This document shows positions 1-64,000 of a DNA stretch of 64,000 nucleotides, in pieces. The position numbers were made by a program, and so were the translations under genes. Where the stretch lies: NCBI GenBank assembly GCA_012735215.1, contig JAAYHX010000011.1, positions 1-64,000 on the forward strand, read 5' to 3'. Below the pieces are notes generated by a model. The model was not told the DNA's origin and did no database searches. It worked only from the letters and a program-made list of their open reading frames with translations. Numbering within the stretch: the first letter of the stretch is position 1; every line of letters begins with the position of its first letter. Source of the DNA: Tissierellia bacterium (lineage in GTDB: Bacteria > Bacillota > Clostridia > Tissierellales > Tepidimicrobiaceae).

Positions 1-1
1 A

Positions 2-109
2 AACGAATATCCTTTGGACTTAAAAACTTTCATAGATTTCGTAATAGAATACTTCACTGTACAAGCTAAACTTCTAAAAGTGAATACCTGTAAGAAGCCT
101 ACATTTTAG
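2..109 (+). CDS. 3' end of a truncated gene, possibly LysR-type regulator
   Basis: An open frame enters from the left edge and runs 35 codons to a TAG stop, so only a C-terminus is visible. The residues LKTFIDFVIEYF resemble the extreme C-terminal helix of LysR-type regulators, but this rests on one short helix. The rest of the tail (ending CKKPTF) matches nothing I recognise. It would be convergent with hcp. Low confidence; the upstream sequence would settle it. Confidence 0.35.
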   Translation, partial: NEYPLDLKTFIDFVIEYFTVQAKLLKVNTCKKPTF

Positions 110-197
110 CTAGGTTTATTTAAGTGCACCCAAAAACACGTATAGCTTTATTTTTCTCAACCATTTGGAAAATTAGGGCTAAAAATAGCAATGGAGC

Positions 198-216
198 GGG
201 ATTTGATAAAAATCCC
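198..216 (-). terminator. Weak candidate terminator of hcp
   Basis: GGGATTT and AAATCCC arms with a 5-nt loop lie about 30 nt beyond the hcp stop. The run of T after it on the minus strand is interrupted (GCTCCATTGCTATTTTTAG), so termination may be inefficient. Nothing else is evident between the truncated left-edge gene and hcp. Confidence 0.35.
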
Positions 217-245
217 ACCCCAAATATTGACAAAGAGCCTTTTTA

Positions 246-1916
246 TTAAGCTTCCGCAGCTTCTCCCATAAACATCTTTATGTCGTCTTCTACATTTGAA
301 ATTGTTCCAATTCCAAAGGTTTCTACCAATACCTTAGCTACATTAGGTGATAGGAAGGCTGGTAGGGTTGGTCCTAAGTGGATGTTCTTTACTCCTAGGT
401 ATAGTAGAGCTAGTAGAACTATTACAGCCTTTTGCTCATACCATGCAATGTTGTATGCAATTGGTAGTTCATTTACGTCGTTTAGTTCAAATATTTCTTT
501 TAGCTTCAATGCTATTAATGCTAATGAGTAGGAGTCGTTACATTGTCCTGCATCTAGCACTCTAGGAATTCCATTTATATCACCTAGATTTAGCTTGTTG
601 TATTTGTATTTTGCACATCCTGCTGTTAGTATAACTGTATCCTTTGGAAGAGCTTTAGCAAATTCTGTGTAGTAATTTCTCTGCTTCATCCTACCATCGC
701 AACCTGCCATTACGAAGAACTTCTTAATTGCTCCAGATTTTACTGCTTCCACTACCTTATCAGCTAAGGCAAATACTTGTGCGTGAGCAAATCCTCCTAC
801 GATCTTACCTGTCTCTATTTGAGTTGGTGCAGGAAGTCTCTTAGCATGTTCAATAACCTCTGAGAAATCCTTGGGTTGTCCATCTACTCTATCTGGAATA
901 TGCTTAAATCCTGGATATCCAGTTGCACCTGTAGTATATACTCTATCTGCATAGGATTCTTTTGGTGGTACTATACAGTTTGTTGTAAATAGAATTGGGC
1001 CATTGAATTTTTCAAATTCTTCTCTTTGTTGCCACCAAGCATTACCATAGTTTCCTACAAAGTGATCATATTTTTTGAAGGCTGGATAGTAGTGAGCTGG
1101 TAACATTTCACCGTGAGTATATACATCTACTCCAGTACCCTTTGTTTGTTCTAGCAGTTCTTCTAGGTCTTTCAAATCATGGCCGGATACTAGTATTGCA
1201 GGATTATTTCTTACTCCAATTTCTACTTCTGTAATCTCTGGATTACCATATGTTGAAGTATTGGCCTTGTCCAATAATGCCATAGCCTTAACCCCATACT
1301 CACCAGTTTTCATTGTTAGATTAATTAGGTCTTCTACAGTTAAGCTGTCATCTTGTATATCCGTTAAAGCCTTCCTCATAAATTTAACTATCTCTGGATC
1401 ACTGTATCCTAGGTTGTCAGCGTGTTCTAAATATGCAGCCATACCCTTTAGTCCGTAAGTAATAAGCTCTCTAAGTGAACGTACGTCTTCATCCTTAGTA
1501 GCTAATACTCCTACTCTTTCCTTATCGTTATTTGCCTTATATACTATTTCATCATCTGAGTTAACTGAAAAAGTAGCAGCATCCTTTAACTGGCTTAGGT
1601 CTACGCCTTTTTCTTGTAGAGCCTTCCTTATTTCCTCTCTTAGCTTGAGTCCTTCTTTGATGCTTGCTAAAAATCTTTCCTTATCAAAGTTTGCATTTGT
1701 AATTGTCATAAATAGACCATTAATAATAAATCTGTCTAGGCCAGGTACTTCATATCCTATTTCATCAGCTTTTACTCCTAGTTCAGAAATTCCTTTTAAA
1801 GTATATATCATTAAGTCTTGTAGATTAGCTACATCTGCAGTTTTACCACATACCCCTACTTTAGTACAACCTTTACCTGCAGCTGTTTCTTGACATTGAT
1901 AACAAAACATTGACAT
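246..1916 (-). CDS. hcp: Hydroxylamine reductase / hybrid cluster protein
   Basis: Cytosolic Fe-S enzyme of the Hcp (prismane) family, which reduces hydroxylamine in vitro and NO to N2O in some bacteria. At 556 aa it has the usual length. The N-terminal cysteines C5, C8, C17 and C23 (FCYQC...GCTKVGVC) bind the [4Fe-4S] cluster. Hybrid-cluster ligands are recognisable in order: [37 protein letters not shown] and WYEQKAV. Translation starts at the ATG after a GGGGG ribosome binding site. It is monocistronic here, with its own promoter and a CRP/FNR-type operator shared with the operon that starts near 5.32 kb. This suggests nitrosative-stress control by an HcpR-like activator that is not encoded in the window. 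Confidence 0.97.
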
Positions 1917-1951
1917 TTCAATTTACCCCCTTGTTTCTTATTTATAACCCT

Positions 1952-1957
1952 ATTATA
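1952..1957 (-). promoter_or_regulatory. -10 box of the hcp promoter
   Basis: TATAAT on the minus strand. At the -35 position there is no TTGACA-like hexamer; instead the GTAAC-N4-GTTAC palindrome lies 34.5 nt upstream of the distal edge of this box. That is the layout of a class II activator-dependent promoter. Confidence 0.6.
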
Positions 1958-1978
1958 ATACTTGTTACCCACTTCATC

Positions 1979-1995
1979 GGTAACCTATGTTACAA
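1979..1995 (-). promoter_or_regulatory. CRP/FNR-family operator upstream of hcp (HcpR-like)
   Basis: On the minus strand the site reads TTGTAACATAGGTTACC, with half-sites GTAAC and GTTAC separated by 4 nt. Its centre (1986.5) is 41.5 nt upstream of the start point predicted from the -10 box, the typical class II position for CRP/FNR activators. A second half-site pair (GTTACC...GGTAAC) overlaps on one side. HcpR is the known CRP/FNR-family regulator of hcp in many anaerobes; assigning this site to it is inference. Confidence 0.7.
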
Positions 1996-2038
1996 CTCTA
2001 TAATTTATTAAAGAAATTTCTTATTTTTAGTCAAGAAA

Positions 2039-2075
2039 ATAACCAGGGGAGGGGGTGTGACTTATCCCTGGTTAT
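2039..2075 (-). terminator. Terminator of the zinc-ribbon gene
   Basis: ATAACCAGGG and CCCTGGTTAT form a perfect 10-bp stem with a 17-nt loop, followed on the minus strand by TTTTCTTG. It begins 9 nt after the stop of the zinc-ribbon gene. Confidence 0.75.
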
Positions 2076-2083
2076 GAAATCTA

Positions 2084-2326
2084 TTAGTAGTCCTTTCCTG
2101 CTGCCATTACATTGGCAGGATCAAAAGCATGGCAGGGAGTTACTCCATATACCATACCACATCCAGGACATTTGTATTCGTAGGTTTCCATTTGAAACTC
2201 TTCACCACATTCTTCACACTTGATTGTTAGTGGCACCATCATGGGTTGGTTAGCAAAACCCATCATTCTTATTTTATCTACTACCTGTTTTCCACTTTCA
2301 AAAGTTCCAGAACATCCATCATGCAT
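2084..2326 (-). CDS. Small zinc-ribbon / rubredoxin-like protein
   Basis: 80-aa cytosolic protein with two CxxC knuckles (KCEEC and KCPGC) about 15 residues apart, the pattern of a zinc ribbon or rubredoxin-like fold. A further Cys-His pair (PCHAF) follows. Start is the ATG behind AAAGGAAGA. It lies between hcp and the DUF1858/GTPase/ABC operon, on the same strand, about 56 bp downstream of the ABC gene and with its own terminator. It may be the last gene of that operon. The family has no function I can name; a metal-binding or electron-transfer role next to Hcp is inference. Confidence 0.8.
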   Translation of the reverse strand: MHDGCSGTFESGKQVVDKIRMMGFANQPMMVPLTIKCEECGEEFQMETYEYKCPGCGMVYGVTPCHAFDPANVMAAGKDY

Positions 2327-2382
2327 TTTTATCTTCCTTTCTATTTTTTATATCAACAAGACAAAAGAATCCTTCCCTTGTC

Positions 2383-3390
2383 TTATAGGGAGTCAATGGT
2401 AAGTCCATTTCTCAAATCAGTTCTCATATTTTGAATTATGCTGTCCATCTTTTCAAGTTGACTTAGTATTTCTTTTTCCCTTTGACTTGTTTCAATAACC
2501 TTATCAATTCCACCGTTTTTTATTACTATCCTCTTATGGGCCATTAGGGCTAAAATTGGATCATGGGTTGCCATCAGTACAATTTTATTGCTTCCTACTA
2601 ATAGCTTTAAGGCTTCCTTCCTGTTGATGCCTGCATTTTCAATTTCATCTATCAATACTATGGGAGAAGAGCTTAATATGGCCGTATCTGCAATCATAAG
2701 AGCCCTAGATTGGCCGCCGCTTAAACTAGTTATCTGTGAGTTTAGATTAAACTTTTCTCCTGATAGGTTGTTGGCTGCCTCTACTATTTCCTTTATGACT
2801 TGCTTTTCATTTACAACCATCCTGCTTTGGGCATGAAGCTCCAAAAATTCATGAACTGTCAAGTCCATTACAAAATTCATATTCTGGGATAGCTGGGCAA
2901 CCAACTTATTATTAGAGGAAAATCTCCACTTCATATCTGGAACTTGTCCATTTATGAGAATTCTTCTCTTGGTTGGAGTATCTCCTTGGGCTATCCATTC
3001 AATATCTCCTAATAGCCTACTCTTGCCTGAACCTGTTGGACCAACTATGGAGACTATCTGGGATTTGTGGATGGTAAGTTGACCAAACTGTTCCTTGTTT
3101 CCACTCTTATCAGTTCCCCCTATAATTGTAATGGAATCAATGCTCTTTTCCTCTTTAAGGCCTAAAAACTCAATCATTTGAGATATATACTCAGCTAAAC
3201 CGTCCTTTAAGTTTTCAACATCTATGCCCCATTCTTCTATTTCCTCTTGGGTAAAATGGTTAAGGTAGTCATCAAAAGTTTTTTCACCATAGTTCTCCAC
3301 ATTTAACCCATTCTCCTCAAAGAAGTTAATAACAAAAGGATACTTCTCTATTATTTCCTTAATTGTAAGCCTATTTAGCATACTATTCAT
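2383..3390 (-). CDS. ABC-type ATPase with N-terminal DUF1858
   Basis: 335-aa cytosolic ATPase. Residues ~1-75 form a DUF1858 domain (LTIKEIIEKYPFVINFFEENGL) without the CxxC pair of the redox-disulfide subgroup. An ABC cassette follows with Walker A GPTGSGKS, signature LSGGQSRALMIAD, Walker B IVLIDEIENAG and switch His ATHDP. No membrane segments are present and no permease gene is nearby, so it is not an evident transporter. The ATG was chosen because AGGTG lies 7 nt upstream; it overlaps the end of the GTPase gene by 8 nt, implying translational coupling. It is the third gene of an operon with an Hcp-type operator. Confidence 0.85.
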   Translation of the reverse strand: MNSMLNRLTIKEIIEKYPFVINFFEENGLNVENYGEKTFDDYLNHFTQEEIEEWGIDVENLKDGLAEYISQMIEFLGLKEEKSIDSITIIGGTDKSGNKEQFGQLTIHKSQIVSIVGPTGSGKSRLLGDIEWIAQGDTPTKRRILINGQVPDMKWRFSSNNKLVAQLSQNMNFVMDLTVHEFLELHAQSRMVVNEKQVIKEIVEAANNLSGEKFNLNSQITSLSGGQSRALMIADTAILSSSPIVLIDEIENAGINRKEALKLLVGSNKIVLMATHDPILALMAHKRIVIKNGGIDKVIETSQREKEILSQLEKMDSIIQNMRTDLRNGLTIDSL

Positions 3391-4084
3391 TTTGATCACC
3401 TATCTTCATCTTTCGTACATTACCCATTTGATAATCTTCTCCTATTCTAGTTTCTCCTAGACAATAGGAACATAGTGCAGATGGCATTGGGAATTTTAGG
3501 GTTTCCCCCTGTACTGTATCTACATCTAGCTTTTCATCATATACTAAGGTGCTCAATTCAAAGGCTCCCTGGCCAGTGAGTCCATTTACATGAATTGTAA
3601 TAGCCTTAGGATTTACTGAACTTATCTTGGAAGCAAAAACTTCCCTTTCAGCTTGAGATACTATATCCCCCTTTGTTATTACCACAATGTCTGCTGACTT
3701 TAGCATAGGACCTATCTTTTTAGGTGTGTTAATACCTGATAGATTGTCAATTACACATACGGATTTTATATTTTTTATATAGGGAGAACACCTATTGCAT
3801 AGGCCAGCTGATTCTGTAATTAGAAGATCCAGCTTATTCTCCCTACCCCATTGAACTACCTCTTCTATATTGCTGACGAAATAATGGTCAGGACAAAGGG
3901 AACCAGAAAGTCCCTTTATAGCAGGAATGCCCGCCTTCTTATATAATGTATCATCATCTGTATATAGGCAGTCAAATTTAGTTACCCCTACAGATAAATT
4001 CCTATCCTTAAAAGCTTCTATTACCTTTAATATTACAGAGGTCTTTCCTGTTGAAGGAGGACCTGAAAATGTTACAAGATTCAT
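3383..4084 (-). CDS. HypB/UreG-like P-loop GTPase
   Basis: 233-aa SIMIBI-class P-loop protein. The Walker A motif GPPSTGKTS lies at residues ~8-16, a KFDCLYTDDDTLYKK switch-like segment follows, then ESAGLCNRCSPY with a CxxC, and a NTPase specificity motif TKGD. The C-terminus carries another CxxC (ALCSYCLGET), plausibly metal-binding. HypB, UreG and CooC relatives insert metals into hydrogenase, urease and CO dehydrogenase. Start is the ATG behind GAGGTGATAAG, 10 bp after the upstream stop. Position between a solute-binding-like protein and an ABC ATPase suggests a metallocluster-handling role; this is inference. Confidence 0.8.
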   Translation of the reverse strand: MNLVTFSGPPSTGKTSVILKVIEAFKDRNLSVGVTKFDCLYTDDDTLYKKAGIPAIKGLSGSLCPDHYFVSNIEEVVQWGRENKLDLLITESAGLCNRCSPYIKNIKSVCVIDNLSGINTPKKIGPMLKSADIVVITKGDIVSQAEREVFASKISSVNPKAITIHVNGLTGQGAFELSTLVYDEKLDVDTVQGETLKFPMPSALCSYCLGETRIGEDYQMGNVRKMKIGDQNE

Positions 4085-4094
4085 CTTATCACCT

Positions 4095-5321
4095 CTACTC
4101 TGTCTCTTCAAATATCTTTTCACACTTGCTTATAAGCTGTCCTATATCATTGGCATTTATATAATCCCAGCCAAGCCACATGTATTTCCTATCCTTTGGT
4201 ATCTGATTGTCAACTTCTGGACTGGTGCTTGGAAATCTACCATTGTGAGATAATATCTCTCCTACTTCCTTAGATGCAAAGAAATCTACAAAGGGCTTCA
4301 ATTTATCCTTTTTAGACTTTTTAGTGAGTAAAAATATTGGGCTAATTATGGCTCCATCTTCAGGCCAAACAGCTTCCATAGGCCCATCCTTTCTTGTCAT
4401 CTTGGTAAAGAAGTATGGCATTATTGTTACTAAAGGCTTCTTCTGCTTCATGTGGGACTTAACCATCTCAGAAGGATGCATTCCCACAAAGAGGGAATTT
4501 TTGAGACTCTTAATACCTTTTTCTCCATATTCCTTGTATATGTTTAATAAAATAGCATTGAATAAGTCAAAATCCCCAATAGGCAAGCTTACCCTATTTT
4601 CAAACTCTGGTTTAAATAAGTCCTTCCAGGATTTAGGCATCTCTATATCCTTTAGTTCTTCCTTATTTACTAAGAATACTGCTGGAACCACAGCAATTAT
4701 TGAGTACTGCCTATCAGGATCTCTCAAGCTAATGTGTTCATTTTCAAAATCCTCATTTAACCTTTCAAAGCCTGTTATATCTTCAAAGGTGTCCTTCTCT
4801 TTAAATTTTCCCATTAGTTTCTTATCAAAAAACAGGTCAAAACCTGCTGAAATAAATAAATCTAGTAAGGCTTCTTCACTTTCAGCCTTTTCTATTTCAT
4901 CCTTTAACCAATCTACCCCTTGAGAGGCTGCCTTTAATTCATAATCAACACTTATATCCAACTTGCTGCCTTCTTCAGCCATCCACTTGTTAAAAGCATC
5001 TAGCAAGGGTACCCTAACAGGGCAGGGTAAAACTCCACCTATTTTAACATCAGCATTTTCTATCCTTTCTTCTTGGACTAAAGATTGATCCTCGGATACC
5101 CTGTTTTGTTCAATTACATCTATTAATCTTTGAACAAACTGGTCTACATTTATTTTCTTGCTCTTTAAAGCCATCTCCAGGCTGATTGTCTTGCCCATAG
5201 TCTTCCTCATTGCCTCATTGGCTAAGGGCTTAAAGCCATTTGCTACAAATACATCTATAGTTTCAGGATATTTCTCAGTTATATCAAAAACCTTATCCTT
5301 TATATCAAAATATTTATTCAT
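4095..5321 (-). CDS. DUF1858 + periplasmic-binding-like protein without signal peptide
   Basis: 408-aa protein. Residues ~1-75 form a DUF1858 domain (YFDIKDKVFDITEKYPETIDVF). From ~95 on it resembles type 2 solute-binding proteins of the iron/thiamine class (GGVLPCPVRVPLLDAFNKW, VPAVFLVNKEEL, PKSWKDLFKPEF). No signal peptide, lipobox or membrane helix is present, so it should be cytosolic, which is unusual for this fold. The ATG was chosen over an upstream TTG because GGAGG is 8 nt away. First gene of the set, directly behind the second HcpR-type operator. Confidence 0.8.
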   Translation of the reverse strand: MNKYFDIKDKVFDITEKYPETIDVFVANGFKPLANEAMRKTMGKTISLEMALKSKKINVDQFVQRLIDVIEQNRVSEDQSLVQEERIENADVKIGGVLPCPVRVPLLDAFNKWMAEEGSKLDISVDYELKAASQGVDWLKDEIEKAESEEALLDLFISAGFDLFFDKKLMGKFKEKDTFEDITGFERLNEDFENEHISLRDPDRQYSIIAVVPAVFLVNKEELKDIEMPKSWKDLFKPEFENRVSLPIGDFDLFNAILLNIYKEYGEKGIKSLKNSLFVGMHPSEMVKSHMKQKKPLVTIMPYFFTKMTRKDGPMEAVWPEDGAIISPIFLLTKKSKKDKLKPFVDFFASKEVGEILSHNGRFPSTSPEVDNQIPKDRKYMWLGWDYINANDIGQLISKCEKIFEETE

Positions 5322-5367
5322 CAAAACTCCTCCCCAAATTTATTCCTTTTCCATATATTTTGACCCT

Positions 5368-5373
5368 ATTATA
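5368..5373 (-). promoter_or_regulatory. -10 box of the DUF1858/GTPase/ABC operon
   Basis: TATAAT on the minus strand with no good -35 hexamer. Its spacing to the palindrome upstream is identical to that at hcp (34.5 nt from the distal edge of the box to the centre), supporting a common activator. Confidence 0.6.
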
Positions 5374-5389
5374 TAAGGAAATTAAAAAA

Positions 5390-5415
5390 AATTCGGTAAC
5401 ATCAGTTACCGAATT
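5390..5415 (-). promoter_or_regulatory. Second HcpR-type operator, near-perfect palindrome
   Basis: AATTCGGTAAC and GTTACCGAATT surround a 4-nt centre, an 11-bp-per-arm palindrome with the same GTAAC-N4-GTTAC core as the hcp site. The centre (5402.5) is at -41.5 from the predicted start point. It overlaps the stop codon of the ATP-grasp gene and could also act as that gene's hairpin. The matching position at both promoters argues for a regulator site. Confidence 0.75.
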
Positions 5416-6217
5416 ATGATACTCTTGGAAAAATTGGATTGTTTGGAGTGAAGTTTGGGCTTGAAGTTAGATACTCATATATATATTTTTCTACTTGAAT
5501 ACCCATTTTCCTTAAACCTTCATTACCAAACATCACATTGAACTCTATGATATATAGCCTATCATTGACCACCGCTACATCAAAACCTGCATGATTTATT
5601 TTAAGACTTCTGGCCACATTTTCTACCAACCTTATGGCTTCATAGGGAATATTGTTAAAGTCATAGGAGGCGCCTTTCGCAATATTGTTGTGAAATCCTC
5701 CATCAGGAGCTATTCTCCAATAAGCACAGATCACACTGTCTCCCACAAATACAACTCTCAAATCCCTATCTATTGGTAGCTTTTCCTGTATATATAAGAC
5801 TTCATTATTTTCTATATAGGTTTGGAGCTGCTCCTTATTCTCTACTAAGAAGACACCCCTCCCCATGGAATTTTTAATTTCCTTAGCCACTAAAGGATAT
5901 CCAAACTCTTCATCTATATCAGCAGCTCTTACTCCAAAGCTGTTCATTATCTTAGTGTAAGGAACATTTCCAGGAAAAGTACATTGCAATACCCTAGTCG
6001 TTTCCACTTTATTATGACCTAAGTGATAAGTGCTAATGCTGGGAAAAATATCTTTCTTCAATCCATAGGCTAGGGCATTTACCTGCCAATATTCTGGGAA
6101 CAATAGGTAATCTGCTTCTTTTATTCTTTCAACTTCCCTAAACATATTCTCAGGTTTAATGTAGATCATATTTGGTATTCCTAAAGTCCTAAAGGGATTA
6201 AAGGTGACAAACTTCAT
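5414..6217 (-). CDS. RimK-like ATP-grasp ligase
   Basis: 267-aa ATP-grasp protein. The N-terminal third is a pre-ATP-grasp domain (PENMFREVERIKEADYLLFP). The ATP-grasp core shows EFGYPLVAKEIKNSMGRGVF (nucleotide lysine and glycine-rich loop), YIQEKLPIDRDLRVVFVG and the metal-binding HAGFDVAVVNDRLYIIEFN. RimK-type enzymes join amino acids to carboxylates with ATP; the substrate here is unknown. It is preceded by a 66-aa membrane protein gene. A CTTTCTAGG inverted repeat just upstream spans its likely promoter. Confidence 0.8.
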   Translation of the reverse strand: MKFVTFNPFRTLGIPNMIYIKPENMFREVERIKEADYLLFPEYWQVNALAYGLKKDIFPSISTYHLGHNKVETTRVLQCTFPGNVPYTKIMNSFGVRAADIDEEFGYPLVAKEIKNSMGRGVFLVENKEQLQTYIENNEVLYIQEKLPIDRDLRVVFVGDSVICAYWRIAPDGGFHNNIAKGASYDFNNIPYEAIRLVENVARSLKINHAGFDVAVVNDRLYIIEFNVMFGNEGLRKMGIQVEKYIYEYLTSSPNFTPNNPIFPRVS

Positions 6218-6235
6218 AGGTCTTGATACCTTGTC

Positions 6236-6274
6236 CTTTCTAGGTTATGATATATTATTTTAATCCCTAGAAAG
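6236..6274. repeat. Inverted repeat around the ATP-grasp promoter
   Basis: CTTTCTAGG and CCTAGAAAG, perfect 9-bp arms separated by an AT-rich 21-nt spacer, end 18 nt before the start codon of the ATP-grasp gene. The spacer could hold the -10 region, so a repressor operator or a 5'-UTR hairpin are both possible. Confidence 0.5.
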
Positions 6275-6308
6275 AACTTTAGCAATATCCTTTATAAAAA
6301 TTTACTCA

Positions 6309-6509
6309 CTATCTAAACCTTCTTATCCAACGTCTAAAGGCAACTATTAATAGGGCATAAATTACTAGTATAATAGCTAAAGTCAACATCCTTTCTTGGA
6401 AGGTCCCGTCAGCCATTAAAACAGGCCCCATTCCAAATAGTGTAACAAGAACAAAAAGTGCTATAAATACTATATTACCAATCACCTGAATTCCTTTTCC
6501 CTTATTCAT
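6309..6509 (-). CDS. Small two-helix membrane protein
   Basis: 66 aa with two hydrophobic segments (about residues 10-32, VIGNIVFIALFVLVTLFGMG, and 40-58, MLTLAIILVIYALLIVAF) and a basic tail RRWIRRFR, so both ends are probably cytosolic. No family recognised. The start follows a GGGGTGATCTAA stretch. It lies about 90 bp upstream of the ATP-grasp gene on the same strand and may share its transcript. Confidence 0.6.
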   Translation of the reverse strand: MNKGKGIQVIGNIVFIALFVLVTLFGMGPVLMADGTFQERMLTLAIILVIYALLIVAFRRWIRRFR

Positions 6510-6748
6510 ATTAGATCACCCCATATAAATGATAACTATTTATACCTTATAAATAGTTTATTATATTATATAATACCCTGTTCCTATATTACAACATCAA
6601 CTAAGAGCCCCTGCCCTTAGATTTTTATAGTATTATTTGCCCAATATGGGTGTACAAGCTGACAAAATATATATATAATTATTAGTAACAATGTTGTATT
6701 TTGACAAAATTTAGGATTTTCTCACATATAATAAGGAGTTGATACATA

Positions 6749-7855
6749 ATGAAGAAAAAAATCTTTACCATTATTGTCATTGCCCTTGCCCTTATACTGA
6801 TAAGTCCAATGGTATCTAGGGTAATTACTGATTCAGCTGGAAAAGCATCCTCAGAGGATTCAGCTATAGAAGATAAGAACAGCCATGAAGCCAATAAGAA
6901 AGAGGAAATTGAAGAGGGAACTTCTAAGGATGAAATCCCAGAAGGAAATGAAGAAATAGATAAAAGCCAGGAAACTGGCGATAGTGATAAAGATAATACT
7001 AAGTCAGAAAAGGATAGTTCCAAATCTACTAGCGAAAACAACAGCAAGTCTGAAAACAATAATAAAGATGATAAGCCTAGCAAAACTAACAACAGCAGTA
7101 CACCTAGCAGCAATAACAAACCCAGCAATATAGATAGTAGTAAATCTAATAATAACAACAATAATAAGTCCCAGGAGAAGCCAAAGGCAGAAGAAGGCCT
7201 TAAGCATACTACAGAAGGCCATGTGGAAACAGGTATGCTGGCAGGTACAACCTATATTGCCGAGGGAAAAGTTTATGTTAAAAATACTAATGATATTTTA
7301 GTTTTAATAAACAAGAAGAGAAATCTTCCCTCTAACTACAAGCCCAGCGACTTAGTTATTCCAAATGTTAAGTTCTCCTTTAGCGGAAATGACCAAAAAA
7401 AGTATATGAGAAAGGAAGCTGCAAAAGCTCTGGAAGAATTATTTGCTGCCGCTGAGAAGGATGGCATCTATCTATATGCCGTTTCAGGATATAGATCCTA
7501 CAGTCGACAAAAAAGCCTATTCGATTACAGGGCTGCTAGGGATGGATTTGAAAAAGCTAATAAGTTAACTGCATATCCAGGTCAAAGCGAACATCAAACT
7601 GGACTTGCAATGGATGTGTCCTGCCAATCCCTTGGATTTGATTTAAGAGAACAATTTGCCCAAACCCCTGAAGGAATATGGCTAAAAGATAATGCCCATA
7701 AGTTTGGATTCATAATACGCTACTTTAAAGGAGCTGAAGGCATAACTGGATACAGCTACGAACCTTGGCATATAAGATATGTAGGAAAAAGTGCTGCCAG
7801 TGAGATACATCAAAGAGGCATTACCCTAGAACAGTATCTAGGTTTTATAAAATAA
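6749..7855 (+). CDS. D-alanyl-D-alanine carboxypeptidase, VanY/LdcB family (M15B)
   Basis: 368-aa membrane-anchored peptidoglycan peptidase. A single N-terminal hydrophobic segment (residues ~4-22) is followed by ~120 residues of low-complexity Ser/Asn/Lys/Glu sequence, probably a flexible wall-spanning linker. The M15B domain (~175-365) carries SGYRSYSRQ, the zinc motif SEHQTGLAMDV and the C-terminal EPWHIRYVG with the third zinc ligand. It would trim the terminal D-alanine of stem peptides. It is a lone plus-strand gene with its own promoter and terminator. The antisense frame over the linker is an artefact of its repetitive codons. Confidence 0.92.
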   Translation: MKKKIFTIIVIALALILISPMVSRVITDSAGKASSEDSAIEDKNSHEANKKEEIEEGTSKDEIPEGNEEIDKSQETGDSDKDNTKSEKDSSKSTSENNSKSENNNKDDKPSKTNNSSTPSSNNKPSNIDSSKSNNNNNNKSQEKPKAEEGLKHTTEGHVETGMLAGTTYIAEGKVYVKNTNDILVLINKKRNLPSNYKPSDLVIPNVKFSFSGNDQKKYMRKEAAKALEELFAAAEKDGIYLYAVSGYRSYSRQKSLFDYRAARDGFEKANKLTAYPGQSEHQTGLAMDVSCQSLGFDLREQFAQTPEGIWLKDNAHKFGFIIRYFKGAEGITGYSYEPWHIRYVGKSAASEIHQRGITLEQYLGFIK

Positions 7856-7868
7856 AAATAAAAAATAG

Positions 7869-7900
7869 CCCTGTACTTAATACACAGTACAGGGTTTTTT
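7869..7900. terminator. Convergent bidirectional terminator
   Basis: CCCTGTAC and GTACAGGG stem, 10-nt loop, TTTTTT on the plus strand and A-rich sequence giving U-rich RNA on the minus strand. It separates the VanY gene from the end of the moa operon. Confidence 0.9.
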
Positions 7901-7909
7901 AAGCTTATT

Positions 7910-8137
7910 TTAGCCTCCTCCAACAGGTGGAAATAGAGAAACAACGTCCCCATCCTCTACCTGTCTATCAGATGAACCATCACTTCCATTTAATAGCATT
8001 ATTGCTACTTCTTCTTCCTCTATATCCAAAGCCTTAAGTATATCTGCAATGGTGGTCCCCTCTTCAACTTCCATTATCTGAGTCTTACCTCTGCCCTGTC
8101 TAAAATAAGCAAATAACCTAACCTCAACCTTGATCAT
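7910..8137 (-). CDS. moaD: Molybdopterin synthase small subunit MoaD
   Basis: 75-aa ubiquitin-like sulphur carrier ending in GGG; the C-terminal glycine is thiocarboxylated and donates sulphur to precursor Z. The ATG preceded by GGGGGTGAAAAG was chosen; the in-frame ATG five codons earlier overlaps the MOSC gene. Motifs VRLFAYFRQ and GDVVSLFPPV are typical. It is the last gene of the moaA-moaC-MOSC-MOSC-moaD operon. Its partner MoaE is not in the window. Confidence 0.88.
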   Translation of the reverse strand: MIKVEVRLFAYFRQGRGKTQIMEVEEGTTIADILKALDIEEEEVAIMLLNGSDGSSDRQVEDGDVVSLFPPVGGG

Positions 8138-8141
8138 CTTT

Positions 8142-8591
8142 TCACCCCCCAATAAAAGCCTTATCTCCTACCTTAATAATTCCACTTTTTATTACCCTAG
8201 CAAACATGGCTTCTCTTGATAAGGGGCAGCTGATGCCCTCCCTTACCATACTACATTCAGGAAAGCAGCTTTTTCCTATTTCAGTAATCTGAAAGACTGC
8301 CTCTCCTATTCTAATCAAGGATCCAGTTTTTATATAATCTAGCTTTAGACCCCTTAGCCTGATGTTTTCTTGGAATCTCCCTGTACACAGTCCAAGGCAG
8401 CCTGTTGACTGTATCTCATCCCAGCCTTCAGCTGTAAAAAGTGACACCTGCCTATCTTTCTTCTGAGCTCTAAGGTCATCATCTAACCCCTTACCTTCTA
8501 GGAAATACCCTTCCTCTATTCGCCTATTGGCTTTTTCTTTCTTAAGGTAGATACCCACTACTTCTCCAATTGATTTATATATATCAGTCAC
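8142..8591 (-). CDS. MOSC domain protein (second copy)
   Basis: 149-aa MOSC (molybdenum cofactor sulfurase C-terminal) protein. RQVSLFTAEGWDEIQSTG, GRFQENI and GKSCFPECSMV with conserved cysteines are visible. Stand-alone MOSC proteins are thought to bind or carry Moco or its sulphur. It starts with GTG directly after the stop of the other MOSC gene and has no clear SD, so translational coupling is likely. Alternative GTG starts exist about 12 codons in. Paralogous to its upstream neighbour but diverged, with an extra CLGLC motif. Confidence 0.85.
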   Translation of the reverse strand: MTDIYKSIGEVVGIYLKKEKANRRIEEGYFLEGKGLDDDLRAQKKDRQVSLFTAEGWDEIQSTGCLGLCTGRFQENIRLRGLKLDYIKTGSLIRIGEAVFQITEIGKSCFPECSMVREGISCPLSREAMFARVIKSGIIKVGDKAFIGG

Positions 8592-9032
8592 CTACAACAC
8601 CTCAATAATATCTCCCTTTTTAACTAGTCCGCCCTTTATAACCTTTGTAAATATGCCTTCCTTTGGCATTATACATTTACCCACCTGCTGGGCAATGGCA
8701 CAACCAGTATGGCACTCCTTGCCTATTTGGGTTACTTCCTGAATAGTTTCTCCAATCCTTAGCCTGGTGCCTACAGGAAGTTCATGTAAGATGATCCCTT
8801 CTGTTGTAATGTTTTCAGCAAAGTCTCCATGTTTTAATCCCTTTACTCCCATCTTTTCCATCTTTTCATAGCTTTCAACCCCAAGTAAGCTTACCTGTCT
8901 ATGCCACTTGCCTCCGTGGGCATCATCTTTAAGTCCAAAGCCTTCAATAAACTGGCCCTTGTCTATAGGCCTTTTTACTACGCCCTTTCTTTCAGATATG
9001 TTTATATCTAAAACTCTACCAGTCTTATTCAT
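8592..9032 (-). CDS. MOSC domain protein (first copy)
   Basis: 146-aa stand-alone MOSC protein with RQVSLLGVESYEKM, GDFAENITTEG, GTRLRIGE and GKECHTGCAI, the usual motifs of the MOSC proteins found beside moaC/moaB. Start is the ATG after GAGGAGGTAAGT. It lies 11 bp downstream of moaC in one operon. A role in the last steps of W/Mo cofactor handling is inferred from family and context. Confidence 0.88.
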   Translation of the reverse strand: MNKTGRVLDINISERKGVVKRPIDKGQFIEGFGLKDDAHGGKWHRQVSLLGVESYEKMEKMGVKGLKHGDFAENITTEGIILHELPVGTRLRIGETIQEVTQIGKECHTGCAIAQQVGKCIMPKEGIFTKVIKGGLVKKGDIIEVL

Positions 9033-9043
9033 ACTTACCTCCT

Positions 9044-9520
9044 CTATACCTGATCCTTCCTGATAAATTCTCCTGACTTTCCTCCTGTTTTTTCTATTAG
9101 CTTGATCTCTTCTATTACCATTTCCCTATCCACTGCCTTACACATATCATATATGGTTAGAGCAGCTATGGATACTGCCGTTAGGGCTTCCATCTCTACT
9201 CCTGTTTTGCCCATGGTTTTTACTTCTGATTCTATCTCTATAGCATCTTCCAATATGTTAAATTTTATATTAGAGCCGGTCAGGAATATGTTATGGCACA
9301 TGGGTATAAGGTCACTTGTCTTCTTAGAGGCCATAATACCTCCAACTTGTGCAACTGCCAAAACATCTCCCTTTTTAATGAGTCCGTCCCTTATCAACTG
9401 TATAGTTTCCTTTTTAGTCCGTATTCTTCCATAGGCCCTAGCTATCCTTTTTGTATCCTCCTTGTCTCCTACCTCTACCATATGGGCCCTTCCTTCTTCA
9501 TTAAAATGGGTAAAATCCAT
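9044..9520 (-). CDS. moaC: Cyclic pyranopterin monophosphate synthase MoaC
   Basis: 158 aa. Forms cyclic pyranopterin monophosphate from the MoaA product. Motifs [20 protein letters not shown] at the start, [12 protein letters not shown] and [24 protein letters not shown] with the conserved catalytic region are present. The ATG of MDFTHF was chosen because AGGAGG is 7 nt upstream; a longer frame starts inside moaA. Its start lies just past the moaA stop. Confidence 0.95.
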
Positions 9521-9522
9521 GT

Positions 9523-10479
9523 CTATCCTCCTATCTGATACATTTTCTTCCATACATATTGGCCATCTTCTAAGTGGTGGGATTCTGGCTTCTTTTCAAC
9601 GGCAGCCAATATTATATTCTCTAGATCCTGTCCCTTTCTTAAGGCTTCTCTTAAGTCTATTTCATCATTGGAGTGAAGACATAGTTTCATCATACCTTGA
9701 GCAGTTAACCTAACTCTGTTACAATGGCTGCAGAACTTACAGGAGATTGGATTTATAAGGCCAATTCTTCCCTTGGCATTGGGCAGCTTATAATAGACTG
9801 CAGGAGAGGACAGGTCCTTTCTTTTTACTTCTATCAATTCTGGCAGCTTTTCCAATACTATTTCATTAGAAATGTATTTATTAGATCGGTGTTTTATAGC
9901 TTCCCCTACAGGCATCAGCTCGATAAACCTGACATGGATCTCTTCCTCAAGAGTAAGCCTTGCTAGGTCTTCTATTTCATCATCATTGAAGCCACCCACT
10001 AGGACAGTATTTATCTTAATAGGGGTAAGACCAACCTTTTTAGCCGCTTCTATTCCTTCCATTACATATTTTATATTGCCTTTTCTTGTTATATATCTAT
10101 ACTTGTCATCCTTCAAAGTATCCAGGCTAATGTTTACCCTCTTTAAACCCCTGTTTTTCAATTCCTGAGCATATCTGCCTAAAAGCACTCCGTTAGTAGT
10201 CATGGCAAAATCCTTTAGTCCTTCTAGTTTATCAATCCTTTCAACAATATCCAAGATCCCACTCCTAAGTAAGGGCTCCCCACCAGTAAGCCTTATCTTA
10301 TTGATCCCTAAATTAACAAAGGCTTTTGTTATTTTCTCTATCTCTTCAACGGATAAGATGTCTTCATGGGAAAGCTTTGGGACTCCTTCTTCAGGCATGC
10401 AATATCTACACCTTAGATTGCAAAGATCAGTAACAGAAATGCGCAGGTAGTTTATATCTCTTCCAAATGGATCCTTCAC
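9523..10479 (-). CDS. moaA: GTP 3',8-cyclase MoaA
   Basis: 318-aa radical SAM enzyme for the first step of molybdopterin synthesis. The N-terminal cluster motif CNLRCRYC binds [11 protein letters not shown] follows. The C-terminal cluster uses cysteines in [18 protein letters not shown]. The protein ends with GG, the C-terminal pair needed for activity. Start is GTG behind AAGGGGG. First gene of the moaA-C-MOSC-MOSC-D operon, with a TATAAT about 60 nt upstream. Confidence 0.96.
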
Positions 10480-10622
10480 AATATCCCCCTTTTCTCTAAG
10501 TCTATGAAATGCTGCGTATTATTATAATTATACCATAATATAATAATGCTAAAAAATTACATTATTAACTTTAAGGTAAACTATTAATATATCCAATTTT
10601 TAGGTTCATATGTATTTAATAC

Positions 10623-10656
10623 AAAGTCCCTATTCCAAGCTTGGAATAGGGACTTT
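10623..10656 (-). terminator. Perfect-palindrome terminator after the PBP-fused moeA
   Basis: A 34-bp uninterrupted palindrome (AAAGTCCCTATTCCAAG and its complement) three bases beyond the stop codon, followed on the minus strand by TTTGTATT. It closes the tupABC-moeA-moeA transcript ahead of the moaA promoter. Confidence 0.85.
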
Positions 10657-10659
10657 ATA

Positions 10660-12555
10660 TCACTCTACTATAACAAGGTCCCCTGTCTTTTCAAAGCCGT
10701 ATCCACCCAGTGCAGCTACCCTCTTCTTGAATTCATCAGACTTCAATACTTCAATAAACTTAATAACTCTTGAATCCTCTAAAAGATCAAAGGGTACCAA
10801 GAAGTCATAATCTTCATAGGTTACCTCTATGAAATCCAGGTTTAAGGCCTTGGCTGCCGAATATATGCCTAAGCCTGTAGTAGCAGAGCCAGTTTTCACT
10901 GCAGAGGCAACTGCCATGTGAGTAGTCATCTCCCTGTCATATCCCTTCACCTTTGAAGGATCAATCTTTTCCTTGTTTAGATGATAATCAAGAAGTATCC
11001 TAGTTCCTGCACCACGCTGTCTGTTTACATATACTACATCATCCCTAACCAAATCAGAAAAACTTTTAATTTCTTGTGGATTGCCTTTTTTGACTATAAA
11101 ACCTTGATTTCTCCTTACCCCTTTTACAAGAGCCATCTTTTGCCCTTTAAAGTATTTCTTCACATAGGGTATATTGTATTCACCAGTATCCATATCCAAC
11201 AAATGGATTGGTGCTATGTGGCATTCTCCTCTTCTCATAGCTAAAATTCCGCCCATACTCCCCACATGGCCAGAGGAAAGCTTCATCATGTCAGCTAATA
11301 TGTCCATGATAATATCATGGCTTCCAACGGAAACCAGAGTCTCCTTTATTTGGCTCAAGGGCTTCAATATCCTTACATTTACTGGGCTTCCTGCATCGAC
11401 TCCCTCTAGGGATTGGGGGATAATGGCTATTCCATCTGCCTTTACTAGGCTCATGGTAACTCCTGCACCACTAGATAGGGGTGTAGCTATTAGCTTATCC
11501 TTTACGAAGCCTAAGTTTACTCTTATAAATTCTCTATTCTTTAAGGAAGATGTAACCTTCTTGGAGATGATTGCCTCCTGGAAGCTTTCCTTTTCCTCTT
11601 CCAAACCTATATATTTCAAAATCAATGGTATAACGAAAATTTCAAATACCAAATAAGCAGATACTGGGTATCCGGGAATGCCTATTACAGGTTTCCCATC
11701 TATTATCCCTAGGATGGTAGGCTTCCCTGGTTTCATGGCAACTCCATGGATCACCACTTCTCCCAGCTCCCTTATTATATTTGCTGTATAGTCCTCACTG
11801 CCAGCAGAAGACCCTGCCCCTATTATCAGCAGATCGTTTTCTTCTACTCCCTTTAATATAGCTGCCTTTAGCTTGTCATAATCATCAGCTACAGGACTAT
11901 ATCTATTGGGTATGCCTCCATTTTCTAAAATGAGCCCTTCAAAAACCCTTGAATTAGAATCTATTATCTTTCCTACTTTAAGTTGGCTAACTTTTTCTAT
12001 TATTTCACTGCCAGTAGGAATAATTCCAACCCTAGGCTTTTTATATACCTTTATTTTCTCAATACCTCCCGATAAGAGGGCCCCTATATCCATAGGACGA
12101 ACCTTATGCTTGGAAGGGAGAATCATCTCAGTTGCGACAATATCTTCCCCAATAGGCCTTACATGCTGCCAGGGATAAGCAGCCTTCAATATCTTGACCT
12201 TTCCATCTCCTAATTCAATAACATCTTCAATCATAATAACTGCATCATAGGGGTCTTCTATGGGATTACCTGTATTTATGTATATAAAATCTTTCCCCTC
12301 TTCCAATACAACTGGATTGATTTCTTTTGCTTCTTTGGTATCTGAAGATCTTACAGCAATTCCGTCCATGGCTGCTGCATTGTAATTGGGAGATGAAACC
12401 AAAGCATATACCGCTTCAAAAGTTACCCTGTTTAAGGAATCCAATACATCAATCTCTTCCCAGGAGGGAGTAATATTTAGCTTCTTATAGTAGCTTGCCT
12501 TGGCCTGGTCTACATCTATGTTGTTGATATAGATATTCCTTTTGCTCCTTTCCAT
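10660..12555 (-). CDS. MoeA-like molybdopterin biosynthesis protein fused to a PBP-like domain
   Basis: 631 aa. Residues ~1-400 are MoeA (AAAMDGIAVRS, PVGEDIVATE-like region, GDEII-type site IIPTGSEI, GAGSSAGSEDY, GKPTILG, GIPGYPVSAY). Residues ~415-625 form a solute-binding/LysR-type effector domain (IAPIHLLDMDTGEYN, GAGTRILLDYHL). This architecture is known in clostridia and archaea. The fused domain may sense or bind molybdate or tungstate. ATG chosen because AAAGGTGG is 8 nt upstream. It follows the ordinary moeA and closes the tup operon. Confidence 0.9.
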   Translation of the reverse strand: MERSKRNIYINNIDVDQAKASYYKKLNITPSWEEIDVLDSLNRVTFEAVYALVSSPNYNAAAMDGIAVRSSDTKEAKEINPVVLEEGKDFIYINTGNPIEDPYDAVIMIEDVIELGDGKVKILKAAYPWQHVRPIGEDIVATEMILPSKHKVRPMDIGALLSGGIEKIKVYKKPRVGIIPTGSEIIEKVSQLKVGKIIDSNSRVFEGLILENGGIPNRYSPVADDYDKLKAAILKGVEENDLLIIGAGSSAGSEDYTANIIRELGEVVIHGVAMKPGKPTILGIIDGKPVIGIPGYPVSAYLVFEIFVIPLILKYIGLEEEKESFQEAIISKKVTSSLKNREFIRVNLGFVKDKLIATPLSSGAGVTMSLVKADGIAIIPQSLEGVDAGSPVNVRILKPLSQIKETLVSVGSHDIIMDILADMMKLSSGHVGSMGGILAMRRGECHIAPIHLLDMDTGEYNIPYVKKYFKGQKMALVKGVRRNQGFIVKKGNPQEIKSFSDLVRDDVVYVNRQRGAGTRILLDYHLNKEKIDPSKVKGYDREMTTHMAVASAVKTGSATTGLGIYSAAKALNLDFIEVTYEDYDFLVPFDLLEDSRVIKFIEVLKSDEFKKRVAALGGYGFEKTGDLVIVE

Positions 12556-12597
12556 TAAACCAACCACCTTTCAGTTTAATGCACTGACCATTTATAA

Positions 12598-13824
12598 CTA
12601 TAGTAAATAAACTTCTCTCTCTTCCCCTTTATATGCTCCTTCTTCATGGGGCTCTAGCACTATATATCCATCAGCATTAGATAATAGGGTTATCATGCCG
12701 GACTTTCCAAAGCTAGGAGTTGCATAGACTATACCATCCACTTCCCTTAGATTGACTAGCTGATAAGTTTTCCTTCCTGGAGCAGAAGGACAGTTGAAAT
12801 CCAATAGGGCCCTGGTACTTGGCAAGTACTCCTTAGCTCCCATCTTTCTCCTTACAAAAGCTTCCACTAGGGTTTTAAATACTACAATAGATGATACAGG
12901 ATGGCCGGGCAGTCCAAATATAACCTTCCCTTTTCCTTCCCCAATAATGGTAGGCTTGCCTGGTTTAATAGCTATGCCATGCACAAAAACGCCCTTACCA
13001 TCAAAAGAATTTATCACTTTGGCAGTATAGTCTCTGTTGCCTACAGAGCTTCCTCCAGATATCAATACTATATGAGTCATGTCTAAAGCCTTTTCAACTT
13101 CATCCCTAAGTAAGTCATAGTCATCCTTTACTATAGCCTTGCCAACAACTTGGCCTCCCAACCTTGTTATCAGGGAATAAAGGGTATAGGTGTTTATATC
13201 TCTAATTTTCCCTAACTCCAACTTTTCATCAATAGCTACTACTTCATCTCCTGTGGAGATTATATAGAATTTAGGTTTCTCATATACCTTTACCTTAGAT
13301 ATTCCCAAGGCTGCTAACACTCCTACTGCCTCAGGAGTAAGGATTCTCCCTCTTCTTAGTGCTACTTCCCCTTCTTTTATGTCATCTCCTTTATAAGTGA
13401 CATTTTCATGGTCGGATATGGATTTATAGACCATTAGTTCTTCTTCATCCAACTTTTCAGTATACTCTATCATCACTACTCCATCGGCTCCTTCAGGAAT
13501 CATTCCTCCTGTTGGAACATACATGGCCTCCCCAGCCCCTATCTTCTTAGCTGGAACCTTGCCAATTTCAACCTTCCCTATGATTTTTAAAAGGCTGGGC
13601 ACAGATTCACTGGCTCCATAGCTATCCTGGGATCTAATAGCATAGCCATCTACAGTGGAACGATTAAATTCAGGCACATCTATATCTGATACTATGTCTT
13701 CTGCTAAAACCCTATTAGTAGATTCCAATATATGGACTTCTTCCTTTTCCAGATGAAAGCCATGGAAAGTATCCATCAACCTGTCTTTGGCCTCCTCTAC
13801 AGCTATAAGATTAAAAAACTCCAT
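12598..13824 (-). CDS. moeA: Molybdopterin molybdenumtransferase MoeA
   Basis: 408 aa. Inserts the metal oxyanion into adenylylated molybdopterin in the cytosol. Motifs DVPEFNRSTVDGYAIRS, YVPTGGMIPEGADGVVMIE, ISTGDEVV, SGGSSVGNRDY, GKPTIIG and GLPGHPVSS are all in order and the length is standard. It directly abuts tupC (1 bp), so metal uptake and insertion are co-expressed. A second, PBP-fused paralogue lies downstream; one copy may favour tungsten and the other molybdenum, which is inference. Confidence 0.95.
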   Translation of the reverse strand: MEFFNLIAVEEAKDRLMDTFHGFHLEKEEVHILESTNRVLAEDIVSDIDVPEFNRSTVDGYAIRSQDSYGASESVPSLLKIIGKVEIGKVPAKKIGAGEAMYVPTGGMIPEGADGVVMIEYTEKLDEEELMVYKSISDHENVTYKGDDIKEGEVALRRGRILTPEAVGVLAALGISKVKVYEKPKFYIISTGDEVVAIDEKLELGKIRDINTYTLYSLITRLGGQVVGKAIVKDDYDLLRDEVEKALDMTHIVLISGGSSVGNRDYTAKVINSFDGKGVFVHGIAIKPGKPTIIGEGKGKVIFGLPGHPVSSIVVFKTLVEAFVRRKMGAKEYLPSTRALLDFNCPSAPGRKTYQLVNLREVDGIVYATPSFGKSGMITLLSNADGYIVLEPHEEGAYKGEEREVYLL

Positions 13825-14457
13825 TTATGAGATCACCTTCCCCCAGTCCAAATGAATTATCCTATCACATAGTCTTTTGGCCTGTTCTATATTATGGGTA
13901 ACTATTAGTACAGTTCCCTTGGTTTCTTCATTAAACCTGATTATTTGACTTTCCATAATCTTCATGGATTCTGGGTCAATATTGGATGTAGGCTCATCTA
14001 ATAAGAGCAACTCTGGTTCAAATACTAAGGCCCTTGCTAGGCTGACCTTTTGAGACTCTCCTCCAGAAAGAAGGTGCCCCTTTTTATTCTTAAGGTCCTC
14101 AATTTGGAACCTTTCCATTATTTCTTCTACCTTTTTTCTCCGGATCCCCTTATCAATTCTTCTGACCTTCAAAGGAAACTCTATATTTTCATACACCCTC
14201 CTCCTAAACAGATAGGGTTTCTGAGTCACCAAGGTCATCTTCTTATAGATATCTTCATTTAATGGGCTGTGGTTATATTCTATATTCCCTGTAAAATCCA
14301 AATCTAAACCTGATATAATCCTCATAAGGGTAGTTTTACCTGAGCCATTTGGTCCAATAAGTCCCGTTATCCTTCCTTCCTCAATCTCTAGCCTTTCTAT
14401 GTCAAGTATCAGCTTATCAGAATAATACTTCTTTAACCCCTCTATTTTAATATACAT
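13825..14457 (-). CDS. tupC: Tungstate ABC transporter ATP-binding protein TupC
   Basis: 210 aa. Walker A GPNGSGKTT, Q-loop VTQKPYLFRR, signature LSGGESQKVSLARAL and Walker B LLLLDEPTSNID are all present. It energises uptake of tungstate by TupAB. Start ATG behind GAGAGG. It abuts tupB and moeA. Annotated as Tup rather than Mod because of the TupA-type binding protein; substrate preference itself cannot be read from the ATPase. Confidence 0.9.
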   Translation of the reverse strand: MYIKIEGLKKYYSDKLILDIERLEIEEGRITGLIGPNGSGKTTLMRIISGLDLDFTGNIEYNHSPLNEDIYKKMTLVTQKPYLFRRRVYENIEFPLKVRRIDKGIRRKKVEEIMERFQIEDLKNKKGHLLSGGESQKVSLARALVFEPELLLLDEPTSNIDPESMKIMESQIIRFNEETKGTVLIVTHNIEQAKRLCDRIIHLDWGKVIS

Positions 14458-14458
14458 A

Positions 14459-15157
14459 TTAATCCTCTCCAGTATATTTGTAGATTATGCTGTTAACTAA
14501 GAATGATATGAATAAGAGCACAATACCCAAAGCAATTGCCATTGGATAATCCCCCATAGATTTCATCAGAGAAATAGTAGTAGTTATGACCCTAGTCTTC
14601 CGTCTAATGTTGCCTCCTACAATCATGACTGCCCCAACCTCTGATATGGCCCTTGAAAAAGCCGTTACTACATTTACTATCAGATCTATCTTTAGTTCCT
14701 TAATGATCAAAAGGATTATATCCTTCCTTCCTGCTCCTAAGGTCTTTCCTATGCTTTCAATTTCCTTACCCCTATTCTTTGCTAGACTATAGGTAAGCCC
14801 CAGTATCAGAGGGGTTACCAATAGGGTTTGGGCTATTATCATGGCTTTCGGAGTATACATAAGATCAAATTTACCTAAGGGTCCCCGTCTTGAAAGGATT
14901 ATGGCCACAAGCAAACCCACAACCACTGAAGGTATGCTCATGAAAGTATACAGCATTCGTGAAAGTGCTCTTTTCCTCTTGAATTCCTTTATACCTAAGT
15001 GTATTCCTATGGGAATGAATATGATGGATGCTATAATAGTAGCTGATGTAGAAATAAATAAGGATAGGAATATTATTTCATAGATCTCCTGATCAAATCC
15101 TATCAGGAGTTTAATTGCTTCCTTTAGACCTTCAACTATGTAATCTATGGCTATCAC
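14459..15157 (-). CDS. tupB: Tungstate ABC transporter permease TupB
   Basis: 232-aa membrane protein with about five to six helices and the EAA-loop motif (ESIGKTLGAGRKDIILLIIKELK). ISEVGAVMIVGGNI is typical of TupB/ModB. Start is GTG with a poor SD. A terminator-like hairpin sits between tupA and this gene, so it should be made in lower amounts than the binding protein. Confidence 0.9.
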   Translation of the reverse strand: MIAIDYIVEGLKEAIKLLIGFDQEIYEIIFLSLFISTSATIIASIIFIPIGIHLGIKEFKRKRALSRMLYTFMSIPSVVVGLLVAIILSRRGPLGKFDLMYTPKAMIIAQTLLVTPLILGLTYSLAKNRGKEIESIGKTLGAGRKDIILLIIKELKIDLIVNVVTAFSRAISEVGAVMIVGGNIRRKTRVITTTISLMKSMGDYPMAIALGIVLLFISFLVNSIIYKYTGED

Positions 15158-15205
15158 CGCCTTGTATATATTACAATAATCGAATTAATGAAGAGTCTTT
15201 AAGAA

Positions 15206-15235
15206 AAAGGGACAGTCACAGAAACCTGTCCCTTT
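15206..15235 (-). terminator. Attenuating terminator between tupA and tupB
   Basis: AAAGGGACAG and CTGTCCCTTT, a perfect 10-bp stem with 10-nt loop, followed on the minus strand by TTTTTCTT. Because tupBC have no obvious promoter behind it, partial read-through probably sets the tupA:tupBC ratio. Confidence 0.8.
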
Positions 15236-15275
15236 AACTTCCATTTCCATTTAAGGCTATTGAGTTCTACCAATA

Positions 15276-16148
15276 CTATTTGGCATTTGGTGTAAACAGA
15301 GGTTGCCCAAACTCTTCTACTCCAAAAGAGCCTATTAACTCTTGAGTTTTATCAGAAAGAAGCCATTCCATGAATTTTTGAGCTCCTTCAGCATTTATCT
15401 TATCGTTCTTGTCTGGATTTACTGGTATAATACCATATTGGTTGAATAAGTTCTCATCACCTTCAACCAATATTTCTAAATCCAATGTATCCTTCATGCT
15501 TAAATAAGTAGCTCTATCTGAAATAGTATAGGCTAACTCCTCATTTGCCATTGCCAACACGTCCCCCATGCCTGATCCTGCTTCTAGGTACCAGTCCCCT
15601 TCAGGAGTAATACCTGTCTCTTTCCAAAGAGCAAGTTCCTTTTTATGGGTTCCTGAGTCATCTCCCCTGGATACAAAGGTAGCCTTGTTTTCAGCTATAG
15701 CCTTTAAGGCACCAACTATATCATTTCCATAGTTTTCTTTGAGTTTTGCAGGGTCATCCTTGGGGCCTACAAGGATATAATCATTGTACATTACATCTCT
15801 TCTTTCAAGTCCATGACCTTCTGATACAAATTCTTCCTCTGATGCTTTAGCGTGAACCAGCAATATGTCTGCTTCTCCATTTTTGCCCATTTCTAGAGCT
15901 TGTCCTGTTCCTACAGCAACAACATCTACTGTTATGCCAGTCTCTTTTTCAAACTCAGGTAATATGTAATCAAGTAATCCACTGTCTTGAGTGCTGGTAG
16001 TTGTAGCTAGTATAAGTCTTTGGCCTTCACTGATGCCATTTTCTTGTTCTTGTTCTTCTCCTTCTGTTTCTTCAGCTGGCTGGCTACAGCCTACAAACAA
16101 AGTGAACATTAGAACTAAAATTAGAGTAAGTGATAAAAACCTTTTCAT
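15276..16148 (-). CDS. tupA: Tungstate-binding lipoprotein TupA
   Basis: 290-aa extracytoplasmic binding protein. The signal peptide has a lipobox (LFVGC, Cys21), followed by a Glu-rich linker and the TupA oxyanion motif LATTTSTQDSGLLDYILP. DILLVHAKASEEEFV, SRGDDSGTHKKE and YTISDRATY are family hallmarks. It captures tungstate for the W-cofactor enzymes encoded around it (Fdh, Aor). It is transcribed from behind a Moco/Tuco-type leader RNA. Confidence 0.95.
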   Translation of the reverse strand: MKRFLSLTLILVLMFTLFVGCSQPAEETEGEEQEQENGISEGQRLILATTTSTQDSGLLDYILPEFEKETGITVDVVAVGTGQALEMGKNGEADILLVHAKASEEEFVSEGHGLERRDVMYNDYILVGPKDDPAKLKENYGNDIVGALKAIAENKATFVSRGDDSGTHKKELALWKETGITPEGDWYLEAGSGMGDVLAMANEELAYTISDRATYLSMKDTLDLEILVEGDENLFNQYGIIPVNPDKNDKINAEGAQKFMEWLLSDKTQELIGSFGVEEFGQPLFTPNAK

Positions 16149-16218
16149 TTAAATCCCCCTTTTGATATTTTGGAAAAGTTCACGTTTAATTGCATCACAT
16201 AAACTTGAACTTTCCTAT

Positions 16219-16243
16219 AAAAAAACAGTCCCGGAAAGGACTG
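16219..16243 (-). terminator. Riboswitch-associated terminator upstream of tupA
   Basis: CAGTCC and GGACTG stem with a 6-nt loop followed by seven T on the minus strand, about 70 nt before the tupA start. It directly follows the Moco-type aptamer and is its likely expression platform. Confidence 0.8.
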
Positions 16244-16261
16244 CTTTTGACTTTATTACAT

Positions 16262-16372
16262 AATGCAGGAGTAGCCTTTTCCTTTCCAATCGCGGGAGGT
16301 ATTAGGATTTCTCCTAACACCCATCGGCGTAACTTCATAGCATGTAGCCTTAGAAGGTTACGCTCGGAAAAT
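16262..16372 (-). ncRNA. Moco/Tuco RNA motif (molybdenum/tungsten cofactor riboswitch)
   Basis: On the minus strand the conserved-looking blocks CCGAGCG, GATGGGTGTTAGG, CCTCCCGCGATTGG, AAAGGAAAAGGC and ACTCCTGCA appear in the order I recall for the Moco RNA motif. A 7-bp stem GCGTAAC/GTTACGC (extended by TTC/GAA) and a second stem TTAGGA/TCCTAA are clear. The element sits between fdhD and tupA, on the strand of tupA, and ends at an intrinsic terminator. Its 5' arm lies inside the last codons of fdhD. Family assignment is from memory of the consensus; an Rfam covariance search would confirm it. Confidence 0.75.
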
Positions 16373-17132
16373 TGGCATAGATATTCATCTTTTCTCCCCT
16401 TACAAATCCAATAAGAGTAATATTGAGTTTCTGGGCTATTTCTATTGCAAGACTTGTAGGTGCAGATCTGGATATAATTACGGGGATTTGTCTTTTAGCT
16501 GTTTTTATCAACATTTCAGAAGATATTCTTCCGCTGGTAAGTATGATCTTATCTTTAGTGTCTATTCCTTCTAAGAGGGCATGTCCTAATACCTTGTCCA
16601 AGGCATTGTGTCTTCCAATATCCTCTTTAAATATAATTATACCATCTAAGTTGCACATGGCGCAACTGTGAACGCCACCAGTTTCTCTAAATAGTTTTGA
16701 ATTTTCGTTGAATTCCTTCATTAAGCCCTTTATCTTGTCAGCTGGTACATACATGGGCTTTTCAATCTTTTTGGACCTGAAAGAATCAATTACATTATAG
16801 AAGACAGTTCCCTTACCGCAGCCTGATGTTATTGTTCTCTTCCCTCTAAACTCTTCATTGAAAGGATCTATCCTGTTGATATATACATATGATATGCCCC
16901 TTTCTTCATCTATGGTAATCTGATCCACATCTGAAAGGGAAGAAATAAGGCCTTCCGAATATAAAAAACCAAGAGTCAGCTCCTTTAGAGAATCAGGACT
17001 GCAGAGCAAGGTTATTAACTCCTTATCATTAACATAGATGGTAAAGGGATATTCCCTAACAACTATATCCTCTTCTTCCCAGATCCCATCCCCTTTAACC
17101 CTCATAATATTAACTTTTTTAATATCCTTCAT
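16350..17132 (-). CDS. fdhD: Formate dehydrogenase sulfurtransferase FdhD
   Basis: 260 aa. Transfers sulphur from IscS to the metal cofactor of FdhA. Conserved stretches EYPFTIYVNDKEL, LTLGFLYSEGLI, GGVHSCAMC (CxxC), FKEDIGRHNALDKVLG, TSGRISSEM and SRSAPTSLAIEIA are present. Start ATG behind GAGGGAGATAGG. It lies in the fdhA-mog-mobA-fdhD row. Its last ~6 codons double as the first strand of the downstream riboswitch. Confidence 0.95.
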   Translation of the reverse strand: MKDIKKVNIMRVKGDGIWEEEDIVVREYPFTIYVNDKELITLLCSPDSLKELTLGFLYSEGLISSLSDVDQITIDEERGISYVYINRIDPFNEEFRGKRTITSGCGKGTVFYNVIDSFRSKKIEKPMYVPADKIKGLMKEFNENSKLFRETGGVHSCAMCNLDGIIIFKEDIGRHNALDKVLGHALLEGIDTKDKIILTSGRISSEMLIKTAKRQIPVIISRSAPTSLAIEIAQKLNITLIGFVRGEKMNIYANFPSVTF

Positions 17133-17147
17133 CCTATCTCCCTCTAC

Positions 17148-17747
17148 TTAGTCATTTATGCTCTCTAGGTAATCTTCTAGATCCTTTCTTGTATTTAAGT
17201 TTAAGAACATATCCCAATGGGGGCTAAAAGTTCTAGCCTCTTCCTCCTGTATATAGCAGATGGGTAATTTCTTGATCAATGAATTTACCGACCTCCTATC
17301 TTCCATTAAGTGTCTCTCAATATCCCCTATCATTTCCCTTGAATAAAAAGCATTAAAGGGTTCTATCCACTGTCCATACTTAGTAATACAAGCTACAGCA
17401 TCCCTATGTTTTAATTTGCCTTTCATAAACCTTATATAACCTAAATTTATATTGGGCATATCGCAGGCTATGAAATACACAAACTTGCTGCTAGCTTCAA
17501 CTAAACCTGCATGGATACCAGATAAGGGCCCCTTGTTTGGTATTTTGTCCTCTATAATCTTATCTGTAAACCCTAGATAGTATTGTGTTTTGTTAGTAAC
17601 AACTATTATCTCATCAAACTCCCTTGCCAGCTTCTTCCTTATGCTGTCTATAAGCCTTCTTTCCTTTATCCAAAGAAACTGCTTATCAAATCCCATCCTG
17701 GTACTTTTACCTCCAGCTAGTATTACTGCTGTACCAAACTCTTTCAT
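17148..17747 (-). CDS. mobA: Molybdenum cofactor guanylyltransferase MobA
   Basis: 199-aa nucleotidyltransferase that adds GMP to the metal-pterin, giving the bis-MGD form used by FdhA. Motifs VILAGGKSTRMGFDKQFL, DKIPNKGPLSGIHAGL and FIACDMPNI (metal-binding Asp) are present. The ATG seven codons into the open frame was chosen because GGTGGG precedes it and it no longer overlaps mog. Confidence 0.93.
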   Translation of the reverse strand: MKEFGTAVILAGGKSTRMGFDKQFLWIKERRLIDSIRKKLAREFDEIIVVTNKTQYYLGFTDKIIEDKIPNKGPLSGIHAGLVEASSKFVYFIACDMPNINLGYIRFMKGKLKHRDAVACITKYGQWIEPFNAFYSREMIGDIERHLMEDRRSVNSLIKKLPICYIQEEEARTFSPHWDMFLNLNTRKDLEDYLESIND

Positions 17748-17755
17748 ATTCCCAC

Positions 17756-18244
17756 CTACCTGGCACAATCATGGGTCTGGCCCTTTAGTATTTCCAAGCC
17801 ATGGTGAACACTGTCTAATATATAATCTAAAGCTTCCTTTACAGCCTTAGGACTTCCGGGAAGGTTTATGATTAAAGTCTCCTTCCTTATACCTGCTGCT
17901 GCCCTAGAAAGCATAGCCCTTGGAGTTATGCTGAGGCTATGAAATCTTATAGCCTCAGCAATACCATTGGCCATTCTATGGCAGGCTTTAATAGTTACTT
18001 CAGGCATTACATCCCTTTTGCTAAATCCTGTACCTCCTGTAGTAAGAATTAGATCTAAGTTTAACTCATCAACCATATATATCATTTCATTTAAGAGGAC
18101 ATCCTCTTCATCAGGAAGTATTACATAGCGTTCAACCCTATACCCAAAATTCTCTACCATTTCCTTTATGGTCTTTCCACTAATATCTTCCCTTTCACCC
18201 TTATAGCCTTTATCACTAGATGTAATTATTCCCACCTTAAACAC
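17756..18244 (-). CDS. Molybdopterin adenylyltransferase, MogA/MoaB family
   Basis: 162 aa. Adenylylates molybdopterin before metal insertion by MoeA. ITSSDKGYKGEREDISG, TTGGTGFSKRDVMPE (the GGTG motif) and NLPGSPKAVKEALD are diagnostic. Start is GTG behind GGGAG. Placed 4 bp after fdhA. The family names mog and moaB are used loosely, so no symbol is given. Confidence 0.93.
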   Translation of the reverse strand: MFKVGIITSSDKGYKGEREDISGKTIKEMVENFGYRVERYVILPDEEDVLLNEMIYMVDELNLDLILTTGGTGFSKRDVMPEVTIKACHRMANGIAEAIRFHSLSITPRAMLSRAAAGIRKETLIINLPGSPKAVKEALDYILDSVHHGLEILKGQTHDCAR

Positions 18245-18248
18245 AAGA

Positions 18249-20927
18249 TCAACTCCCTACCTTCTCTATTTTTACAGCAGCTACCTTAAGCTCTGGAATC
18301 TTTGCATGTTCATCTAGTTTAGTATTAGTCAAGTAGTTAACTGCTCCTTCAGTATAATGGAAGGGCATAAATACTACACCTTCATCTACAATTTCCGTTA
18401 CTCTGGCAGTTGTTATTATGCTTCCCCTTCTGGTGGTAAGCCTTACCTTATCCCCATTGCTAATGTTAAGCTTATTGGCCGTAGCATCATTAATCTCCAC
18501 AAAGGATTCTGGAGCTAGTTTATTTAGTCCATCCACTCGCCCTGTCATAGTTCTAGTGTGGTACTGATAGAGCAGCCTTCCAGTGGTCAATATAAAGGGA
18601 TATTCTGAATCAGGAACTTCAGCACTATCTCTATGATCTACAGCCATCAATAGTCCCTTTCCTCTGGCTATACCCTCCCTATGGAGGTACTTAGTTCCTG
18701 GATGCTTCATATAAGTACAGGGCCACTGGATACCTTCTACTTCTATCCTGTCATAGCTTATGCCTCTATAAGATGGGGTTACACTTCTTATCTCATCCAT
18801 TATTTCTGATGGATGGGAGTATTTCTTATCATGTCCTAGTCTTACCATTAGATCTGTAAGTATCTGCCAGTCAGCCTTAGCAGCTCCTACTGGCTCTATA
18901 GCCTTCCTAATCCTTTGGACCCTTCTCTCCGTATTGGTAAAGGTCCCATCCTTTTCAGCAAAGGAGGCAGCAGGAAGGACTACATCTGCAAGTTCTGCAG
19001 TTTCAGTAAGGAAAATATCTTGAACTATTAAAAAGTCTAAACTAGTTAAAGCCTTCTTCACATGATTTATATCCGGATCTGAAACCATAGGGTTTTCTCC
19101 CATTATATATAGGAACTTTATCTTTCCCTTCTCAGCTTCATCTAGAATCTCAGGCACTGTCAAGCCCACCTTGCTGGGAAGCTTGACCTTCCATACCCTT
19201 TCAAATTTTTCTCTCGCCTCATCCTTAAATACCTTCTGGTACCCTGGCAGGTCTGTTGGGAGCCCTCCCATATCGCAAGCTCCTTGAACATTGTTCTGCC
19301 CTCTTAGAGGGTTTATACCTGCTCCCTCTTTTCCTATATTGCCACAGATTAGGCTTAGATTAGATAAACTCATTACAGAATGGGTTCCGGTAGTGTGTTG
19401 GGTAATACCCATTGCATAGTATATGCCAGCCCTTTCAGCCTCAGCATAGATACGGGCTGCCTTTATTATATCTTCCTTATCCACTCCGCATATTTCAGCT
19501 GCTAGCTCTGGAGTATAATCCTTTACAACCTTCTTTAACTCCTCAAAGTTTTCTGTATGCTTGTCAACAAAGTCCCTATCATACAGCTTGTTTTCAATTA
19601 TCACATGGATCATTCCATTTATAAGGGCTATATTTGTTCCTGGCTTAATCTGTAAGAACACATCAGCATAATCAGCTAGCTCTATTCTTCTTGGATCTGC
19701 TACAATTAGCTTTGTTCCCCTTCTAATAGCCTGTTTCATAAAAGTGCCTATTACAGGGTGGTTTTCTGTGGTATTAGATCCTATTACAAACATGGCATCA
19801 TTATCCAATACTTCTTCAATGCTATTGGTCATAGCTCCACTTCCTAAAGTAGTTGCAAGACCTGCAACTGTTGAAGCATGTCAGAGGCGGGCACAGTGGT
19901 CTACATTGTTGGTACCTATCAGAGCCCGGAACATCTTTTGGAATAGGTAGTTTTCCTCATTGGTACATCGGGCAGATGTTAATCCTGCTAGACTATTTGG
20001 ACCATACTTAGCCTTGCTTTCTTTTATCTTTGAAACTATTAGGTCATATACTTCTTCCCAGCTGGCTTCCTCAAACTTACCATTTCTCTTTATCAAAGGT
20101 GTTTTCAATCTATCAGTGTGGTTTATAAAAGAGTAGCCAAACCTTCCTTTGACGCACAATAATCCATTATTGGGTTTACCCTCAGCTGGCTCCACTCCTA
20201 CTACTTGGTTACCTTTAACTAGCAGATACATCTGGCAGCCTACTCCACAGTAGGAACAGGTTGTCTTTACCTTCTTTACTTCCCAAGCCCTATACCTAAT
20301 CTTCCTCTTTGGCAGCAATGCCCCTACGGGACAAGCAGCCACACAGTTGCCACAGGATACACAGGTGGATTTAGCCAATCCCATATCAAAGGGGGTAGAC
20401 ACCTTAGTCTTAAATCCCCTGTTTTCAAAGCCAATTGCACTGGTGCCCTGTAGCTGGTCACAGACTCTAACACACTTTCCGCAGAGTATACACTTGTTTG
20501 GATCATAGGTATAGAAGTGATTAGAATCATCTATGGAATAATCTCTCTTCTCTCCTAAATAGCTACCTTTTTCAACCCCATATTCGTAACAGTAATCCTG
20601 CAGCTTGCAATCTCCTGACTTTTCGCAGGTAAGGCAGTCTTCTGGGTGGTTTGAAAAGAGCAAATCCAGAATCTCTCTCCTTGTCCTTACTACCTTATCA
20701 CTATGGGTTTCTACCTCCATCCCATCCCTTACCTTAGTGGTACAGGAGGCCTCTAGCTTGTTCTTCCCCTTTAATTCTACCAAACACAGCCTACAAGCCC
20801 CATAGGGATTAAGCCTCTCATCATGGCAAAGGGTAGGGATAGGAATATCCAATCTATTACAGGCTTCAAGGATAGTGATGTCATCCTCTACCTGATACTC
20901 TACACCATTAATGGTTATCCTAACCAT
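18249..20927 (-). CDS. fdhA: Selenocysteine formate dehydrogenase catalytic subunit FdhA
   Basis: 892 aa when the in-frame TGA at 19881-19883 is read as selenocysteine (residue 349). Before it is VDHCARL and after it HASTVAGLATTLG, the invariant active-site context of FdhF-type enzymes. N-terminal domains: [2Fe-2S] (CHDERLNPYGACRLC), His-Cys cluster region (CLTCEKSGDCKLQDYC), two [4Fe-4S] (CILCGKCVRVC and CVSCGNCVAAC), then a [4Fe-4S]/bis-MGD domain from ~230 (CSYCGVGCQ). It oxidises formate or reduces CO2 and passes electrons to the NuoEF-like subunits. The ATG behind GGGAG overlaps the upstream stop by 8 nt; the longer frame is not needed. Confidence 0.97.
19851..19869 (-). ncRNA. SECIS hairpin of fdhA
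   Basis: Eleven nucleotides after the TGA, AGTTGC and GCAACT pair around the loop AGGTCTT. The GTTGC-AGGTCT apex matches the SelB-binding apex of the E. coli fdhF SECIS. This supports recoding rather than a premature stop. Confidence 0.85.
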
Positions 20928-21876
20928 TGTATTCAACTCCCATCTCCTCTTCTTCATGAGCCAAAAGCTTATCTAATAAATCCTTAAGGCCCAAGGCATC
21001 CTTCCATGTAGCTTCTATGAATCCTTCCTCACCCTTTATATATGGCTTATCCGGGTCATCTACATAGAGGAACTCGGTAGTAAGCCTTCCTTTTAGGCAC
21101 AAGGGTCTGCCTCCATTAGCTTCCTTGGCCCTAACTGCCACATTCCTTCCATCCTTAGATAATATTTCAAAGCTGCACCCATACTCACAGACCTTACACT
21201 TAACTTCTCTTTTATGGTACTCCCAAGATCTTCCCTTGTTAAGCAGCCTCTTATCCACTAAGGCTCCTACAGGGCAAACAGTAACACACCTATTACAGGA
21301 CACACAGCTGGACTTATCAAAGTTAAAATCAGCATCTATTACTATTCTAGTATCAAAGCCCCTTCCTCCAAAGGAAAGGACCCTTCTATCTTGAACTTGG
21401 CTGCAGGTTCTGACGCATTTGCCACAAAGGATACATTTGCTGTCATCCTTTAGTATGTATGGACTTGTAGTATCCACATAGGATGGCCTTCTAGCACCAT
21501 AATGCTCTCTAAATTTCACATCATACCTATAGGCATATTCTTGTAGGAGACACTCCCCTGCTTTTTGGCAGGTCAAACAATCATTAGGATGGTTGTCTAG
21601 AAGCAATTGAAGTATCTCTTTTCTTGAGCTTACTACCCTGTCAGATTCCGTATGGATAACCATTCCATCCCTGACTTTGGTGGAACAAGCTGTCTGTAGT
21701 TTCCTACTGCCTTCAATTTCCACTAGGCACAATCTACAGGCTCCTACCACTTCTAAATTTGGATCATAGCATAGGGCTGGTATATCTATGCCCACTTCCC
21801 TAGCTGCCTGGATTATAAAATATCCTTCTGGCACCGTAACCCTTTTTCCATCTATAACAACATTCACTTCTCTCAT
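20920..21876 (-). CDS. NuoG/HydA-like iron-sulfur subunit of the formate dehydrogenase complex
   Basis: 318 aa. Order of domains: plant-type [2Fe-2S] (CYDPNLEVVGACRLC), NADH_G His-Cys cluster (CLTCQKAGECLLQEYA), two [4Fe-4S] (CILCGKCVRTC, CVSCNRCVTVC) and a C-terminal Fe4S4 motif of the molybdopterin-oxidoreductase type (CKVCEYGCSFEI), but no catalytic H-cluster or pterin domain. It is thus an electron-wiring subunit that duplicates the N-terminus of FdhA next door. ATG chosen because GGGAGG is upstream; the longer frame overlaps the NuoF gene. Confidence 0.88.
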   Translation of the reverse strand: MREVNVVIDGKRVTVPEGYFIIQAAREVGIDIPALCYDPNLEVVGACRLCLVEIEGSRKLQTACSTKVRDGMVIHTESDRVVSSRKEILQLLLDNHPNDCLTCQKAGECLLQEYAYRYDVKFREHYGARRPSYVDTTSPYILKDDSKCILCGKCVRTCSQVQDRRVLSFGGRGFDTRIVIDADFNFDKSSCVSCNRCVTVCPVGALVDKRLLNKGRSWEYHKREVKCKVCEYGCSFEILSKDGRNVAVRAKEANGGRPLCLKGRLTTEFLYVDDPDKPYIKGEEGFIEATWKDALGLKDLLDKLLAHEEEEMGVEYNG

Positions 21877-21893
21877 AAGTATTCCTCCCAGCT

Positions 21894-23780
21894 CTATCTC
21901 TTTATTACTGCCCCAACTGGACATACTTCCATACAGGCACCACATTTAATACATTTTTCAGTATCTATTACATGTCTTTCCTTTACCTTACCCCTTATGG
22001 CTGAAACAGGACAGCTTCTAGCACACTTGGTACATCCTATACATTTGTCTGTAATGTAAAACTCTAACAGTGCTTGACAGGCTCCTGCAGGACATCTCTT
22101 ATCATATATGTGGGCTTCATATTCATCTCTAAAGTATTTTAAGGTAGATATTACAGGATTTGCTGCAGTTTGTCCTAGTCCACAAAGGGAGCCGCTGGTG
22201 ATGATCTCTGCTAAAGATTCTAACCTGTCCAAGTCTTCAGCCCTTCCTTCCCCTGCAGTTATCCTTTCCAGTATTTCTAACATTCTCTTAGTTCCTTCCC
22301 TGCATGGAACACATTTACCACAGGATTCGTCCACAGTAAAATCCAAGAAAAATCTTGCTATATCTACCATACAATCACTTTCATCTAGTACTATCATGCC
22401 GCCAGAACCCATTATGGAACCAATCTTGCTTAGGGAGCCGAAATCTACTGGAGTATCTAGATATTCTTCTGGAATACACCCTCCCGAAGGTCCTCCCGTT
22501 TGAACTGCCTTAAATTTCCTGTCCTTTTCAATTCCTCCACCAATATCAAATATTATTTCCCTTAATGTGGTTCCCATAGGCACTTCAACCAGGCCAGTAT
22601 TCTTCACCTTGCCTCCTAAGGCAAATACTTTAGTTCCAGAAGAATCCTCAGTACCTATACTTCTAAACCAATCTGCTCCCTTTAAGAGGATTGGCGGAAC
22701 ATTTGCAAAGGTTTCAACATTGTTAATGATAGTAGGCTTGCCCCATAAGCCTTTATGGGCAGTTCTCTCCACCTTAGGTCTTGGCATTCCACGACGTCCT
22801 TCTATGGACTCCATGAGAGCTGTCCCTTCGCCACACACAAAGGCCCCTGCTCCTAGCCTTAACTCAATATCAAAGCTGAAATCCGTTCCAAGTATATTCC
22901 TTCCTAAAAGACCCATTTCCTTAGCCTGTTTTATAGCTATCTTTAACCTTTCCACTGCTACAGGGTATTCTGCCCTTATATATATATATCCTTGTTCTGC
23001 TCCTATGGCATATCCGCAAAGAGCCATGCCTTCAAGTACGGAATGGGGATCTCCTTCAAGTATACTCCTATCCATAAAGGCCCCCGGATCTCCTTCATCT
23101 GCATTACAGATTACGTATTTTTGATCTGCATCATACTTAAAGGCTGTCTCCCACTTCCTGCCTGTTGGAAAGCCAGCTCCTCCTCTTCCTCTTAGGTTAG
23201 AATCCTTAACCATATTTATAACTTCTTCTTGAGTCATCTCAGTTATTGCCTTGGCTAAAGCTTGATAGCCGTCAAGGGCAATGTATTCTTTTATATCGTT
23301 GTAATCTATAATCCCACAATTTCTTAAAGCTATCTTTTTCTGTTTATTGTAGAAGTTAACCTGAGATACATGCTTTATCTTGCCACTTTCAATAGCCCCT
23401 TCGTTAAGCAGTCTTTCCACAACTACATTTTCACATAGGTGCTTATCTACAATCTCATCTATGTCGTCCATTTTAACCCTGCTGTAAAATATGCCTTCAG
23501 GGTATACTTCAATATTTGGTCCAGATTCACATAGGCCAAAACATCCAGCAATGCTTACTTCTACATGGATCAATCCTTTTTCTAATATCCTCTTTTCAAA
23601 TCTAGCCTTCATTTCCTCCACATTGGAAGAATGACATCCTGGCCCTCCGCATATTAGAATAAGCTTCTTATTTAAAGCTCCTTCCTTATCTAGTATTTCT
23701 TCCTGCAGTTTATGCAGCTTTAAATCCATTTTCTTCAAAGTATTTTCCCTTATCTTCTTCAACTCTTCTACTGTTATCAT
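21894..23780 (-). CDS. NuoF/HydB-like NADH-binding flavoprotein subunit
   Basis: 628 aa. N-terminal thioredoxin-like [2Fe-2S] domain (LICGGPGCHSSN, AGCFGLCESGP), then the NuoF core with the NADH/FMN motifs GRGGAGFPTGRKW and GAGAFVCGEGTAL, SLBB region, [4Fe-4S] ESCGKCVPCREGTKRM, and two C-terminal ferredoxin clusters (CIGCTKCARSC, CIKCGACMEVC). It exchanges electrons with NAD(H). The same three-domain form occurs in electron-bifurcating hydrogenases and formate dehydrogenases. Second gene of the operon. Confidence 0.95.
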   Translation of the reverse strand: MITVEELKKIRENTLKKMDLKLHKLQEEILDKEGALNKKLILICGGPGCHSSNVEEMKARFEKRILEKGLIHVEVSIAGCFGLCESGPNIEVYPEGIFYSRVKMDDIDEIVDKHLCENVVVERLLNEGAIESGKIKHVSQVNFYNKQKKIALRNCGIIDYNDIKEYIALDGYQALAKAITEMTQEEVINMVKDSNLRGRGGAGFPTGRKWETAFKYDADQKYVICNADEGDPGAFMDRSILEGDPHSVLEGMALCGYAIGAEQGYIYIRAEYPVAVERLKIAIKQAKEMGLLGRNILGTDFSFDIELRLGAGAFVCGEGTALMESIEGRRGMPRPKVERTAHKGLWGKPTIINNVETFANVPPILLKGADWFRSIGTEDSSGTKVFALGGKVKNTGLVEVPMGTTLREIIFDIGGGIEKDRKFKAVQTGGPSGGCIPEEYLDTPVDFGSLSKIGSIMGSGGMIVLDESDCMVDIARFFLDFTVDESCGKCVPCREGTKRMLEILERITAGEGRAEDLDRLESLAEIITSGSLCGLGQTAANPVISTLKYFRDEYEAHIYDKRCPAGACQALLEFYITDKCIGCTKCARSCPVSAIRGKVKERHVIDTEKCIKCGACMEVCPVGAVIKR

Positions 23781-23797
23781 TCATTTTACCTCCCACT

Positions 23798-24283
23798 CTA
23801 TCTATAACTATTTATTATCTCTTCTACTTTATCCAAGGTAAGCTTTCCATAAATCTTATTGTTTATCATCATTACAGGTGCAAGGCCGCAGGCACCTAAG
23901 CACCTAGTGGCATCAATGGAAAACTTCCCATCTGGAGTAGTTTGTCCCTCTTTTATGGCTAGTAATTCTTCTAGTTTAGCTAGTATATCCTGTCCACCTT
24001 TTACATAACACGCTGTACCTAAACAAACGCCTATTACATTTTCTCCCTTTGGTACCAATGAGAATTGAGAATAGAAAGTAGCCACACCGTATATCTCTGA
24101 TAGGGGAGTTTTTAACTCCTTTGAAATGAGCTCCATAATCTCTAAAGGTATGTATCCAAATAAATCCTGGGTTTCATGAAGTGCCATCATCAGAATTCCT
24201 TTTTTGGATCTGTTTTCTTTCATGAAGTCCATTAACTTCTGTATTTTGTTCCTATTGCCTTCCCAATTGAAATTAAACTTCAT
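23798..24283 (-). CDS. NuoE/HydC-like [2Fe-2S] subunit
   Basis: 161 aa thioredoxin-fold subunit. The cluster cysteines are in GVCLGTACYVKG and ATRCLGACGLAPVMMIN. GVATFYSQFSLVPKG is typical. It is the first gene of the Fdh operon behind an AGAGGAGG site. With the NuoF- and NuoG-like partners it forms the NAD(H) module. Confidence 0.95.
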   Translation of the reverse strand: MKFNFNWEGNRNKIQKLMDFMKENRSKKGILMMALHETQDLFGYIPLEIMELISKELKTPLSEIYGVATFYSQFSLVPKGENVIGVCLGTACYVKGGQDILAKLEELLAIKEGQTTPDGKFSIDATRCLGACGLAPVMMINNKIYGKLTLDKVEEIINSYR

Positions 24284-24347
24284 CCTATAGCCTCCTCTTT
24301 ATATTGATTGAATGTGGTATTTATGGTAAAGGTTTCCTAATCCTTAT

Positions 24348-24374
24348 AAAAAAAGACAGCTTATTTACGCTGCC
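24348..24374 (-). terminator. Terminator downstream of the gshA-like gene
   Basis: GGCAGC and GCTGTC with an 8-nt loop followed by seven T on the minus strand. It lies 137 nt past the gshA-like stop and just before the probable fdh promoter. The remaining gap between the two genes shows nothing else. Confidence 0.75.
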
Positions 24375-24510
24375 CTTATTTAATGCTAATTCAAAAAAGT
24401 ATTCTATCCTTGGTAAGATATTATACTTTTTTAAAATAATAGACAATTTTAAATATATGATAAATTATTTTCCCTTTCTAGTCAACAATCCATATATTTC
24501 AAACTTAGTT

Positions 24511-25821
24511 TTAAAGCTTGGTAATATCCATCAACAAATTGTTTAGAATACACCAATTTAATGATTCCTTTTTCCCTAGCTCTTCTCTCTCCCTTATTAG
24601 CTGGCGTGGATTCTTTTTAACTAACAAGATCTTTTCAAGGGGCTCCAAATATTTTAACTCTCTTATCTTGAGTCCTTTCTTAGAAAGATCTACAAGGCTG
24701 CGGCCTATTTCAAATACTTTCAAGTCCTTCATCTGACCTTCCAAACCCTTTTCAACTATGCTTTTTTTAGCTTCTCTCATGTCCCTTTCATCTATGTCTT
24801 TAACGTATTCATATATGGCATTTAGATTTTCCCTGTTGTAAAAAAGGCCTTTTATGAGAGTTGCCGCCGATAGGTTCAAGGGATATGGAATAGCATCAAA
24901 CATTCTAATTTCAACATATCCTTTTGTTCTTACATCAGGAAATACCATAGTCAACACATGTTCCAACTCCTCAAGGGTAAGACTTTTACCATGGAAGATC
25001 TCTCTACCTAATTTATCACCAGTAGGGTAAGTGTTTTTCCCATCAAATATGAAAATCGGAGGAACATTCAATATATATTCAGCATATTTTCTGTATCCAA
25101 AATCCTCATCAAATACCCCAGGTACAATACCACTTCTGTCCCTATCACAATTCTCCCATATAGCAGCCCTTAAACTGTACTTATCCCAAATTCCTCCTTC
25201 AAAGTAATATCCGCTGTCAAAAATGGCGTACAATACTGGAGAAAGGGCGCTGGCCACTTTGAATTTCTTTATATAGTCTTCCTCAGAATCATAATCAATA
25301 GACACCTGGAAAGAAGCTGTGCCCTTCATCATATTATGGGCATATTTCCCCTTTGTCTTGAAGTACTCATACATGTATTCATACCTCTTTTTAGGAATCA
25401 TCTTGATATCATTGATCCTTGATACAGGATGGTATGCAACAGTAATAAGAGCTTGATTTTTTCTTTCCAGTATTGGTATTATCTCATATAAAAAGTCAAG
25501 ATATTCCTTCTCCAGCTCTTCTATAGACTCCTGAGGACTTATGCTTAATTCCAGTTGACTAGCTGGCTCTAAAGTTATATACTTTTTCTTACTGCTAAGA
25601 CCCAGTATATGTTCCCCCTCATAGCTACCAGTCCAGCCCCTCTTTTCTAAGTCCTTAAGTGTTTCAGCAACTCCATCCTTGCCATAATATGATATAGTTC
25701 TTAGGGAGTTCTTATCCACTATGAAATGTTCAACCTCTATACCCACCTTGAATTCTTCCTGCCTTTTTTCATGTTCTTTAAAATAACTAGCAATATAATT
25801 TATTTGGTCAATGTAATCCAC
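24511..25821 (-). CDS. gshA: Glutamate-cysteine ligase-like protein
   Basis: 436 aa of the GCS2 (plant/alphaproteobacterial) type. Motifs VGIEVEHFIVDK, ITLEPASQLELSISP, MMKGTASFQVSIDY (the metal/substrate region) and VEIRMFDAIPYPLNLSAAT are clear. It would form gamma-glutamylcysteine from Glu and Cys. No glutathione synthetase lies next to it, so the end product may be gamma-glutamylcysteine or another gamma-glutamyl compound. Start is GTG with GGGG 8 nt upstream. A perfect 11-bp inverted repeat lies 60-96 nt upstream of the start. Confidence 0.85.
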   Translation of the reverse strand: MDYIDQINYIASYFKEHEKRQEEFKVGIEVEHFIVDKNSLRTISYYGKDGVAETLKDLEKRGWTGSYEGEHILGLSSKKKYITLEPASQLELSISPQESIEELEKEYLDFLYEIIPILERKNQALITVAYHPVSRINDIKMIPKKRYEYMYEYFKTKGKYAHNMMKGTASFQVSIDYDSEEDYIKKFKVASALSPVLYAIFDSGYYFEGGIWDKYSLRAAIWENCDRDRSGIVPGVFDEDFGYRKYAEYILNVPPIFIFDGKNTYPTGDKLGREIFHGKSLTLEELEHVLTMVFPDVRTKGYVEIRMFDAIPYPLNLSAATLIKGLFYNRENLNAIYEYVKDIDERDMREAKKSIVEKGLEGQMKDLKVFEIGRSLVDLSKKGLKIRELKYLEPLEKILLVKKNPRQLIREREELGKKESLNWCILNNLLMDITKL

Positions 25822-25880
25822 TAAAATATCCCCTTTCTATGTAAAATTGAAATTTTCACTTATCCACATCCTTTTAATTT

Positions 25881-25917
25881 CAAAATAGCTCTAATCAGTA
25901 AAACATGAGCTATTTTG
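25881..25917. repeat. Perfect inverted repeat upstream of the gshA-like gene
   Basis: CAAAATAGCTC and GAGCTATTTTG arms (11 bp) with a 15-nt spacer. There is no T run behind it on either strand, so an operator or leader hairpin is more likely than a terminator. The rest of the 334-bp gap (25822-26155) holds AT-rich promoter-like sequence and the terminator of the peptide transporter. Confidence 0.6.
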
Positions 25918-26092
25918 GTAGAGTATTAATACCCAAATTTTAATAAATGTAACTATGGACTCAGGGGCTATAAGTGTGTATTTTATCTTAATATCCTTAT
26001 CATAATATGTAAGTCTTTTCACTATTAATATTTTATAAGTATAGGCTTTATATACCATCCCTTGGAACTATTTATTGATTTCACAAAAATGA

Positions 26093-26131
26093 AACACTGG
26101 ACAGCTAGCCTTAGGCTAACCGTCCAGTGTT
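26093..26131 (-). terminator. Terminator of the peptide transporter gene
   Basis: AACACTGGAC and GTCCAGTGTT form a perfect 10-bp stem with an inner GCC/GGC pair, followed on the minus strand by TTCATTTTTG. Confidence 0.8.
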
Positions 26132-26155
26132 ATTTATCCTTAAATATTTTCGATA

Positions 26156-27538
26156 TTATAGAGTTTCTTCACTTAATACCATACCGTCTAGGTTTTCTTC
26201 TGCTTTTTCTTCATCCTTAATTACTAATCTATTTAAGTTCTTATCCATAGCCCAAAGGATGATACCTGATCCAATTGCAATAGCTGCAATTACGAAGTAT
26301 GTTGGTGCAAATGGGAATTTTAATGTTAATTCATATAGGTATCCATAGGATTTTCCTGCAAAGAATATAGCAAGTGTCCATACAGCCATCATAGCTGATA
26401 ATAATCTGTTTGGAGCAAACTTACTGATGAAGGAGTTTCCTAATGGTGAGAATACCATTTCACCTAGGGATAGTAAAATTCCAAATGCTATTATCCAAAC
26501 TAGGGATGCTAGATTTTCTCCTCTAACAACATCTGCTAATGCGAATACTACATAGGATAGTCCTAGTAAGATCATACCTAAAGCAGTTTTCTTAAACATA
26601 CTTAGGTCTCCTTGTGGTCTTCTAGCTAGTTTTGCCCATAGAGCACCAAGGATTGGTCCTAAGGTAATACAACATAATGCATTTAGTGAGTCAAACCAAG
26701 AAGTTGGAACTTCAAAGTTACCAATCATCCAGTTAGCAAATCCATTGTCTCCACCCCAGTAGTAGTATACTGGCATATATGCTAGGTACCAGAATACCCA
26801 GAAGATTACTGAGAATAGAGATACTAAAACGATAGCAGCAACTCTCTTCTTCTCAATAGTTGTAAGTGGTTTCTTCTCAATTTCTTCTTTCTTTTTAGTG
26901 TCAACATTCTTATAGTCATCAGCCTTAAATGGCTTCTTGCCTGCTTCACCTAGGAATCTCCATCCAAAAGTGAAGAAAATAGCATTAAAGAACATCATGA
27001 ATGCACAAATTGTAAAGCTGAAGGAATATCCTTTTGCTGCTGCAATAAGACCAATAATAGTTGTTCCTATGAAGGATCCAATGTTAACGAATGAATATTG
27101 AGTTGAAAATGCACCGTCTAATTCATCTGGATTATCAAATAGTTTACCTGTAATAGCGTTTGTTTGAGGTTTGAATAAACCTGTACCAAGTGAAACTAAT
27201 ACAATCATTAAATTAACCATAGCAGCGCTTGTAGCATTTGCACCTATTAGGTAACCTGCTCCCATTAAAGCCATACCTATTGGAACAAGATATCTAGCAC
27301 CAATAAAACGGTCAGATAATACTGATCCAAATAGTGGAGCAAGGTAAGTAAATGCAACTAAGTTAGCAGACATCTTTGCACCATCTGCTGGAGTAAGTCC
27401 AAGTCCACCATCAGTAATTGCTGCAACTACGAACACAGCTAGTAGCCACTTTGCTGAATAGAAAGCAAATCTTTCAAATGTGAAGGCCAATGAACAAACA
27501 TAAAAACCTAAGGGCCTTCTATTTTTTGTTTTTTCCAT
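26156..27538 (-). CDS. Peptide:proton symporter, POT/PTR family
   Basis: 460-aa inner-membrane protein with about 12-14 helices. The N-terminus shows the POT motif ERFAFYSAKWLLAVFV (ExxERFxYY variant), followed by GSVLSDRFIGARY and GTGLFKPQTNAITGKLF. It imports di- and tripeptides. Start ATG behind CAGGAGGAATG. It sits upstream-to-downstream behind two proline peptidase genes and near the proline reductase operon, so it probably supplies proline peptides. Confidence 0.93.
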   Translation of the reverse strand: MEKTKNRRPLGFYVCSLAFTFERFAFYSAKWLLAVFVVAAITDGGLGLTPADGAKMSANLVAFTYLAPLFGSVLSDRFIGARYLVPIGMALMGAGYLIGANATSAAMVNLMIVLVSLGTGLFKPQTNAITGKLFDNPDELDGAFSTQYSFVNIGSFIGTTIIGLIAAAKGYSFSFTICAFMMFFNAIFFTFGWRFLGEAGKKPFKADDYKNVDTKKKEEIEKKPLTTIEKKRVAAIVLVSLFSVIFWVFWYLAYMPVYYYWGGDNGFANWMIGNFEVPTSWFDSLNALCCITLGPILGALWAKLARRPQGDLSMFKKTALGMILLGLSYVVFALADVVRGENLASLVWIIAFGILLSLGEMVFSPLGNSFISKFAPNRLLSAMMAVWTLAIFFAGKSYGYLYELTLKFPFAPTYFVIAAIAIGSGIILWAMDKNLNRLVIKDEEKAEENLDGMVLSEETL

Positions 27539-27656
27539 GTTTCATTCCTCCTGTAATATTAATTAATAGTTATATTGATAATTGCTTTATTTATTCATAA
27601 GCCAATGGATTCCTATTTTAAAGTTATTTAAATATGAACCCAATGGCTTTGAAAAC

Positions 27657-28733
27657 TTATTTTACTATCAGTAATTCCTTTGGTGTATGAGTTAGAATTT
27701 CACATCCATCAGCTGTAATTACAACAGTATCTTCTATTCTAACTCCACCCCAACCAGGAATATATACACCTGGTTCACAAGTTACAACGCAACCTTCCTT
27801 TAATACATCTTGGCAAATTGGATTCATGAAAGGCTTTTCATGAACATCTAGACCTATACCATGGCCTAGGCTTTTGCCAGAGTGTTCATAGTATCCGTCG
27901 CGTTCAAGAACCTTGCCTGCTAAATCATCGGCTTCTTTGCCTGTAAGACCAGCTTTAATTCCTTCTACACTAGCTACTTGAGCTTCAAGTACTGAATTAT
28001 ATAATCTTATCTGTTCATCATTTGCTTCTCCCATGATAAAGGTACGAGTCATGTCTGAACGATATCCTTTATAAATTGCTCCAAAGTCTACTGTAACAAA
28101 ATCTCCATGTTCTATCTTCTTATCAGATGGAATTCCATGGGGCATAGAGGTTTTTGCTCCTGAAATCAAAATAGTATCAAAAGCAGGCCCCTCAGCTCCA
28201 AGCTTCCTCATGTTGTACTCTAGCTCTAAAGCTGCTTCAGCTTCTGTCATGCCAACTTTTATTACCTTTAGGAGTTCAGCAAAGGCCTTATCTGCAATTT
28301 CACAAGCTTTCTTTATAAGTTGTATCTCTTCCTCATCCTTTGTATATCTAAGCTCTTCAATAATACCTGAAGTTGGAATAAAATCAGCAGCTTCAACATC
28401 ATTTTTTATATCTTCCAGCATACCATAATTTATATGATCTCTTTCAAATCCTATATTCTTGATGTTGTTGTCTTTAAGAATTTGGTTAACACATTGGCCT
28501 AAGGTAGTAGTTTGTCTATTGCGCTCTATTACTTCAAATTCTACGCATTCATTTTTAGCTTGTTCAGTATATCTATAGTCTGTAATAAACCACTTTCCTT
28601 TTGGTGAAATCAATATATAAGAATCTGTTCCAGTGTATCCACTAATATATCTAATATTTTGTACATTGTTTAAAAACAGACTCTCTAGACCTAGTTCTTC
28701 CATTTTTTTAAGCAATCTTTCAGTTCTTTTCAT
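27657..28733 (-). CDS. Xaa-Pro peptidase (M24B), copy 2
   Basis: 358-aa pita-bread metallopeptidase. Metal ligands appear in VTVDFGAIYKGYRSDMTRTF (two Asp), GHGIGLDVHEKP (His), CEPGVY (Glu) and GVRIEDTVVI (Glu). The N-terminal creatinase-like domain contains YISGYTGTDSYIL. It releases residues next to proline. Tandem with a ~30-40% similar paralogue 19 bp upstream, suggesting an old duplication with different specificity (for example aminopeptidase P against prolidase). Confidence 0.93.
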   Translation of the reverse strand: MKRTERLLKKMEELGLESLFLNNVQNIRYISGYTGTDSYILISPKGKWFITDYRYTEQAKNECVEFEVIERNRQTTTLGQCVNQILKDNNIKNIGFERDHINYGMLEDIKNDVEAADFIPTSGIIEELRYTKDEEEIQLIKKACEIADKAFAELLKVIKVGMTEAEAALELEYNMRKLGAEGPAFDTILISGAKTSMPHGIPSDKKIEHGDFVTVDFGAIYKGYRSDMTRTFIMGEANDEQIRLYNSVLEAQVASVEGIKAGLTGKEADDLAGKVLERDGYYEHSGKSLGHGIGLDVHEKPFMNPICQDVLKEGCVVTCEPGVYIPGWGGVRIEDTVVITADGCEILTHTPKELLIVK

Positions 28734-28752
28734 TTGGATACCTCCAATTTAT

Positions 28753-29829
28753 CTACTCTATAACCCTTAAGCTCTTATCATAGCTATTTAGATTTTCATA
28801 TCCGTCTTCTGTTACTACAATTAAATCTTCAATTCTTACTCCCATTTCTCCAGGTAGATAAATACCTGGTTCTACTGAGAATACCATACCAGGTTCTAAT
28901 ACATCTGTATTAGTAGATGATACATCTCCAGTCTCATGGCATTCAATACCTATTGAGTGACCTGTTCTATGAGTGAAGTATTTTCCATATCCTGCATCTT
29001 CGATAATCTTTCTAGCTGTTAAGTCTACATCACAGAATCTTACTCCAGGTTTTACAATCTCAATAGCTTTTTGATTAGCTTCAAGAACAATATTATATAC
29101 TTCTTTGTGCTTATCAGAAACATGCTTATAGAATACAGTTCTAGTCATATCAGAGCAATAGGAGTCCTTAATACATCCGATATCAACTACAACGCTATCT
29201 CCCTCTTTTACATGTGAATCATCGCAAACATGATGAGGATCTGCTGCATTTGCCCCATAGCATACTATTGGATCGAAAGACAATCCTTCAGCACCTAGTT
29301 CCTTATATATAGCAAGCAACTTGTCCTTCATTTCCTTCTCACTAAATTCAGGTGATATTTCATTTATCAATCTATCAATAGCTAGTTCGTTAATCTTTGA
29401 AGCTTTTCTTAAAAGTTCAAGTTCTTCTTCATCTTTAATCATTCTCAATCTGTCAACAACATTTGATCCATTTACATATTTAGGTACTGGATTATGCTCC
29501 ATTAGGCTTAATAAGAATCTTGCTGGCCAGTTTTTGTCAATTCCTAAAGCAGAAGCCTTGTCCAAATGTGGAACAATTAGCTTTATTGGATCATCTGTGT
29601 CCTTAAACCAAATTTTTTCTACACCTAAATCTTCTTCTACAGGGAAGAGTTCATTGATGAATAGCTTATTGTTTCCATCTACATCAATGTATAATGCTAG
29701 TAATCTCTCTCCTGGATGTATCCATCTGCCTGTTAGATAAAATATTGATGTTGGATCTGATACTAGTATTTGTTTTAGATTAGCTTTTTCCATTGCCTTA
29801 ACTAATCTTTCTAATCTAGCCTGTTTCAT
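28753..29829 (-). CDS. Xaa-Pro peptidase (M24B), copy 1
   Basis: 358 aa with the same architecture as its neighbour. N-terminal domain contains FYLTGRWIHPGER; the catalytic domain has VVVDIGCIKDSYCSDMTRTV, HRTGHSIGIECHETG, VEPGIYLPGEMGVRIEDL with all five metal ligands. First gene of a peptidase-peptidase-transporter run, behind AAAAGGAGGAAG. Liberated proline can feed the D-proline reductase pathway encoded a few kb away. Confidence 0.93.
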   Translation of the reverse strand: MKQARLERLVKAMEKANLKQILVSDPTSIFYLTGRWIHPGERLLALYIDVDGNNKLFINELFPVEEDLGVEKIWFKDTDDPIKLIVPHLDKASALGIDKNWPARFLLSLMEHNPVPKYVNGSNVVDRLRMIKDEEELELLRKASKINELAIDRLINEISPEFSEKEMKDKLLAIYKELGAEGLSFDPIVCYGANAADPHHVCDDSHVKEGDSVVVDIGCIKDSYCSDMTRTVFYKHVSDKHKEVYNIVLEANQKAIEIVKPGVRFCDVDLTARKIIEDAGYGKYFTHRTGHSIGIECHETGDVSSTNTDVLEPGMVFSVEPGIYLPGEMGVRIEDLIVVTEDGYENLNSYDKSLRVIE

Positions 29830-30514
29830 TTCGCTTCCTCCTTTTGAGTAATTACTCTAATGTGTTTAGTAGTTTAGTGATACAAGCTAAATTTAGCTTA
29901 TATCCATACCTGCTTTATGCTACTTTATAGCAAATATGTAATTATTTAACATACATGATCCTGCTTGACCTTAAATATTTATTGATTAGAATATGGGAGA
30001 TAAATATAAGCAAGGTGCAGTAGTCTTTCTTGAGGCTTCAAACGCTAATGAATAAAACTTCTTATCTAATCAACTCAAATCCCTTAGCCTGTTGAGTTTG
30101 TTAAATTTATGATTTACATTACAATGCTAACATAATTTATAAGGTATGTCAACAAAATTTTCAGTCTTACTAAAATATTTTATTATATTTTTTAGTATTT
30201 AAACAATTGCTTAATTGCAATAATTTGTTAAATTGGGTTCAATTTTCTAAATATTAGCATTATTTGCCATCTGTTATTCTGATACGTTAATTCTATAACA
30301 ATGTATTTCCTTGTTTTTCTAACTCATCTACATATGGGAAAAAATCTGGTTAATATTTTCATTTTTGCTTAACCATTTCATGAATATTTTGATTATACCA
30401 CTTTCAATTTCAGTATTTCTGAACTTGATTATGAGTAGATTATATGATATGCTATTTGAAAAGTAAATAATATTTATTACATATATCTATTGCTTATTAA
30501 GCAGGTTTGGGGGA
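29830..30514. other. 685-bp divergent intergenic region
   Basis: AT-rich spacer between the peptidase run (minus) and the XRE-cupin regulator (plus). I find no convincing reading frame. A short imperfect hairpin (AACTC/GAGTT, around 30075-30105) and many A/T tracts are present. A motif TATGTCAACAAAATTTT near 30147 recurs as TATGTCAATAAAATTTT near 58713 in another divergent gap; its meaning is unknown. It probably holds the promoters of both divergent units and the operator of the regulator. Confidence 0.4.
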
Positions 30515-30520
30515 ATGTAT

Positions 30521-31066
30521 ATGATTGAAGAAATATCAAACAAAATTCGATCGCTTCGAAAAGAACAAAGCATGACCTTGAAGGAACTAAGTGAAAAAAC
30601 AGGACTGTCCGTAAGCTTCTTGTCACAGGTAGAAAATAACACTTCATCTCTTGCCATAACTTCTCTTAAAAAAATTGCTGATGCCTTAGGAAAGGACATG
30701 AGTTATTTTTTCAAAAGCCCTGAAATCAAAAGCTACCATGTTAAGTATGAGGAACAGGAACCCTTTATTATGGAAGCTTCTAAGGCTGAATTTGTAAAGT
30801 TAAGTGGCAGCTTCCCAAACAAAAACATGGAAGCTCTTATTGTTACCATACCTGCCCAAGAGCAGCATGGTGATTATTTCAGCCACCCTGGAGAAGAATT
30901 CATCTACGTTTTAGATGGAACCTTAGAAATAATACTAGATGGAGTGACATATACCGTGAAACAAGGAGATTCCATCCACTATCCTTCTACCATAAGTCAC
31001 GTGTGGAGAAATCCACTTAAACATGTTTTAAGGTTTTTGGTAGTTATTACACCTAAGCTATTTTAA
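30521..31066 (+). CDS. XRE-family regulator with C-terminal cupin
   Basis: 181 aa. Residues ~1-65 are an HTH_3 domain (MTLKELSEKTGLSVSFLSQV). Residues ~105-178 are a cupin (HSHPGEEFIYVLDG-type motif HPGEEFIYVLDGTLEI and GDSIHYPSTISHVWRN). Such proteins bind a small ligand in the cupin and control amino-acid or polyamine genes. The second ATG was chosen because GGGGG is 7 nt upstream of it. It is divergent to the proline-peptidase/peptide-transporter run and probably controls it; the ligand is unknown. Confidence 0.9.
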   Translation: MIEEISNKIRSLRKEQSMTLKELSEKTGLSVSFLSQVENNTSSLAITSLKKIADALGKDMSYFFKSPEIKSYHVKYEEQEPFIMEASKAEFVKLSGSFPNKNMEALIVTIPAQEQHGDYFSHPGEEFIYVLDGTLEIILDGVTYTVKQGDSIHYPSTISHVWRNPLKHVLRFLVVITPKLF

Positions 31067-31112
31067 TTTTCATAGTTTATAGTCTTTTTTTTATGCTAAA
31101 ATATATTACATA

Positions 31113-31184
31113 AGAAAAGCTCTTTCTGGCGTGGTTCAATAAAATTCCTCCCAAAATTAACATACGCCAGTAAAGAGCTTTTCT
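31113..31184. terminator. Long inverted repeat, convergent terminator
   Basis: About 20-nt arms (AGAAAAGCTCTTT-c-TGGCGT and ACGCCA-gt-AAAGAGCTTTTCT) with a 31-nt loop, followed by T-rich sequence on the plus strand and preceded by A/T-rich sequence giving a U-rich tail on minus. It separates the convergent XRE-cupin and permease genes. The long loop is unusual for a terminator. Confidence 0.65.
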
Positions 31185-31238
31185 ATTTTAACCCATTAGA
31201 TTTTCATTTCAATCAAAAGATTCTAAAAATTTAAAGGT

Positions 31239-32135
31239 TTATGCGTTCTTTTCAGGGTTAACTACTTCTTTCGCCTTAAAGGAATCTCTTAATAGTGTTA
31301 TTGCAGTGTAAAGAATTACTACGATAACTAACCAAGTTAAGATCTTGATTGGTAGTGACTTAACTATATAAGCTGCTATTAATACTCCTACTACTCCACC
31401 AAGAGTTACAGCTACTGATGCCTTTCTGTTGTAAGCTTTTTCCTTTATAAATCTTGCAGAAGCTACTGGCATTAAGAATGCACATGAACCCATCATTATT
31501 GGGAAAGCAACACGTGGGGACATTCCTAACATGTATACAAGTGCCATACAAGGAGCATAAAGTCCTATACCTGCTGTCATAAGAGCTCCTAATACTAAGT
31601 TACCTATAATACCTATAATAAGCTTAGAACCTGTTAATCCTATAGCGTCACCAGTTCCTAGACTAGCAGTCCAACCCATTTGTCCAGAAAGCATTAAGAA
31701 TGCTGTTGCTAATAAAGCAAAACCCATTACACGTTGTACAGATTTTTCTGGAAGCTTAGCAACTATTCCTGCTCCCAAGGAAGCACCTACAACTGATGCA
31801 GCAAGCATTGAAACCAATGTAATTGTTTCAACTTCTATAGCAGCGATGAATATGAATGCTTCTAATACAACTGGTATTGTACAGGATACGTTTAATGTAC
31901 CAGGAATAATTCTATCTTGTACCTGTTTGAATGCTCTAAACAAAGCTGTTGCTGGAGCGAAACTACCTATACCTAATGTGTCAAAGAAGTTTACAAAGAA
32001 CCCAATAATTCCTGTTATAGCCCAGCTAGTTTCCTCCTCTAGTTGATCCTTGTGTGCTGCAACATCCTTACCGAATATAACAGCAAATCCAGCAGTAAAT
32101 AAACCTAAAATACCTAATACTACATTAGTAATCAT
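31239..32135 (-). CDS. TauE/SafE-family membrane permease
   Basis: 298-aa protein with 8-9 membrane segments and the two half-repeats typical of the sulfite exporter TauE/SafE family (ASVVGASLGAGIVAKLPEK and GLYAPCMALVYMLGMSPRVAFPIMMGS). Family members export small organic or sulphur anions. It is the last gene behind prdF, separated by 105 bp and a weak hairpin, with its own strong AAAAGGAGG site. Transport of a proline-fermentation acid such as 5-aminovalerate is only a guess from position. Confidence 0.8.
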   Translation of the reverse strand: MITNVVLGILGLFTAGFAVIFGKDVAAHKDQLEEETSWAITGIIGFFVNFFDTLGIGSFAPATALFRAFKQVQDRIIPGTLNVSCTIPVVLEAFIFIAAIEVETITLVSMLAASVVGASLGAGIVAKLPEKSVQRVMGFALLATAFLMLSGQMGWTASLGTGDAIGLTGSKLIIGIIGNLVLGALMTAGIGLYAPCMALVYMLGMSPRVAFPIMMGSCAFLMPVASARFIKEKAYNRKASVAVTLGGVVGVLIAAYIVKSLPIKILTWLVIVVILYTAITLLRDSFKAKEVVNPEKNA

Positions 32136-32207
32136 ACTTTTTTCCTCCTTTTGGATTAGATTTTTTTCTTACAGTTAGAATATTCCCACTTTATATTTTT
32201 TATTAAA

Positions 32208-32231
32208 GGAAATTGCTAGAAAGCAATTTCC
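32208..32231 (-). terminator. Hairpin after prdF
   Basis: GGAAATTGCT and AGCAATTTCC with a 4-nt loop, 9 nt beyond the prdF stop. The following minus-strand sequence TTTAATAAAAAAT is only weakly U-rich, so read-through into the permease gene is possible. Confidence 0.6.
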
Positions 32232-32240
32232 TATAATAAA

Positions 32241-33248
32241 CTATTTTAAAGTAAATCCATGTTTCATAGGATCGTCTTCATCGATTACAAAAGTATTGAA
32301 TCCTGTTATGTATGCTGAAGCAGATATTTCAGGTATTACTGCGTCATAGTCTCCTACTTTAGTAGTTCCAACTATTCTTCCTCTGAATAGAGTTCCTATA
32401 ATGCTTTCGTAAACAAATGGTTCTCCTTCCTTTAATTCGCCCTTAGCATGTAATGTAGCCATCTTTGCTGAAGTTCCAGTACCACATGGTGAACGGTCTA
32501 CTTGTCCTTCTCCAAATACTACTACGTTCTTATATGTTGCCTCTGGATGAGTAGGCTCATCATAGATCTCAACAAGGTCAACAGTTTTTATATGAGCTAG
32601 GGTTGGATGTTGGATTTCAACTTCTTTGTTTACTATATCACGAATCTTTAATCCAATGTCTTTTAATTTTGTAGCGTTTTCTGGAACAATTTCCATTCCT
32701 AATTGTTTAGCATCAACTATTGCAAAGAAGCTTCCACCGAAGGAAATATCTAATGTAATTTCTCCGATTTCAGGAACGTTGATTTTTACGCCTTCTTTGT
32801 ATAAGAATGCAGGAACATTTTGGAAAGTAACTTCTTTTACCTTGCCATTCTCAACAGCTACCTTAGCTCTGATTAAACCAGCTGGAGCTTCTAAAGTTAA
32901 TTCTGTAACAGGCTCTTTCATTGGTACCATGCCAGTTTCTACAGCTATAGTAGCTGCACCTATAGTTCCATGGCCGCACATGTTCAAGTATCCGCCGCCA
33001 TCCATAAATATAATTCCAATGTCAGCTTCATCGCTTACAGGTTGAGTAAGGATGGAACCAAACATGTCATTGTGACCTCTTGGTTCGTGCATGATTGCAG
33101 TTCTTAAATAGTCCATGTGCTCTTCCAAATATGCTTTTTTCTCTGGTAGTGACTTTCCTGGAATGTTAGGAACACCACCTATTACAACCCTAGTTGGTTC
33201 TCCCTGGGTATGGGAATCAATTGCATGAATGTACCTTGAAAACTTCAT
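32241..33248 (-). CDS. prdF: Proline racemase
   Basis: 335 aa. Converts L-proline to the D-isomer used by proline reductase, using two catalytic cysteines: MCGHGTIGAATIAVE and DRSPCGTGTSAKMA are both intact. GEPTRVVIGG and GGSFFAIVDA are typical. It lies 3 bp after prdE in the prd operon, which argues for racemase rather than hydroxyproline epimerase activity. Confidence 0.96.
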   Translation of the reverse strand: MKFSRYIHAIDSHTQGEPTRVVIGGVPNIPGKSLPEKKAYLEEHMDYLRTAIMHEPRGHNDMFGSILTQPVSDEADIGIIFMDGGGYLNMCGHGTIGAATIAVETGMVPMKEPVTELTLEAPAGLIRAKVAVENGKVKEVTFQNVPAFLYKEGVKINVPEIGEITLDISFGGSFFAIVDAKQLGMEIVPENATKLKDIGLKIRDIVNKEVEIQHPTLAHIKTVDLVEIYDEPTHPEATYKNVVVFGEGQVDRSPCGTGTSAKMATLHAKGELKEGEPFVYESIIGTLFRGRIVGTTKVGDYDAVIPEISASAYITGFNTFVIDEDDPMKHGFTLK

Positions 33249-33251
33249 ACT

Positions 33252-33719
33252 TTATACACCCCTTTGCATTTTTAGTTTTAATAAGGCAACTGCCTTTTTT
33301 GCATCAATGTAATCAGCGCTGTTTTCTCCAACAACTTCTGTTTCGATTCCTTCTTCTGATTTGTTGATGTCAACAATAGTATCCATATACTTATTAGTTA
33401 CTACAAATTGCGCTTGTACCCCGTTAAATGTAACACCTACAACTGGTATGTTCCTAGATCCAATCTCTTTAATGGTATTTGCAAAGTCTACGTGGCTATT
33501 TCCCCATCCATCGCAGGATAAAATAGCTCCATCCACGCGCATTGCTTCTAACCATACGGCCGCTCTTTTCCCAACAAACATCTTGTCGTCATTATCCTGA
33601 GGAGTGCCTACTAATACCACCCCTACTACGTCCAAGTCATCATCAGAAGTGGCCACAGCTAAAAGAGGGTCTCTAAAATGATGAAGTGAAGTTTCTTTAG
33701 TAGAAGGTCCTATGCCCAT
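33252..33719 (-). CDS. prdE: PrdE, proline reductase-associated protein
   Basis: 155 aa, homologous to the C-terminal (beta, ~23 kDa) part of PrdA. Its first residues MGIGPSTKETSLHHFRDPLL align with CIGPASKENSRHYWREPL of PrdA, immediately after the pyruvoyl-forming cleavage site, but the cysteine is absent. Thus it cannot form a pyruvoyl group at that position. AILSCDGWGNSHVDFANTIKEI and YMDTIVDINKSEEGIETEV also mirror PrdA. It lies 11 bp after prdD. Function is not established; a structural or assembly role is inferred. Confidence 0.92.
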   Translation of the reverse strand: MGIGPSTKETSLHHFRDPLLAVATSDDDLDVVGVVLVGTPQDNDDKMFVGKRAAVWLEAMRVDGAILSCDGWGNSHVDFANTIKEIGSRNIPVVGVTFNGVQAQFVVTNKYMDTIVDINKSEEGIETEVVGENSADYIDAKKAVALLKLKMQRGV

Positions 33720-33730
33720 ATTATCCCTCC

Positions 33731-34492
33731 TTATACCATGGAGCGCAATGCCCCATCCCTGTATTCATTAGGGGTTAAAATAATTGGTACATTTCCTATG
33801 TCTATAATGGATCTTCCACCCTCAAATCCTGAAGGCTCTTTACTAAACAACTGATTATCGTACATAACTCCTTGGCCTGCTATTTGTTTAACAATCGCAA
33901 CTCTTTTTTTACCAGGCCTTATCTTGTCATAGAAATCATGTCTTTCTGTACACTTATGGCCTGGCAATTTCTTTAATATATTTCTAATTTCTTGTACAAA
34001 CAGATCGCACACTCTATGTCCTTCCAGAGGATACTTTCTGCTGGACATACAACCTCTCGTGAAAGTAACATCTACATGAATTATATAATCATCTACATTA
34101 GGAGTACCTGGTCTCCCAAAGTACATCTGTTCCTTAAGTATACCTTCTGAAGATCCAAACTCAGCCATTTGGACTCCGTCTACATCAGCTCCTGTAAGCA
34201 TAACATAGACACCGGTTAGGGTATGAGTAATACCTTCTCCTAATTGACCTAGAACCTTGGTTGATATGGGCATGACATCCATAATGCTGTTAACGTACAT
34301 GTCATGTTCATAAGGCTTGATAATATTTATCTTTACACTCTCAATCAGGTCTTTATTCATCTTATCATTTAGGAAGTCTTTTACGATGGTCAATGAACCG
34401 TTATCAATAGCAAATTCTTCTCCATACTTTACTTCTTCTATATGGAAGCTTTTAATTACTAGTCTTCTCATCTGGATTTCATTATTGCTCAT
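33731..34492 (-). CDS. prdD: PrdD, proline reductase-associated protein
   Basis: 253 aa, homologous to the alpha (~45 kDa) part of PrdA without its N-terminal extension. Shared motifs: IMDVMPISTKVLGQLGEGIT, EFGSSEGILKEQMYFGRPG, RPGKKRVAIVKQIAGQGVMYDN. It ends RSMV-stop exactly where PrdA would be cut to generate its pyruvoyl subunit. Together prdD and prdE are a split paralogue of prdA. The ATG with GGTG 6 nt upstream was chosen over an earlier GTG. Confidence 0.92.
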   Translation of the reverse strand: MSNNEIQMRRLVIKSFHIEEVKYGEEFAIDNGSLTIVKDFLNDKMNKDLIESVKINIIKPYEHDMYVNSIMDVMPISTKVLGQLGEGITHTLTGVYVMLTGADVDGVQMAEFGSSEGILKEQMYFGRPGTPNVDDYIIHVDVTFTRGCMSSRKYPLEGHRVCDLFVQEIRNILKKLPGHKCTERHDFYDKIRPGKKRVAIVKQIAGQGVMYDNQLFSKEPSGFEGGRSIIDIGNVPIILTPNEYRDGALRSMV

Positions 34493-34516
34493 TGTCATCA
34501 CCTTGTTTTATTTTAG

Positions 34517-34550
34517 TTCCCATCTATCCTTGAAAAAGGATAGATGGGAA
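34517..34550 (+). terminator. 15-bp stem with GAAA loop between prdB and prdD
   Basis: TTCCCATCTATCCTT and its perfect complement flank GAAA on the plus strand, followed there by TCTTTTTATT. So a canonical terminator is present only on the plus strand, against the operon. On the minus strand the following sequence is A-rich. It may terminate an antisense RNA or act as an mRNA-stabilising hairpin behind prdB. Confidence 0.65.
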
Positions 34551-34558
34551 TCTTTTTA

Positions 34559-35284
34559 TTAAACTTTTGCAACGTATTCGTATGGAAGATCTACGATCTT
34601 TCCTGGAGTTTGGATTTCGATTAATTGTCTTAGTGAGTCTTTTACTATATTTCTTTGCATTTCTGGGTTGTTTGGCTCACCAGCGTTAGCTCCCATTGGT
34701 ACTCTTGGTGCAACAGCTCTTGGTGTACCATTTTGACGTGCAACTGGTGGAAGAGCTGCTATTAGTATAGTTGGGATACCTGCTTGTTCAATTGCTCTCT
34801 GCACAATCACGGCAGAGCGGTGGCAAGTACCTCAGCCAGCAGTCATCAAAACTGCGTCTACTCCCTCTTCTTTTAATTGTCTAGCAATTTCTGGACCTGT
34901 TTGCTCAGTGAATACTTGTTGGTTTCCGCCGCCACCCATGAATCCAAAGTGGATTGGTGCAATTCCACCGATAAATCCTTCTTCAGCTAATTCTCTAATT
35001 CTATCAAGTGGAAACATACAGTTTACGTCCTTGTTAACGTCACTATTATCATAACCACCGTGAGATACCATTAGATCATTTGTATCAACATCTCCAGGAA
35101 TTAACCTAAAGGATGTATCACCTGCTAGGTTAAATCTCTTATCGGATTTTAAATGAACTCCTGCTGCTGTAGCTAATGCAATGGTCATATCCTTTAGCTC
35201 CTTAGTTACAGGAGTAAATACTGGTGGTGGTGTAATAGGAGCATAAATTTCAGATTGTAATCCCTTTACTACTGTGAGACTCAT
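34559..35284 (-). CDS. prdB: D-proline reductase selenoprotein PrdB
   Basis: 241 aa once the TGA at 34832-34834 is read as selenocysteine (residue 151). Upstream is AVLMTAG, downstream GTCHRSAVIVQRAIEQ, giving the U-G-T-C active-site context of PrdB/GrdB-type reductases. The selenol attacks the pyruvoyl-bound D-proline to yield 5-aminovalerate. HFGFMGGGGNQQVF and TLIAALPP-like segments are conserved. The start ATGA overlaps the stop of the small upstream gene. Two separate frames would otherwise be called here; the SECIS hairpin and family length argue for one gene. Confidence 0.96.
34797..34817 (-). ncRNA. SECIS hairpin of prdB
   Basis: CTCTGC and GCAGAG form a 6-bp stem with loop CGTGATTGT, 14 nt after the TGA codon, a normal bacterial SECIS distance. 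Confidence 0.75.
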
Positions 35285-35538
35285 TTTTCTACCTCCTTAT
35301 CTCTTTTATTACGCATCAAGGTACTAAGATAGTGTTCGTTCACCTCAGGACTTAATACCTCAAGAAAGCTCATGTTTAACCCAACCTCTTGTCCGACCTT
35401 TAATGGGTAGTCAGTTATAAGCATTCTTAAAGGCACTTTAATATGTCCTAATCTTCCCTTAAAATCTATTTCTACAGCTCCATCTTCAACCTTTGTTATG
35501 ATGCCTTCCATGTAGATAATCTTGTCTTTATACTTCAT
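35281..35538 (-). CDS. Small conserved protein of the prd operon
   Basis: 85 aa, soluble, beta-rich (MEGIITKVEDGAVEIDFKGRLGHIKVP), with no cysteine. It resembles the small hypothetical protein regularly found between prdA and prdB in clostridia (CBO2463/CBO2479 family, from memory). It overlaps prdB by an ATGA junction. Function unknown; strict placement suggests a role in assembly of the PrdA/PrdB complex. Confidence 0.8.
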   Translation of the reverse strand: MKYKDKIIYMEGIITKVEDGAVEIDFKGRLGHIKVPLRMLITDYPLKVGQEVGLNMSFLEVLSPEVNEHYLSTLMRNKRDKEVEK

Positions 35539-35552
35539 GACTTAACCTTCTT

Positions 35553-37406
35553 TTATGAGTATTTCTCTTTACGTTTTTGGCTCATTGGAAGTGATTGTTC
35601 GTTTTCTACTCTTTCGATCTTGATTCCGTATGCTTCTTCAATTAGTTCAGTGTTGTTATCTATTACGTTTTGATTCCATTTTCTTTCAGCTTCTTTTACT
35701 TCTTCTCCTGCCATAGCAGTCTTTAACATTGCTATTGCTCTTATTGCATCTTCATGACATAATGTGTTGCAGCCAAGTACTTCGTTTTCAATTCCTTGTT
35801 CAGATTTATTTAAGTCTACCATGTATTTCATGTGTTCGTTTCCTACTACTAAAGCTCCTTGTACTGCGCAGAAGGACATACCTACAACTGGAATTCCTCT
35901 CATACCTATTTGCTCAATGTGGCTTGCAAAGTCGATATGGTTGTTTCCGAATCCTTCAGTTGTAACAATTGCGCCATCTACATCAAGAGCTTCTACCATC
36001 ATTCCTAGTCTTTCAGAAACGTAGAATTTCTCGCTGTTGATTTGTGGGCTTCCTACGAATATTACACCACAAAGATCTATTTCTGGATCATGTAGAGCTT
36101 CAAGTACTAGTGGCTCTCTCCAGTAATGTCTTGAATTTTCCTTAGAAGCTGGTCCTATACATGTTAATGCATGGATACCACCATCTAATACTTCTAATGG
36201 ACTGAATGCTACTGGAACGTTACCTAAGTCTACGTTTGGTTTTCCACCTAGTACTCCAACTGGTTCTACTGGTAAGATTATGTTGTCATGCATTGCGCCT
36301 TGACCCATGATTTCTTTAACGATAACAACTTTCTTCTTGCCAGGTCTTCTGATTTGCTCTAATACTTCTGTTTCAACAACTAGACTATCATCTAGTTTCT
36401 TCAATACGTCTCTTATTTCTTGAGTTATTATATCAGTAGCCTTATGAGCTGCTAATGGACCTCTTCTTTCCATGTTGGTCTTTTCTTGAATTACAACTTC
36501 TGTCTTGATGAATATTTCGCCTTTGTCAGGACATCCTGGTCTGTTCCACATGATGTTTTCTTCTAGGATACCTTCTGAAGAACCGAATTCACCAATTTGT
36601 ACACCGTTTTCATCTGTACCAGTAACTACCATTACAACACCATCAAGTACTCTAGTTACTCCAGTACCTAACTTGCTGTCTCCTTCCTTAGTAGCTATTG
36701 GTTGTACGTCCATGATAGTTTCGCTGTATTCATTGTATTTGTCTGGAGTGATGATGTCTATCTTGATTGATTTTACTAGTGGATCTACTTTTACAGCTTC
36801 TTCGCAGATGTTTTCTCTAATGTATAGAGTTGTACCTTCTATCTTAGTTTCAGGTCCAAACTCAACTTTATCTATCTTGTAGTGTTTCTTGATAAGTTCT
36901 CTTACTTTCTTTGGTTCTTCGTCTACTTCTTTCTCAACTTTTCCGCCTGCTACTGCTTCGGATACTACAGCTGGTTGTACACTTTGAACTGCTCCACCAA
37001 CAAATCCTAGTGGCAATTCAATGTCAATGTCTTTTCCTTCACCAATGTGAAGTTTTAATACTCCTGCATTACCAACTGTAGCTACAGGTTGAGCAACAAC
37101 TTCCTCTACAGCTACTTCTTCTTTAGCTTCTTCTTTAACTTCTTCAACTAAAGCTTTTGCTCCTTCTACAATGTCAGCAGTTATAGGAGTTAATGAATCA
37201 ATAGTTTTAGTTAGCTTAGCGCCTAAAACTTCTCCTATTTTTAGGCAGTTGTCTGGGATGGATAGTAATCCTGAATCCTCTAAGTCTGCAAATATTGCTG
37301 GATCTTCTAAATTGTCAGGCTCGATAACAGTGCCGGCCTCTGTTCTACAGCATACTACAGCATAATCATTCTTGTGCTTTTCTGCAGTTTCTGGAGTTAT
37401 AGACAT
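35553..37406 (-). CDS. prdA: D-proline reductase proprotein PrdA (pyruvoyl)
   Basis: 617-aa proprotein. Members self-cleave before a cysteine, giving a ~45 kDa alpha and a ~23 kDa beta subunit with an N-terminal pyruvoyl that binds D-proline. The site here is ALT-CIGPASKE, with Cys416. The N-terminal ~190 residues contain an Ala/Glu/Val-rich linker. EFGSSEGILEENIMWNRPG and RPGKKKVVIVKEIMGQGAMHDN are conserved with PrdD. The ATG of MSITPE was chosen because AAAAGGAGG precedes it; the longer frame starts inside prdC. Confidence 0.96.
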   Translation of the reverse strand: MSITPETAEKHKNDYAVVCCRTEAGTVIEPDNLEDPAIFADLEDSGLLSIPDNCLKIGEVLGAKLTKTIDSLTPITADIVEGAKALVEEVKEEAKEEVAVEEVVAQPVATVGNAGVLKLHIGEGKDIDIELPLGFVGGAVQSVQPAVVSEAVAGGKVEKEVDEEPKKVRELIKKHYKIDKVEFGPETKIEGTTLYIRENICEEAVKVDPLVKSIKIDIITPDKYNEYSETIMDVQPIATKEGDSKLGTGVTRVLDGVVMVVTGTDENGVQIGEFGSSEGILEENIMWNRPGCPDKGEIFIKTEVVIQEKTNMERRGPLAAHKATDIITQEIRDVLKKLDDSLVVETEVLEQIRRPGKKKVVIVKEIMGQGAMHDNIILPVEPVGVLGGKPNVDLGNVPVAFSPLEVLDGGIHALTCIGPASKENSRHYWREPLVLEALHDPEIDLCGVIFVGSPQINSEKFYVSERLGMMVEALDVDGAIVTTEGFGNNHIDFASHIEQIGMRGIPVVGMSFCAVQGALVVGNEHMKYMVDLNKSEQGIENEVLGCNTLCHEDAIRAIAMLKTAMAGEEVKEAERKWNQNVIDNNTELIEEAYGIKIERVENEQSLPMSQKRKEKYS

Positions 37407-37428
37407 GTTAATACCTCCTTTTATGATA

Positions 37429-38715
37429 TTATTTATCATTAATTTTTCTTACCAATCTTAAGCCTGCAGCACGTAGGACATGGTCTGTATGATGATATGT
37501 TGGTACTCCTAACCTAGGAGTAACTGTCATTACAGTGTTAGTTCAGTCGCTACAGCTACCTGCAATGATTACTTCTGCACCTTTTTTCTTTAAGTTTAGA
37601 ACTGTTGTAGCTTGTCCAGGACAGATTCCTGGTAGTTCACAACGGAATCTACCATTTACTTCCTTCATTCTCTTACATTTTTCTTCAGCTACAACTGTAC
37701 CTCCCATAGCTTCAACAATTTCTCTTAATCTAGGTTCCTGTGCCCCACACTCACAAGCTAAAATACCAAATTTTCTCTTGTCTTGTGGGAAAGGCATTGT
37801 TACTAGAACTCCTCCAGTAATCTTTGTAATAGGATCGTTTTCTTCACCATGTTTTCCAGTGAAAGGTCCTCCTAATACAATTTCACCATAGGGTTCTACA
37901 AAGCCACCAGCCTTTTCAATTAGCTTCTTAACAGGATAACCTATTGGTACATCCATGAAAACGGTGCCACCTTGAGCATTTTTAACTCTTCCACCTACTG
38001 TTACGTCTTTATCTATAACAGGTTTTCTGTCTTCTACTGCTAATGCAATGTTCTTTACTGTTTCTACGTTTTGTATTACAGCATTTGCTTCACCTGGTAG
38101 TTGGCCTGGTGCCAATTCTACTCCTAAAAATTCTCTAACTATTACTCTTTCATCTCCTGCTGGGTACATATCTGGAAGATATTTTATTTCTATATTGTCG
38201 CTGTCTATAACAGCTTCTAGCTTGGAAATAGCATTTTTATACTTTTCCTTTAAAGCTATAATTCCGTGGGCAGCTTCAGTTAAGTTCATGATGATCTTTA
38301 ACCCACTGATTATCTTCTCAGCATTTTCTTCAATATAATTTATATTATGACCCAGTATAGGCTCACACTCAGCAGCATTTACAATAGCATATCCCCCAGG
38401 GATTTTTGATTTTAATTTTACATGGGTAGGGAATCCTGCACCGCCAGCACCAACTATTCCTGCTTCCATAATTGCTTCTAGCGGATCCTCAGTATCCTTT
38501 ATAGGTAAATAATCTTTTGGTTGGTTTTCGTCAGCTTCTATAACAATTTCATTTTCATTAACTGCTACTACTTTACCATTTACACTGCTGTGAATATTTG
38601 CTCCCAAACCATTAGACTCTGCAATTCTTTGGCCTCTCTTTACCTCTTCTCCTACCTCTACTACTGGTGTACAAGGTGCTCCAACATGTTGTCTTAAAGG
38701 AAATCTGAACTCCAT
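37429..38715 (-). CDS. prdC: Selenoprotein PrdC, RnfC-like electron-transfer subunit
   Basis: 428 aa when the TGA at 37543-37545 is read as selenocysteine (residue 391). IIAGSCSD precedes it and TNTVMTVTPRLGVPTYHHTDHVLRA follows in frame to a TAA at 37429, which fits the known PrdC tail with its selenocysteine near the C-terminus. The body resembles RnfC (GIVGAGGAGFPTHVKLK, NAAECEPIL, YPAGDERVIVREFLG). PrdC links proline reductase to NADH or ferredoxin oxidation. First gene of the operon, behind a sigma-54-type promoter. Confidence 0.93.
37504..37522 (-). ncRNA. SECIS-like hairpin of prdC
   Basis: TACTCCT and AGGAGTA pair perfectly (7 bp) around the loop AGGTT, 20 nt after the TGA. The GGT in a small loop is typical of bacterial SECIS apices. 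Confidence 0.7.
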
Positions 38716-38783
38716 CTCATTTCACCTCCTTCCAAAGTACGTTAATCTATTTTTGTTGGCTGTGCTTTCCGATTATTATATAT

Positions 38784-38800
38784 TGCAATTACAATGCCAA
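38784..38800 (-). promoter_or_regulatory. Sigma-54 (-24/-12) promoter of the prd operon
   Basis: On the minus strand TTGGCATTGTAATTGCA matches the -24/-12 consensus, with GG and GC separated by exactly 10 nt. It lies about 70 nt before the prdC start. PrdR, the known prd activator of clostridia, is a sigma-54-type enhancer-binding protein; it is not encoded in the window. Confidence 0.75.
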
Positions 38801-39004
38801 TTCTATAACAATATAAAAACAAAAAATATTTTGGCTTTATTATGCTATTTGTTTATGGCATTTGTTACTTTGATAAAAATTTTTTATACTTAAGCTGCAA
38901 GTGTTAAGAGGTGTGTATGTCCGTACACTGACACTTCTTGTTACATAATTGTCATTTGATAAGTTAATGTCATATCAATAAAGTGTGTCAGATTTTTGTA
39001 CGTT

Positions 39005-39024
39005 AATGTCGATTTGCTGACATT
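39005..39024 (-). promoter_or_regulatory. Candidate enhancer site (UAS) for the prd promoter
   Basis: AATGTC and GACATT form an inverted repeat with an 8-nt spacer, about 230 nt upstream of the sigma-54 promoter, a usual enhancer distance. Further GTGTCAG, TGACAC and TGTCAT half-sites lie within 80 nt. A PrdR binding role is inference. Confidence 0.5.
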
Positions 39025-39285
39025 TCCCTACCTGTATTAAATTTTTCATAAAGAAAAAAGTTGAGGAAATTTAAGCTTTATACCTCCTCATATCCTCTTT
39101 GCTTGTCCATGCTAATTCTATCATAATGATTTTCAAATGACAACTACTTATCAATCAATTTATTAAATAATAGACTAAAAATATACAAAATTCGACACGA
39201 AAACCTTTATTTCATGTTATTCTATCATCAATGCACTATAATAATATAGTATTTTTTTGACAATGTGTTGTGTTGCGCTCAACTA

Positions 39286-39314
39286 TTACAATATAGGAAA
39301 GGTATATATATAAT
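39286..39314 (+). promoter_or_regulatory. Promoter of the OmpR-type two-component system
   Basis: TTACAA and TATAAT separated by 17 nt, 39 nt upstream of the response regulator start. Confidence 0.55.
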
Positions 39315-39352
39315 GGTATAATAGTGTTAATTAAAGCAAAGAGGGTGAACTG

Positions 39353-40024
39353 ATGAATATATTGATTGTTGATGATGAAAGGCTAATTGTTAAAGGTATA
39401 AAAAGTGTTTTAGAACAGCAAGGATATATGGTTTATGATGCCTATACAGCCAGTGAAGCCCTTTCCCTATTAGCTAGGGAAAGAATCGATTTCATCATAC
39501 TTGATTTAATGCTCCCTGATATGGACGGTATGATGCTGTGCAAAAAAATAAGAGAGAGCAGGGATACCCCTATTCTAATGCTTACTGCTAAGGACGGAGA
39601 CTACGACAAGATACTTGGTTTTGAATTAGGGGCCGACGATTATATGACTAAGCCCTTTAATGTTTTAGAATTGATTGCAAGAATAAAAGCAATTGCAAGG
39701 AGATCTGAATCAAAGACAAGTAACCCTGCATTGTATTATGGTGATTTAGTAATAAATTATGAAGAGAGAAAGGCTTACAAGAACAATAAGGAAATAAAGC
39801 TTACAGCAAAGGAATTTGAAGTGCTCTATTTGCTGGCCAACAACCCAGGCAAGGTCTTTACTAGGGAAGAAATATTTAATCACATATGGGAAGAAGAACC
39901 TGTAGATGTAAGGACAATAGATGTTCATATTAGAAACCTTAGGGAAAAAATTGAATCAGATACGAAGAGACCAAAGTATTTAATGACAAAATGGGGGGTA
40001 GGTTATTATTTCAATAAGGTCTAA
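39353..40024 (+). CDS. OmpR/PhoB-family response regulator
   Basis: 223 aa. Receiver domain with the acidic pair DDE, phospho-acceptor in IILDLMLPDMDG (Asp ~51), TAKDGD and the switch Lys in MTKPFN; C-terminal winged helix (KLTAKEFEVLYLLANNPGKVFTREEIFNHIW). Start behind GAGGGTGAAC. Forms an operon with the kinase 1 bp downstream. Divergent from the prd operon but not expected to be its regulator, because prd is sigma-54 type. Confidence 0.95.
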   Translation: MNILIVDDERLIVKGIKSVLEQQGYMVYDAYTASEALSLLARERIDFIILDLMLPDMDGMMLCKKIRESRDTPILMLTAKDGDYDKILGFELGADDYMTKPFNVLELIARIKAIARRSESKTSNPALYYGDLVINYEERKAYKNNKEIKLTAKEFEVLYLLANNPGKVFTREEIFNHIWEEEPVDVRTIDVHIRNLREKIESDTKRPKYLMTKWGVGYYFNKV

Positions 40025-40025
40025 G

Positions 40026-41396
40026 ATGCTTATATTATATAGCTTAATAATTATTTTGATCTTTTCTGTATTCAGTATATTAATCTTGAATAACTACAAG
40101 GCTGCTCAGATAAAGAATAATGAAATCAGGCTATTTCAAACAGCCAACATTGTTGCTGACATCTATAAGCAAAATATAGATGATATTATCTTTGCTAGAA
40201 TGATGTTAAAAAGCTACTCCAATTATGCCAATGCAAGAATATTAATAGTTGACTCTAATAAAAAAGTGCTATTGGATAGTTACTATAGCTATGTAGATAA
40301 ATCTATAGATAATGAAGAGATAAGAAGCAGTTTACAGGGTCAATCTTCATCCAATATATATACTCTAGACAGTAAAGAGGTACTTCAGCTTGCCGTTCCC
40401 ATAACCTCAAATAACAATATAATAGGGTCCGTGCTTATATCCTCCGATTTAGTAGCAATAAATGAAAATGTGAACCATTTAAAAGAGTATATATTGAAAA
40501 TTGCTATTTCAGGCCTATTCATATCCTTAGTATTAACAGCAATTGTTACCAACAACCTAACAAATCCTTTAAGGGAGTTAACCTTGGGAGTTGAAAAGAT
40601 TACATCGGGAAATTTAGGCTATCAAGTGAAGAAAAAATCAAAGGATGAAATTGGTAGTTTAGTAGAAAACTTCAACAAGATGAGCAGCACCTTAAGCAAT
40701 ATAGAGAAAAATAGAAAAAATTTCATAAACAGCATATCCCATGAGTTAAAGACTCCTCTAACCTCAATAAAGGTTTTGATTGAATCCCTTTCCATGGGCA
40801 ACAGGGATATTGATACCTATAAGGAATATCTAAAAGATATATATGGTGAGACGGAAAGAATGGAAAAACTGGTTAACTACCTTATGAAGTCAATTAAGCT
40901 AGAGGATTCTATCTTAATGCTTAGGGAAGAAAACTTAGAGGAACTATTAGAGGAGACAATAAATATAATAAAGCCTTATGCTGACAAAAACAATGTATCC
41001 CTGAACTTCTCCTACAAAGACAGTGTTACCGTCACCTGCGATAAGGATAAGATTAAGGAAGTAATCTTTAACCTCATAGACAATGCCATAAAGTATAAAG
41101 ATGTAAATAAGAAGGAGAATTATGTAAAGATATTCCTTGATAAAACTATCGATAAGGCAATACTTACCATAGAAGACAATGGAATAGGCATTGAGAAAGA
41201 TAAGTTAGAGGATGTATTTAAAAGAGGCTTTAGGGTACTAGAAGGACCAACCAGGGATAATATGCAAATACATGGCTATGGCATAGGTTTGGCTATAGTA
41301 AAGAGCCTTATTGATAAGCACGGTTGGCATATTTATGTAAAGAGCAGCTTAGATGTAGGTACTACTTTTACTATAGAGATTCCCTTATCTAGTTAA
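40026..41396 (+). CDS. Membrane sensor histidine kinase
   Basis: 456 aa. TM1 (residues ~3-20), extracytoplasmic sensor of ~130 residues, TM2 (~155-175), HAMP (LTLGVEKITSGNLGYQVKKK), HisKA (FINSISHELKTPLTSIKVL, the phospho-His), and HATPase with N box NLIDNAIKY, G1 EDNGIGIEKDKL and G2 GYGIGLAIVKSL. It pairs with the response regulator upstream. Ligand unknown; the downstream GerMN lipoprotein may be part of the sensed or regulated process. Confidence 0.95.
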   Translation: MLILYSLIIILIFSVFSILILNNYKAAQIKNNEIRLFQTANIVADIYKQNIDDIIFARMMLKSYSNYANARILIVDSNKKVLLDSYYSYVDKSIDNEEIRSSLQGQSSSNIYTLDSKEVLQLAVPITSNNNIIGSVLISSDLVAINENVNHLKEYILKIAISGLFISLVLTAIVTNNLTNPLRELTLGVEKITSGNLGYQVKKKSKDEIGSLVENFNKMSSTLSNIEKNRKNFINSISHELKTPLTSIKVLIESLSMGNRDIDTYKEYLKDIYGETERMEKLVNYLMKSIKLEDSILMLREENLEELLEETINIIKPYADKNNVSLNFSYKDSVTVTCDKDKIKEVIFNLIDNAIKYKDVNKKENYVKIFLDKTIDKAILTIEDNGIGIEKDKLEDVFKRGFRVLEGPTRDNMQIHGYGIGLAIVKSLIDKHGWHIYVKSSLDVGTTFTIEIPLSS

Positions 41397-41494
41397 TTTA
41401 TAATTTTTTTCTGCTTTCTTAATAATATCTTAACAGTTATTCATTAGCTCTTAACAAGTTTCTGCTACAATATAGTTAAGGAAAGGAGTGATAT

Positions 41495-42097
41495 ATGATG
41501 AAAAAATATATAGCTATTCTGTTAATAATTATTATATCATTAAGCCTTTATGGCTGTAGTGCTAATAATGGTACTGCAGATGAAGGCAAAAATGATGAGG
41601 TTAATAATGTAGACCAAGTGGAAGGTGAAAAGGCAGGGGAAAACAATGATCAAATTGTTGATCCTAATCCTGACATTGATGAGACAGAAGTCACCCTGTA
41701 TTATGTTAATAATGAATATATAGAAACAGGAGATGACAGTTTACAAAAGCTTGTCCCTGAAAAAAGAACTATTTCTGCTGGTAACATTCCGCTAGAGGAA
41801 GCTATAGTTAAGGAATTGATGAAGAATCCTGAATCAAAAAAACTATCTACTGTAATATCATCAAATATTACATTACTAGGAGTTGAAGTAGCTGATAAAA
41901 CTGCCTTTGTAAACTTCTCCCAAGAAGGCCTATATGGAGGCAGTATGCAAGAAGACTTTACTATAGCTCAAATAGTAAATACATTATTGGAATTAGACCA
42001 TATAGATAAAGTACAATTTCTAATAGACGGAAAAAAAGCAGAAACATTGATGGGACATATATCAATTACCGAACCCTTTGAGGAACCCATATATTAA
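41495..42097 (+). CDS. GerMN-domain lipoprotein
   Basis: 200 aa. Signal peptide with lipobox (SLYGC), an acidic Asn-rich linker, and a GerMN domain (VTLYYVNNEYIETGDDSL... TAFVNFSQEGLYGGSMQEDFTIAQIVNTLLELDHIDKVQFLIDG) at ~65-190. Related domains occur in the germination protein GerM and in lipoproteins beside two-component systems. It follows the kinase by 98 bp with its own AAGGAG site and a convergent terminator behind it. Confidence 0.9.
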   Translation: MMKKYIAILLIIIISLSLYGCSANNGTADEGKNDEVNNVDQVEGEKAGENNDQIVDPNPDIDETEVTLYYVNNEYIETGDDSLQKLVPEKRTISAGNIPLEEAIVKELMKNPESKKLSTVISSNITLLGVEVADKTAFVNFSQEGLYGGSMQEDFTIAQIVNTLLELDHIDKVQFLIDGKKAETLMGHISITEPFEEPIY

Positions 42098-42105
42098 TAA
42101 GGATA

Positions 42106-42135
42106 AAAGCAGCTAGTACTACCTCTAGCTGCTTT
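42106..42135. terminator. Convergent terminator
   Basis: AAAGCAGCTAG and CTAGCTGCTTT, perfect 11-bp stem, 8-nt loop, between the plus-strand GerMN gene and the minus-strand TtcA-like gene. Confidence 0.85.
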
Positions 42136-42136
42136 A

Positions 42137-43006
42137 CTAATCATAGAAATCTAAAAAGGAATACCTTTCCCCATCCTTTATCCATCCTAATACACAGTCC
42201 ATATTTACATTTTGAGCTGCTCTAAATATAGATATATCTACATTAACAAAGTTTTCTTTTAGTTTTTCTATCAATTCCTTTATTTCATACCGCTTATTCC
42301 CTATCTTCTTAGCTGCTACCATACAAGCACAATTTAGGGGCCATATACCGCTGTAATTTATAAACCTTATTATATACTCCTCTTCAACATAATATAGGGG
42401 TCTGATTAGTTCTATGCCTTCATAGTTTTCAGCCTTCAACTTTGGCATCATGGTTTTGAAATTGCCTGCACATAATAGGTTTAATAGGGTAGTTTCTATT
42501 ACATCATTAAAGTGGTGGCCAAGGGCCAGCTTGTTACAGCCAAGTTCCTTAGCCTTTCTATATAAAGCCCCTCTTCTCATCCTAGCACACATATAGCAGG
42601 GATAATCATCAGCAATCCTACTTGCCACCTGGAATATATCCGTTTCAAATATGTGGACTGGTATGTTCAAATAGTTACAGTTATCTATCAACAGCTTCTT
42701 TATATCAGGATGATATCCAGGATCCATGGATATAAATTCAAGTCCAAAATTTGCATTGCCATGACGATGCAATTCTTGAAATAGCTTTGCCATAAGCAAG
42801 CTGTCCTTGCCACCAGAGATGGCCACTGCAATCTTATCTCCATCCTCTATAAGTTCAAAATCCTTAATGGCTTTGATGAACTTGCTCCATATGTGTTTTC
42901 TATACCTTTTAATTATGCTTCTTTCTATTTCTTCTAGAGATTTCCTTTCCTCCTCAGGAATCAACACTTCACAGGTTTCTTGTAATCTGTTTTCCTTATC
43001 AGTCAT
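42137..43006 (-). CDS. TtcA-like PP-loop ATPase (tRNA 2-thiocytidine type)
   Basis: 289 aa. The PP-loop SGGKDS (VAISGGKDSLLMAKL) binds ATP. A CxxC (PCYMCARMRRGALY), GHHFNDVIETTLLNL and a later CAC pair (LNCACMVAA) provide Fe-S ligands as in TtcA/TtuA relatives. It would thiolate a tRNA base with sulphur from an Fe-S cluster. ATG chosen because GGAG is 8 nt upstream, over an earlier GTG. Confidence 0.85.
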   Translation of the reverse strand: MTDKENRLQETCEVLIPEEERKSLEEIERSIIKRYRKHIWSKFIKAIKDFELIEDGDKIAVAISGGKDSLLMAKLFQELHRHGNANFGLEFISMDPGYHPDIKKLLIDNCNYLNIPVHIFETDIFQVASRIADDYPCYMCARMRRGALYRKAKELGCNKLALGHHFNDVIETTLLNLLCAGNFKTMMPKLKAENYEGIELIRPLYYVEEEYIIRFINYSGIWPLNCACMVAAKKIGNKRYEIKELIEKLKENFVNVDISIFRAAQNVNMDCVLGWIKDGERYSFLDFYD

Positions 43007-43060
43007 CTGCCTCACTCCATATTTTTAATACTATACTATTATACCATCACTGAAGAAAAA

Positions 43061-43086
43061 TAAAAGTGAGAGAATATATCTCCCAC
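43061..43086 (-). terminator. Terminator of the tlpA-like gene
   Basis: GTGGGAG and CTCTCAC (one G-U pair) with a 7-nt loop, followed on minus by TTTTATTTTTC. Confidence 0.75.
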
Positions 43087-43090
43087 ATTA

Positions 43091-43699
43091 TTATTGACCC
43101 TGCCTAATACTGTTAAGAATTTGAACCATCTGCTCATAGGTCATCATGCCAGGCACGCCACCTAATAATAGCCCTTCCTTATCTACAAAGTAGGAAGTAG
43201 GAAATCTGCTTACAAGGTAATTAATTGCTACACGTCCTTCTGTATCCAAAAGAACTGGAAAATCATATCCCTCATGCCTAATGTAGCTATCTACCACACC
43301 CTTATCCTCCTGGACATTAACAGCTAAAACTACTAGATCCTCATTTTCATCATATAGTCTCTGAAGATCTGGCATCTCTATATCACAGTACTTACACCAG
43401 GTAGCCCAAAAATTTATTAAAACATACTTGCCCTTGAAATCCGATAAGGACACTTCCTGGCCATTTAAATCCAATAAAGTAAAATCTGGAGCTGGCTTAC
43501 CAATATCAATATCAGGGTAAAAATCCTCTTCCCCCGACGACTGTTCATCTTCTGATTCCATAGTGTTTTCATTTACCTGATTTTCAGGATTCTTATCCTC
43601 ATGGGATTTGCCATCTGCCCCTGATATAAAATAATATATGCCTATAATCAAGGCCGAGATTAAAACAACTGTAATTGCTAGTAAAGCTTTCTTGTTCAC
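43091..43699 (-). CDS. TlpA/ResA-like thiol-disulfide oxidoreductase
   Basis: 202 aa. N-terminal membrane anchor (ALLAITVVLISALIIGIYYF), acidic linker, then a thioredoxin fold with WATWCKYCDIEMP (CxxC) and TSYFVDKEG. It reduces or isomerises disulfides outside the membrane with electrons from CcdA. The GTG with AAGGAG 7 nt upstream is preferred to the GTG six codons earlier. It follows ccdA in one operon. Confidence 0.9.
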   Translation of the reverse strand: MNKKALLAITVVLISALIIGIYYFISGADGKSHEDKNPENQVNENTMESEDEQSSGEEDFYPDIDIGKPAPDFTLLDLNGQEVSLSDFKGKYVLINFWATWCKYCDIEMPDLQRLYDENEDLVVLAVNVQEDKGVVDSYIRHEGYDFPVLLDTEGRVAINYLVSRFPTSYFVDKEGLLLGGVPGMMTYEQMVQILNSIRQGQ

Positions 43700-43713
43700 C
43701 CTATCTCTCCTTC

Positions 43714-44409
43714 TCACAGTAGTAGCCTACTTATATCAACAACCTTATTAAAAAATACTAATAATCCAAATATGACCATTATTAGACCACTTATTTTAGG
43801 TAGGTAGTTTATGACCCTTTCTGTTCTTTCTAAAAATCCGCTGAACAGATTGATAAATAATGCTGTCAGTATAAAGGGTATGGCCATTCCAATGGAATAT
43901 ATAAATAGCAAAAACACTCCTTGGAAAAGAGTATTTGATGTACTAGCATAAATCAGTATGCTTGCTAGTATAGGCCCAAAGCATGGTGTCCAGCCTGCTG
44001 CAAAAGCCATGCCCATTAGTATGGAACTAAACCATCTGGTAACGTTTTTAGGAGCAGAAACCTTCCTATTTATGCCTATTATATTTAACTTTAATATTCC
44101 CATTAGGTTTAATCCAAACAAGATTATGAGTATACCACTGATCTTTGAAAACAAGTCCTTATGTCTAATAAATATCCTACCTATAAAGCTGGCTGATGTT
44201 CCCATTATGATGAAGATAATGGTAAATCCAATTACAAATCCGAAGGTTCTGGTTAAAACCTTCAATCTTCTTTTGCTCATTTCATCTTCCATGGTGCTAC
44301 CTGTCATATACATTATATATGCAGGTATCATGGGAAGAATACAGGGCGTAAAGAAGGACAAAAGCCCCGCCCCAAAGGCAATAGGTATGGAAACATTCTC
44401 TAAAGCCAT
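43714..44409 (-). CDS. CcdA/DsbD-like thiol transporter
   Basis: 231-aa six-helix membrane protein. The two redox cysteines lie in FFTPCILPMIPAY and GWTPCFGPILASIL, the hallmark of CcdA. It carries electrons across the membrane to the adjacent TlpA-like protein. Start ATG behind GGGAGG. Confidence 0.93.
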   Translation of the reverse strand: MALENVSIPIAFGAGLLSFFTPCILPMIPAYIMYMTGSTMEDEMSKRRLKVLTRTFGFVIGFTIIFIIMGTSASFIGRIFIRHKDLFSKISGILIILFGLNLMGILKLNIIGINRKVSAPKNVTRWFSSILMGMAFAAGWTPCFGPILASILIYASTSNTLFQGVFLLFIYSIGMAIPFILTALFINLFSGFLERTERVINYLPKISGLIMVIFGLLVFFNKVVDISRLLL

Positions 44410-44496
44410 AGAAAAACCTCCCTAATAATTATATACCCCCTACCCCTATAAATATAACTGGTTTTTGAATTCTATTACAGGCTAAATAAAATAATT

Positions 44497-44528
44497 AAGA
44501 TCGTGAGAATATACGTACTCACGACCTT
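44497..44528 (-). terminator. Terminator of the ZIP transporter gene
   Basis: AAGGTCGTGAG and CTCACGATCTT (one G-U) with 10-nt loop, followed on minus by AATTATTTTATTT; the stem overlaps the stop codon. Confidence 0.75.
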
Positions 44529-45336
44529 AGGATAATAGCAATAGGCTAAGGGCCATGACAGCCATTCCACCTACAAGTCCATAAATAGCAATATGGTGTT
44601 CTCCATATTTTTCAGCCGTTGGCAGTAGTTCATCCAATGATATATAAACCATGATGCCCGCTACAGCAGCAAATATGACTCCAAACATTGCTTCATTTAA
44701 AAATCTCATCAGTAGGGTAAATCCAATCAATGCACCTAATGGTTCTGATAACCCCGACATAAAGGAATGTATAAAAGCTTTTTTCTTGCTTCCTGTTGCA
44801 AAATATATTGGCACTGAAACTGCTATACCCTCTGGTATATTGTGAATTGCTATAGCAATAGCTATGCTTAAACCTAATGTTGGATCCTCTATGGCACTTA
44901 TGAAGGTTGCCAATCCCTCTGGAAAGTTATGTATTGCTATAGCAAGGGCAGAAAACATTCCCATTCTCATCAATTCAGAAGACTCTCTGGCCTTTTCATC
45001 CTCCATATCCTCTACATCACGCCATTCATGAGGGTTTTCTTCACTGGGAATTAGCTTATCAATTAATGCCATTAGGACTATACCAGCAAAAAAAGCTATT
45101 GTGGTAAACAAATATCCTTTTTGTGCCCCATATACTGCTATCAATGCAGACTTTGCTTTTACAAATATTTCAATAAAGGAAACATAGAGCATAACACCTG
45201 CTGAAAAGCCTAAGGCTGCAGATAGAAACTTTTCATTAGTTCTCTTAGTAAAAAAAGCCAAGGCACTACCTATGCCTGTTGATAATCCAGCAAATAACGT
45301 CAGCCCAAAGGCTAATAACACATTATTTATATCCAA
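44527..45336 (-). CDS. ZIP-family metal transporter (ZupT-like)
   Basis: About 269 aa with eight predicted helices. Metal-binding motifs [13 protein letters not shown] and [14 protein letters not shown] in helices IV and V are intact; a cytosolic loop ([17 protein letters not shown]) separates helices III and IV. It imports zinc or other divalent metals. Start is uncertain: the open frame allows an upstream ATG without an SD, whereas a TTG lies after AAAGGGTGG; the TTG is given. Confidence 0.88.
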
Positions 45337-45453
45337 AGCCACCACCCTTTCTGCTGTCATTTCATATCTTAGAAAAATATATAAATAAATATACCCACAA
45401 TACATAATATATGTAACTTATTTCTATTTGGTCACTTTCTACAAAAAAATATG

Positions 45454-45480
45454 AAAAGGCTAAGATTTTTACTTAGCCCT
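45454..45480 (-). terminator. Terminator of the permuted ATP-grasp gene
   Basis: AGGGCTAAG and CTTAGCCTT with a 7-nt loop, followed on minus by TTCATATTTTTTTG. The stem includes the stop codon. Confidence 0.8.
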
Positions 45481-46807
45481 TTACCAGCTCTTTCACTAAT
45501 ATATTTGGAGTAGTATAGTATTGACTTAAACCAGATATGATAGTTTTATTACCTACTCTTGTGTAAAGGCCAGCAAGTTTTTCATTATACATAAACAATC
45601 CTATTATGGCACCAAACTCCTCTGCAGATATGCCATCTTCATTAAATACTAATAGTTCTCTCCTGTAAGGATTTACAAATTCCTGATAAATGTAGTCCTT
45701 ATTCCAGACCTCATCCAGTTTTCTTTGCCACTCTTCCATTGAATGGTCTTTACCAGCAAATACTCCTCTTGAGGCATTTAAGTCTAAGGGCTTCATTATG
45801 TACCTGTCCTTGTTAGCCAATACCTCCATAAAGACTTGCCTATCCCCTCTAAATAAGCCTGTATAGGGAATGTGCTTCTTTACAAAGTCTTTTTCTTCCT
45901 CAGATAAACGCTCAAGGGTATCCTGGTCATGAAGTATCTTAAATATAATCTTATTATGAACTACCTGGGATCTGAGGGACCCAATAGTGCACATGGCCCT
46001 ATCCTTATAGGCTTTAATAAAGTCTGGTATCTCTTCTACCTTTTCTATGAGTTCAAAGGTTACTATCCTTCTATATACTAAATCTATCCTATAGTCTTCA
46101 AAATATAGCTTGCCATTTCTATAGGTCAAATCCCTAGGGTCTGCAATTATACAATTGTATCCATTTCTCACATAAGCCTCTTTGAATTCTTCAAATTCTT
46201 CTGTAGTTGAACTTTCAATAAAGTCCACTATTGCTACATTAGGCTTAGGATTATTGGGATCATATTTCTTATATATTTCAATACTTTCCTTTACCCAGCT
46301 ATCAAATAGCTCAAAGTAGCTAAATTCATATTTGCTTCTTAGGTTATTTATGGCCTCTGTTTCAAGTAAGATTTTAGCCAATGTGTTGTCTTCATTCATA
46401 GCTGAAGAACCGTCTGTATTTAGTTCACAAAACTTAAAGTTATCATAGTCCTTATAAAATATGTCAAACCTTCCAATAGGCACATGTATGTCATATCCAT
46501 TTTCCAGAAGTATTAGCTCCTCTATGAATTCTGGAAATCCAAATTTCTTTCTGAAGCTCTCATCTTCTATATATCTATTGGTTACCTTGTTTGCAATGGA
46601 AATCATCATAGAGCCGATTTTATTGAAATTATCAATATCCTCTTCTGTAAAGAACATTGGATTATAGAGAAAAGGAATTGGCTTCCCCTTGTATCGAGCT
46701 TTGGAATTACTTACCTTCTCTACAGTTTTTTTATAGTCTTGTAAATACAACTCTGGATCCTTTAACACCAAATCAATATATTCCTTATTTACATCCAAGG
46801 CCTTCAT
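45473..46807 (-). CDS. Circularly permuted ATP-grasp / glutathionylspermidine synthase-like protein
   Basis: About 444 aa. Visible elements are KFCELNTDGSSAMNEDN (metal/ATP-binding Glu-Asn region), DRYIMKPLDLNASRGVFAGKD (nucleotide loop) and YIYQEFVNPYRRELLVF. These fit the C-terminal-type ATP-grasp of glutathionylspermidine synthase and peptide-ligase relatives. Substrate unknown. ATG chosen with GGAG 7 nt upstream rather than the first ATG. With the GshA-like ligase elsewhere in the window it may point to a small gamma-glutamyl compound, but the genes are not adjacent. Confidence 0.75.
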   Translation of the reverse strand: MKALDVNKEYIDLVLKDPELYLQDYKKTVEKVSNSKARYKGKPIPFLYNPMFFTEEDIDNFNKIGSMMISIANKVTNRYIEDESFRKKFGFPEFIEELILLENGYDIHVPIGRFDIFYKDYDNFKFCELNTDGSSAMNEDNTLAKILLETEAINNLRSKYEFSYFELFDSWVKESIEIYKKYDPNNPKPNVAIVDFIESSTTEEFEEFKEAYVRNGYNCIIADPRDLTYRNGKLYFEDYRIDLVYRRIVTFELIEKVEEIPDFIKAYKDRAMCTIGSLRSQVVHNKIIFKILHDQDTLERLSEEEKDFVKKHIPYTGLFRGDRQVFMEVLANKDRYIMKPLDLNASRGVFAGKDHSMEEWQRKLDEVWNKDYIYQEFVNPYRRELLVFNEDGISAEEFGAIIGLFMYNEKLAGLYTRVGNKTIISGLSQYYTTPNILVKELVKG

Positions 46808-46912
46808 ATAATCACTCCATTTCATTGACTGAAAGTGTTGTTATATAATTATTATACACTATGAATATAATTATCTAACAAGTATTCTTTATCATTGTTC
46901 CTAGGCAAGTAT

Positions 46913-46941
46913 AAGGCCCTAAAGTTAACCTTTAGGGCCTT
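46913..46941 (-). terminator. Hairpin after yjbQ
   Basis: AAGGCCCTAAA and TTTAGGGCCTT, a perfect 11-bp stem with 7-nt loop touching the stop codon. The sequence after it is not U-rich. Confidence 0.65.
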
Positions 46942-47329
46942 AACCTATAACCTTTATATATACTCTTCTATCCCTTGGACCATCAAACTCACAGAAGAAT
47001 ACCCCCTGCCACCTTCCCAGCTTCAGCCTTCCTTTCTCTATGATAAGGCTACAAGAAGACCCCATAATAGAAGCCTTTATATGAGCATGGGAATTGCCTT
47101 CATAGTGAAGGTAGTTACCCTTTACAGGAAAGGCTCTGTTTAGAGATGTCAATATATCTTCCACTACGTCAGGATCAGTGTTTTCATTGACCGTAACTCC
47201 TGCTGTTGTATGGGGAATAAATACTACTGCTATTCCATCCTGTATACTCTTCCTTCTTATCTCTTCATTAATTAAATTGGTAATATCGATAAACTCTTGA
47301 GACTTAGTGGTTTTAATCCTGTATTCCAT
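46940..47329 (-). CDS. YjbQ family protein
   Basis: 129 aa of the UPF0047/YjbQ family (VVFIPHTTAGVTVNENTDPDVVEDIL, YEGNSHAHIKASIMGSS, LGRWQGVFFCEFDGPR). Members have weak thiamine-phosphate synthase activity and a metal site of conserved His and Glu; the physiological role is unsettled. The ATG preceded by CAGGTG was chosen over a GTG three codons earlier. Stand-alone gene. Confidence 0.92.
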   Translation of the reverse strand: MEYRIKTTKSQEFIDITNLINEEIRRKSIQDGIAVVFIPHTTAGVTVNENTDPDVVEDILTSLNRAFPVKGNYLHYEGNSHAHIKASIMGSSCSLIIEKGRLKLGRWQGVFFCEFDGPRDRRVYIKVIG

Positions 47330-47423
47330 ATTTATCACCTGTTCCCTTAATAAACATTCACTGTATTATCCAATCTACCACCTTAATTATAATACTTTTT
47401 TTGAAAAATATTAATAAAAATGC

Positions 47424-47453
47424 AGAACACCCATCATCAACGATGGGTGCTCT
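47424..47453 (-). terminator. Terminator of the aor operon
   Basis: CACCCATC and GATGGGTG stem (extended by GAG/TTC) with 6-nt loop, followed on minus by TTCTGCATTTTTATT, 9 nt past the aor stop. Confidence 0.85.
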
Positions 47454-47461
47454 GTATTCTA

Positions 47462-49303
47462 CTACACGTCAGCCAATTCTTTTTTCTTATATGACAGCAA
47501 GGATAACTCTTCTAACTTTTCATCAGTTGGGATACTTTCTTCGTCCCAGCCTCTTACTTCATAATACTCATTTAGCATTTTCTCAAGCTCTACTACCTTA
47601 CCTTTAGCTGGTCCACTGTTTACAGGTTCTTTTAGAAGTCTCTCTGGTAATGTGTCGTCCTTTCTAGTAAATCCAGCTTCTAGATTAAATAGTTTTTCAA
47701 GGTTCCAGATTCTTTCACCAACCCTTAGTACCTCTTCATCGCTAAATTCTAAGCCTGTTACGCTCCTTAGCATTTCTGCTATTTCAGGCAATCCAATAGC
47801 AAAGGTGCTGAATAGACAAATGTCAGATGAATCTACTACAGCAGTTAAATCTTGGAAGGTCTTTAGCAGTGGAGCTTTCCCTTCTGTTGTATGAGGATCA
47901 ACTTTAACTGGTATTCCCAATATCTCAGGAGATGTCAAATATCCTCTTACGTGACATCCACCTCTGTTACTGGTGGCATACTCTAATCCCATTCCCTGTA
48001 GTACTCTTCCATCATATGCTGGCATCTCTTGCTTCTTAACACTCATGGATAGTTCTGGATGTCCGTATTTTTCTGCCATTCTATAGGAACCTAGGGCCAT
48101 GATATCTCCAAAGCCTTCTCTGTTTCCTGTAAGCTCTGTCCATTCTATTATACTTTCAGCATCTCCAAATCTTAATTCCCTACCACCTAAATCTTCCTTA
48201 GTTATATATCCACTTTCATACAATTCCATCGCACAAGCAATAGTTGCTCCCATAGTAATTGGATCTATTCCTAGCAGGTTGCATACATGGTTAGCCTTAT
48301 TAATAGCATTCAAATCTTTTACACCACAACATGCACCATAAGCCCATGCCGCTTCATATTCTGGACCTGCTACAATTCCCTTATACTTGCCATCAGGAAT
48401 ATTTATAACTCTTCCACATCCAATGCTGCATGCAAAACAAGCTTTATTCCTTATTAAATACTTTTCAGCTAGATATTCTCCACTGATAAGTTCTCCATCT
48501 TCAAATCTTGAATCCTTCCAGTTCCTAGTAGGCAATCCATGTACTTCATTAAGTATGTTAACAAGTACTTCAGTACCATAGGTGGGTAAGCCTCCACCAG
48601 GACCAGTTACACCATTTTCGTTGATTTTACCTCTAGCATCCATAGCAGCAGCCTTAAACTTATCTTGATTTGCTACCTTAATGGACTTTGTTCCCTTAAC
48701 TACTACTGCTTTAAGGTTTTTAGAACCCATAACTGCACCCATTCCTGATCTACCAGCAGCCCTGTCCTTGTCGTTCATAACAGTAGCAAATAGCACTTGC
48801 TTTTCTCCACCTGGTCCTATACATGCAACCCTTGCATCCTTTTCATTTTCCTGTAGGAGTAAATCTGTAGTTTCAAAAACATCTTTTCCCCAAAGGTGTT
48901 CTGCACTTTTTAGCTCTATTAGATCATCACAAATGTGCAAATATACAGGCTTATCCGCCTTGCCTTCAAATATTATTCCATCATATCCTGCAAACTTAAG
49001 CTCAGGACCAAAATGTCCCCCTGAGTTAGCTGCTCCAATAGTTCCTGTTAATGGTGCCTTTGCAACAACGTTAAATCTTCCTGCACAAGTAGCATAGGTT
49101 CCCGTCACAGGGCCGGTCATAAATATAAGCTTGTTTTCAGGGCTTAAGGGATCAATCTTAGGATCAACTTCATCATATAATATTTTAGAACCTAATCCCC
49201 TACCACCGAGATATAGTTTTGCATCTTCCATATTTAGATCTTCAATTTTGATACTCTTTTCAGTTAAATTAACTCTTATGATCTTTCCTGTCCAGCCGTA
49301 CAT
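47462..49303 (-). CDS. aor: Aldehyde:ferredoxin oxidoreductase (tungsten)
   Basis: 613 aa. Oxidises aldehydes to acids with ferredoxin as acceptor, or the reverse. The N-terminal pterin-binding region ([59 protein letters not shown]) and the [4Fe-4S] ligands ([11 protein letters not shown] plus SSDICLFS) are complete. In amino-acid fermenters it handles aldehydes from 2-oxoacids. Tungsten would come through TupABC. It overlaps the ferredoxin gene by one base (TAATG). Confidence 0.95.
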
Positions 49304-49785
49304 TATTTAGCCACCTCCTTATACGCTTGACTATAATGGGCAGCAATCTTTTCTCTCTTTTCCTTTAATTCACTATCCAATTCCTTAAATTCCAATGCTC
49401 CACTAGGACATAACTTAACGCATTCTGGATCCCCACCACATAGGTCACATTTTATGATTCTACTAAGTCTTTCACTATAGGTTATTGAATCATAGGGACA
49501 AGCATCTACACATAATTTACAATCAATGCATAGATCTCTATTATATTCAACTACTTCTGTTTCTTTATTTTTTACAAGGGCATCTACTGGGCATGCTGCA
49601 GCACATTCAGGTTCATCACACTGGATGCAAGCTAAGGGTACTTGTAATCCTTCTTCATCAAAAGGCATTACCCTTATAGCAGCATCTTTTGGATTGAAGT
49701 CATCATACTTGCTAAATGTACATACAAGTTCACAAATCCTGCAGCCTATACACTTCTCTGGTGTAAAAACAATTCCTTTAGCCAT
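49303..49785 (-). CDS. Four-cluster ferredoxin subunit of aldehyde oxidoreductase
   Basis: 160 aa. Four [4Fe-4S] binding sets: [35 protein letters not shown] and [14 protein letters not shown] with their partner CP motifs. HycB-like proteins of this kind carry electrons for Aor. The start is unusual: a strong AAAGGGGG site lies 39 nt upstream, and the ATG is preceded only by AGAGAAG. A hairpin between the two could bring the strong site close to the ATG. Confidence 0.93.
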
Positions 49786-49792
49786 AACTTCT

Positions 49793-49814
49793 CTGGTTAC
49801 CTAAAGGGAACCAG
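49793..49814 (-). promoter_or_regulatory. Hairpin between a strong SD and the ferredoxin start
   Basis: CTGGTT and AACCAG arms with inner CC/GG pairs, located between AAAGGGGGTGAG and the ATG. When folded it would shorten the SD-to-ATG distance to about 10-14 nt. A protein-binding operator is the alternative reading. Confidence 0.5.
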
Positions 49815-49848
49815 AAACTCACCCCCTTTAATTTTTTTGAAATAAAAT

Positions 49849-49890
49849 GGGATTAATACCTGTCATCACAATATGACAGATATTAATCCC
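49849..49890 (-). terminator. Terminator/antiterminator hairpin of the aor leader
   Basis: GGGATTAATA...CTGTCAT and ATGACAG...TATTAATCCC form a stem of about 17 bp with a 6-nt loop, followed on minus by ATTTTATTTC, about 60 nt before the ferredoxin start. Its first five bases GGGAT can pair instead with ATCCC at 49979-49983. Confidence 0.7.
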
Positions 49891-49985
49891 TTTGCACAAT
49901 GGCAGGCATAAAAATTGCTTTTTATACCCTATCGTTCATATCGGCCTACACCTTGAGCTTGTAGGTCGATTATGAATCGGGATAA
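49887..49985 (-). ncRNA. Candidate structured leader RNA (possible riboswitch) of the aor operon
   Basis: On the minus strand a long hairpin (CG.TTCAT.ATCG.CCTACA, 9-nt loop, TGTAGG.CGAT.ATGAA.CG) is followed by a second (GGTATAAAAA/TTTTTATGCC type) and by TGCCATTGTGCAAA. ATCCC at the 5' end can pair with GGGAT, closing a multi-branch junction, and GGGAT is also the first arm of the terminator. No class I know matches. The ~470-bp gap 49786-50254 otherwise shows only AT-rich promoter sequence and the terminator of the SLH gene's neighbour. Confidence 0.55.
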
Positions 49986-50220
49986 TTATTTCCTTGTTAA
50001 TAGTTATGATAAAAAATATATTATTATGTGTAATATATTATTCCTTGGAATATTGAATGGTTAATAGGTGCTCTAACTTGAGATTAGAATTTTGATTAGT
50101 CTAATAAAGTTTAATGAATAAAGTATAAGTTTAGTAGTTAGAATATTCTTGCTTTGTAATTATTGTAACAGAAAATGTATATCTTATCAAGATTGGATGG
50201 AAAAATTGATAAAATTATAA

Positions 50221-50243
50221 GGGCAAAGTTTTAAACCTTGCCC
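50221..50243 (-). terminator. Terminator of the SLH protein gene
   Basis: GGGCAA and TTGCCC arms (on minus preceded by G and followed by TTATAATTTTATC), 12 nt after the stop codon. Confidence 0.7.
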
Positions 50244-50254
50244 CTATAATAACA

Positions 50255-51463
50255 CTATTCACTATGTTCTATATGCCATCCCTTTAGTTTACATATTATG
50301 GTAAAGGCTTCTGCTCTAGTTATAGGCCTCTTTGGCTTATAGGTATTGTCTGGATAACCTACTATTATCTCTTTTTCATATCCAGCTTTTACATATTCTA
50401 AAGCCCAGTGCCCAATTTGGTCCTTATCTTTAAAGGGAAGCTCTATTCTCTTGTTCTCCAATTTTACATCAAAGGCCTTAGTTAAAACGGTTATCATCTC
50501 TTCCCTTGTTATATGGTTATTAGGCTTAAATTCTCCAGAAGGATAACCTTCAAATATTTTTTCCTTTGTAGTTGCTGCAATATATCCCTTAGCCCAAGTA
50601 GGAATATAATCTTTATATTCTAATTTAGCTGTAAGATCTTCTTTAAGTCCCAATGCCCTTCCTACTAGTACTGCAGTTTCAGCCCTTGTAATAAATCTTT
50701 CTGGCAATACTACTTTATTAACATAAACTGCTGGGTCTACTGTTTTTTTGAAATAGTCTTCAATGGTGTATTTATCATGAGGATAGCCTATAATTACCCC
50801 ATTGTTTAATAGGGTTATTATACAGTCATGAGCCCAGCGCTCTGATTCTTCTTGGTTTTCATTTACATTTATGAGAAACATAATATCTGCTGTTACAGAC
50901 TGGAGCTCATTTCCTGTTTCTTCATCCATACGCAGTGTATACTTTAAGTCTAAAGTTCCTCCTTTGTTTAATGTAAATACATCATTTTCATCCAGCCTAT
51001 ATCCACCTAACAAATCTCCTAGGCACGTGTAACCAACTATGGTCTTATCAAATGTATGAAACTTTCCCTTATCAATTTTTAGTTCTACATTTTTTAAGAA
51101 AGAATTATAAACTACATCCCTGGGATAACCATTACCTATTATGACTTTCTCCTTATCTACTGTTACTCCTAAGCTTGTCACTTTTATTTTTCCGTATTGA
51201 TTTTTGATCCTTATGACTCCGCTTATTGAACCTATGCCCTTTTCTGCTTCTTCCACTGTAGCTGGATACAGAAGCCCTTCCCCAAATAGGCTTCCTTCCT
51301 GAGTAATGCTGCCATCTTTGTTAATGATTACAAAAACATTTGGTTCTTTCCCTGCTCCCGATGCAAAAGTTGTCTTGACTATGGTGGTAGTAAGATAGCC
51401 GCCAACTAGTAGGAGTAAAAGTAGATACAGTATTAGCTTGGAAAATTTCTTGCCATTTTTCAA
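50255..51463 (-). CDS. Secreted SLH-domain surface protein
   Basis: About 402 aa. An N-terminal signal/anchor (KLILYLLLLLLVGGYLTTTIV) is followed by a ~190-residue domain of unknown type and three SLH repeats (~200-400: WAHDCIITLLNNGVIIGYP, WAKGYIAATTKEKIFEGYP, WALEYVKAGYEKEIIVGYP with FITRAET, HITREEM, PITRAEA). SLH domains bind pyruvylated secondary wall polymer. Start is uncertain: a TTG with GGGGTG 6 nt upstream is preferred. As the last gene of the SipW locus it may be the wall anchor of the fibres. Confidence 0.85.
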   Translation of the reverse strand: MKNGKKFSKLILYLLLLLLVGGYLTTTIVKTTFASGAGKEPNVFVIINKDGSITQEGSLFGEGLLYPATVEEAEKGIGSISGVIRIKNQYGKIKVTSLGVTVDKEKVIIGNGYPRDVVYNSFLKNVELKIDKGKFHTFDKTIVGYTCLGDLLGGYRLDENDVFTLNKGGTLDLKYTLRMDEETGNELQSVTADIMFLINVNENQEESERWAHDCIITLLNNGVIIGYPHDKYTIEDYFKKTVDPAVYVNKVVLPERFITRAETAVLVGRALGLKEDLTAKLEYKDYIPTWAKGYIAATTKEKIFEGYPSGEFKPNNHITREEMITVLTKAFDVKLENKRIELPFKDKDQIGHWALEYVKAGYEKEIIVGYPDNTYKPKRPITRAEAFTIICKLKGWHIEHSE

Positions 51464-51552
51464 TTCATTCACCCCATTGGTATATAAATACTTCCCCAAT
51501 GGTAGTGTATGAATTTACAAAATCCTTATGCCATACATAAGTTTACTCTTTT

Positions 51553-51565
51553 ATACTACTTTTGG
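51553..51565 (-). promoter_or_regulatory. AAAGTAGTA-type motif upstream of the SLH gene
   Basis: On minus CCAAAAGTAGTAT, just beyond the stop of the DUF5305 gene and about 90 nt before the SLH start. The same core occurs upstream of the DUF5305 and TasA-like genes. Confidence 0.35.
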
Positions 51566-51572
51566 ACCATTA

Positions 51573-52655
51573 TTAGGATGTGTATGTTTTGCCTTTTCCT
51601 TCTTCTGAAAATGTATCATAGAGATCCAACATATAGATATTGTCTCCATCAACTACATAGAATCTGTTTATATCCCTATAGTCAGAACTATACCTGTACA
51701 AAATTGGCTTCATTAGTTCATCGGCAACCCTCACCAAGTCATCCATTGATTTTACTGAAGTTATATTTCCATCAGCGGTTTCAATTTCACTGTTAAGTGC
51801 AACAAATCTGTCTCCATGCTTTTTGAATAATTTTCTAAGCTCCTTCTTAAATGGATCTAAACTTGCATCAGCTTCAGTAAAGAATACAAAAAATCCTATA
51901 CCCAATGCAGATATGCCAATTATGATCCCATAAATTACTACCATTTTTCTATCTATGGGCAGCTGGACCTGTGTTGTCTCCTCAATAGCACCTGGCTGAT
52001 CAATTTCTCTGTTGCCTGTTATTTCAATGGTGGGTGTATTTAAGGGAACTATTAGGCTTGGAGTTATATTTTCTTCTAATTCACCTACACCTGTATCTCC
52101 CTTGAGTTTTATATTCATTAAAACATTCAAACTGGTTTCGCAACTGCTCTTTGAATCTGAAAGAATCTTTGCAGCAAAGGCATTATACTCTCCAAGTGGA
52201 ATATTTACGCTTTCCTTAAGGGATACGGTTTCACTATTTATAGTGAACTTTTTGGATGGAACCAGTACAAAATCCTTTTCCCATATTTTTGTAATCTTAT
52301 CATCCCTATCGGTTATATAGCCTTGAACCTTAGCTATAATATTGTAAGTTCCCTCCAAGCTTGCTGCCTTATCTGCAGTAAATTCATAGTTAAAATTAGC
52401 TTTAATATGGTCTACAAGTTCTGTAAGGTAAATTTGCTCCTCATCCATATATCCAGCCTCGTATAGGTCATTAGGCTTAAAATATACCCTATAGTCCACT
52501 GTAGCTTTGTTGTTATAACTATATACAGGTACACTTTGCTCTTGAAAACCTGGATGCTTAACTTCCCTATACAGTAAAAATGAGGCCCCACCAATTACAA
52601 TTACTAAAAGAACTATTAATCCAATCCGTAAATTCTTATTTATACTTAATCTCAT
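51573..52655 (-). CDS. DUF5305-family membrane protein
   Basis: About 360 aa. TM1 (residues ~8-28, LRIGLIVLLVIVIGGASFLLY), a large extracytoplasmic beta-rich region with paired segments (YRVYFKPNDLYEAGYMDEEQIYL, YNIIAKVQGYI, WEKDFVLVP), TM2 (~245-267) and a ~90-residue cytosolic tail. DUF5305 proteins are frequent neighbours of SipW-type signal peptidases in clostridia; function unknown. ATG with GGGAG 8 nt upstream was chosen over the GTG three codons earlier. Likely an assembly or secretion partner of the matrix proteins. Confidence 0.8.
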   Translation of the reverse strand: MRLSINKNLRIGLIVLLVIVIGGASFLLYREVKHPGFQEQSVPVYSYNNKATVDYRVYFKPNDLYEAGYMDEEQIYLTELVDHIKANFNYEFTADKAASLEGTYNIIAKVQGYITDRDDKITKIWEKDFVLVPSKKFTINSETVSLKESVNIPLGEYNAFAAKILSDSKSSCETSLNVLMNIKLKGDTGVGELEENITPSLIVPLNTPTIEITGNREIDQPGAIEETTQVQLPIDRKMVVIYGIIIGISALGIGFFVFFTEADASLDPFKKELRKLFKKHGDRFVALNSEIETADGNITSVKSMDDLVRVADELMKPILYRYSSDYRDINRFYVVDGDNIYMLDLYDTFSEEGKGKTYTS

Positions 52656-52682
52656 TTCCAACACTCCCTTAGGAAGGACTTT

Positions 52683-52698
52683 GGTACTACTTTTCTAC
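52683..52698 (-). promoter_or_regulatory. AAAGTAGTA-type motif upstream of the DUF5305 gene
   Basis: On minus GTAGAAAAGTAGTACC, 28 to 43 nt before the start codon. Shares AAAGTAGTA with the sites at 51.55 and 53.71 kb. Confidence 0.35.
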
Positions 52699-52777
52699 AA
52701 TCCCATAGATATATCCTGCATGTTTTTTTCGACAATATTACAAATATTATCTCAAACAGGGTAAGATGTTTTGCTAT

Positions 52778-52818
52778 AAAGAAACAATGCAGAGGAAAGA
52801 CCTCTGCATTGTTTCTTT
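52778..52818 (-). terminator. Strong terminator of the TasA-like gene
   Basis: An 18-bp perfect stem (AAAGAAACAATGCAGAGG and its complement) with a 5-nt loop lies 21 nt after the TasA-like stop. It isolates that gene from DUF5305, so abundant TasA-like mRNA can be made independently. Confidence 0.85.
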
Positions 52819-52838
52819 ATACTATATTCCCAGTACTA

Positions 52839-53555
52839 CTATCTAATAGGTTCATTGAATTGATATACGTTAATCTTGAAATTGAATCCATAATCTGTCA
52901 TCTCAGCAATTTGTTGTTCTGTTGCAGCTCTATCAACTTCGAATTTGAAACTAATCATAACGGACTTATCCTTTGGTATAGCTATTCCCTTTATTGTATT
53001 GGAAATTGATTCAATATTTTCTAACCTAATATCTACTTTCTTATTAACTTTTGCAACCCAATCATAACCTTTGCCTACTTTTTCGTAAGCATATACCTTA
53101 TACTCTTTCAATATTAGATAATCCCCAAGTGCTTCATCAAATTCATAAAGATCTAAATCCCCAAGTTTTGCATCCATAGTTCCTGTATTCTTTATTTTGA
53201 AATTAACCTCATATCCGGAACCTGGATACATCCTGTAAAGGCTTACACGTAGTATGTTGTCGTCTTTTTTGTCTACTTTAGCTACTCCCTCAGTAAATAC
53301 ACTATCCTCGTCTTTTGGTGGTTTATTTCCTCCTCCACCACTAGGCATGCCAGGTCCATGATGGCCCATTGCTCCTACTCCACCTTCAACCAGATTGTCA
53401 AAAGTCTTAACATTTTCATCATGAATCATAATATCAATTTTACCAGTATTAACAGTAGTAAGAATCTTAGCTTCTTCTTTCCAGTATGCGTAGCCAGCAC
53501 CTGTAAGCATTACTGCTACAACAAGGGTCAATAATAAAAATTTCGCTTTTTTCAT
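52839..53555 (-). CDS. TasA/CalY-like matrix protein with SipW-type signal
   Basis: 238 aa. The signal peptide (KKAKFLLLTLVVAVMLTGAGYAYW) has the AYW ending of SipW substrates, followed by VNTGKIDI as in TasA/CalY (camelysin). A Gly/His/Pro-rich insertion (GAMGHHGPGMPSGGGG) lies at ~65-85. The fold core RVSLYRMYPGSGYEVNFKIKNTGTMDAKL matches the TasA beta-sandwich. Such proteins polymerise into biofilm fibres. The ATG behind AAGGAGAGGGG was chosen; the longer frame lacks an SD. It has its own upstream palindrome and terminator, suggesting high, separate expression. Confidence 0.88.
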   Translation of the reverse strand: MKKAKFLLLTLVVAVMLTGAGYAYWKEEAKILTTVNTGKIDIMIHDENVKTFDNLVEGGVGAMGHHGPGMPSGGGGNKPPKDEDSVFTEGVAKVDKKDDNILRVSLYRMYPGSGYEVNFKIKNTGTMDAKLGDLDLYEFDEALGDYLILKEYKVYAYEKVGKGYDWVAKVNKKVDIRLENIESISNTIKGIAIPKDKSVMISFKFEVDRAATEQQIAEMTDYGFNFKINVYQFNEPIR

Positions 53556-53701
53556 ACTTCCCCTCTCCTTTTTAATAAATTTTGCATTTATTAATTTCTT
53601 ATCTTGATTATAGGTTTTTTTTGGCTTCTTTACGCCACTCTTAAGTATGCTTTTGGGATACAAATTAGTAGTAAAATTATTAAGCCTATAGTCCTATGCC
53701 C

Positions 53702-53719
53702 ATACTACTTTGGTAGTAT
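53702..53719. promoter_or_regulatory. Perfect palindrome upstream of the TasA-like gene
   Basis: ATACTAC and GTAGTAT with a 4-nt centre. The related half-site AAAGTAGTA recurs at two other promoters of the locus. Candidate binding site for the NarL-type response regulator encoded in the locus. Confidence 0.5.
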
Positions 53720-53739
53720 ATAATTATGAGCAAAGAAAA

Positions 53740-53756
53740 AGGGGGTTTTCACCCCG
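53740..53756 (-). terminator. Terminator of the signal peptidase gene
   Basis: GGGGT/ACCCC stem directly after the sipW stop, followed on minus by CCCTTTTTCTTTG. Confidence 0.75.
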
Positions 53757-54974
53757 CTAAAATTCTATTTCATCCAGCTTTATATCATCTTCACTCTTTA
53801 TTAGAAGTGTTGGCCAGCCTATTTTAGGTATAGTTTTGACTATCTTACCCCTAATGTTCTCTAGCTTAACTGGATCTGAATCCTTATCTGAATTGTTATC
53901 TCCTTTGGTTATAAAGTTTATCCCTTCTTTTTGATCATTATTTATCTCTATAATTCTGTGGGATATGAGGATCCCATCCCTTTCAAACTGTATTATATCC
54001 CCAACCTTTAGGTCATTTACCCCTTCCATATCAACTATTCTTTCAACCAGTATTATATCTCCCGGCTTAATACCTGGTTCCATACTTCCAGTAGCTATTA
54101 CTGATGGGTATATGGGAAATACCCCTACGGAGAACCATACAACTAATATTGATATAAGACTAGTAACTATCCATCCAGCAGTACTCTCCTTTTCTACTTC
54201 ACTTTTCTTTACCTGCTTGGATGAGGTATAATAAACATTCTGCAAAAATACCATAAAGATTATTGGGCACAGTATTCCTATTAATGCTTTGGTTATCCAT
54301 TCTAAGTCTGGTAATATTGGAGAAAACAAGTGGAATCCTTCTATAAGTCCCATATATATTGAGGAAGCCAGAGGCCCTGCTAAATATGCTAAATATCCTG
54401 CAAAAAAATTTTCAGCAAAGGTTGGTGCTAAATATTCAGCTATAAACTGTACAACATCTTTTAGGTTTTGAAGTTTTGTATATTGACCTGAGGAAAAACT
54501 GGTAAAGGTCATAAATATAGCTATCAATATAAATACAATATAGTTTTCATCCTTGGTAAAGCTATTTATCAGATAGCTTCGTGTAAGCTCCCTACCTACT
54601 AGCATTGACCCTACAAATAGGATATTTATAAGTATACCTTTAATGGAATGGTCATAGGGGCTTTTACCTAATTCATCAATTATTCCTCCTAAAAAGTTAA
54701 TAATTAAATATATGATTGCAAAATTCAAAGCCCATAGATATATACTTTTTCTTTGTCTTAAATACCCTTTTGGTCTAATCCTGGGAAACTTCCATACAAC
54801 AAAGGCTAAACCAATCCATAGGATTGGTTTTAGTATATAAGTAAGGCTAATATTATGTATAAAATCAAAAATATTGATGTTCTCTACTAAATATATAATT
54901 AGTATAAGCAAAACTAATATAAAACACCTGACTTTAGACCTTCTTGTAGGTAAAAACTCCTCTCCCGTTAACAT
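53757..54974 (-). CDS. sipW: SipW-type (ER-like) signal peptidase I with large membrane domain
   Basis: 405 aa. The C-terminal ~150 residues are a signal peptidase: ATGSMEPGIKPGDIILVERI (catalytic Ser), ISHRIIEIN (His replacing the Lys of the classical type) and FITKGDNNSDKD, i.e. the SipW/archaeal/ER class. The N-terminal ~240 residues hold about six to seven helices, much more than the two helices of B. subtilis SipW. It should process the three AYW/GYW/GLW-type substrates encoded on both sides. ATG behind GGGGG was chosen. Confidence 0.9.
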   Translation of the reverse strand: MLTGEEFLPTRRSKVRCFILVLLILIIYLVENINIFDFIHNISLTYILKPILWIGLAFVVWKFPRIRPKGYLRQRKSIYLWALNFAIIYLIINFLGGIIDELGKSPYDHSIKGILINILFVGSMLVGRELTRSYLINSFTKDENYIVFILIAIFMTFTSFSSGQYTKLQNLKDVVQFIAEYLAPTFAENFFAGYLAYLAGPLASSIYMGLIEGFHLFSPILPDLEWITKALIGILCPIIFMVFLQNVYYTSSKQVKKSEVEKESTAGWIVTSLISILVVWFSVGVFPIYPSVIATGSMEPGIKPGDIILVERIVDMEGVNDLKVGDIIQFERDGILISHRIIEINNDQKEGINFITKGDNNSDKDSDPVKLENIRGKIVKTIPKIGWPTLLIKSEDDIKLDEIEF

Positions 54975-55008
54975 ATAAATCCCCCGTTTATTGCATTTGT
55001 AAAATACT

Positions 55009-55380
55009 CTATTCATTGCTTAATGATCCACTGCTATCATCTATAGTATCCTGTAATTCTTCCGGCTCCAAATTGTCCTGAGTCTTCTCAACATTATTTG
55101 CTTCTTCAACAATTTCCCCATTACCTTCTGCATTAGTTAGGTCTGTCTCTTGTTGTGAAACAGGTGCTATAGTATCATTTGAATCCTCTTCTTCCCCTTG
55201 TGGTTTAAAAGTTAAGGACTCCATTAGTTCCCCCTTGAATTTACCCACCTTATCTGGATCAGGTAGAACCTTAATATCCATTATTATTTCCAATGTTTCA
55301 CTCCAAAGTCCATATCCTCCTGACATGATAAATAATGCAAATACAAGACTCGATAATATCAGCATCACTTTCTTTTTCAT
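55009..55380 (-). CDS. Small secreted protein with SipW-type signal and acidic tail
   Basis: 123 aa. Signal peptide LILSSLVFALFIMSGGYGLWSETLEI matches the SipW-substrate pattern (GYGLW). Only ~30 residues of TasA-like sequence (IIMDIKVLPDPDKVG) follow before a 70-residue Glu/Asp/Asn/Gln-rich tail without cysteine. It may be a minor fibre component, initiator or regulator, comparable in position to TapA but not similar in sequence. Lies between the larger SipW substrate and sipW. Confidence 0.75.
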   Translation of the reverse strand: MKKKVMLILSSLVFALFIMSGGYGLWSETLEIIMDIKVLPDPDKVGKFKGELMESLTFKPQGEEEDSNDTIAPVSQQETDLTNAEGNGEIVEEANNVEKTQDNLEPEELQDTIDDSSGSLSNE

Positions 55381-55416
55381 GGTATTCCCTCCATTTCAAT
55401 CCAGAATGGAATCAAA

Positions 55417-55953
55417 TTATAGTACCTGTTCAAAACGATAGGTATCCTCATATTTATATTCTTGAACAGGATATATAGTATTAATCCTTTCATCAACAAC
55501 CTTCTCAATATCTCCTTCACTCTCTAAACATTTATTCACAATGTCTTGTAAGTCCACCAAAGATTCGCCTTCAGAATAGGTTACTTCTATAGGTATGCTG
55601 ATTTCCTTAATCTGATTTGGCAATATTTCTTCCTCAGTATTCCCTAAAACTACTGGTACAGTTCCAATATTTTTAACCCCTACAATTACATTTCCACTAT
55701 AGCCTGAGATAACTTCTCCTGTTATATGCAAGGCTTTCCCATCCTTTATTGGAGTGGCATTTATATTCCCATCTGCTGTACTGCCACCAGATACAAAACA
55801 AAGGTTAACTTCACCTGTTGTAATTGAAAAATCCATAGTCAAACCTTCGTTCCAATATCCATAGCCTACGCCGATGGAGCTAAGAGCAATTATAGTTACT
55901 ATGAATATAGTGGATTTAACATGCAATATCTTCCTTCTACTTTTCCTCCTCAT
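55417..55953 (-). CDS. Secreted protein with SipW-type signal peptide
   Basis: 178 aa. A basic N-terminus (RRKSRRK), hydrophobic core and GVGYGYWNEGLTMDFSITTGEVNL give a textbook SipW-dependent signal followed by the TasA/CalY start of the mature protein. VIVGVKNIGTVPVVLGN is a TasA-like strand region. Mature part ~140 residues. First structural gene after the response regulator (13 bp), so it shares the riboswitch-controlled transcript. Confidence 0.82.
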   Translation of the reverse strand: MRRKSRRKILHVKSTIFIVTIIALSSIGVGYGYWNEGLTMDFSITTGEVNLCFVSGGSTADGNINATPIKDGKALHITGEVISGYSGNVIVGVKNIGTVPVVLGNTEEEILPNQIKEISIPIEVTYSEGESLVDLQDIVNKCLESEGDIEKVVDERINTIYPVQEYKYEDTYRFEQVL

Positions 55954-55966
55954 ACAATCACCTCCA

Positions 55967-56584
55967 TCAAAAATTGGCTGATTTCTTAACTAGTAAGGCT
56001 GCCTGAGTTCTATGTTCCAGCTCTAATTTTGATAGTATGTTGCTTACATGTTTCTTTACAGTGTTCTCTGATATGTATAGCTTTTGAGCTATGTCACAGT
56101 TGCTTAATCCATTGGCTATTTCTTCAAGAACTTCCCTCTCTCTAGGTGTTAGCCTTTCTAGATATGAATCTTGTGAAATACTTGAGGTCTCATATTTTAT
56201 AATCTCAGGGTCAATAAACTTCTTTCCCCTTAAAACCACACGTAAGGCATATATAATGTCCTCTGCAAAGGCTTCTTTAAGAATATAACCCTCTACACCT
56301 ATTTCCTTTGCCCTAATAAAATCGTCCTTTTTCACAGATGATGTAAGAATCATGAATTTCGTCTTGTAGCCCCTTCTCCTGGAGTCAGATACTATATCCA
56401 ACCCATTTTCTCCGCTCAAATAAAGGTCTACTATGGCTAATTCGGGCTTTGCCCTTTGTATAGTATTCATTGCTTCATCCTTGTTTGAAGCCTCAAATAT
56501 TTCATCAATAGTTTTTTCAAAGGATAAGGTTGAAATTATGCCTTTCCGTACTAATGGATGATCATCAACAATTAGTATTTTCAT
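55967..56584 (-). CDS. NarL/LuxR-family response regulator
   Basis: 205 aa. Receiver domain with DDHPLVRKGI, phospho-Asp in LAIVDLYLSGENG, LTSSVKKDDF and the switch Lys in GYILKEAF; LuxR-type helix-turn-helix (LTPREREVLEEIANGLSNCDIAQKLYISENTVKKHVSNILSKL) at ~140-200. The start overlaps the kinase stop (ATGA). It probably controls the promoters of the matrix genes in the locus. Confidence 0.95.
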   Translation of the reverse strand: MKILIVDDHPLVRKGIISTLSFEKTIDEIFEASNKDEAMNTIQRAKPELAIVDLYLSGENGLDIVSDSRRRGYKTKFMILTSSVKKDDFIRAKEIGVEGYILKEAFAEDIIYALRVVLRGKKFIDPEIIKYETSSISQDSYLERLTPREREVLEEIANGLSNCDIAQKLYISENTVKKHVSNILSKLELEHRTQAALLVKKSANF

Positions 56585-58296
56585 ATTATAGCTTCCTCCA
56601 CTCTCATTGAATTTATGTGATTCGGTATGATAATTTCAATCTTAGTGCCTTTACCTGGCCTGCTATCAATTTTCGTTTCACCACCTAAGGATTCACTTAA
56701 GTGGTATAAATTTTTAATTCCCAATCCATTACTGTTATTTTCCTTTACTTCATTAACATCAAATCCTATTCCATCATCTACTATGCTAAGAACAGTTCCA
56801 TTGGAATCTATATTTAGGTTTACATCTATATTTTTAGCTTTTCCATGGCGTACTGCATTTCCAATTCCTTCGCATATCATCCTGTATAGAGCTTTTTTCT
56901 CATCGCAAGTCAGCAACTCATCATTTCCTATAATACTAAAGGGGATAACAACATCATTTAATCTTTTTGTCTCCTCTATATAGCTTTTAATATCAGCAAC
57001 AAAGCTGTTGGTGCCGGATTTTTTCCAACTAAGACCATATATTTTATTCCTCAGTTCTTTCATGACATCATCTATGGTATTTCTGACAAAGTCCAATTCT
57101 TCCCTTATATCATAGGTACTATATTCATCCATGTTCCTCATCAGAGCAAATATTCCACAGGATAAGCAAAACAGCCTTTGAAGCACACCATCATGTATTT
57201 CGTTAGCTATTCTATTTTGCTCCTCACTAATCAATAGCCTTGAATTTACTTCCTCAAGATACAGCCTTTCAAAGGTAATGGACATTAGCTCAGACAAAAA
57301 TTGAATTTGGTGCATATTATTTCCATATTTGATGTCGTCCTTAGTATTTGCTACTTGACATCCAAGTATTCCATATATCTTATAATTTGTTCTTACTGGC
57401 ATCATCACAAATTTGGTATCCGATATTGATAATTCCTTAGGTATTTTAATATCTATTATATTGTTTAGGTTCATAGCAAGGCTTTCTTTCACCAGCTTTA
57501 TTAGATGGTCATTCTCTTTATCAGCAATGATTCTATATTCATCCTCTGAAATATCATAGTAGAATATAATACTGCTCTTGGTAATTTCCTTTGTATATTC
57601 ACATAACAACTTTATTAATCCATCTTCGTTTCCCTTATTAGTTAGTATATTGACTGATTGATAAAGAGATTTTATGTGATCAATAGACTCTACTATCATC
57701 TGGTTAGCAGATTGTAATTGGCAATTCATATCCTTCAGAATCTCATTCTTTCTCTTTACCTTTTTAAGGTACATAGACCATGCCTGAATTGCTGCCACTA
57801 TCATAACTAGGCTCAATATCAGATTGGACTCCTGTATTAATAATCTTGTATTACTCAACTCCTCATCAAATACAAAATATACCAATACAGTAGATGACAA
57901 TATGTAAATCAACAGATTGAACCAGCAATATAGCTTTGTCAAAAATACTGAACTTATCAATATAGTATTGAGGGTATACCATACAAAGGGGCTATTTACT
58001 CCTCCTGAAGGTATCAGCAATATTGAATTCCCTACTGTCTCTATAAGAATTAATATCTTTATATTCTGTTTTGATTTTTCATTCTTTAAATAAAGGTATG
58101 ATAGCACTACTGATGATATAGTAAGACAGACTATTATAAAAATCCTTCTCATAAGTGAATGCTCAGAATGGTTCAACATATAAAAGGTGGATGTAATTAA
58201 CAGGGATAAGTATCTGTATATTAGTAAAATTCTCGATTCTTCCATGCTGTACTTTAAAGGACTAACCTTTTTATACTTCATGATATTGGCTAACAT
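56581..58296 (-). CDS. NarL/DegS-type sensor histidine kinase with GAF domain
   Basis: 571 aa. Residues ~22-195 hold about six membrane helices with short loops (a membrane-embedded sensor), then a coiled segment, a GAF-like domain (~220-365), HisKA_3 (EQNRIANEIHDGVLQRLFCL with the phospho-His, ~380-440) and HATPase (GNAVRHGKAKNI, DDGIGFD, GLGIKNLYHLSESLGG). First gene behind the c-di-GMP-II riboswitch. ATG chosen with GAGGG 6 nt upstream over a TTG two codons earlier. Confidence 0.95.
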   Translation of the reverse strand: MLANIMKYKKVSPLKYSMEESRILLIYRYLSLLITSTFYMLNHSEHSLMRRIFIIVCLTISSVVLSYLYLKNEKSKQNIKILILIETVGNSILLIPSGGVNSPFVWYTLNTILISSVFLTKLYCWFNLLIYILSSTVLVYFVFDEELSNTRLLIQESNLILSLVMIVAAIQAWSMYLKKVKRKNEILKDMNCQLQSANQMIVESIDHIKSLYQSVNILTNKGNEDGLIKLLCEYTKEITKSSIIFYYDISEDEYRIIADKENDHLIKLVKESLAMNLNNIIDIKIPKELSISDTKFVMMPVRTNYKIYGILGCQVANTKDDIKYGNNMHQIQFLSELMSITFERLYLEEVNSRLLISEEQNRIANEIHDGVLQRLFCLSCGIFALMRNMDEYSTYDIREELDFVRNTIDDVMKELRNKIYGLSWKKSGTNSFVADIKSYIEETKRLNDVVIPFSIIGNDELLTCDEKKALYRMICEGIGNAVRHGKAKNIDVNLNIDSNGTVLSIVDDGIGFDVNEVKENNSNGLGIKNLYHLSESLGGETKIDSRPGKGTKIEIIIPNHINSMRVEEAII

Positions 58297-58385
58297 AACC
58301 AACCCTCTTTTATAAACTAATTTGAGTTTAAATAGTTTATAGTCTACTATATTTCATTTCAGTTTGGATTATTTCCCATTAATGC

Positions 58386-58423
58386 AAAATAAAACCCAAT
58401 TTATAATAAACTTATAAATCGGG
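58386..58423 (-). terminator. Expression-platform terminator of the c-di-GMP-II riboswitch
   Basis: CCCGATTTATAA and TTATAAATTGGG (one G-U) with a 5-nt loop, followed on minus by TTTTATTTTG. Its first bases (CCC) are also the 3' strand of the aptamer's closing helix, so aptamer and terminator compete. About 90 nt before the kinase start. Confidence 0.85.
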
Positions 58424-58490
58424 TCGGTTGCGCTATTGGCTCCTCATATGTCAAGCGCCCATATAAGACATATGGATCATTGCCCCCCTG
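58418..58490 (-). ncRNA. c-di-GMP-II riboswitch aptamer
   Basis: On the minus strand the blocks GGGGGGCAATGAT, CCATAT...ATATGGGCGCTTGAC, GGAGCCAATAGCGC and AACCGACCCG follow in the order of the c-di-GMP-II consensus known from Clostridium acetobutylicum and C. difficile (there CAATGAT..GGGCACTTGAC..AGTAGTGCAACCGACC). Helices CCATAT/ATATGG and GCGCT/AGCGC are preserved with covariation in the latter relative to the C. acetobutylicum sequence (GCACU/AGUGC). Overlap of the P1 3' strand with the terminator predicts an ON switch. Confidence 0.9.
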
Positions 58491-58518
58491 CTCTCAAGGT
58501 TTGATTCAGTTTTTATTT

Positions 58519-58548
58519 AATATACAAATTCTGGATTATTGCTATCAA
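58519..58548 (-). promoter_or_regulatory. Promoter of the riboswitch-controlled matrix locus
   Basis: TTGATA and TATATT on the minus strand separated by 18 nt. The predicted start near 58512 begins about 20 nt before the aptamer. The remaining part of the 524-bp gap to 58826 is AT-rich and holds only the promoter side of the plus-strand MBL gene. Confidence 0.6.
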
Positions 58549-58826
58549 ATATTGATTTTCAACAAAATAAGTAATAATATCTAGGTGTATGGGTGATTAC
58601 AAAATACCTAAATAAAAGATTATAATATTGAATGGCTTAATGAAGCTTGTGTATAACAAAATTCAGTTGTCTGAATATTTTTACTTTGAGAATATTGTAC
58701 CTGATTATAAACAGTATGTCAATAAAATTTTACAATAAAATAGCAAAATATGGATATTTTTATAATTCATCTCTAAGGTGATGTCCCCTATGGTTTTGGG
58801 TATAACTACTCATGAGGTGATGGATT

Positions 58827-59498
58827 ATGAAAATCGAGTATATATACCATAGCGGCTTTACAGTTGAAACGGATAATTATTTTCTAGTTTTCGATTATTA
58901 TAAAGGAAAGCTAAACTTAAAAGAAAATAGAAAAATAATTGTATTTTCCAGTCATGGTCATGGGGACCATTTTAATGCTGAAGTACTGGAATGGAAAAAA
59001 GAAATTCAAAATATCCAGTATGTGCTAAGTAGCGATATTAAAGTGGAACCTGATTCTAATATTCACCTTATGGAACCCTATGAATCTTTAAAGATATATG
59101 ATGTAAGCATCCATTCCTTCGGCTCAACAGATATAGGATTATCTTTTTTAGTAAATGTAGATGGGAAAAATATATTCTTTGCTGGTGATTTAAACTGGTG
59201 GTTGTGGCCAGAGGATACAGAAGAAGAAAAGGAAACCATGGAGAGGGACTTAAAAGAAGAAATAGAGAAAATTAAGAAATATGATATAGATATAGGCTTT
59301 TTCCCTGTAGACCCTAGACTTAGGGAAAACTACTCCCTTGGTGGAAAGTACTTCATAGAGCAAGTGAAGCCCAAGTATTTCGTACCCATTCATTTCTGGA
59401 ATAAGTTTAGTACCACCAAAGCCTTTGCTCAAAATATAAAAGATCCTGATACAAAAATCATAGAAATCTACAGGGAAAATCAGATAGTTGAAATCTAG
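58827..59498 (+). CDS. MBL-fold metallo-hydrolase
   Basis: 223 aa. N-terminal strand pattern YIYHSGFTVETDNYFLVFDYYKG, metal motif SSHGHGDHFN (HxHxDH) and FFAGDLNWW are those of the UlaG-like/YycJ-like MBL hydrolases. A Glu-rich helix (EEEKETMERDLKEEIEKI) is inserted at ~130-150. The last metal histidine is probably in FVPIHFWNKF. Substrate unknown. Start ATG behind GAGGTGATGG. Lone plus-strand gene, divergent from the c-di-GMP-switched locus. Confidence 0.88.
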   Translation: MKIEYIYHSGFTVETDNYFLVFDYYKGKLNLKENRKIIVFSSHGHGDHFNAEVLEWKKEIQNIQYVLSSDIKVEPDSNIHLMEPYESLKIYDVSIHSFGSTDIGLSFLVNVDGKNIFFAGDLNWWLWPEDTEEEKETMERDLKEEIEKIKKYDIDIGFFPVDPRLRENYSLGGKYFIEQVKPKYFVPIHFWNKFSTTKAFAQNIKDPDTKIIEIYRENQIVEI

Positions 59499-59513
59499 TA
59501 GCTATAAATAATC

Positions 59514-60257
59514 TTATGATCTAAACTTATCAAGATATTCTTTAGCAGACCGATTCATTTCCAATGCAAAGTCTGACATGTATTTAAAATCGCAGCGTTT
59601 TTTGATGTACTCCATAATGTCTGTATTAGACAAACCTTCCTTTCGATTTCTTATGGAGTGCATTTTTTCATGTTCTTCTTTTGTTAACCTGTAATACTTG
59701 TTTTCAAAGACTATATACTCCTTTTCAAAACGCATTGGTTTCTTTCTATTTTTTTGAGACTCTACAGGATAACCGTATACTACCATAGCTATGGGTAAAA
59801 CATAATCGGGAAGGTCCAATAATTCTCTAACAGTTTCACAGTTTTCAAGAATATCTCCTATATAACATGACCCAACTCCTAAGGACTCTGCAGCTATTAC
59901 AGTGTTTTGAGCAGCGATAATAGCATCAGCACAAGCCAATAGTATATCTCCTTCTCCAGGCTTTCTTGGGTTGCAGTCAAAATAGGTATATGAATCATAC
60001 CATCTTTGATAGTCTGCTAAAAATACTAATACCAAAGGGGCCTTGGCAATAAAGGGCTGGTTGTCACAAGTTATTGAAAGCTGCTTCTTTAAGTTTTCAT
60101 CAGTTATATCCAAAATACTGTATAGCTGCATTGCTCCTGCTGTTGGTGCTTCAAAGGCTGCATTTATTATTTCTTCTTTTACTTGAGTAGGAATTTCTCT
60201 GTTTTCAAATACTCTCACTGACTTTCTGTTTCTTATCTGTCTTAATACTTGGTTCAT
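59514..60257 (-). CDS. Nitroreductase family protein (NfsA-like)
   Basis: 247 aa FMN-dependent reductase. IRNRKSVRVFENREIP at the start (FMN phosphate site), APTAGAMQLYSI, AAESLGVGSCYIGDI and LPIAMVVYGYP are conserved. A ~50-residue C-terminal extension (IMEYIKKRCDFKYMSDF) occurs in clostridial members. Start ATG has GGGGG 7 nt upstream and lies inside the end of the metallophosphoesterase gene, a 53-bp overlap. Physiological substrate not known. Confidence 0.88.
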   Translation of the reverse strand: MNQVLRQIRNRKSVRVFENREIPTQVKEEIINAAFEAPTAGAMQLYSILDITDENLKKQLSITCDNQPFIAKAPLVLVFLADYQRWYDSYTYFDCNPRKPGEGDILLACADAIIAAQNTVIAAESLGVGSCYIGDILENCETVRELLDLPDYVLPIAMVVYGYPVESQKNRKKPMRFEKEYIVFENKYYRLTKEEHEKMHSIRNRKEGLSNTDIMEYIKKRCDFKYMSDFALEMNRSAKEYLDKFRS

Positions 60258-61128
60258 TATAATTCCCCCTTACATTGAAGTAATCCTTTAACCTTCTAGG
60301 TCCTGCTATTATCTGCCTTTCTACAAATAGCAACCCATCCCTATTAACCTTGGTACACCATCTTACAAGCATAATCTTCCCTTGTACAATTTCTATACCT
60401 GTTATGCAGCGGGGATGTACACAGCTGCCATCATTAAAATAGGGAGGATAACCTACCTCTGGAAATGTAGGCATATGATTATGTCCAGAAATAAGCATTT
60501 GATTCTCCTTGATTACCCATTCAGTTAGCTTCCTTGCTAGCTTATTCTTTTTCTCATGATTTTTAGCGGTTCTTGTTGGATTGTTGACTCCATATAATTC
60601 CAAGGGCCTCCAGATGTATCTCACTAGAAATCTTGCTATTTTCCACAGATAGTTATTAAATATTTCAGCTTGATGTCCATGGATTAAGAATATTTTATCC
60701 CCAGTATCCTTATAGTTTAGTACTAGACCTTCATGAATCTTTATATTTGGGAACAATTCATATAAGTTCTCCTTAACAAACTTGTCATATTTCTTTTCCA
60801 TATCGTGATTTCCAAATATGAAATAGAGCCTATTTTCCTTATAGAATTTGGATAGTTTCACAAATATCTCCTCATGAGCTTCCATAATGTCCTTAAAACT
60901 TCTTACTTCCCACAGTTCATCTCCATCGCCAATCTCTATATAGGTGTAGCCACTTCCATAATAATAATCTAAAGCTGCAATATAGTTATTCTCATTTTTG
61001 GAGAAATTGTCTCCAAAACCTCCATCCCCTCTATGGCAGTCGCTCATCAATATGAACTTGGAAGAATCATCTATTGAAATTTCTTCGGCTAATTGAAAGA
61101 CTTTTCTTATTCTTTTTGCCCAGAACAT
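60205..61128 (-). CDS. Calcineurin-like metallophosphoesterase
   Basis: 307 aa. Metal-binding motifs in order: MSDCHRGDG (D-x-H), IGDGDELWE (GDxxE), IFGNHDMEK (GNHD), FLIHGHQAEIFN (GHxxE) and ISGHNHMPTFPEVG (GHxH). Such enzymes hydrolyse phosphodiesters or nucleotide-linked substrates; the target is unknown. The C-terminal tail overlaps the nitroreductase gene by 53 bp, so the two are co-transcribed. An inverted repeat including its SD region lies just upstream. Confidence 0.9.
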   Translation of the reverse strand: MFWAKRIRKVFQLAEEISIDDSSKFILMSDCHRGDGGFGDNFSKNENNYIAALDYYYGSGYTYIEIGDGDELWEVRSFKDIMEAHEEIFVKLSKFYKENRLYFIFGNHDMEKKYDKFVKENLYELFPNIKIHEGLVLNYKDTGDKIFLIHGHQAEIFNNYLWKIARFLVRYIWRPLELYGVNNPTRTAKNHEKKNKLARKLTEWVIKENQMLISGHNHMPTFPEVGYPPYFNDGSCVHPRCITGIEIVQGKIMLVRWCTKVNRDGLLFVERQIIAGPRRLKDYFNVRGNYNEPSIKTDKKQKVSESI

Positions 61129-61133
61129 GGTCC

Positions 61134-61178
61134 TTCACTCCAAACACATTATATATACCATAATATTGTTGGAGTGAA
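61134..61178 (-). repeat. Inverted repeat at the metallophosphoesterase start
   Basis: TTCACTCCAA and TTGGAGTGAA (10-bp perfect arms, 25-nt spacer with TATATA). On the minus strand the second arm contains GGAGTGAA, part of the SD region five bases before the ATG, so the hairpin could mask the ribosome binding site; an operator is equally possible. Confidence 0.5.
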
Positions 61179-61195
61179 AGATAGGTGAAGCTAGA

Positions 61196-62059
61196 TTAGA
61201 TTAAGGTTAAATACATTTCATATTGTGAAATATTGAGTCTCTTAAATCCATTATATTCTACAAAACCATTCAAACTGGCATTATTAGGAAAGCTTATATT
61301 TAAGCTGTTTAAGCCTAGATCCATGATGGCTTTTTTCAGCATACTTTTGGCTATTCTCCTATGCCTCTTTGAAGGCCTTACCCATATGAAGTGAATGTTT
61401 CCCTTATCTCCACTTGGTCTTACACATAGGGCTCCTATAAGTTCTGAGCTTGCATAGACTCCATAACAGACTAATCTGTCAAGCCTTTCCATATAGTCAA
61501 AATCGTTCTGCCAGTTGATATGAACATCCTTTAACCTATGGTATAAAATCTTTATTAAATCAAAGGAAATTCTCCTTATGTCCAAGGCCCTGAAAATATG
61601 CTCATCTACCTCCATATTTCCCTCATAAGTATAGTAGCTTAAATCATAGACCTTCTTATAGCCCATATTTTTGTAGAAATTAATAGCTCGGTCATTTCCC
61701 TCAATAACTTCTAAAAATAGCTGCTTGCAGTGATTATCTATGGCTATCTGCCTATGGAGTTCAAATAGCTTTTTGCTTATACCCTTACCCCTGTAATCTG
61801 GATGTACACACATACCCCCACATCTTAAGGTTTTTATGCCTTCATATTCCTTTATCCCACCTAGCATCAATCCTACAGGCCTTTCATCCTCTAGGGCAAT
61901 AAAGGAGTATTCTAACCTATTCCCTTCTAAGCCAAAAAAATGGTCTGCAAATTTCTCCTTAGGTATATCAAGTTTTATAATATAATCGGAAAAACCTAAC
62001 TTAAAACATTCGTATATTTTATCAAGTCCCACCTGGCGGCAATTTTTATATACTATCAT
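61196..62059 (-). CDS. Double-GNAT N-acetyltransferase
   Basis: 287 aa. The first GNAT domain (~1-150) has the acetyl-CoA loop HPDYRGKGISKKL and YKNMGYKKVY. The second (~160-285) is shorter, with WVRPSKRHRRIAKSML as its degenerate CoA loop. The bidomain form (AT1 active, AT2 regulatory or substrate-binding) is common in Firmicutes. Substrate unknown. Start behind GGGGGG. It stands apart from neighbours. Confidence 0.87.
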   Translation of the reverse strand: MIVYKNCRQVGLDKIYECFKLGFSDYIIKLDIPKEKFADHFFGLEGNRLEYSFIALEDERPVGLMLGGIKEYEGIKTLRCGGMCVHPDYRGKGISKKLFELHRQIAIDNHCKQLFLEVIEGNDRAINFYKNMGYKKVYDLSYYTYEGNMEVDEHIFRALDIRRISFDLIKILYHRLKDVHINWQNDFDYMERLDRLVCYGVYASSELIGALCVRPSGDKGNIHFIWVRPSKRHRRIAKSMLKKAIMDLGLNSLNISFPNNASLNGFVEYNGFKRLNISQYEMYLTLI

Positions 62060-62290
62060 GCTAGCTTCCCCCCTGATTACATTCTTTATAGTATTCCTAC
62101 TGGTAATAATAAATATATTTATGTTCCCCTAATTCAAATTCCTCAACAAGGCAATTAAACCATAGCTTCTTTTCATAAATAATTTAATAGCTCCAACTAC
62201 CCTTGTACTTGTACTTGTTAATTCAAATTATAACAGTTACAAAATATATAGTAAATACACCAACCTAAGACTAGGATATGCAAAATAAAA

Positions 62291-62317
62291 GAACCAATCC
62301 ACTTAGTGAATTGGTTC
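62291..62317 (-). terminator. Terminator of hemB
   Basis: GAACCAAT and ATTGGTTC, perfect 8-bp stem with an 11-nt loop, followed on minus by TTTTATTTTG, a few bases past the hemB stop. Between it and the GNAT gene (62060-62290) I see no gene or clear element. Confidence 0.85.
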
Positions 62318-62321
62318 ATTC

Positions 62322-63296
62322 TTATCTTACCAGGCCTAATTTTGCTAACTCCTTAGCAAAATATGTAATAATTAAATCTGCACCTGCTCTTTTTATAGAT
62401 ATTAAGGTTTCCATGATTACATCTTCACTTAAAATATTGTTCTCTACTGCTAACTTTAACATAGAGTATTCTCCACTTACATTATAGGCTACTATTGGCA
62501 CATTAAAGGTATCCCTGGCTTGTCTTATTATATCCAAGTAGGCTAAAGCAGGTTTAACTATTACCAGATCTGCCCCTTCTTCTATATCATATTGTATTTC
62601 TCTCAAAGCTTCTCGGCTATTGGCTGGGTCCATTTGATAGGTCTTCCTATCTCCAAAAGCTGGAGCTGAATCAGCAGCATCCCTAAAAGGACCATAATAA
62701 TTTGAAGCATATTTAGCACTGTAAGACATAATGGGTGTATTTACAAAGCCTTCTTTGTCTAGCTCTTCTCTTATATATTTAACCCTTCCATCCATCATAT
62801 CTGATGGAGCTATCATATCTGCTCCTGCCTTTGCGTGGCTAACAGCAATTTTGCCTAAATACTCCAAGGTTTTATCATTATCCACATCCTTATCATCAGT
62901 GAGTATTCCACAATGACCATGACAGGTATATTCACACATACAGAGGTCTGTAATCACATACATTTCAGGATGATGCTCTTTAATTGCTCTTACTGCCTTC
63001 TGTATGATTCCCTGGTCTGAAAAAGCAGCGCTTCCCACCTCATCTTTTTCACCAGGTATGCCAAACAATAACACAGACTTTATTCCTAAGGCTAATAATT
63101 CCTCCACTTCCTTTACTAGCATGTCCACTGAAAAATGATAGTTGCCCTTCATGGACTCAATTTCTCTCTTTATTCCTTCTCCTTCTACAACAAATAGGGG
63201 ATATATAAAATCATCCAAGGATATACTTGTCTCTCTTACCATAGCCCTTATTGCAGAATTTTTCCTAAGTCTCCTTGTCCTATTTATGTTTATCAA
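62322..63296 (-). CDS. hemB: Porphobilinogen synthase (delta-aminolevulinate dehydratase)
   Basis: 324 aa. Condenses two aminolevulinate molecules. The zinc cysteines are in [15 protein letters not shown]; the Schiff-base lysines are in MSYSAKYAS and [12 protein letters not shown]. The N-terminal [16 protein letters not shown] is typical. Start is TTG behind GGAG. It follows hemD by 4 bp; the pathway leads to sirohaem or cobalamin in an anaerobe. Confidence 0.97.
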
Positions 63297-63300
63297 AATA

Positions 63301-64000
63301 TCACTCCTCTAATAATATTTCTACTATCCCGTCAAAATTATATTCCCTAGCCTGTTTATATATAGGATGTCCTTGTTCTTGTATGGTTTTAGAAGTTACA
63401 GGTCCTATGGATATTATCTTGCTCTTTTTCAAAATATCCTCTGCATCTTGACCTGCTATTTTCTTGAAATTTGTAAAGGTTGAAGGGCTGGAAAACAGTA
63501 TATAATAGGAATCCAGTTCCTTTAAGCTGTCTATAATATATTGGTTATCCTCTCTTGATGTTATGGTTTCATAGGTCTTTACTTCATCTACCTTACAGAT
63601 CTTAGACAACTCTGCTACTATAAAGGGCCTTCCAGCTTTGGCTCTTGGAATTAGTATTCTATCTGTTTCAGATACTCTAGACTTTAATTCTTCTACCAGA
63701 CTTTCACCTACATATTCCTTTGGCATAAAGTCTACATTTATGCCATATTCCTTAATGGTCTTTGCTGTGCTGGATCCAATGGCAGCTACCTTCACATTAG
63801 CTAGCCTTCTTAAATCACAGCCTAACTCAAGAATTCTCTTGAAAAAAATATTTACTCCATTTATGCTGGTAAACACTAAATAAGTGTACTTATCAATATT
63901 TTTGATGGCTTCATCTAATTCATTGTTAGGCTTTATCTCCTTGATTTCAATAGTTGGCATGGATATAGCATTTGCCCCTAGTTTTCTTAGCTTGTTTATT
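63301..64000 (-). CDS. hemD: Uroporphyrinogen-III synthase (5' end outside window)
   Basis: The HemD fold is seen through [70 protein letters not shown] and [16 protein letters not shown]. The ATG at 63958-63960 is not the true start: the frame stays open to the window edge and reads [18 protein letters not shown], the usual first repeat of HemD. The missing part may be only a few residues or a CobA (uroporphyrinogen methyltransferase) domain, as in clostridial CobA-HemD fusions. Located 4 bp upstream of hemB. Confidence 0.92.

Follow-up and report, generated by a model that had tools for sequence, protein, structure and literature searches.

The question raised by this locus is what kind of RNA precedes its ferredoxin and aldehyde ferredoxin oxidoreductase (AOR) genes, and in which direction that RNA would control them. 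The window, meaning the whole 64,000-nucleotide stretch of DNA that was analyzed, was originally predicted to carry an orphan structured leader at this site, in which an aptamer and a terminator compete. The aor leader is very probably a P3-less riboswitch of the Tuco type that belongs to a distinct AOR-linked subtype and turns transcription ON when its ligand is bound, a reading in which we infer the ligand and the direction in this organism.

The aor leader and its family

The elements of the leader and the genes that follow it are listed below in the direction of transcription.

50006-50034, minus strand: weak candidate promoter (ATTACA-17-TATCAT) from a consensus scan, just 5′ of the aptamer
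49871-49994, minus strand: RF01055 Moco/Tuco riboswitch, P3-less, AOR-linked subtype (cmscan 47.4 bits, gathering score 36, E 3.2e-8)
49986-49881, minus strand: aptamer core
49979-49983, minus strand: P1 5′ strand, ATCCC, pairing with 49890-49886; P1 covaries in homologues
49935-49976, minus strand: P2 (TTCATA/TATGAA, CG/CG, CCTACA/TGTAGG); its outer pairs covary
49904-49929, minus strand: P4 (GGGTATAAAAA/TTTTTATGCCT), closed by a GCAA GNRA tetraloop at 49918-49915
49894-49903, minus strand: P5 (GC/GC), 2 bp; its first pair is G-C, while that of the canonical RNA is C-G
49886-49890, minus strand: P1 3′ strand, GGGAT, doubling as the terminator 5′ arm
49849-49890, minus strand: intrinsic terminator hairpin, 18 pairs, −25.6 kcal/mol
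49848-49839, minus strand: U-rich terminator tail, ATTTTATTTC
49818-49829, minus strand: likely Shine-Dalgarno of the ferredoxin gene (AAAGGGGGTGAG), judged from its sequence
49303-49785, minus strand: AOR-associated 4Fe-4S ferredoxin-like protein, 160 aa
47462-49303, minus strand: aldehyde ferredoxin oxidoreductase, 613 aa (AFOR_N, AFOR_C)

The ATCCC/GGGAT pairing, the two hairpins and the terminator of the original prediction are all present, on the minus strand, with 49983-49979 and 49890-49886 forming P1. One of these hairpins, CCTACA/TGTAGG, is the inner part of P2 (49965-49960/49950-49945), a simple extended hairpin in which no tetraloop receptor was seen. The other, GGTATAAAAA/TTTTTATGCC, lies inside P4 (49929-49919/49914-49904). 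The terminator had been put at about 17 bp; the hairpin stands, and the exact count is 18 pairs. It is the sole terminator-like site in the 1 kb scanned. As had been proposed, GGGAT (49890-49886) is common to P1 and the terminator, which makes the two mutually exclusive. The folding z-score of the leader is −7.9 and none of 200 dinucleotide shuffles is equally stable, so that its structure is far beyond chance. A promoter downstream of the terminator would have spoken against leader control, and a scan of the minus strand from the terminator to the ferredoxin start revealed no sigma-70-like promoter. An upstream alignment of relatives shows no evident counterpart of the ATTACA-17-TATCAT element or any other common promoter element.

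Judged by its sequence, the leader is clearly a member of the Moco/Tuco family RF01055 and not a new class by default. It scores above the gathering threshold, and P1, P2, P4 and P5 are arranged around the conserved junction. The description of the leader as an orphan that matches no known class was thus mistaken, and the RF01055 match rules out a new orphan class; other Rfam families near the site gave only matches far under their thresholds. The family was understandably missed at first, because the AOR-linked subtype is only marginally covered by the Rfam model, with many members scoring below threshold. The P3 region is gapped in the RF01055 alignment, as in the P3-less form, which Regulski et al. 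2008 (PMC2408646) assigned to the tungsten cofactor. For the P4 loop, a receptor is expected only with GAAA, and the four GCAA RNAs of that paper are all without one (PMC2408646). The gene context is also that of the Tuco type, with AOR downstream of this copy and TupA downstream of a second copy in the window. Where the family has the highly conserved core letters CCGAGC, CCUCCC and UGGAAAGG, the aor leader has CCGAUU, CCUGCC and UGCAAAGG; the junction GA and AAAGG are retained, and the differing letters still pair through compensatory change.

Compared with the P3-less Tuco RNA of Regulski et al. 2008 (PMC2408646), the aor leader has the same P1-P2-P4-P5 layout, GNRA loop on P4, AAAGG junction, absence of P3, tungsten-enzyme gene context and terminator platform. 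It differs in the G-C first pair of P5, the U-A closing pairs of P2, the receptor-less GCAA loop and a P1 held in common with the terminator (an ON layout). The main text of that paper, as far as accessible, describes neither an AOR-linked subtype nor an ON layout.

An AOR-linked subtype and its possible ligands

Within the order, RF01055 matches separate by score into two groups, and the lower-scoring one has the unusual core of the window's leader. A subtype model, R1, was built from 12 such low-group leaders and searched against the order, the class, the phylum and 80 AOR loci; 60 further loci, mostly lower-ranking matches, were added as a less biased sample, and genes were labeled by BLAST to the window proteins. 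The aor leader, itself among the R1 members, scores 93.6 bits, and close relatives of its AOR are from Tissierellia.

The search yielded 234 distinct RNAs, 100 with a G-C first P5 pair and 107 with C-G. AOR lies downstream of 90 of the G-C RNAs and of 3 of the C-G RNAs, 52 of which precede tungstate-transport (Tup) genes. When RNAs found only through AOR are left out, the counts are 67/75 and 3/107, in a sample that still leans toward AOR because R1 derives from AOR leaders. The G-C subtype also differs in its P4 loop, which is not GAAA in 89/100 RNAs compared to 9/107 of the C-G type; its P2 closing pairs are often U-A, and a receptor was not seen. Of 92 RNAs, 53 begin P5 with G-C, 28 with C-G and 11 with U-A, and the position is paired in every one. 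The covariation in homologous AOR leaders that had been called for beforehand is strong: in 42 RNAs taken at AOR loci, 94.7% of cells form pairs, and the score of 0.671 compares with 0.240 in shuffles and no more than 0.173 when partners are slid. Rfam misses many of these leaders, since 6 of 19 R1 matches of G-C type (18 loci) are under the RF01055 threshold, as are all four aor1/aor2 RNAs of a presumed Sporomusa ovata genome.

The G-C RNAs without AOR precede, by sequence reading of the gene names, formate dehydrogenase-type NuoE/NuoF operons or a ferredoxin and formate dehydrogenase-like pair, all of which are probably other tungsten enzymes. Two further exceptions (L241, L242), named in the same way, precede a PAS/sigma-54 regulator and an iron alcohol dehydrogenase, with no AOR in the fetched stretch.

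The original prediction named tungsten, pterin, aldehyde or reduced ferredoxin metabolism as the source of a ligand; the tie to tungsten and pterin is supported, and no support was found for aldehyde or reduced ferredoxin. We take the ligand to be a tungsten-pterin cofactor. Two readings divide the question of its exact form within the preferred explanation, and neither competes with that explanation nor adds to it. The somewhat favored one is that the AOR-linked RNAs bind the same ligand as canonical Tuco RNAs and form an old lineage that was passed down together with AOR-type operons or adapted to ON switching. The common fold, the common P3-less type, the overlapping contexts and weak phylogenetic independence argue for it: the RNA tree has 51 usable columns and only 3 supported independent contrasts, too little signal to part selection from one ancient split, so that shared ancestry of the subtype can explain its association with AOR. 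It accounts less well for the constancy of G-C, which is found in 40 of 42 AOR leaders, with carriers that span diverse Bacillota and include one Treponema MAG.

A more doubtful reading is that the subtype is a separate sensor of another cofactor form, for example the tungsten bis-pyranopterin without nucleotide, as in AOR. Consistent with this are the coordinated core changes (P5 from C-G to G-C, P2 often U-A, a P4 loop that is usually not GAAA, no receptor seen), the strong gene association and the coexistence of both subtypes in at least 14 genera. However, formate dehydrogenase-type enzymes use the nucleotide form of the cofactor, and some G-C RNAs precede operons of this type. In addition, the subtype is about as tightly associated with the ON layout as with the gene, and the changes may tune switching; the few tree contrasts also weigh against it. 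It is unlikely, though conceivable, that AOR-linked RNAs are their own riboswitch class on the Moco scaffold, sensing a different tungsten-pterin form and wired ON for tungsten enzymes.

The founding paper (Regulski 2008, PMC2408646) did not demonstrate that the cofactor binds an RNA of the Moco family directly, and no later demonstration was found in the accessible literature. A 2024 paper (PMC10845959) still terms the exact ligand of Moco/Tuco RNA unidentified.

Several further features were observed around these loci. In six of them (L163, L162, L166, L217, L048, L167), the aor riboswitch lies directly 3′ of an apparent MoaD-like gene end (..FPPVGGG stop) and may be intra-operonic. A hairpin, UCUGG...CCAGA (window 49815-49792, minus strand), lies between the Shine-Dalgarno and the ferredoxin start; a similar hairpin with changed inner pairs is found at the same place in 7 other leaders (e.g. 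L161, L166, L168) and is missing from 5 (e.g. L163, L217), and the pattern occurs once in its own genome. Two loci (L193, L236) have head-to-head pairs of ferredoxin-AOR operons, each operon with its own G-C-type RNA. Canonical P3-less RNAs also precede secreted, partly SLH-domain proteins (L282, L060, L122 and similar), which by appearance have a molybdopterin-oxidoreductase-like fold; a possible ECF transporter S component is found at L282 and L122, and such loci perhaps serve cofactor or pterin uptake.

Terminator layouts and the direction of switching

The genome of the window contains only two RF01055 copies, the aor leader and a leader before tupABC.

16263-16381, minus strand: second RF01055 copy, canonical P3-less subtype, before tupABC (73.9 bits)
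16223-16246, minus strand: tup-leader terminator, in which TCCTTTCC (16240-16233) complements the aptamer GGAAAGGA (16287-16280), an OFF layout

Both RNAs belong to the same Rfam family and genome and are P3-less, but the tup leader has C-G in P5, a GAAA loop and a separate terminator with an anti-aptamer sequence. By their sequences, the two leaders would bring both layouts together in one window, ON for aor and OFF for tup.

This difference recurs among relatives. Because weakly extended hairpins can produce spurious overlaps in canonical RNAs, and did so in a few cases in an initial platform scan, a stricter rule was applied. Under this rule, a terminator shares a P1 strand in 83/100 G-C-type RNAs compared to 2/107 of the C-G type, both of which look like weak hairpin extensions; in 17/100 G-C RNAs the strict scan found no clear P1-sharing terminator. 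In transporter-linked RNAs the terminator is separate and often contains a sequence complementary to the aptamer's GGAAAGG. In 43% of 47 canonical RNAs of this kind, at least 7 bases in the 5′ part of the terminator are complementary to the aptamer 3′ side, which is the layout expected for an OFF switch. No such complement of at least 7 bases was found in any of 81 P1-sharing AOR terminators.

P1 and the terminator both need GGGAT, so that termination should be blocked by a ligand that keeps P1 closed. This lends support to the riboswitch logic of the original prediction. The aptamer (P1, P2, P4, P5) would fold while RNA polymerase transcribes the leader. Without ligand, the growing terminator hairpin would invade P1 through GGGAT, and transcription would end before the ferredoxin-AOR genes. 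With the tungsten cofactor bound, a stabilized P1 would resist invasion and the terminator would stay open, so that synthesis of AOR would follow the supply of its cofactor. When growing transcripts were folded at equilibrium, the mean P1 probability was 0.7-0.93 until the last terminator bases, and 0.00 thereafter. The imperfect U-tract of the aor terminator counts against this explanation.

It is improbable that the leader binds a protein or attenuates transcription constitutively without sensing a metabolite. Regulski 2008 (PMC2408646) left room for a protein factor in the Moco family, but the large, conserved and covarying multi-helix core and the selective coupling of core, platform and gene speak against both.

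Tungstate response in Sporomusa ovata and related reports

The ON layout can be compared with expression data from S. ovata, in which RT-qPCR at tenfold tungstate showed a 30.4-fold rise of aor1-2 and a 14.3-fold rise of aor4 (PMC4973070). In the same work, mop2 rose 3.8-fold and fdhA2 3.3-fold, and aor3, mop1 and fdhA1 were unchanged (PMC4973070). We take one of the genomes searched to be S. ovata from its sequence. It encodes a 579-aa AOR, and 5 kb from it lies the gene of a 484-aa AOR whose sequence equals residues 96-579 of the larger protein. This pair matches aor1/aor2 of PMC4973070 exactly, and other gene positions roughly fit the locus tags of that paper.

In this genome, aor1 and aor2 each have two tandem G-C-type RNAs, every one with a P1-sharing terminator. 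On another contig, both AOR genes carry one intact G-C-type leader with such a terminator, and one of these genes must be aor4. What precedes aor3 is only a remnant (L353:10293-10362), from which P1 and the terminator are gone. The ON model fits all four measured AOR-family genes in direction and pattern. No RNA match was found for mop1 and none was detected for fdhA2, and mop2 has a canonical RNA some genes upstream. The rise of fdhA2 and mop2, neither directly preceded by a G-C-type RNA, indicates that part of the tungstate effect takes another route. The aor1/aor2 leaders (L352) resemble the aor leader of the window in their G-C-type core, P1-overlapping terminator and downstream AOR, and differ in their tandem arrangement, the lack of a separate ferredoxin gene before aor and their scores below the Rfam threshold. 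At L355:15447-16037 (minus strand) of the same presumed S. ovata genome, three RNAs of mixed type (G-C P5, GAAA loop, separate terminators) stand in series.

An OFF switch, in which ligand favors termination, has its precedent in the documented repression by the E. coli Moco RNA (PMC2408646), but it is the least probable reading, given the mutual exclusion of P1 and terminator, the absence of any separate antiterminator in the AOR leaders searched, and the rise of S. ovata aor transcripts with tungstate (PMC4973070).

No description of an AOR-linked subtype with opposite wiring was found in the accessible literature. Tungsten-dependent riboswitches in Eubacterium limosum have been reported (PNAS 2025, as cited in PMC13390469); this work likewise ties tungsten to riboswitch control, may partly cover the AOR-leader finding and may lessen its novelty. 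A Moco RNA of E. limosum precedes a hydrogenase cluster (PMC5651825), which is related and uninformative on direction. Moco/Tuco RNA is a widespread riboswitch class. The AOR-linked ON subtype would explain why tungstate induces AOR expression and alcohol formation in acetogens. Its near one-to-one link to AOR, its ON output and the tungstate induction in a culturable acetogen make the sensed tungsten-pterin form and the responsible bases testable.

Elsewhere in the window, a c-di-GMP-II riboswitch (RF01786, 64.4 bits; 58496-58413, minus strand) lies just 5′ of genes for a histidine kinase-like protein and a response regulator; a secreted-protein cluster is encoded on that strand as well.
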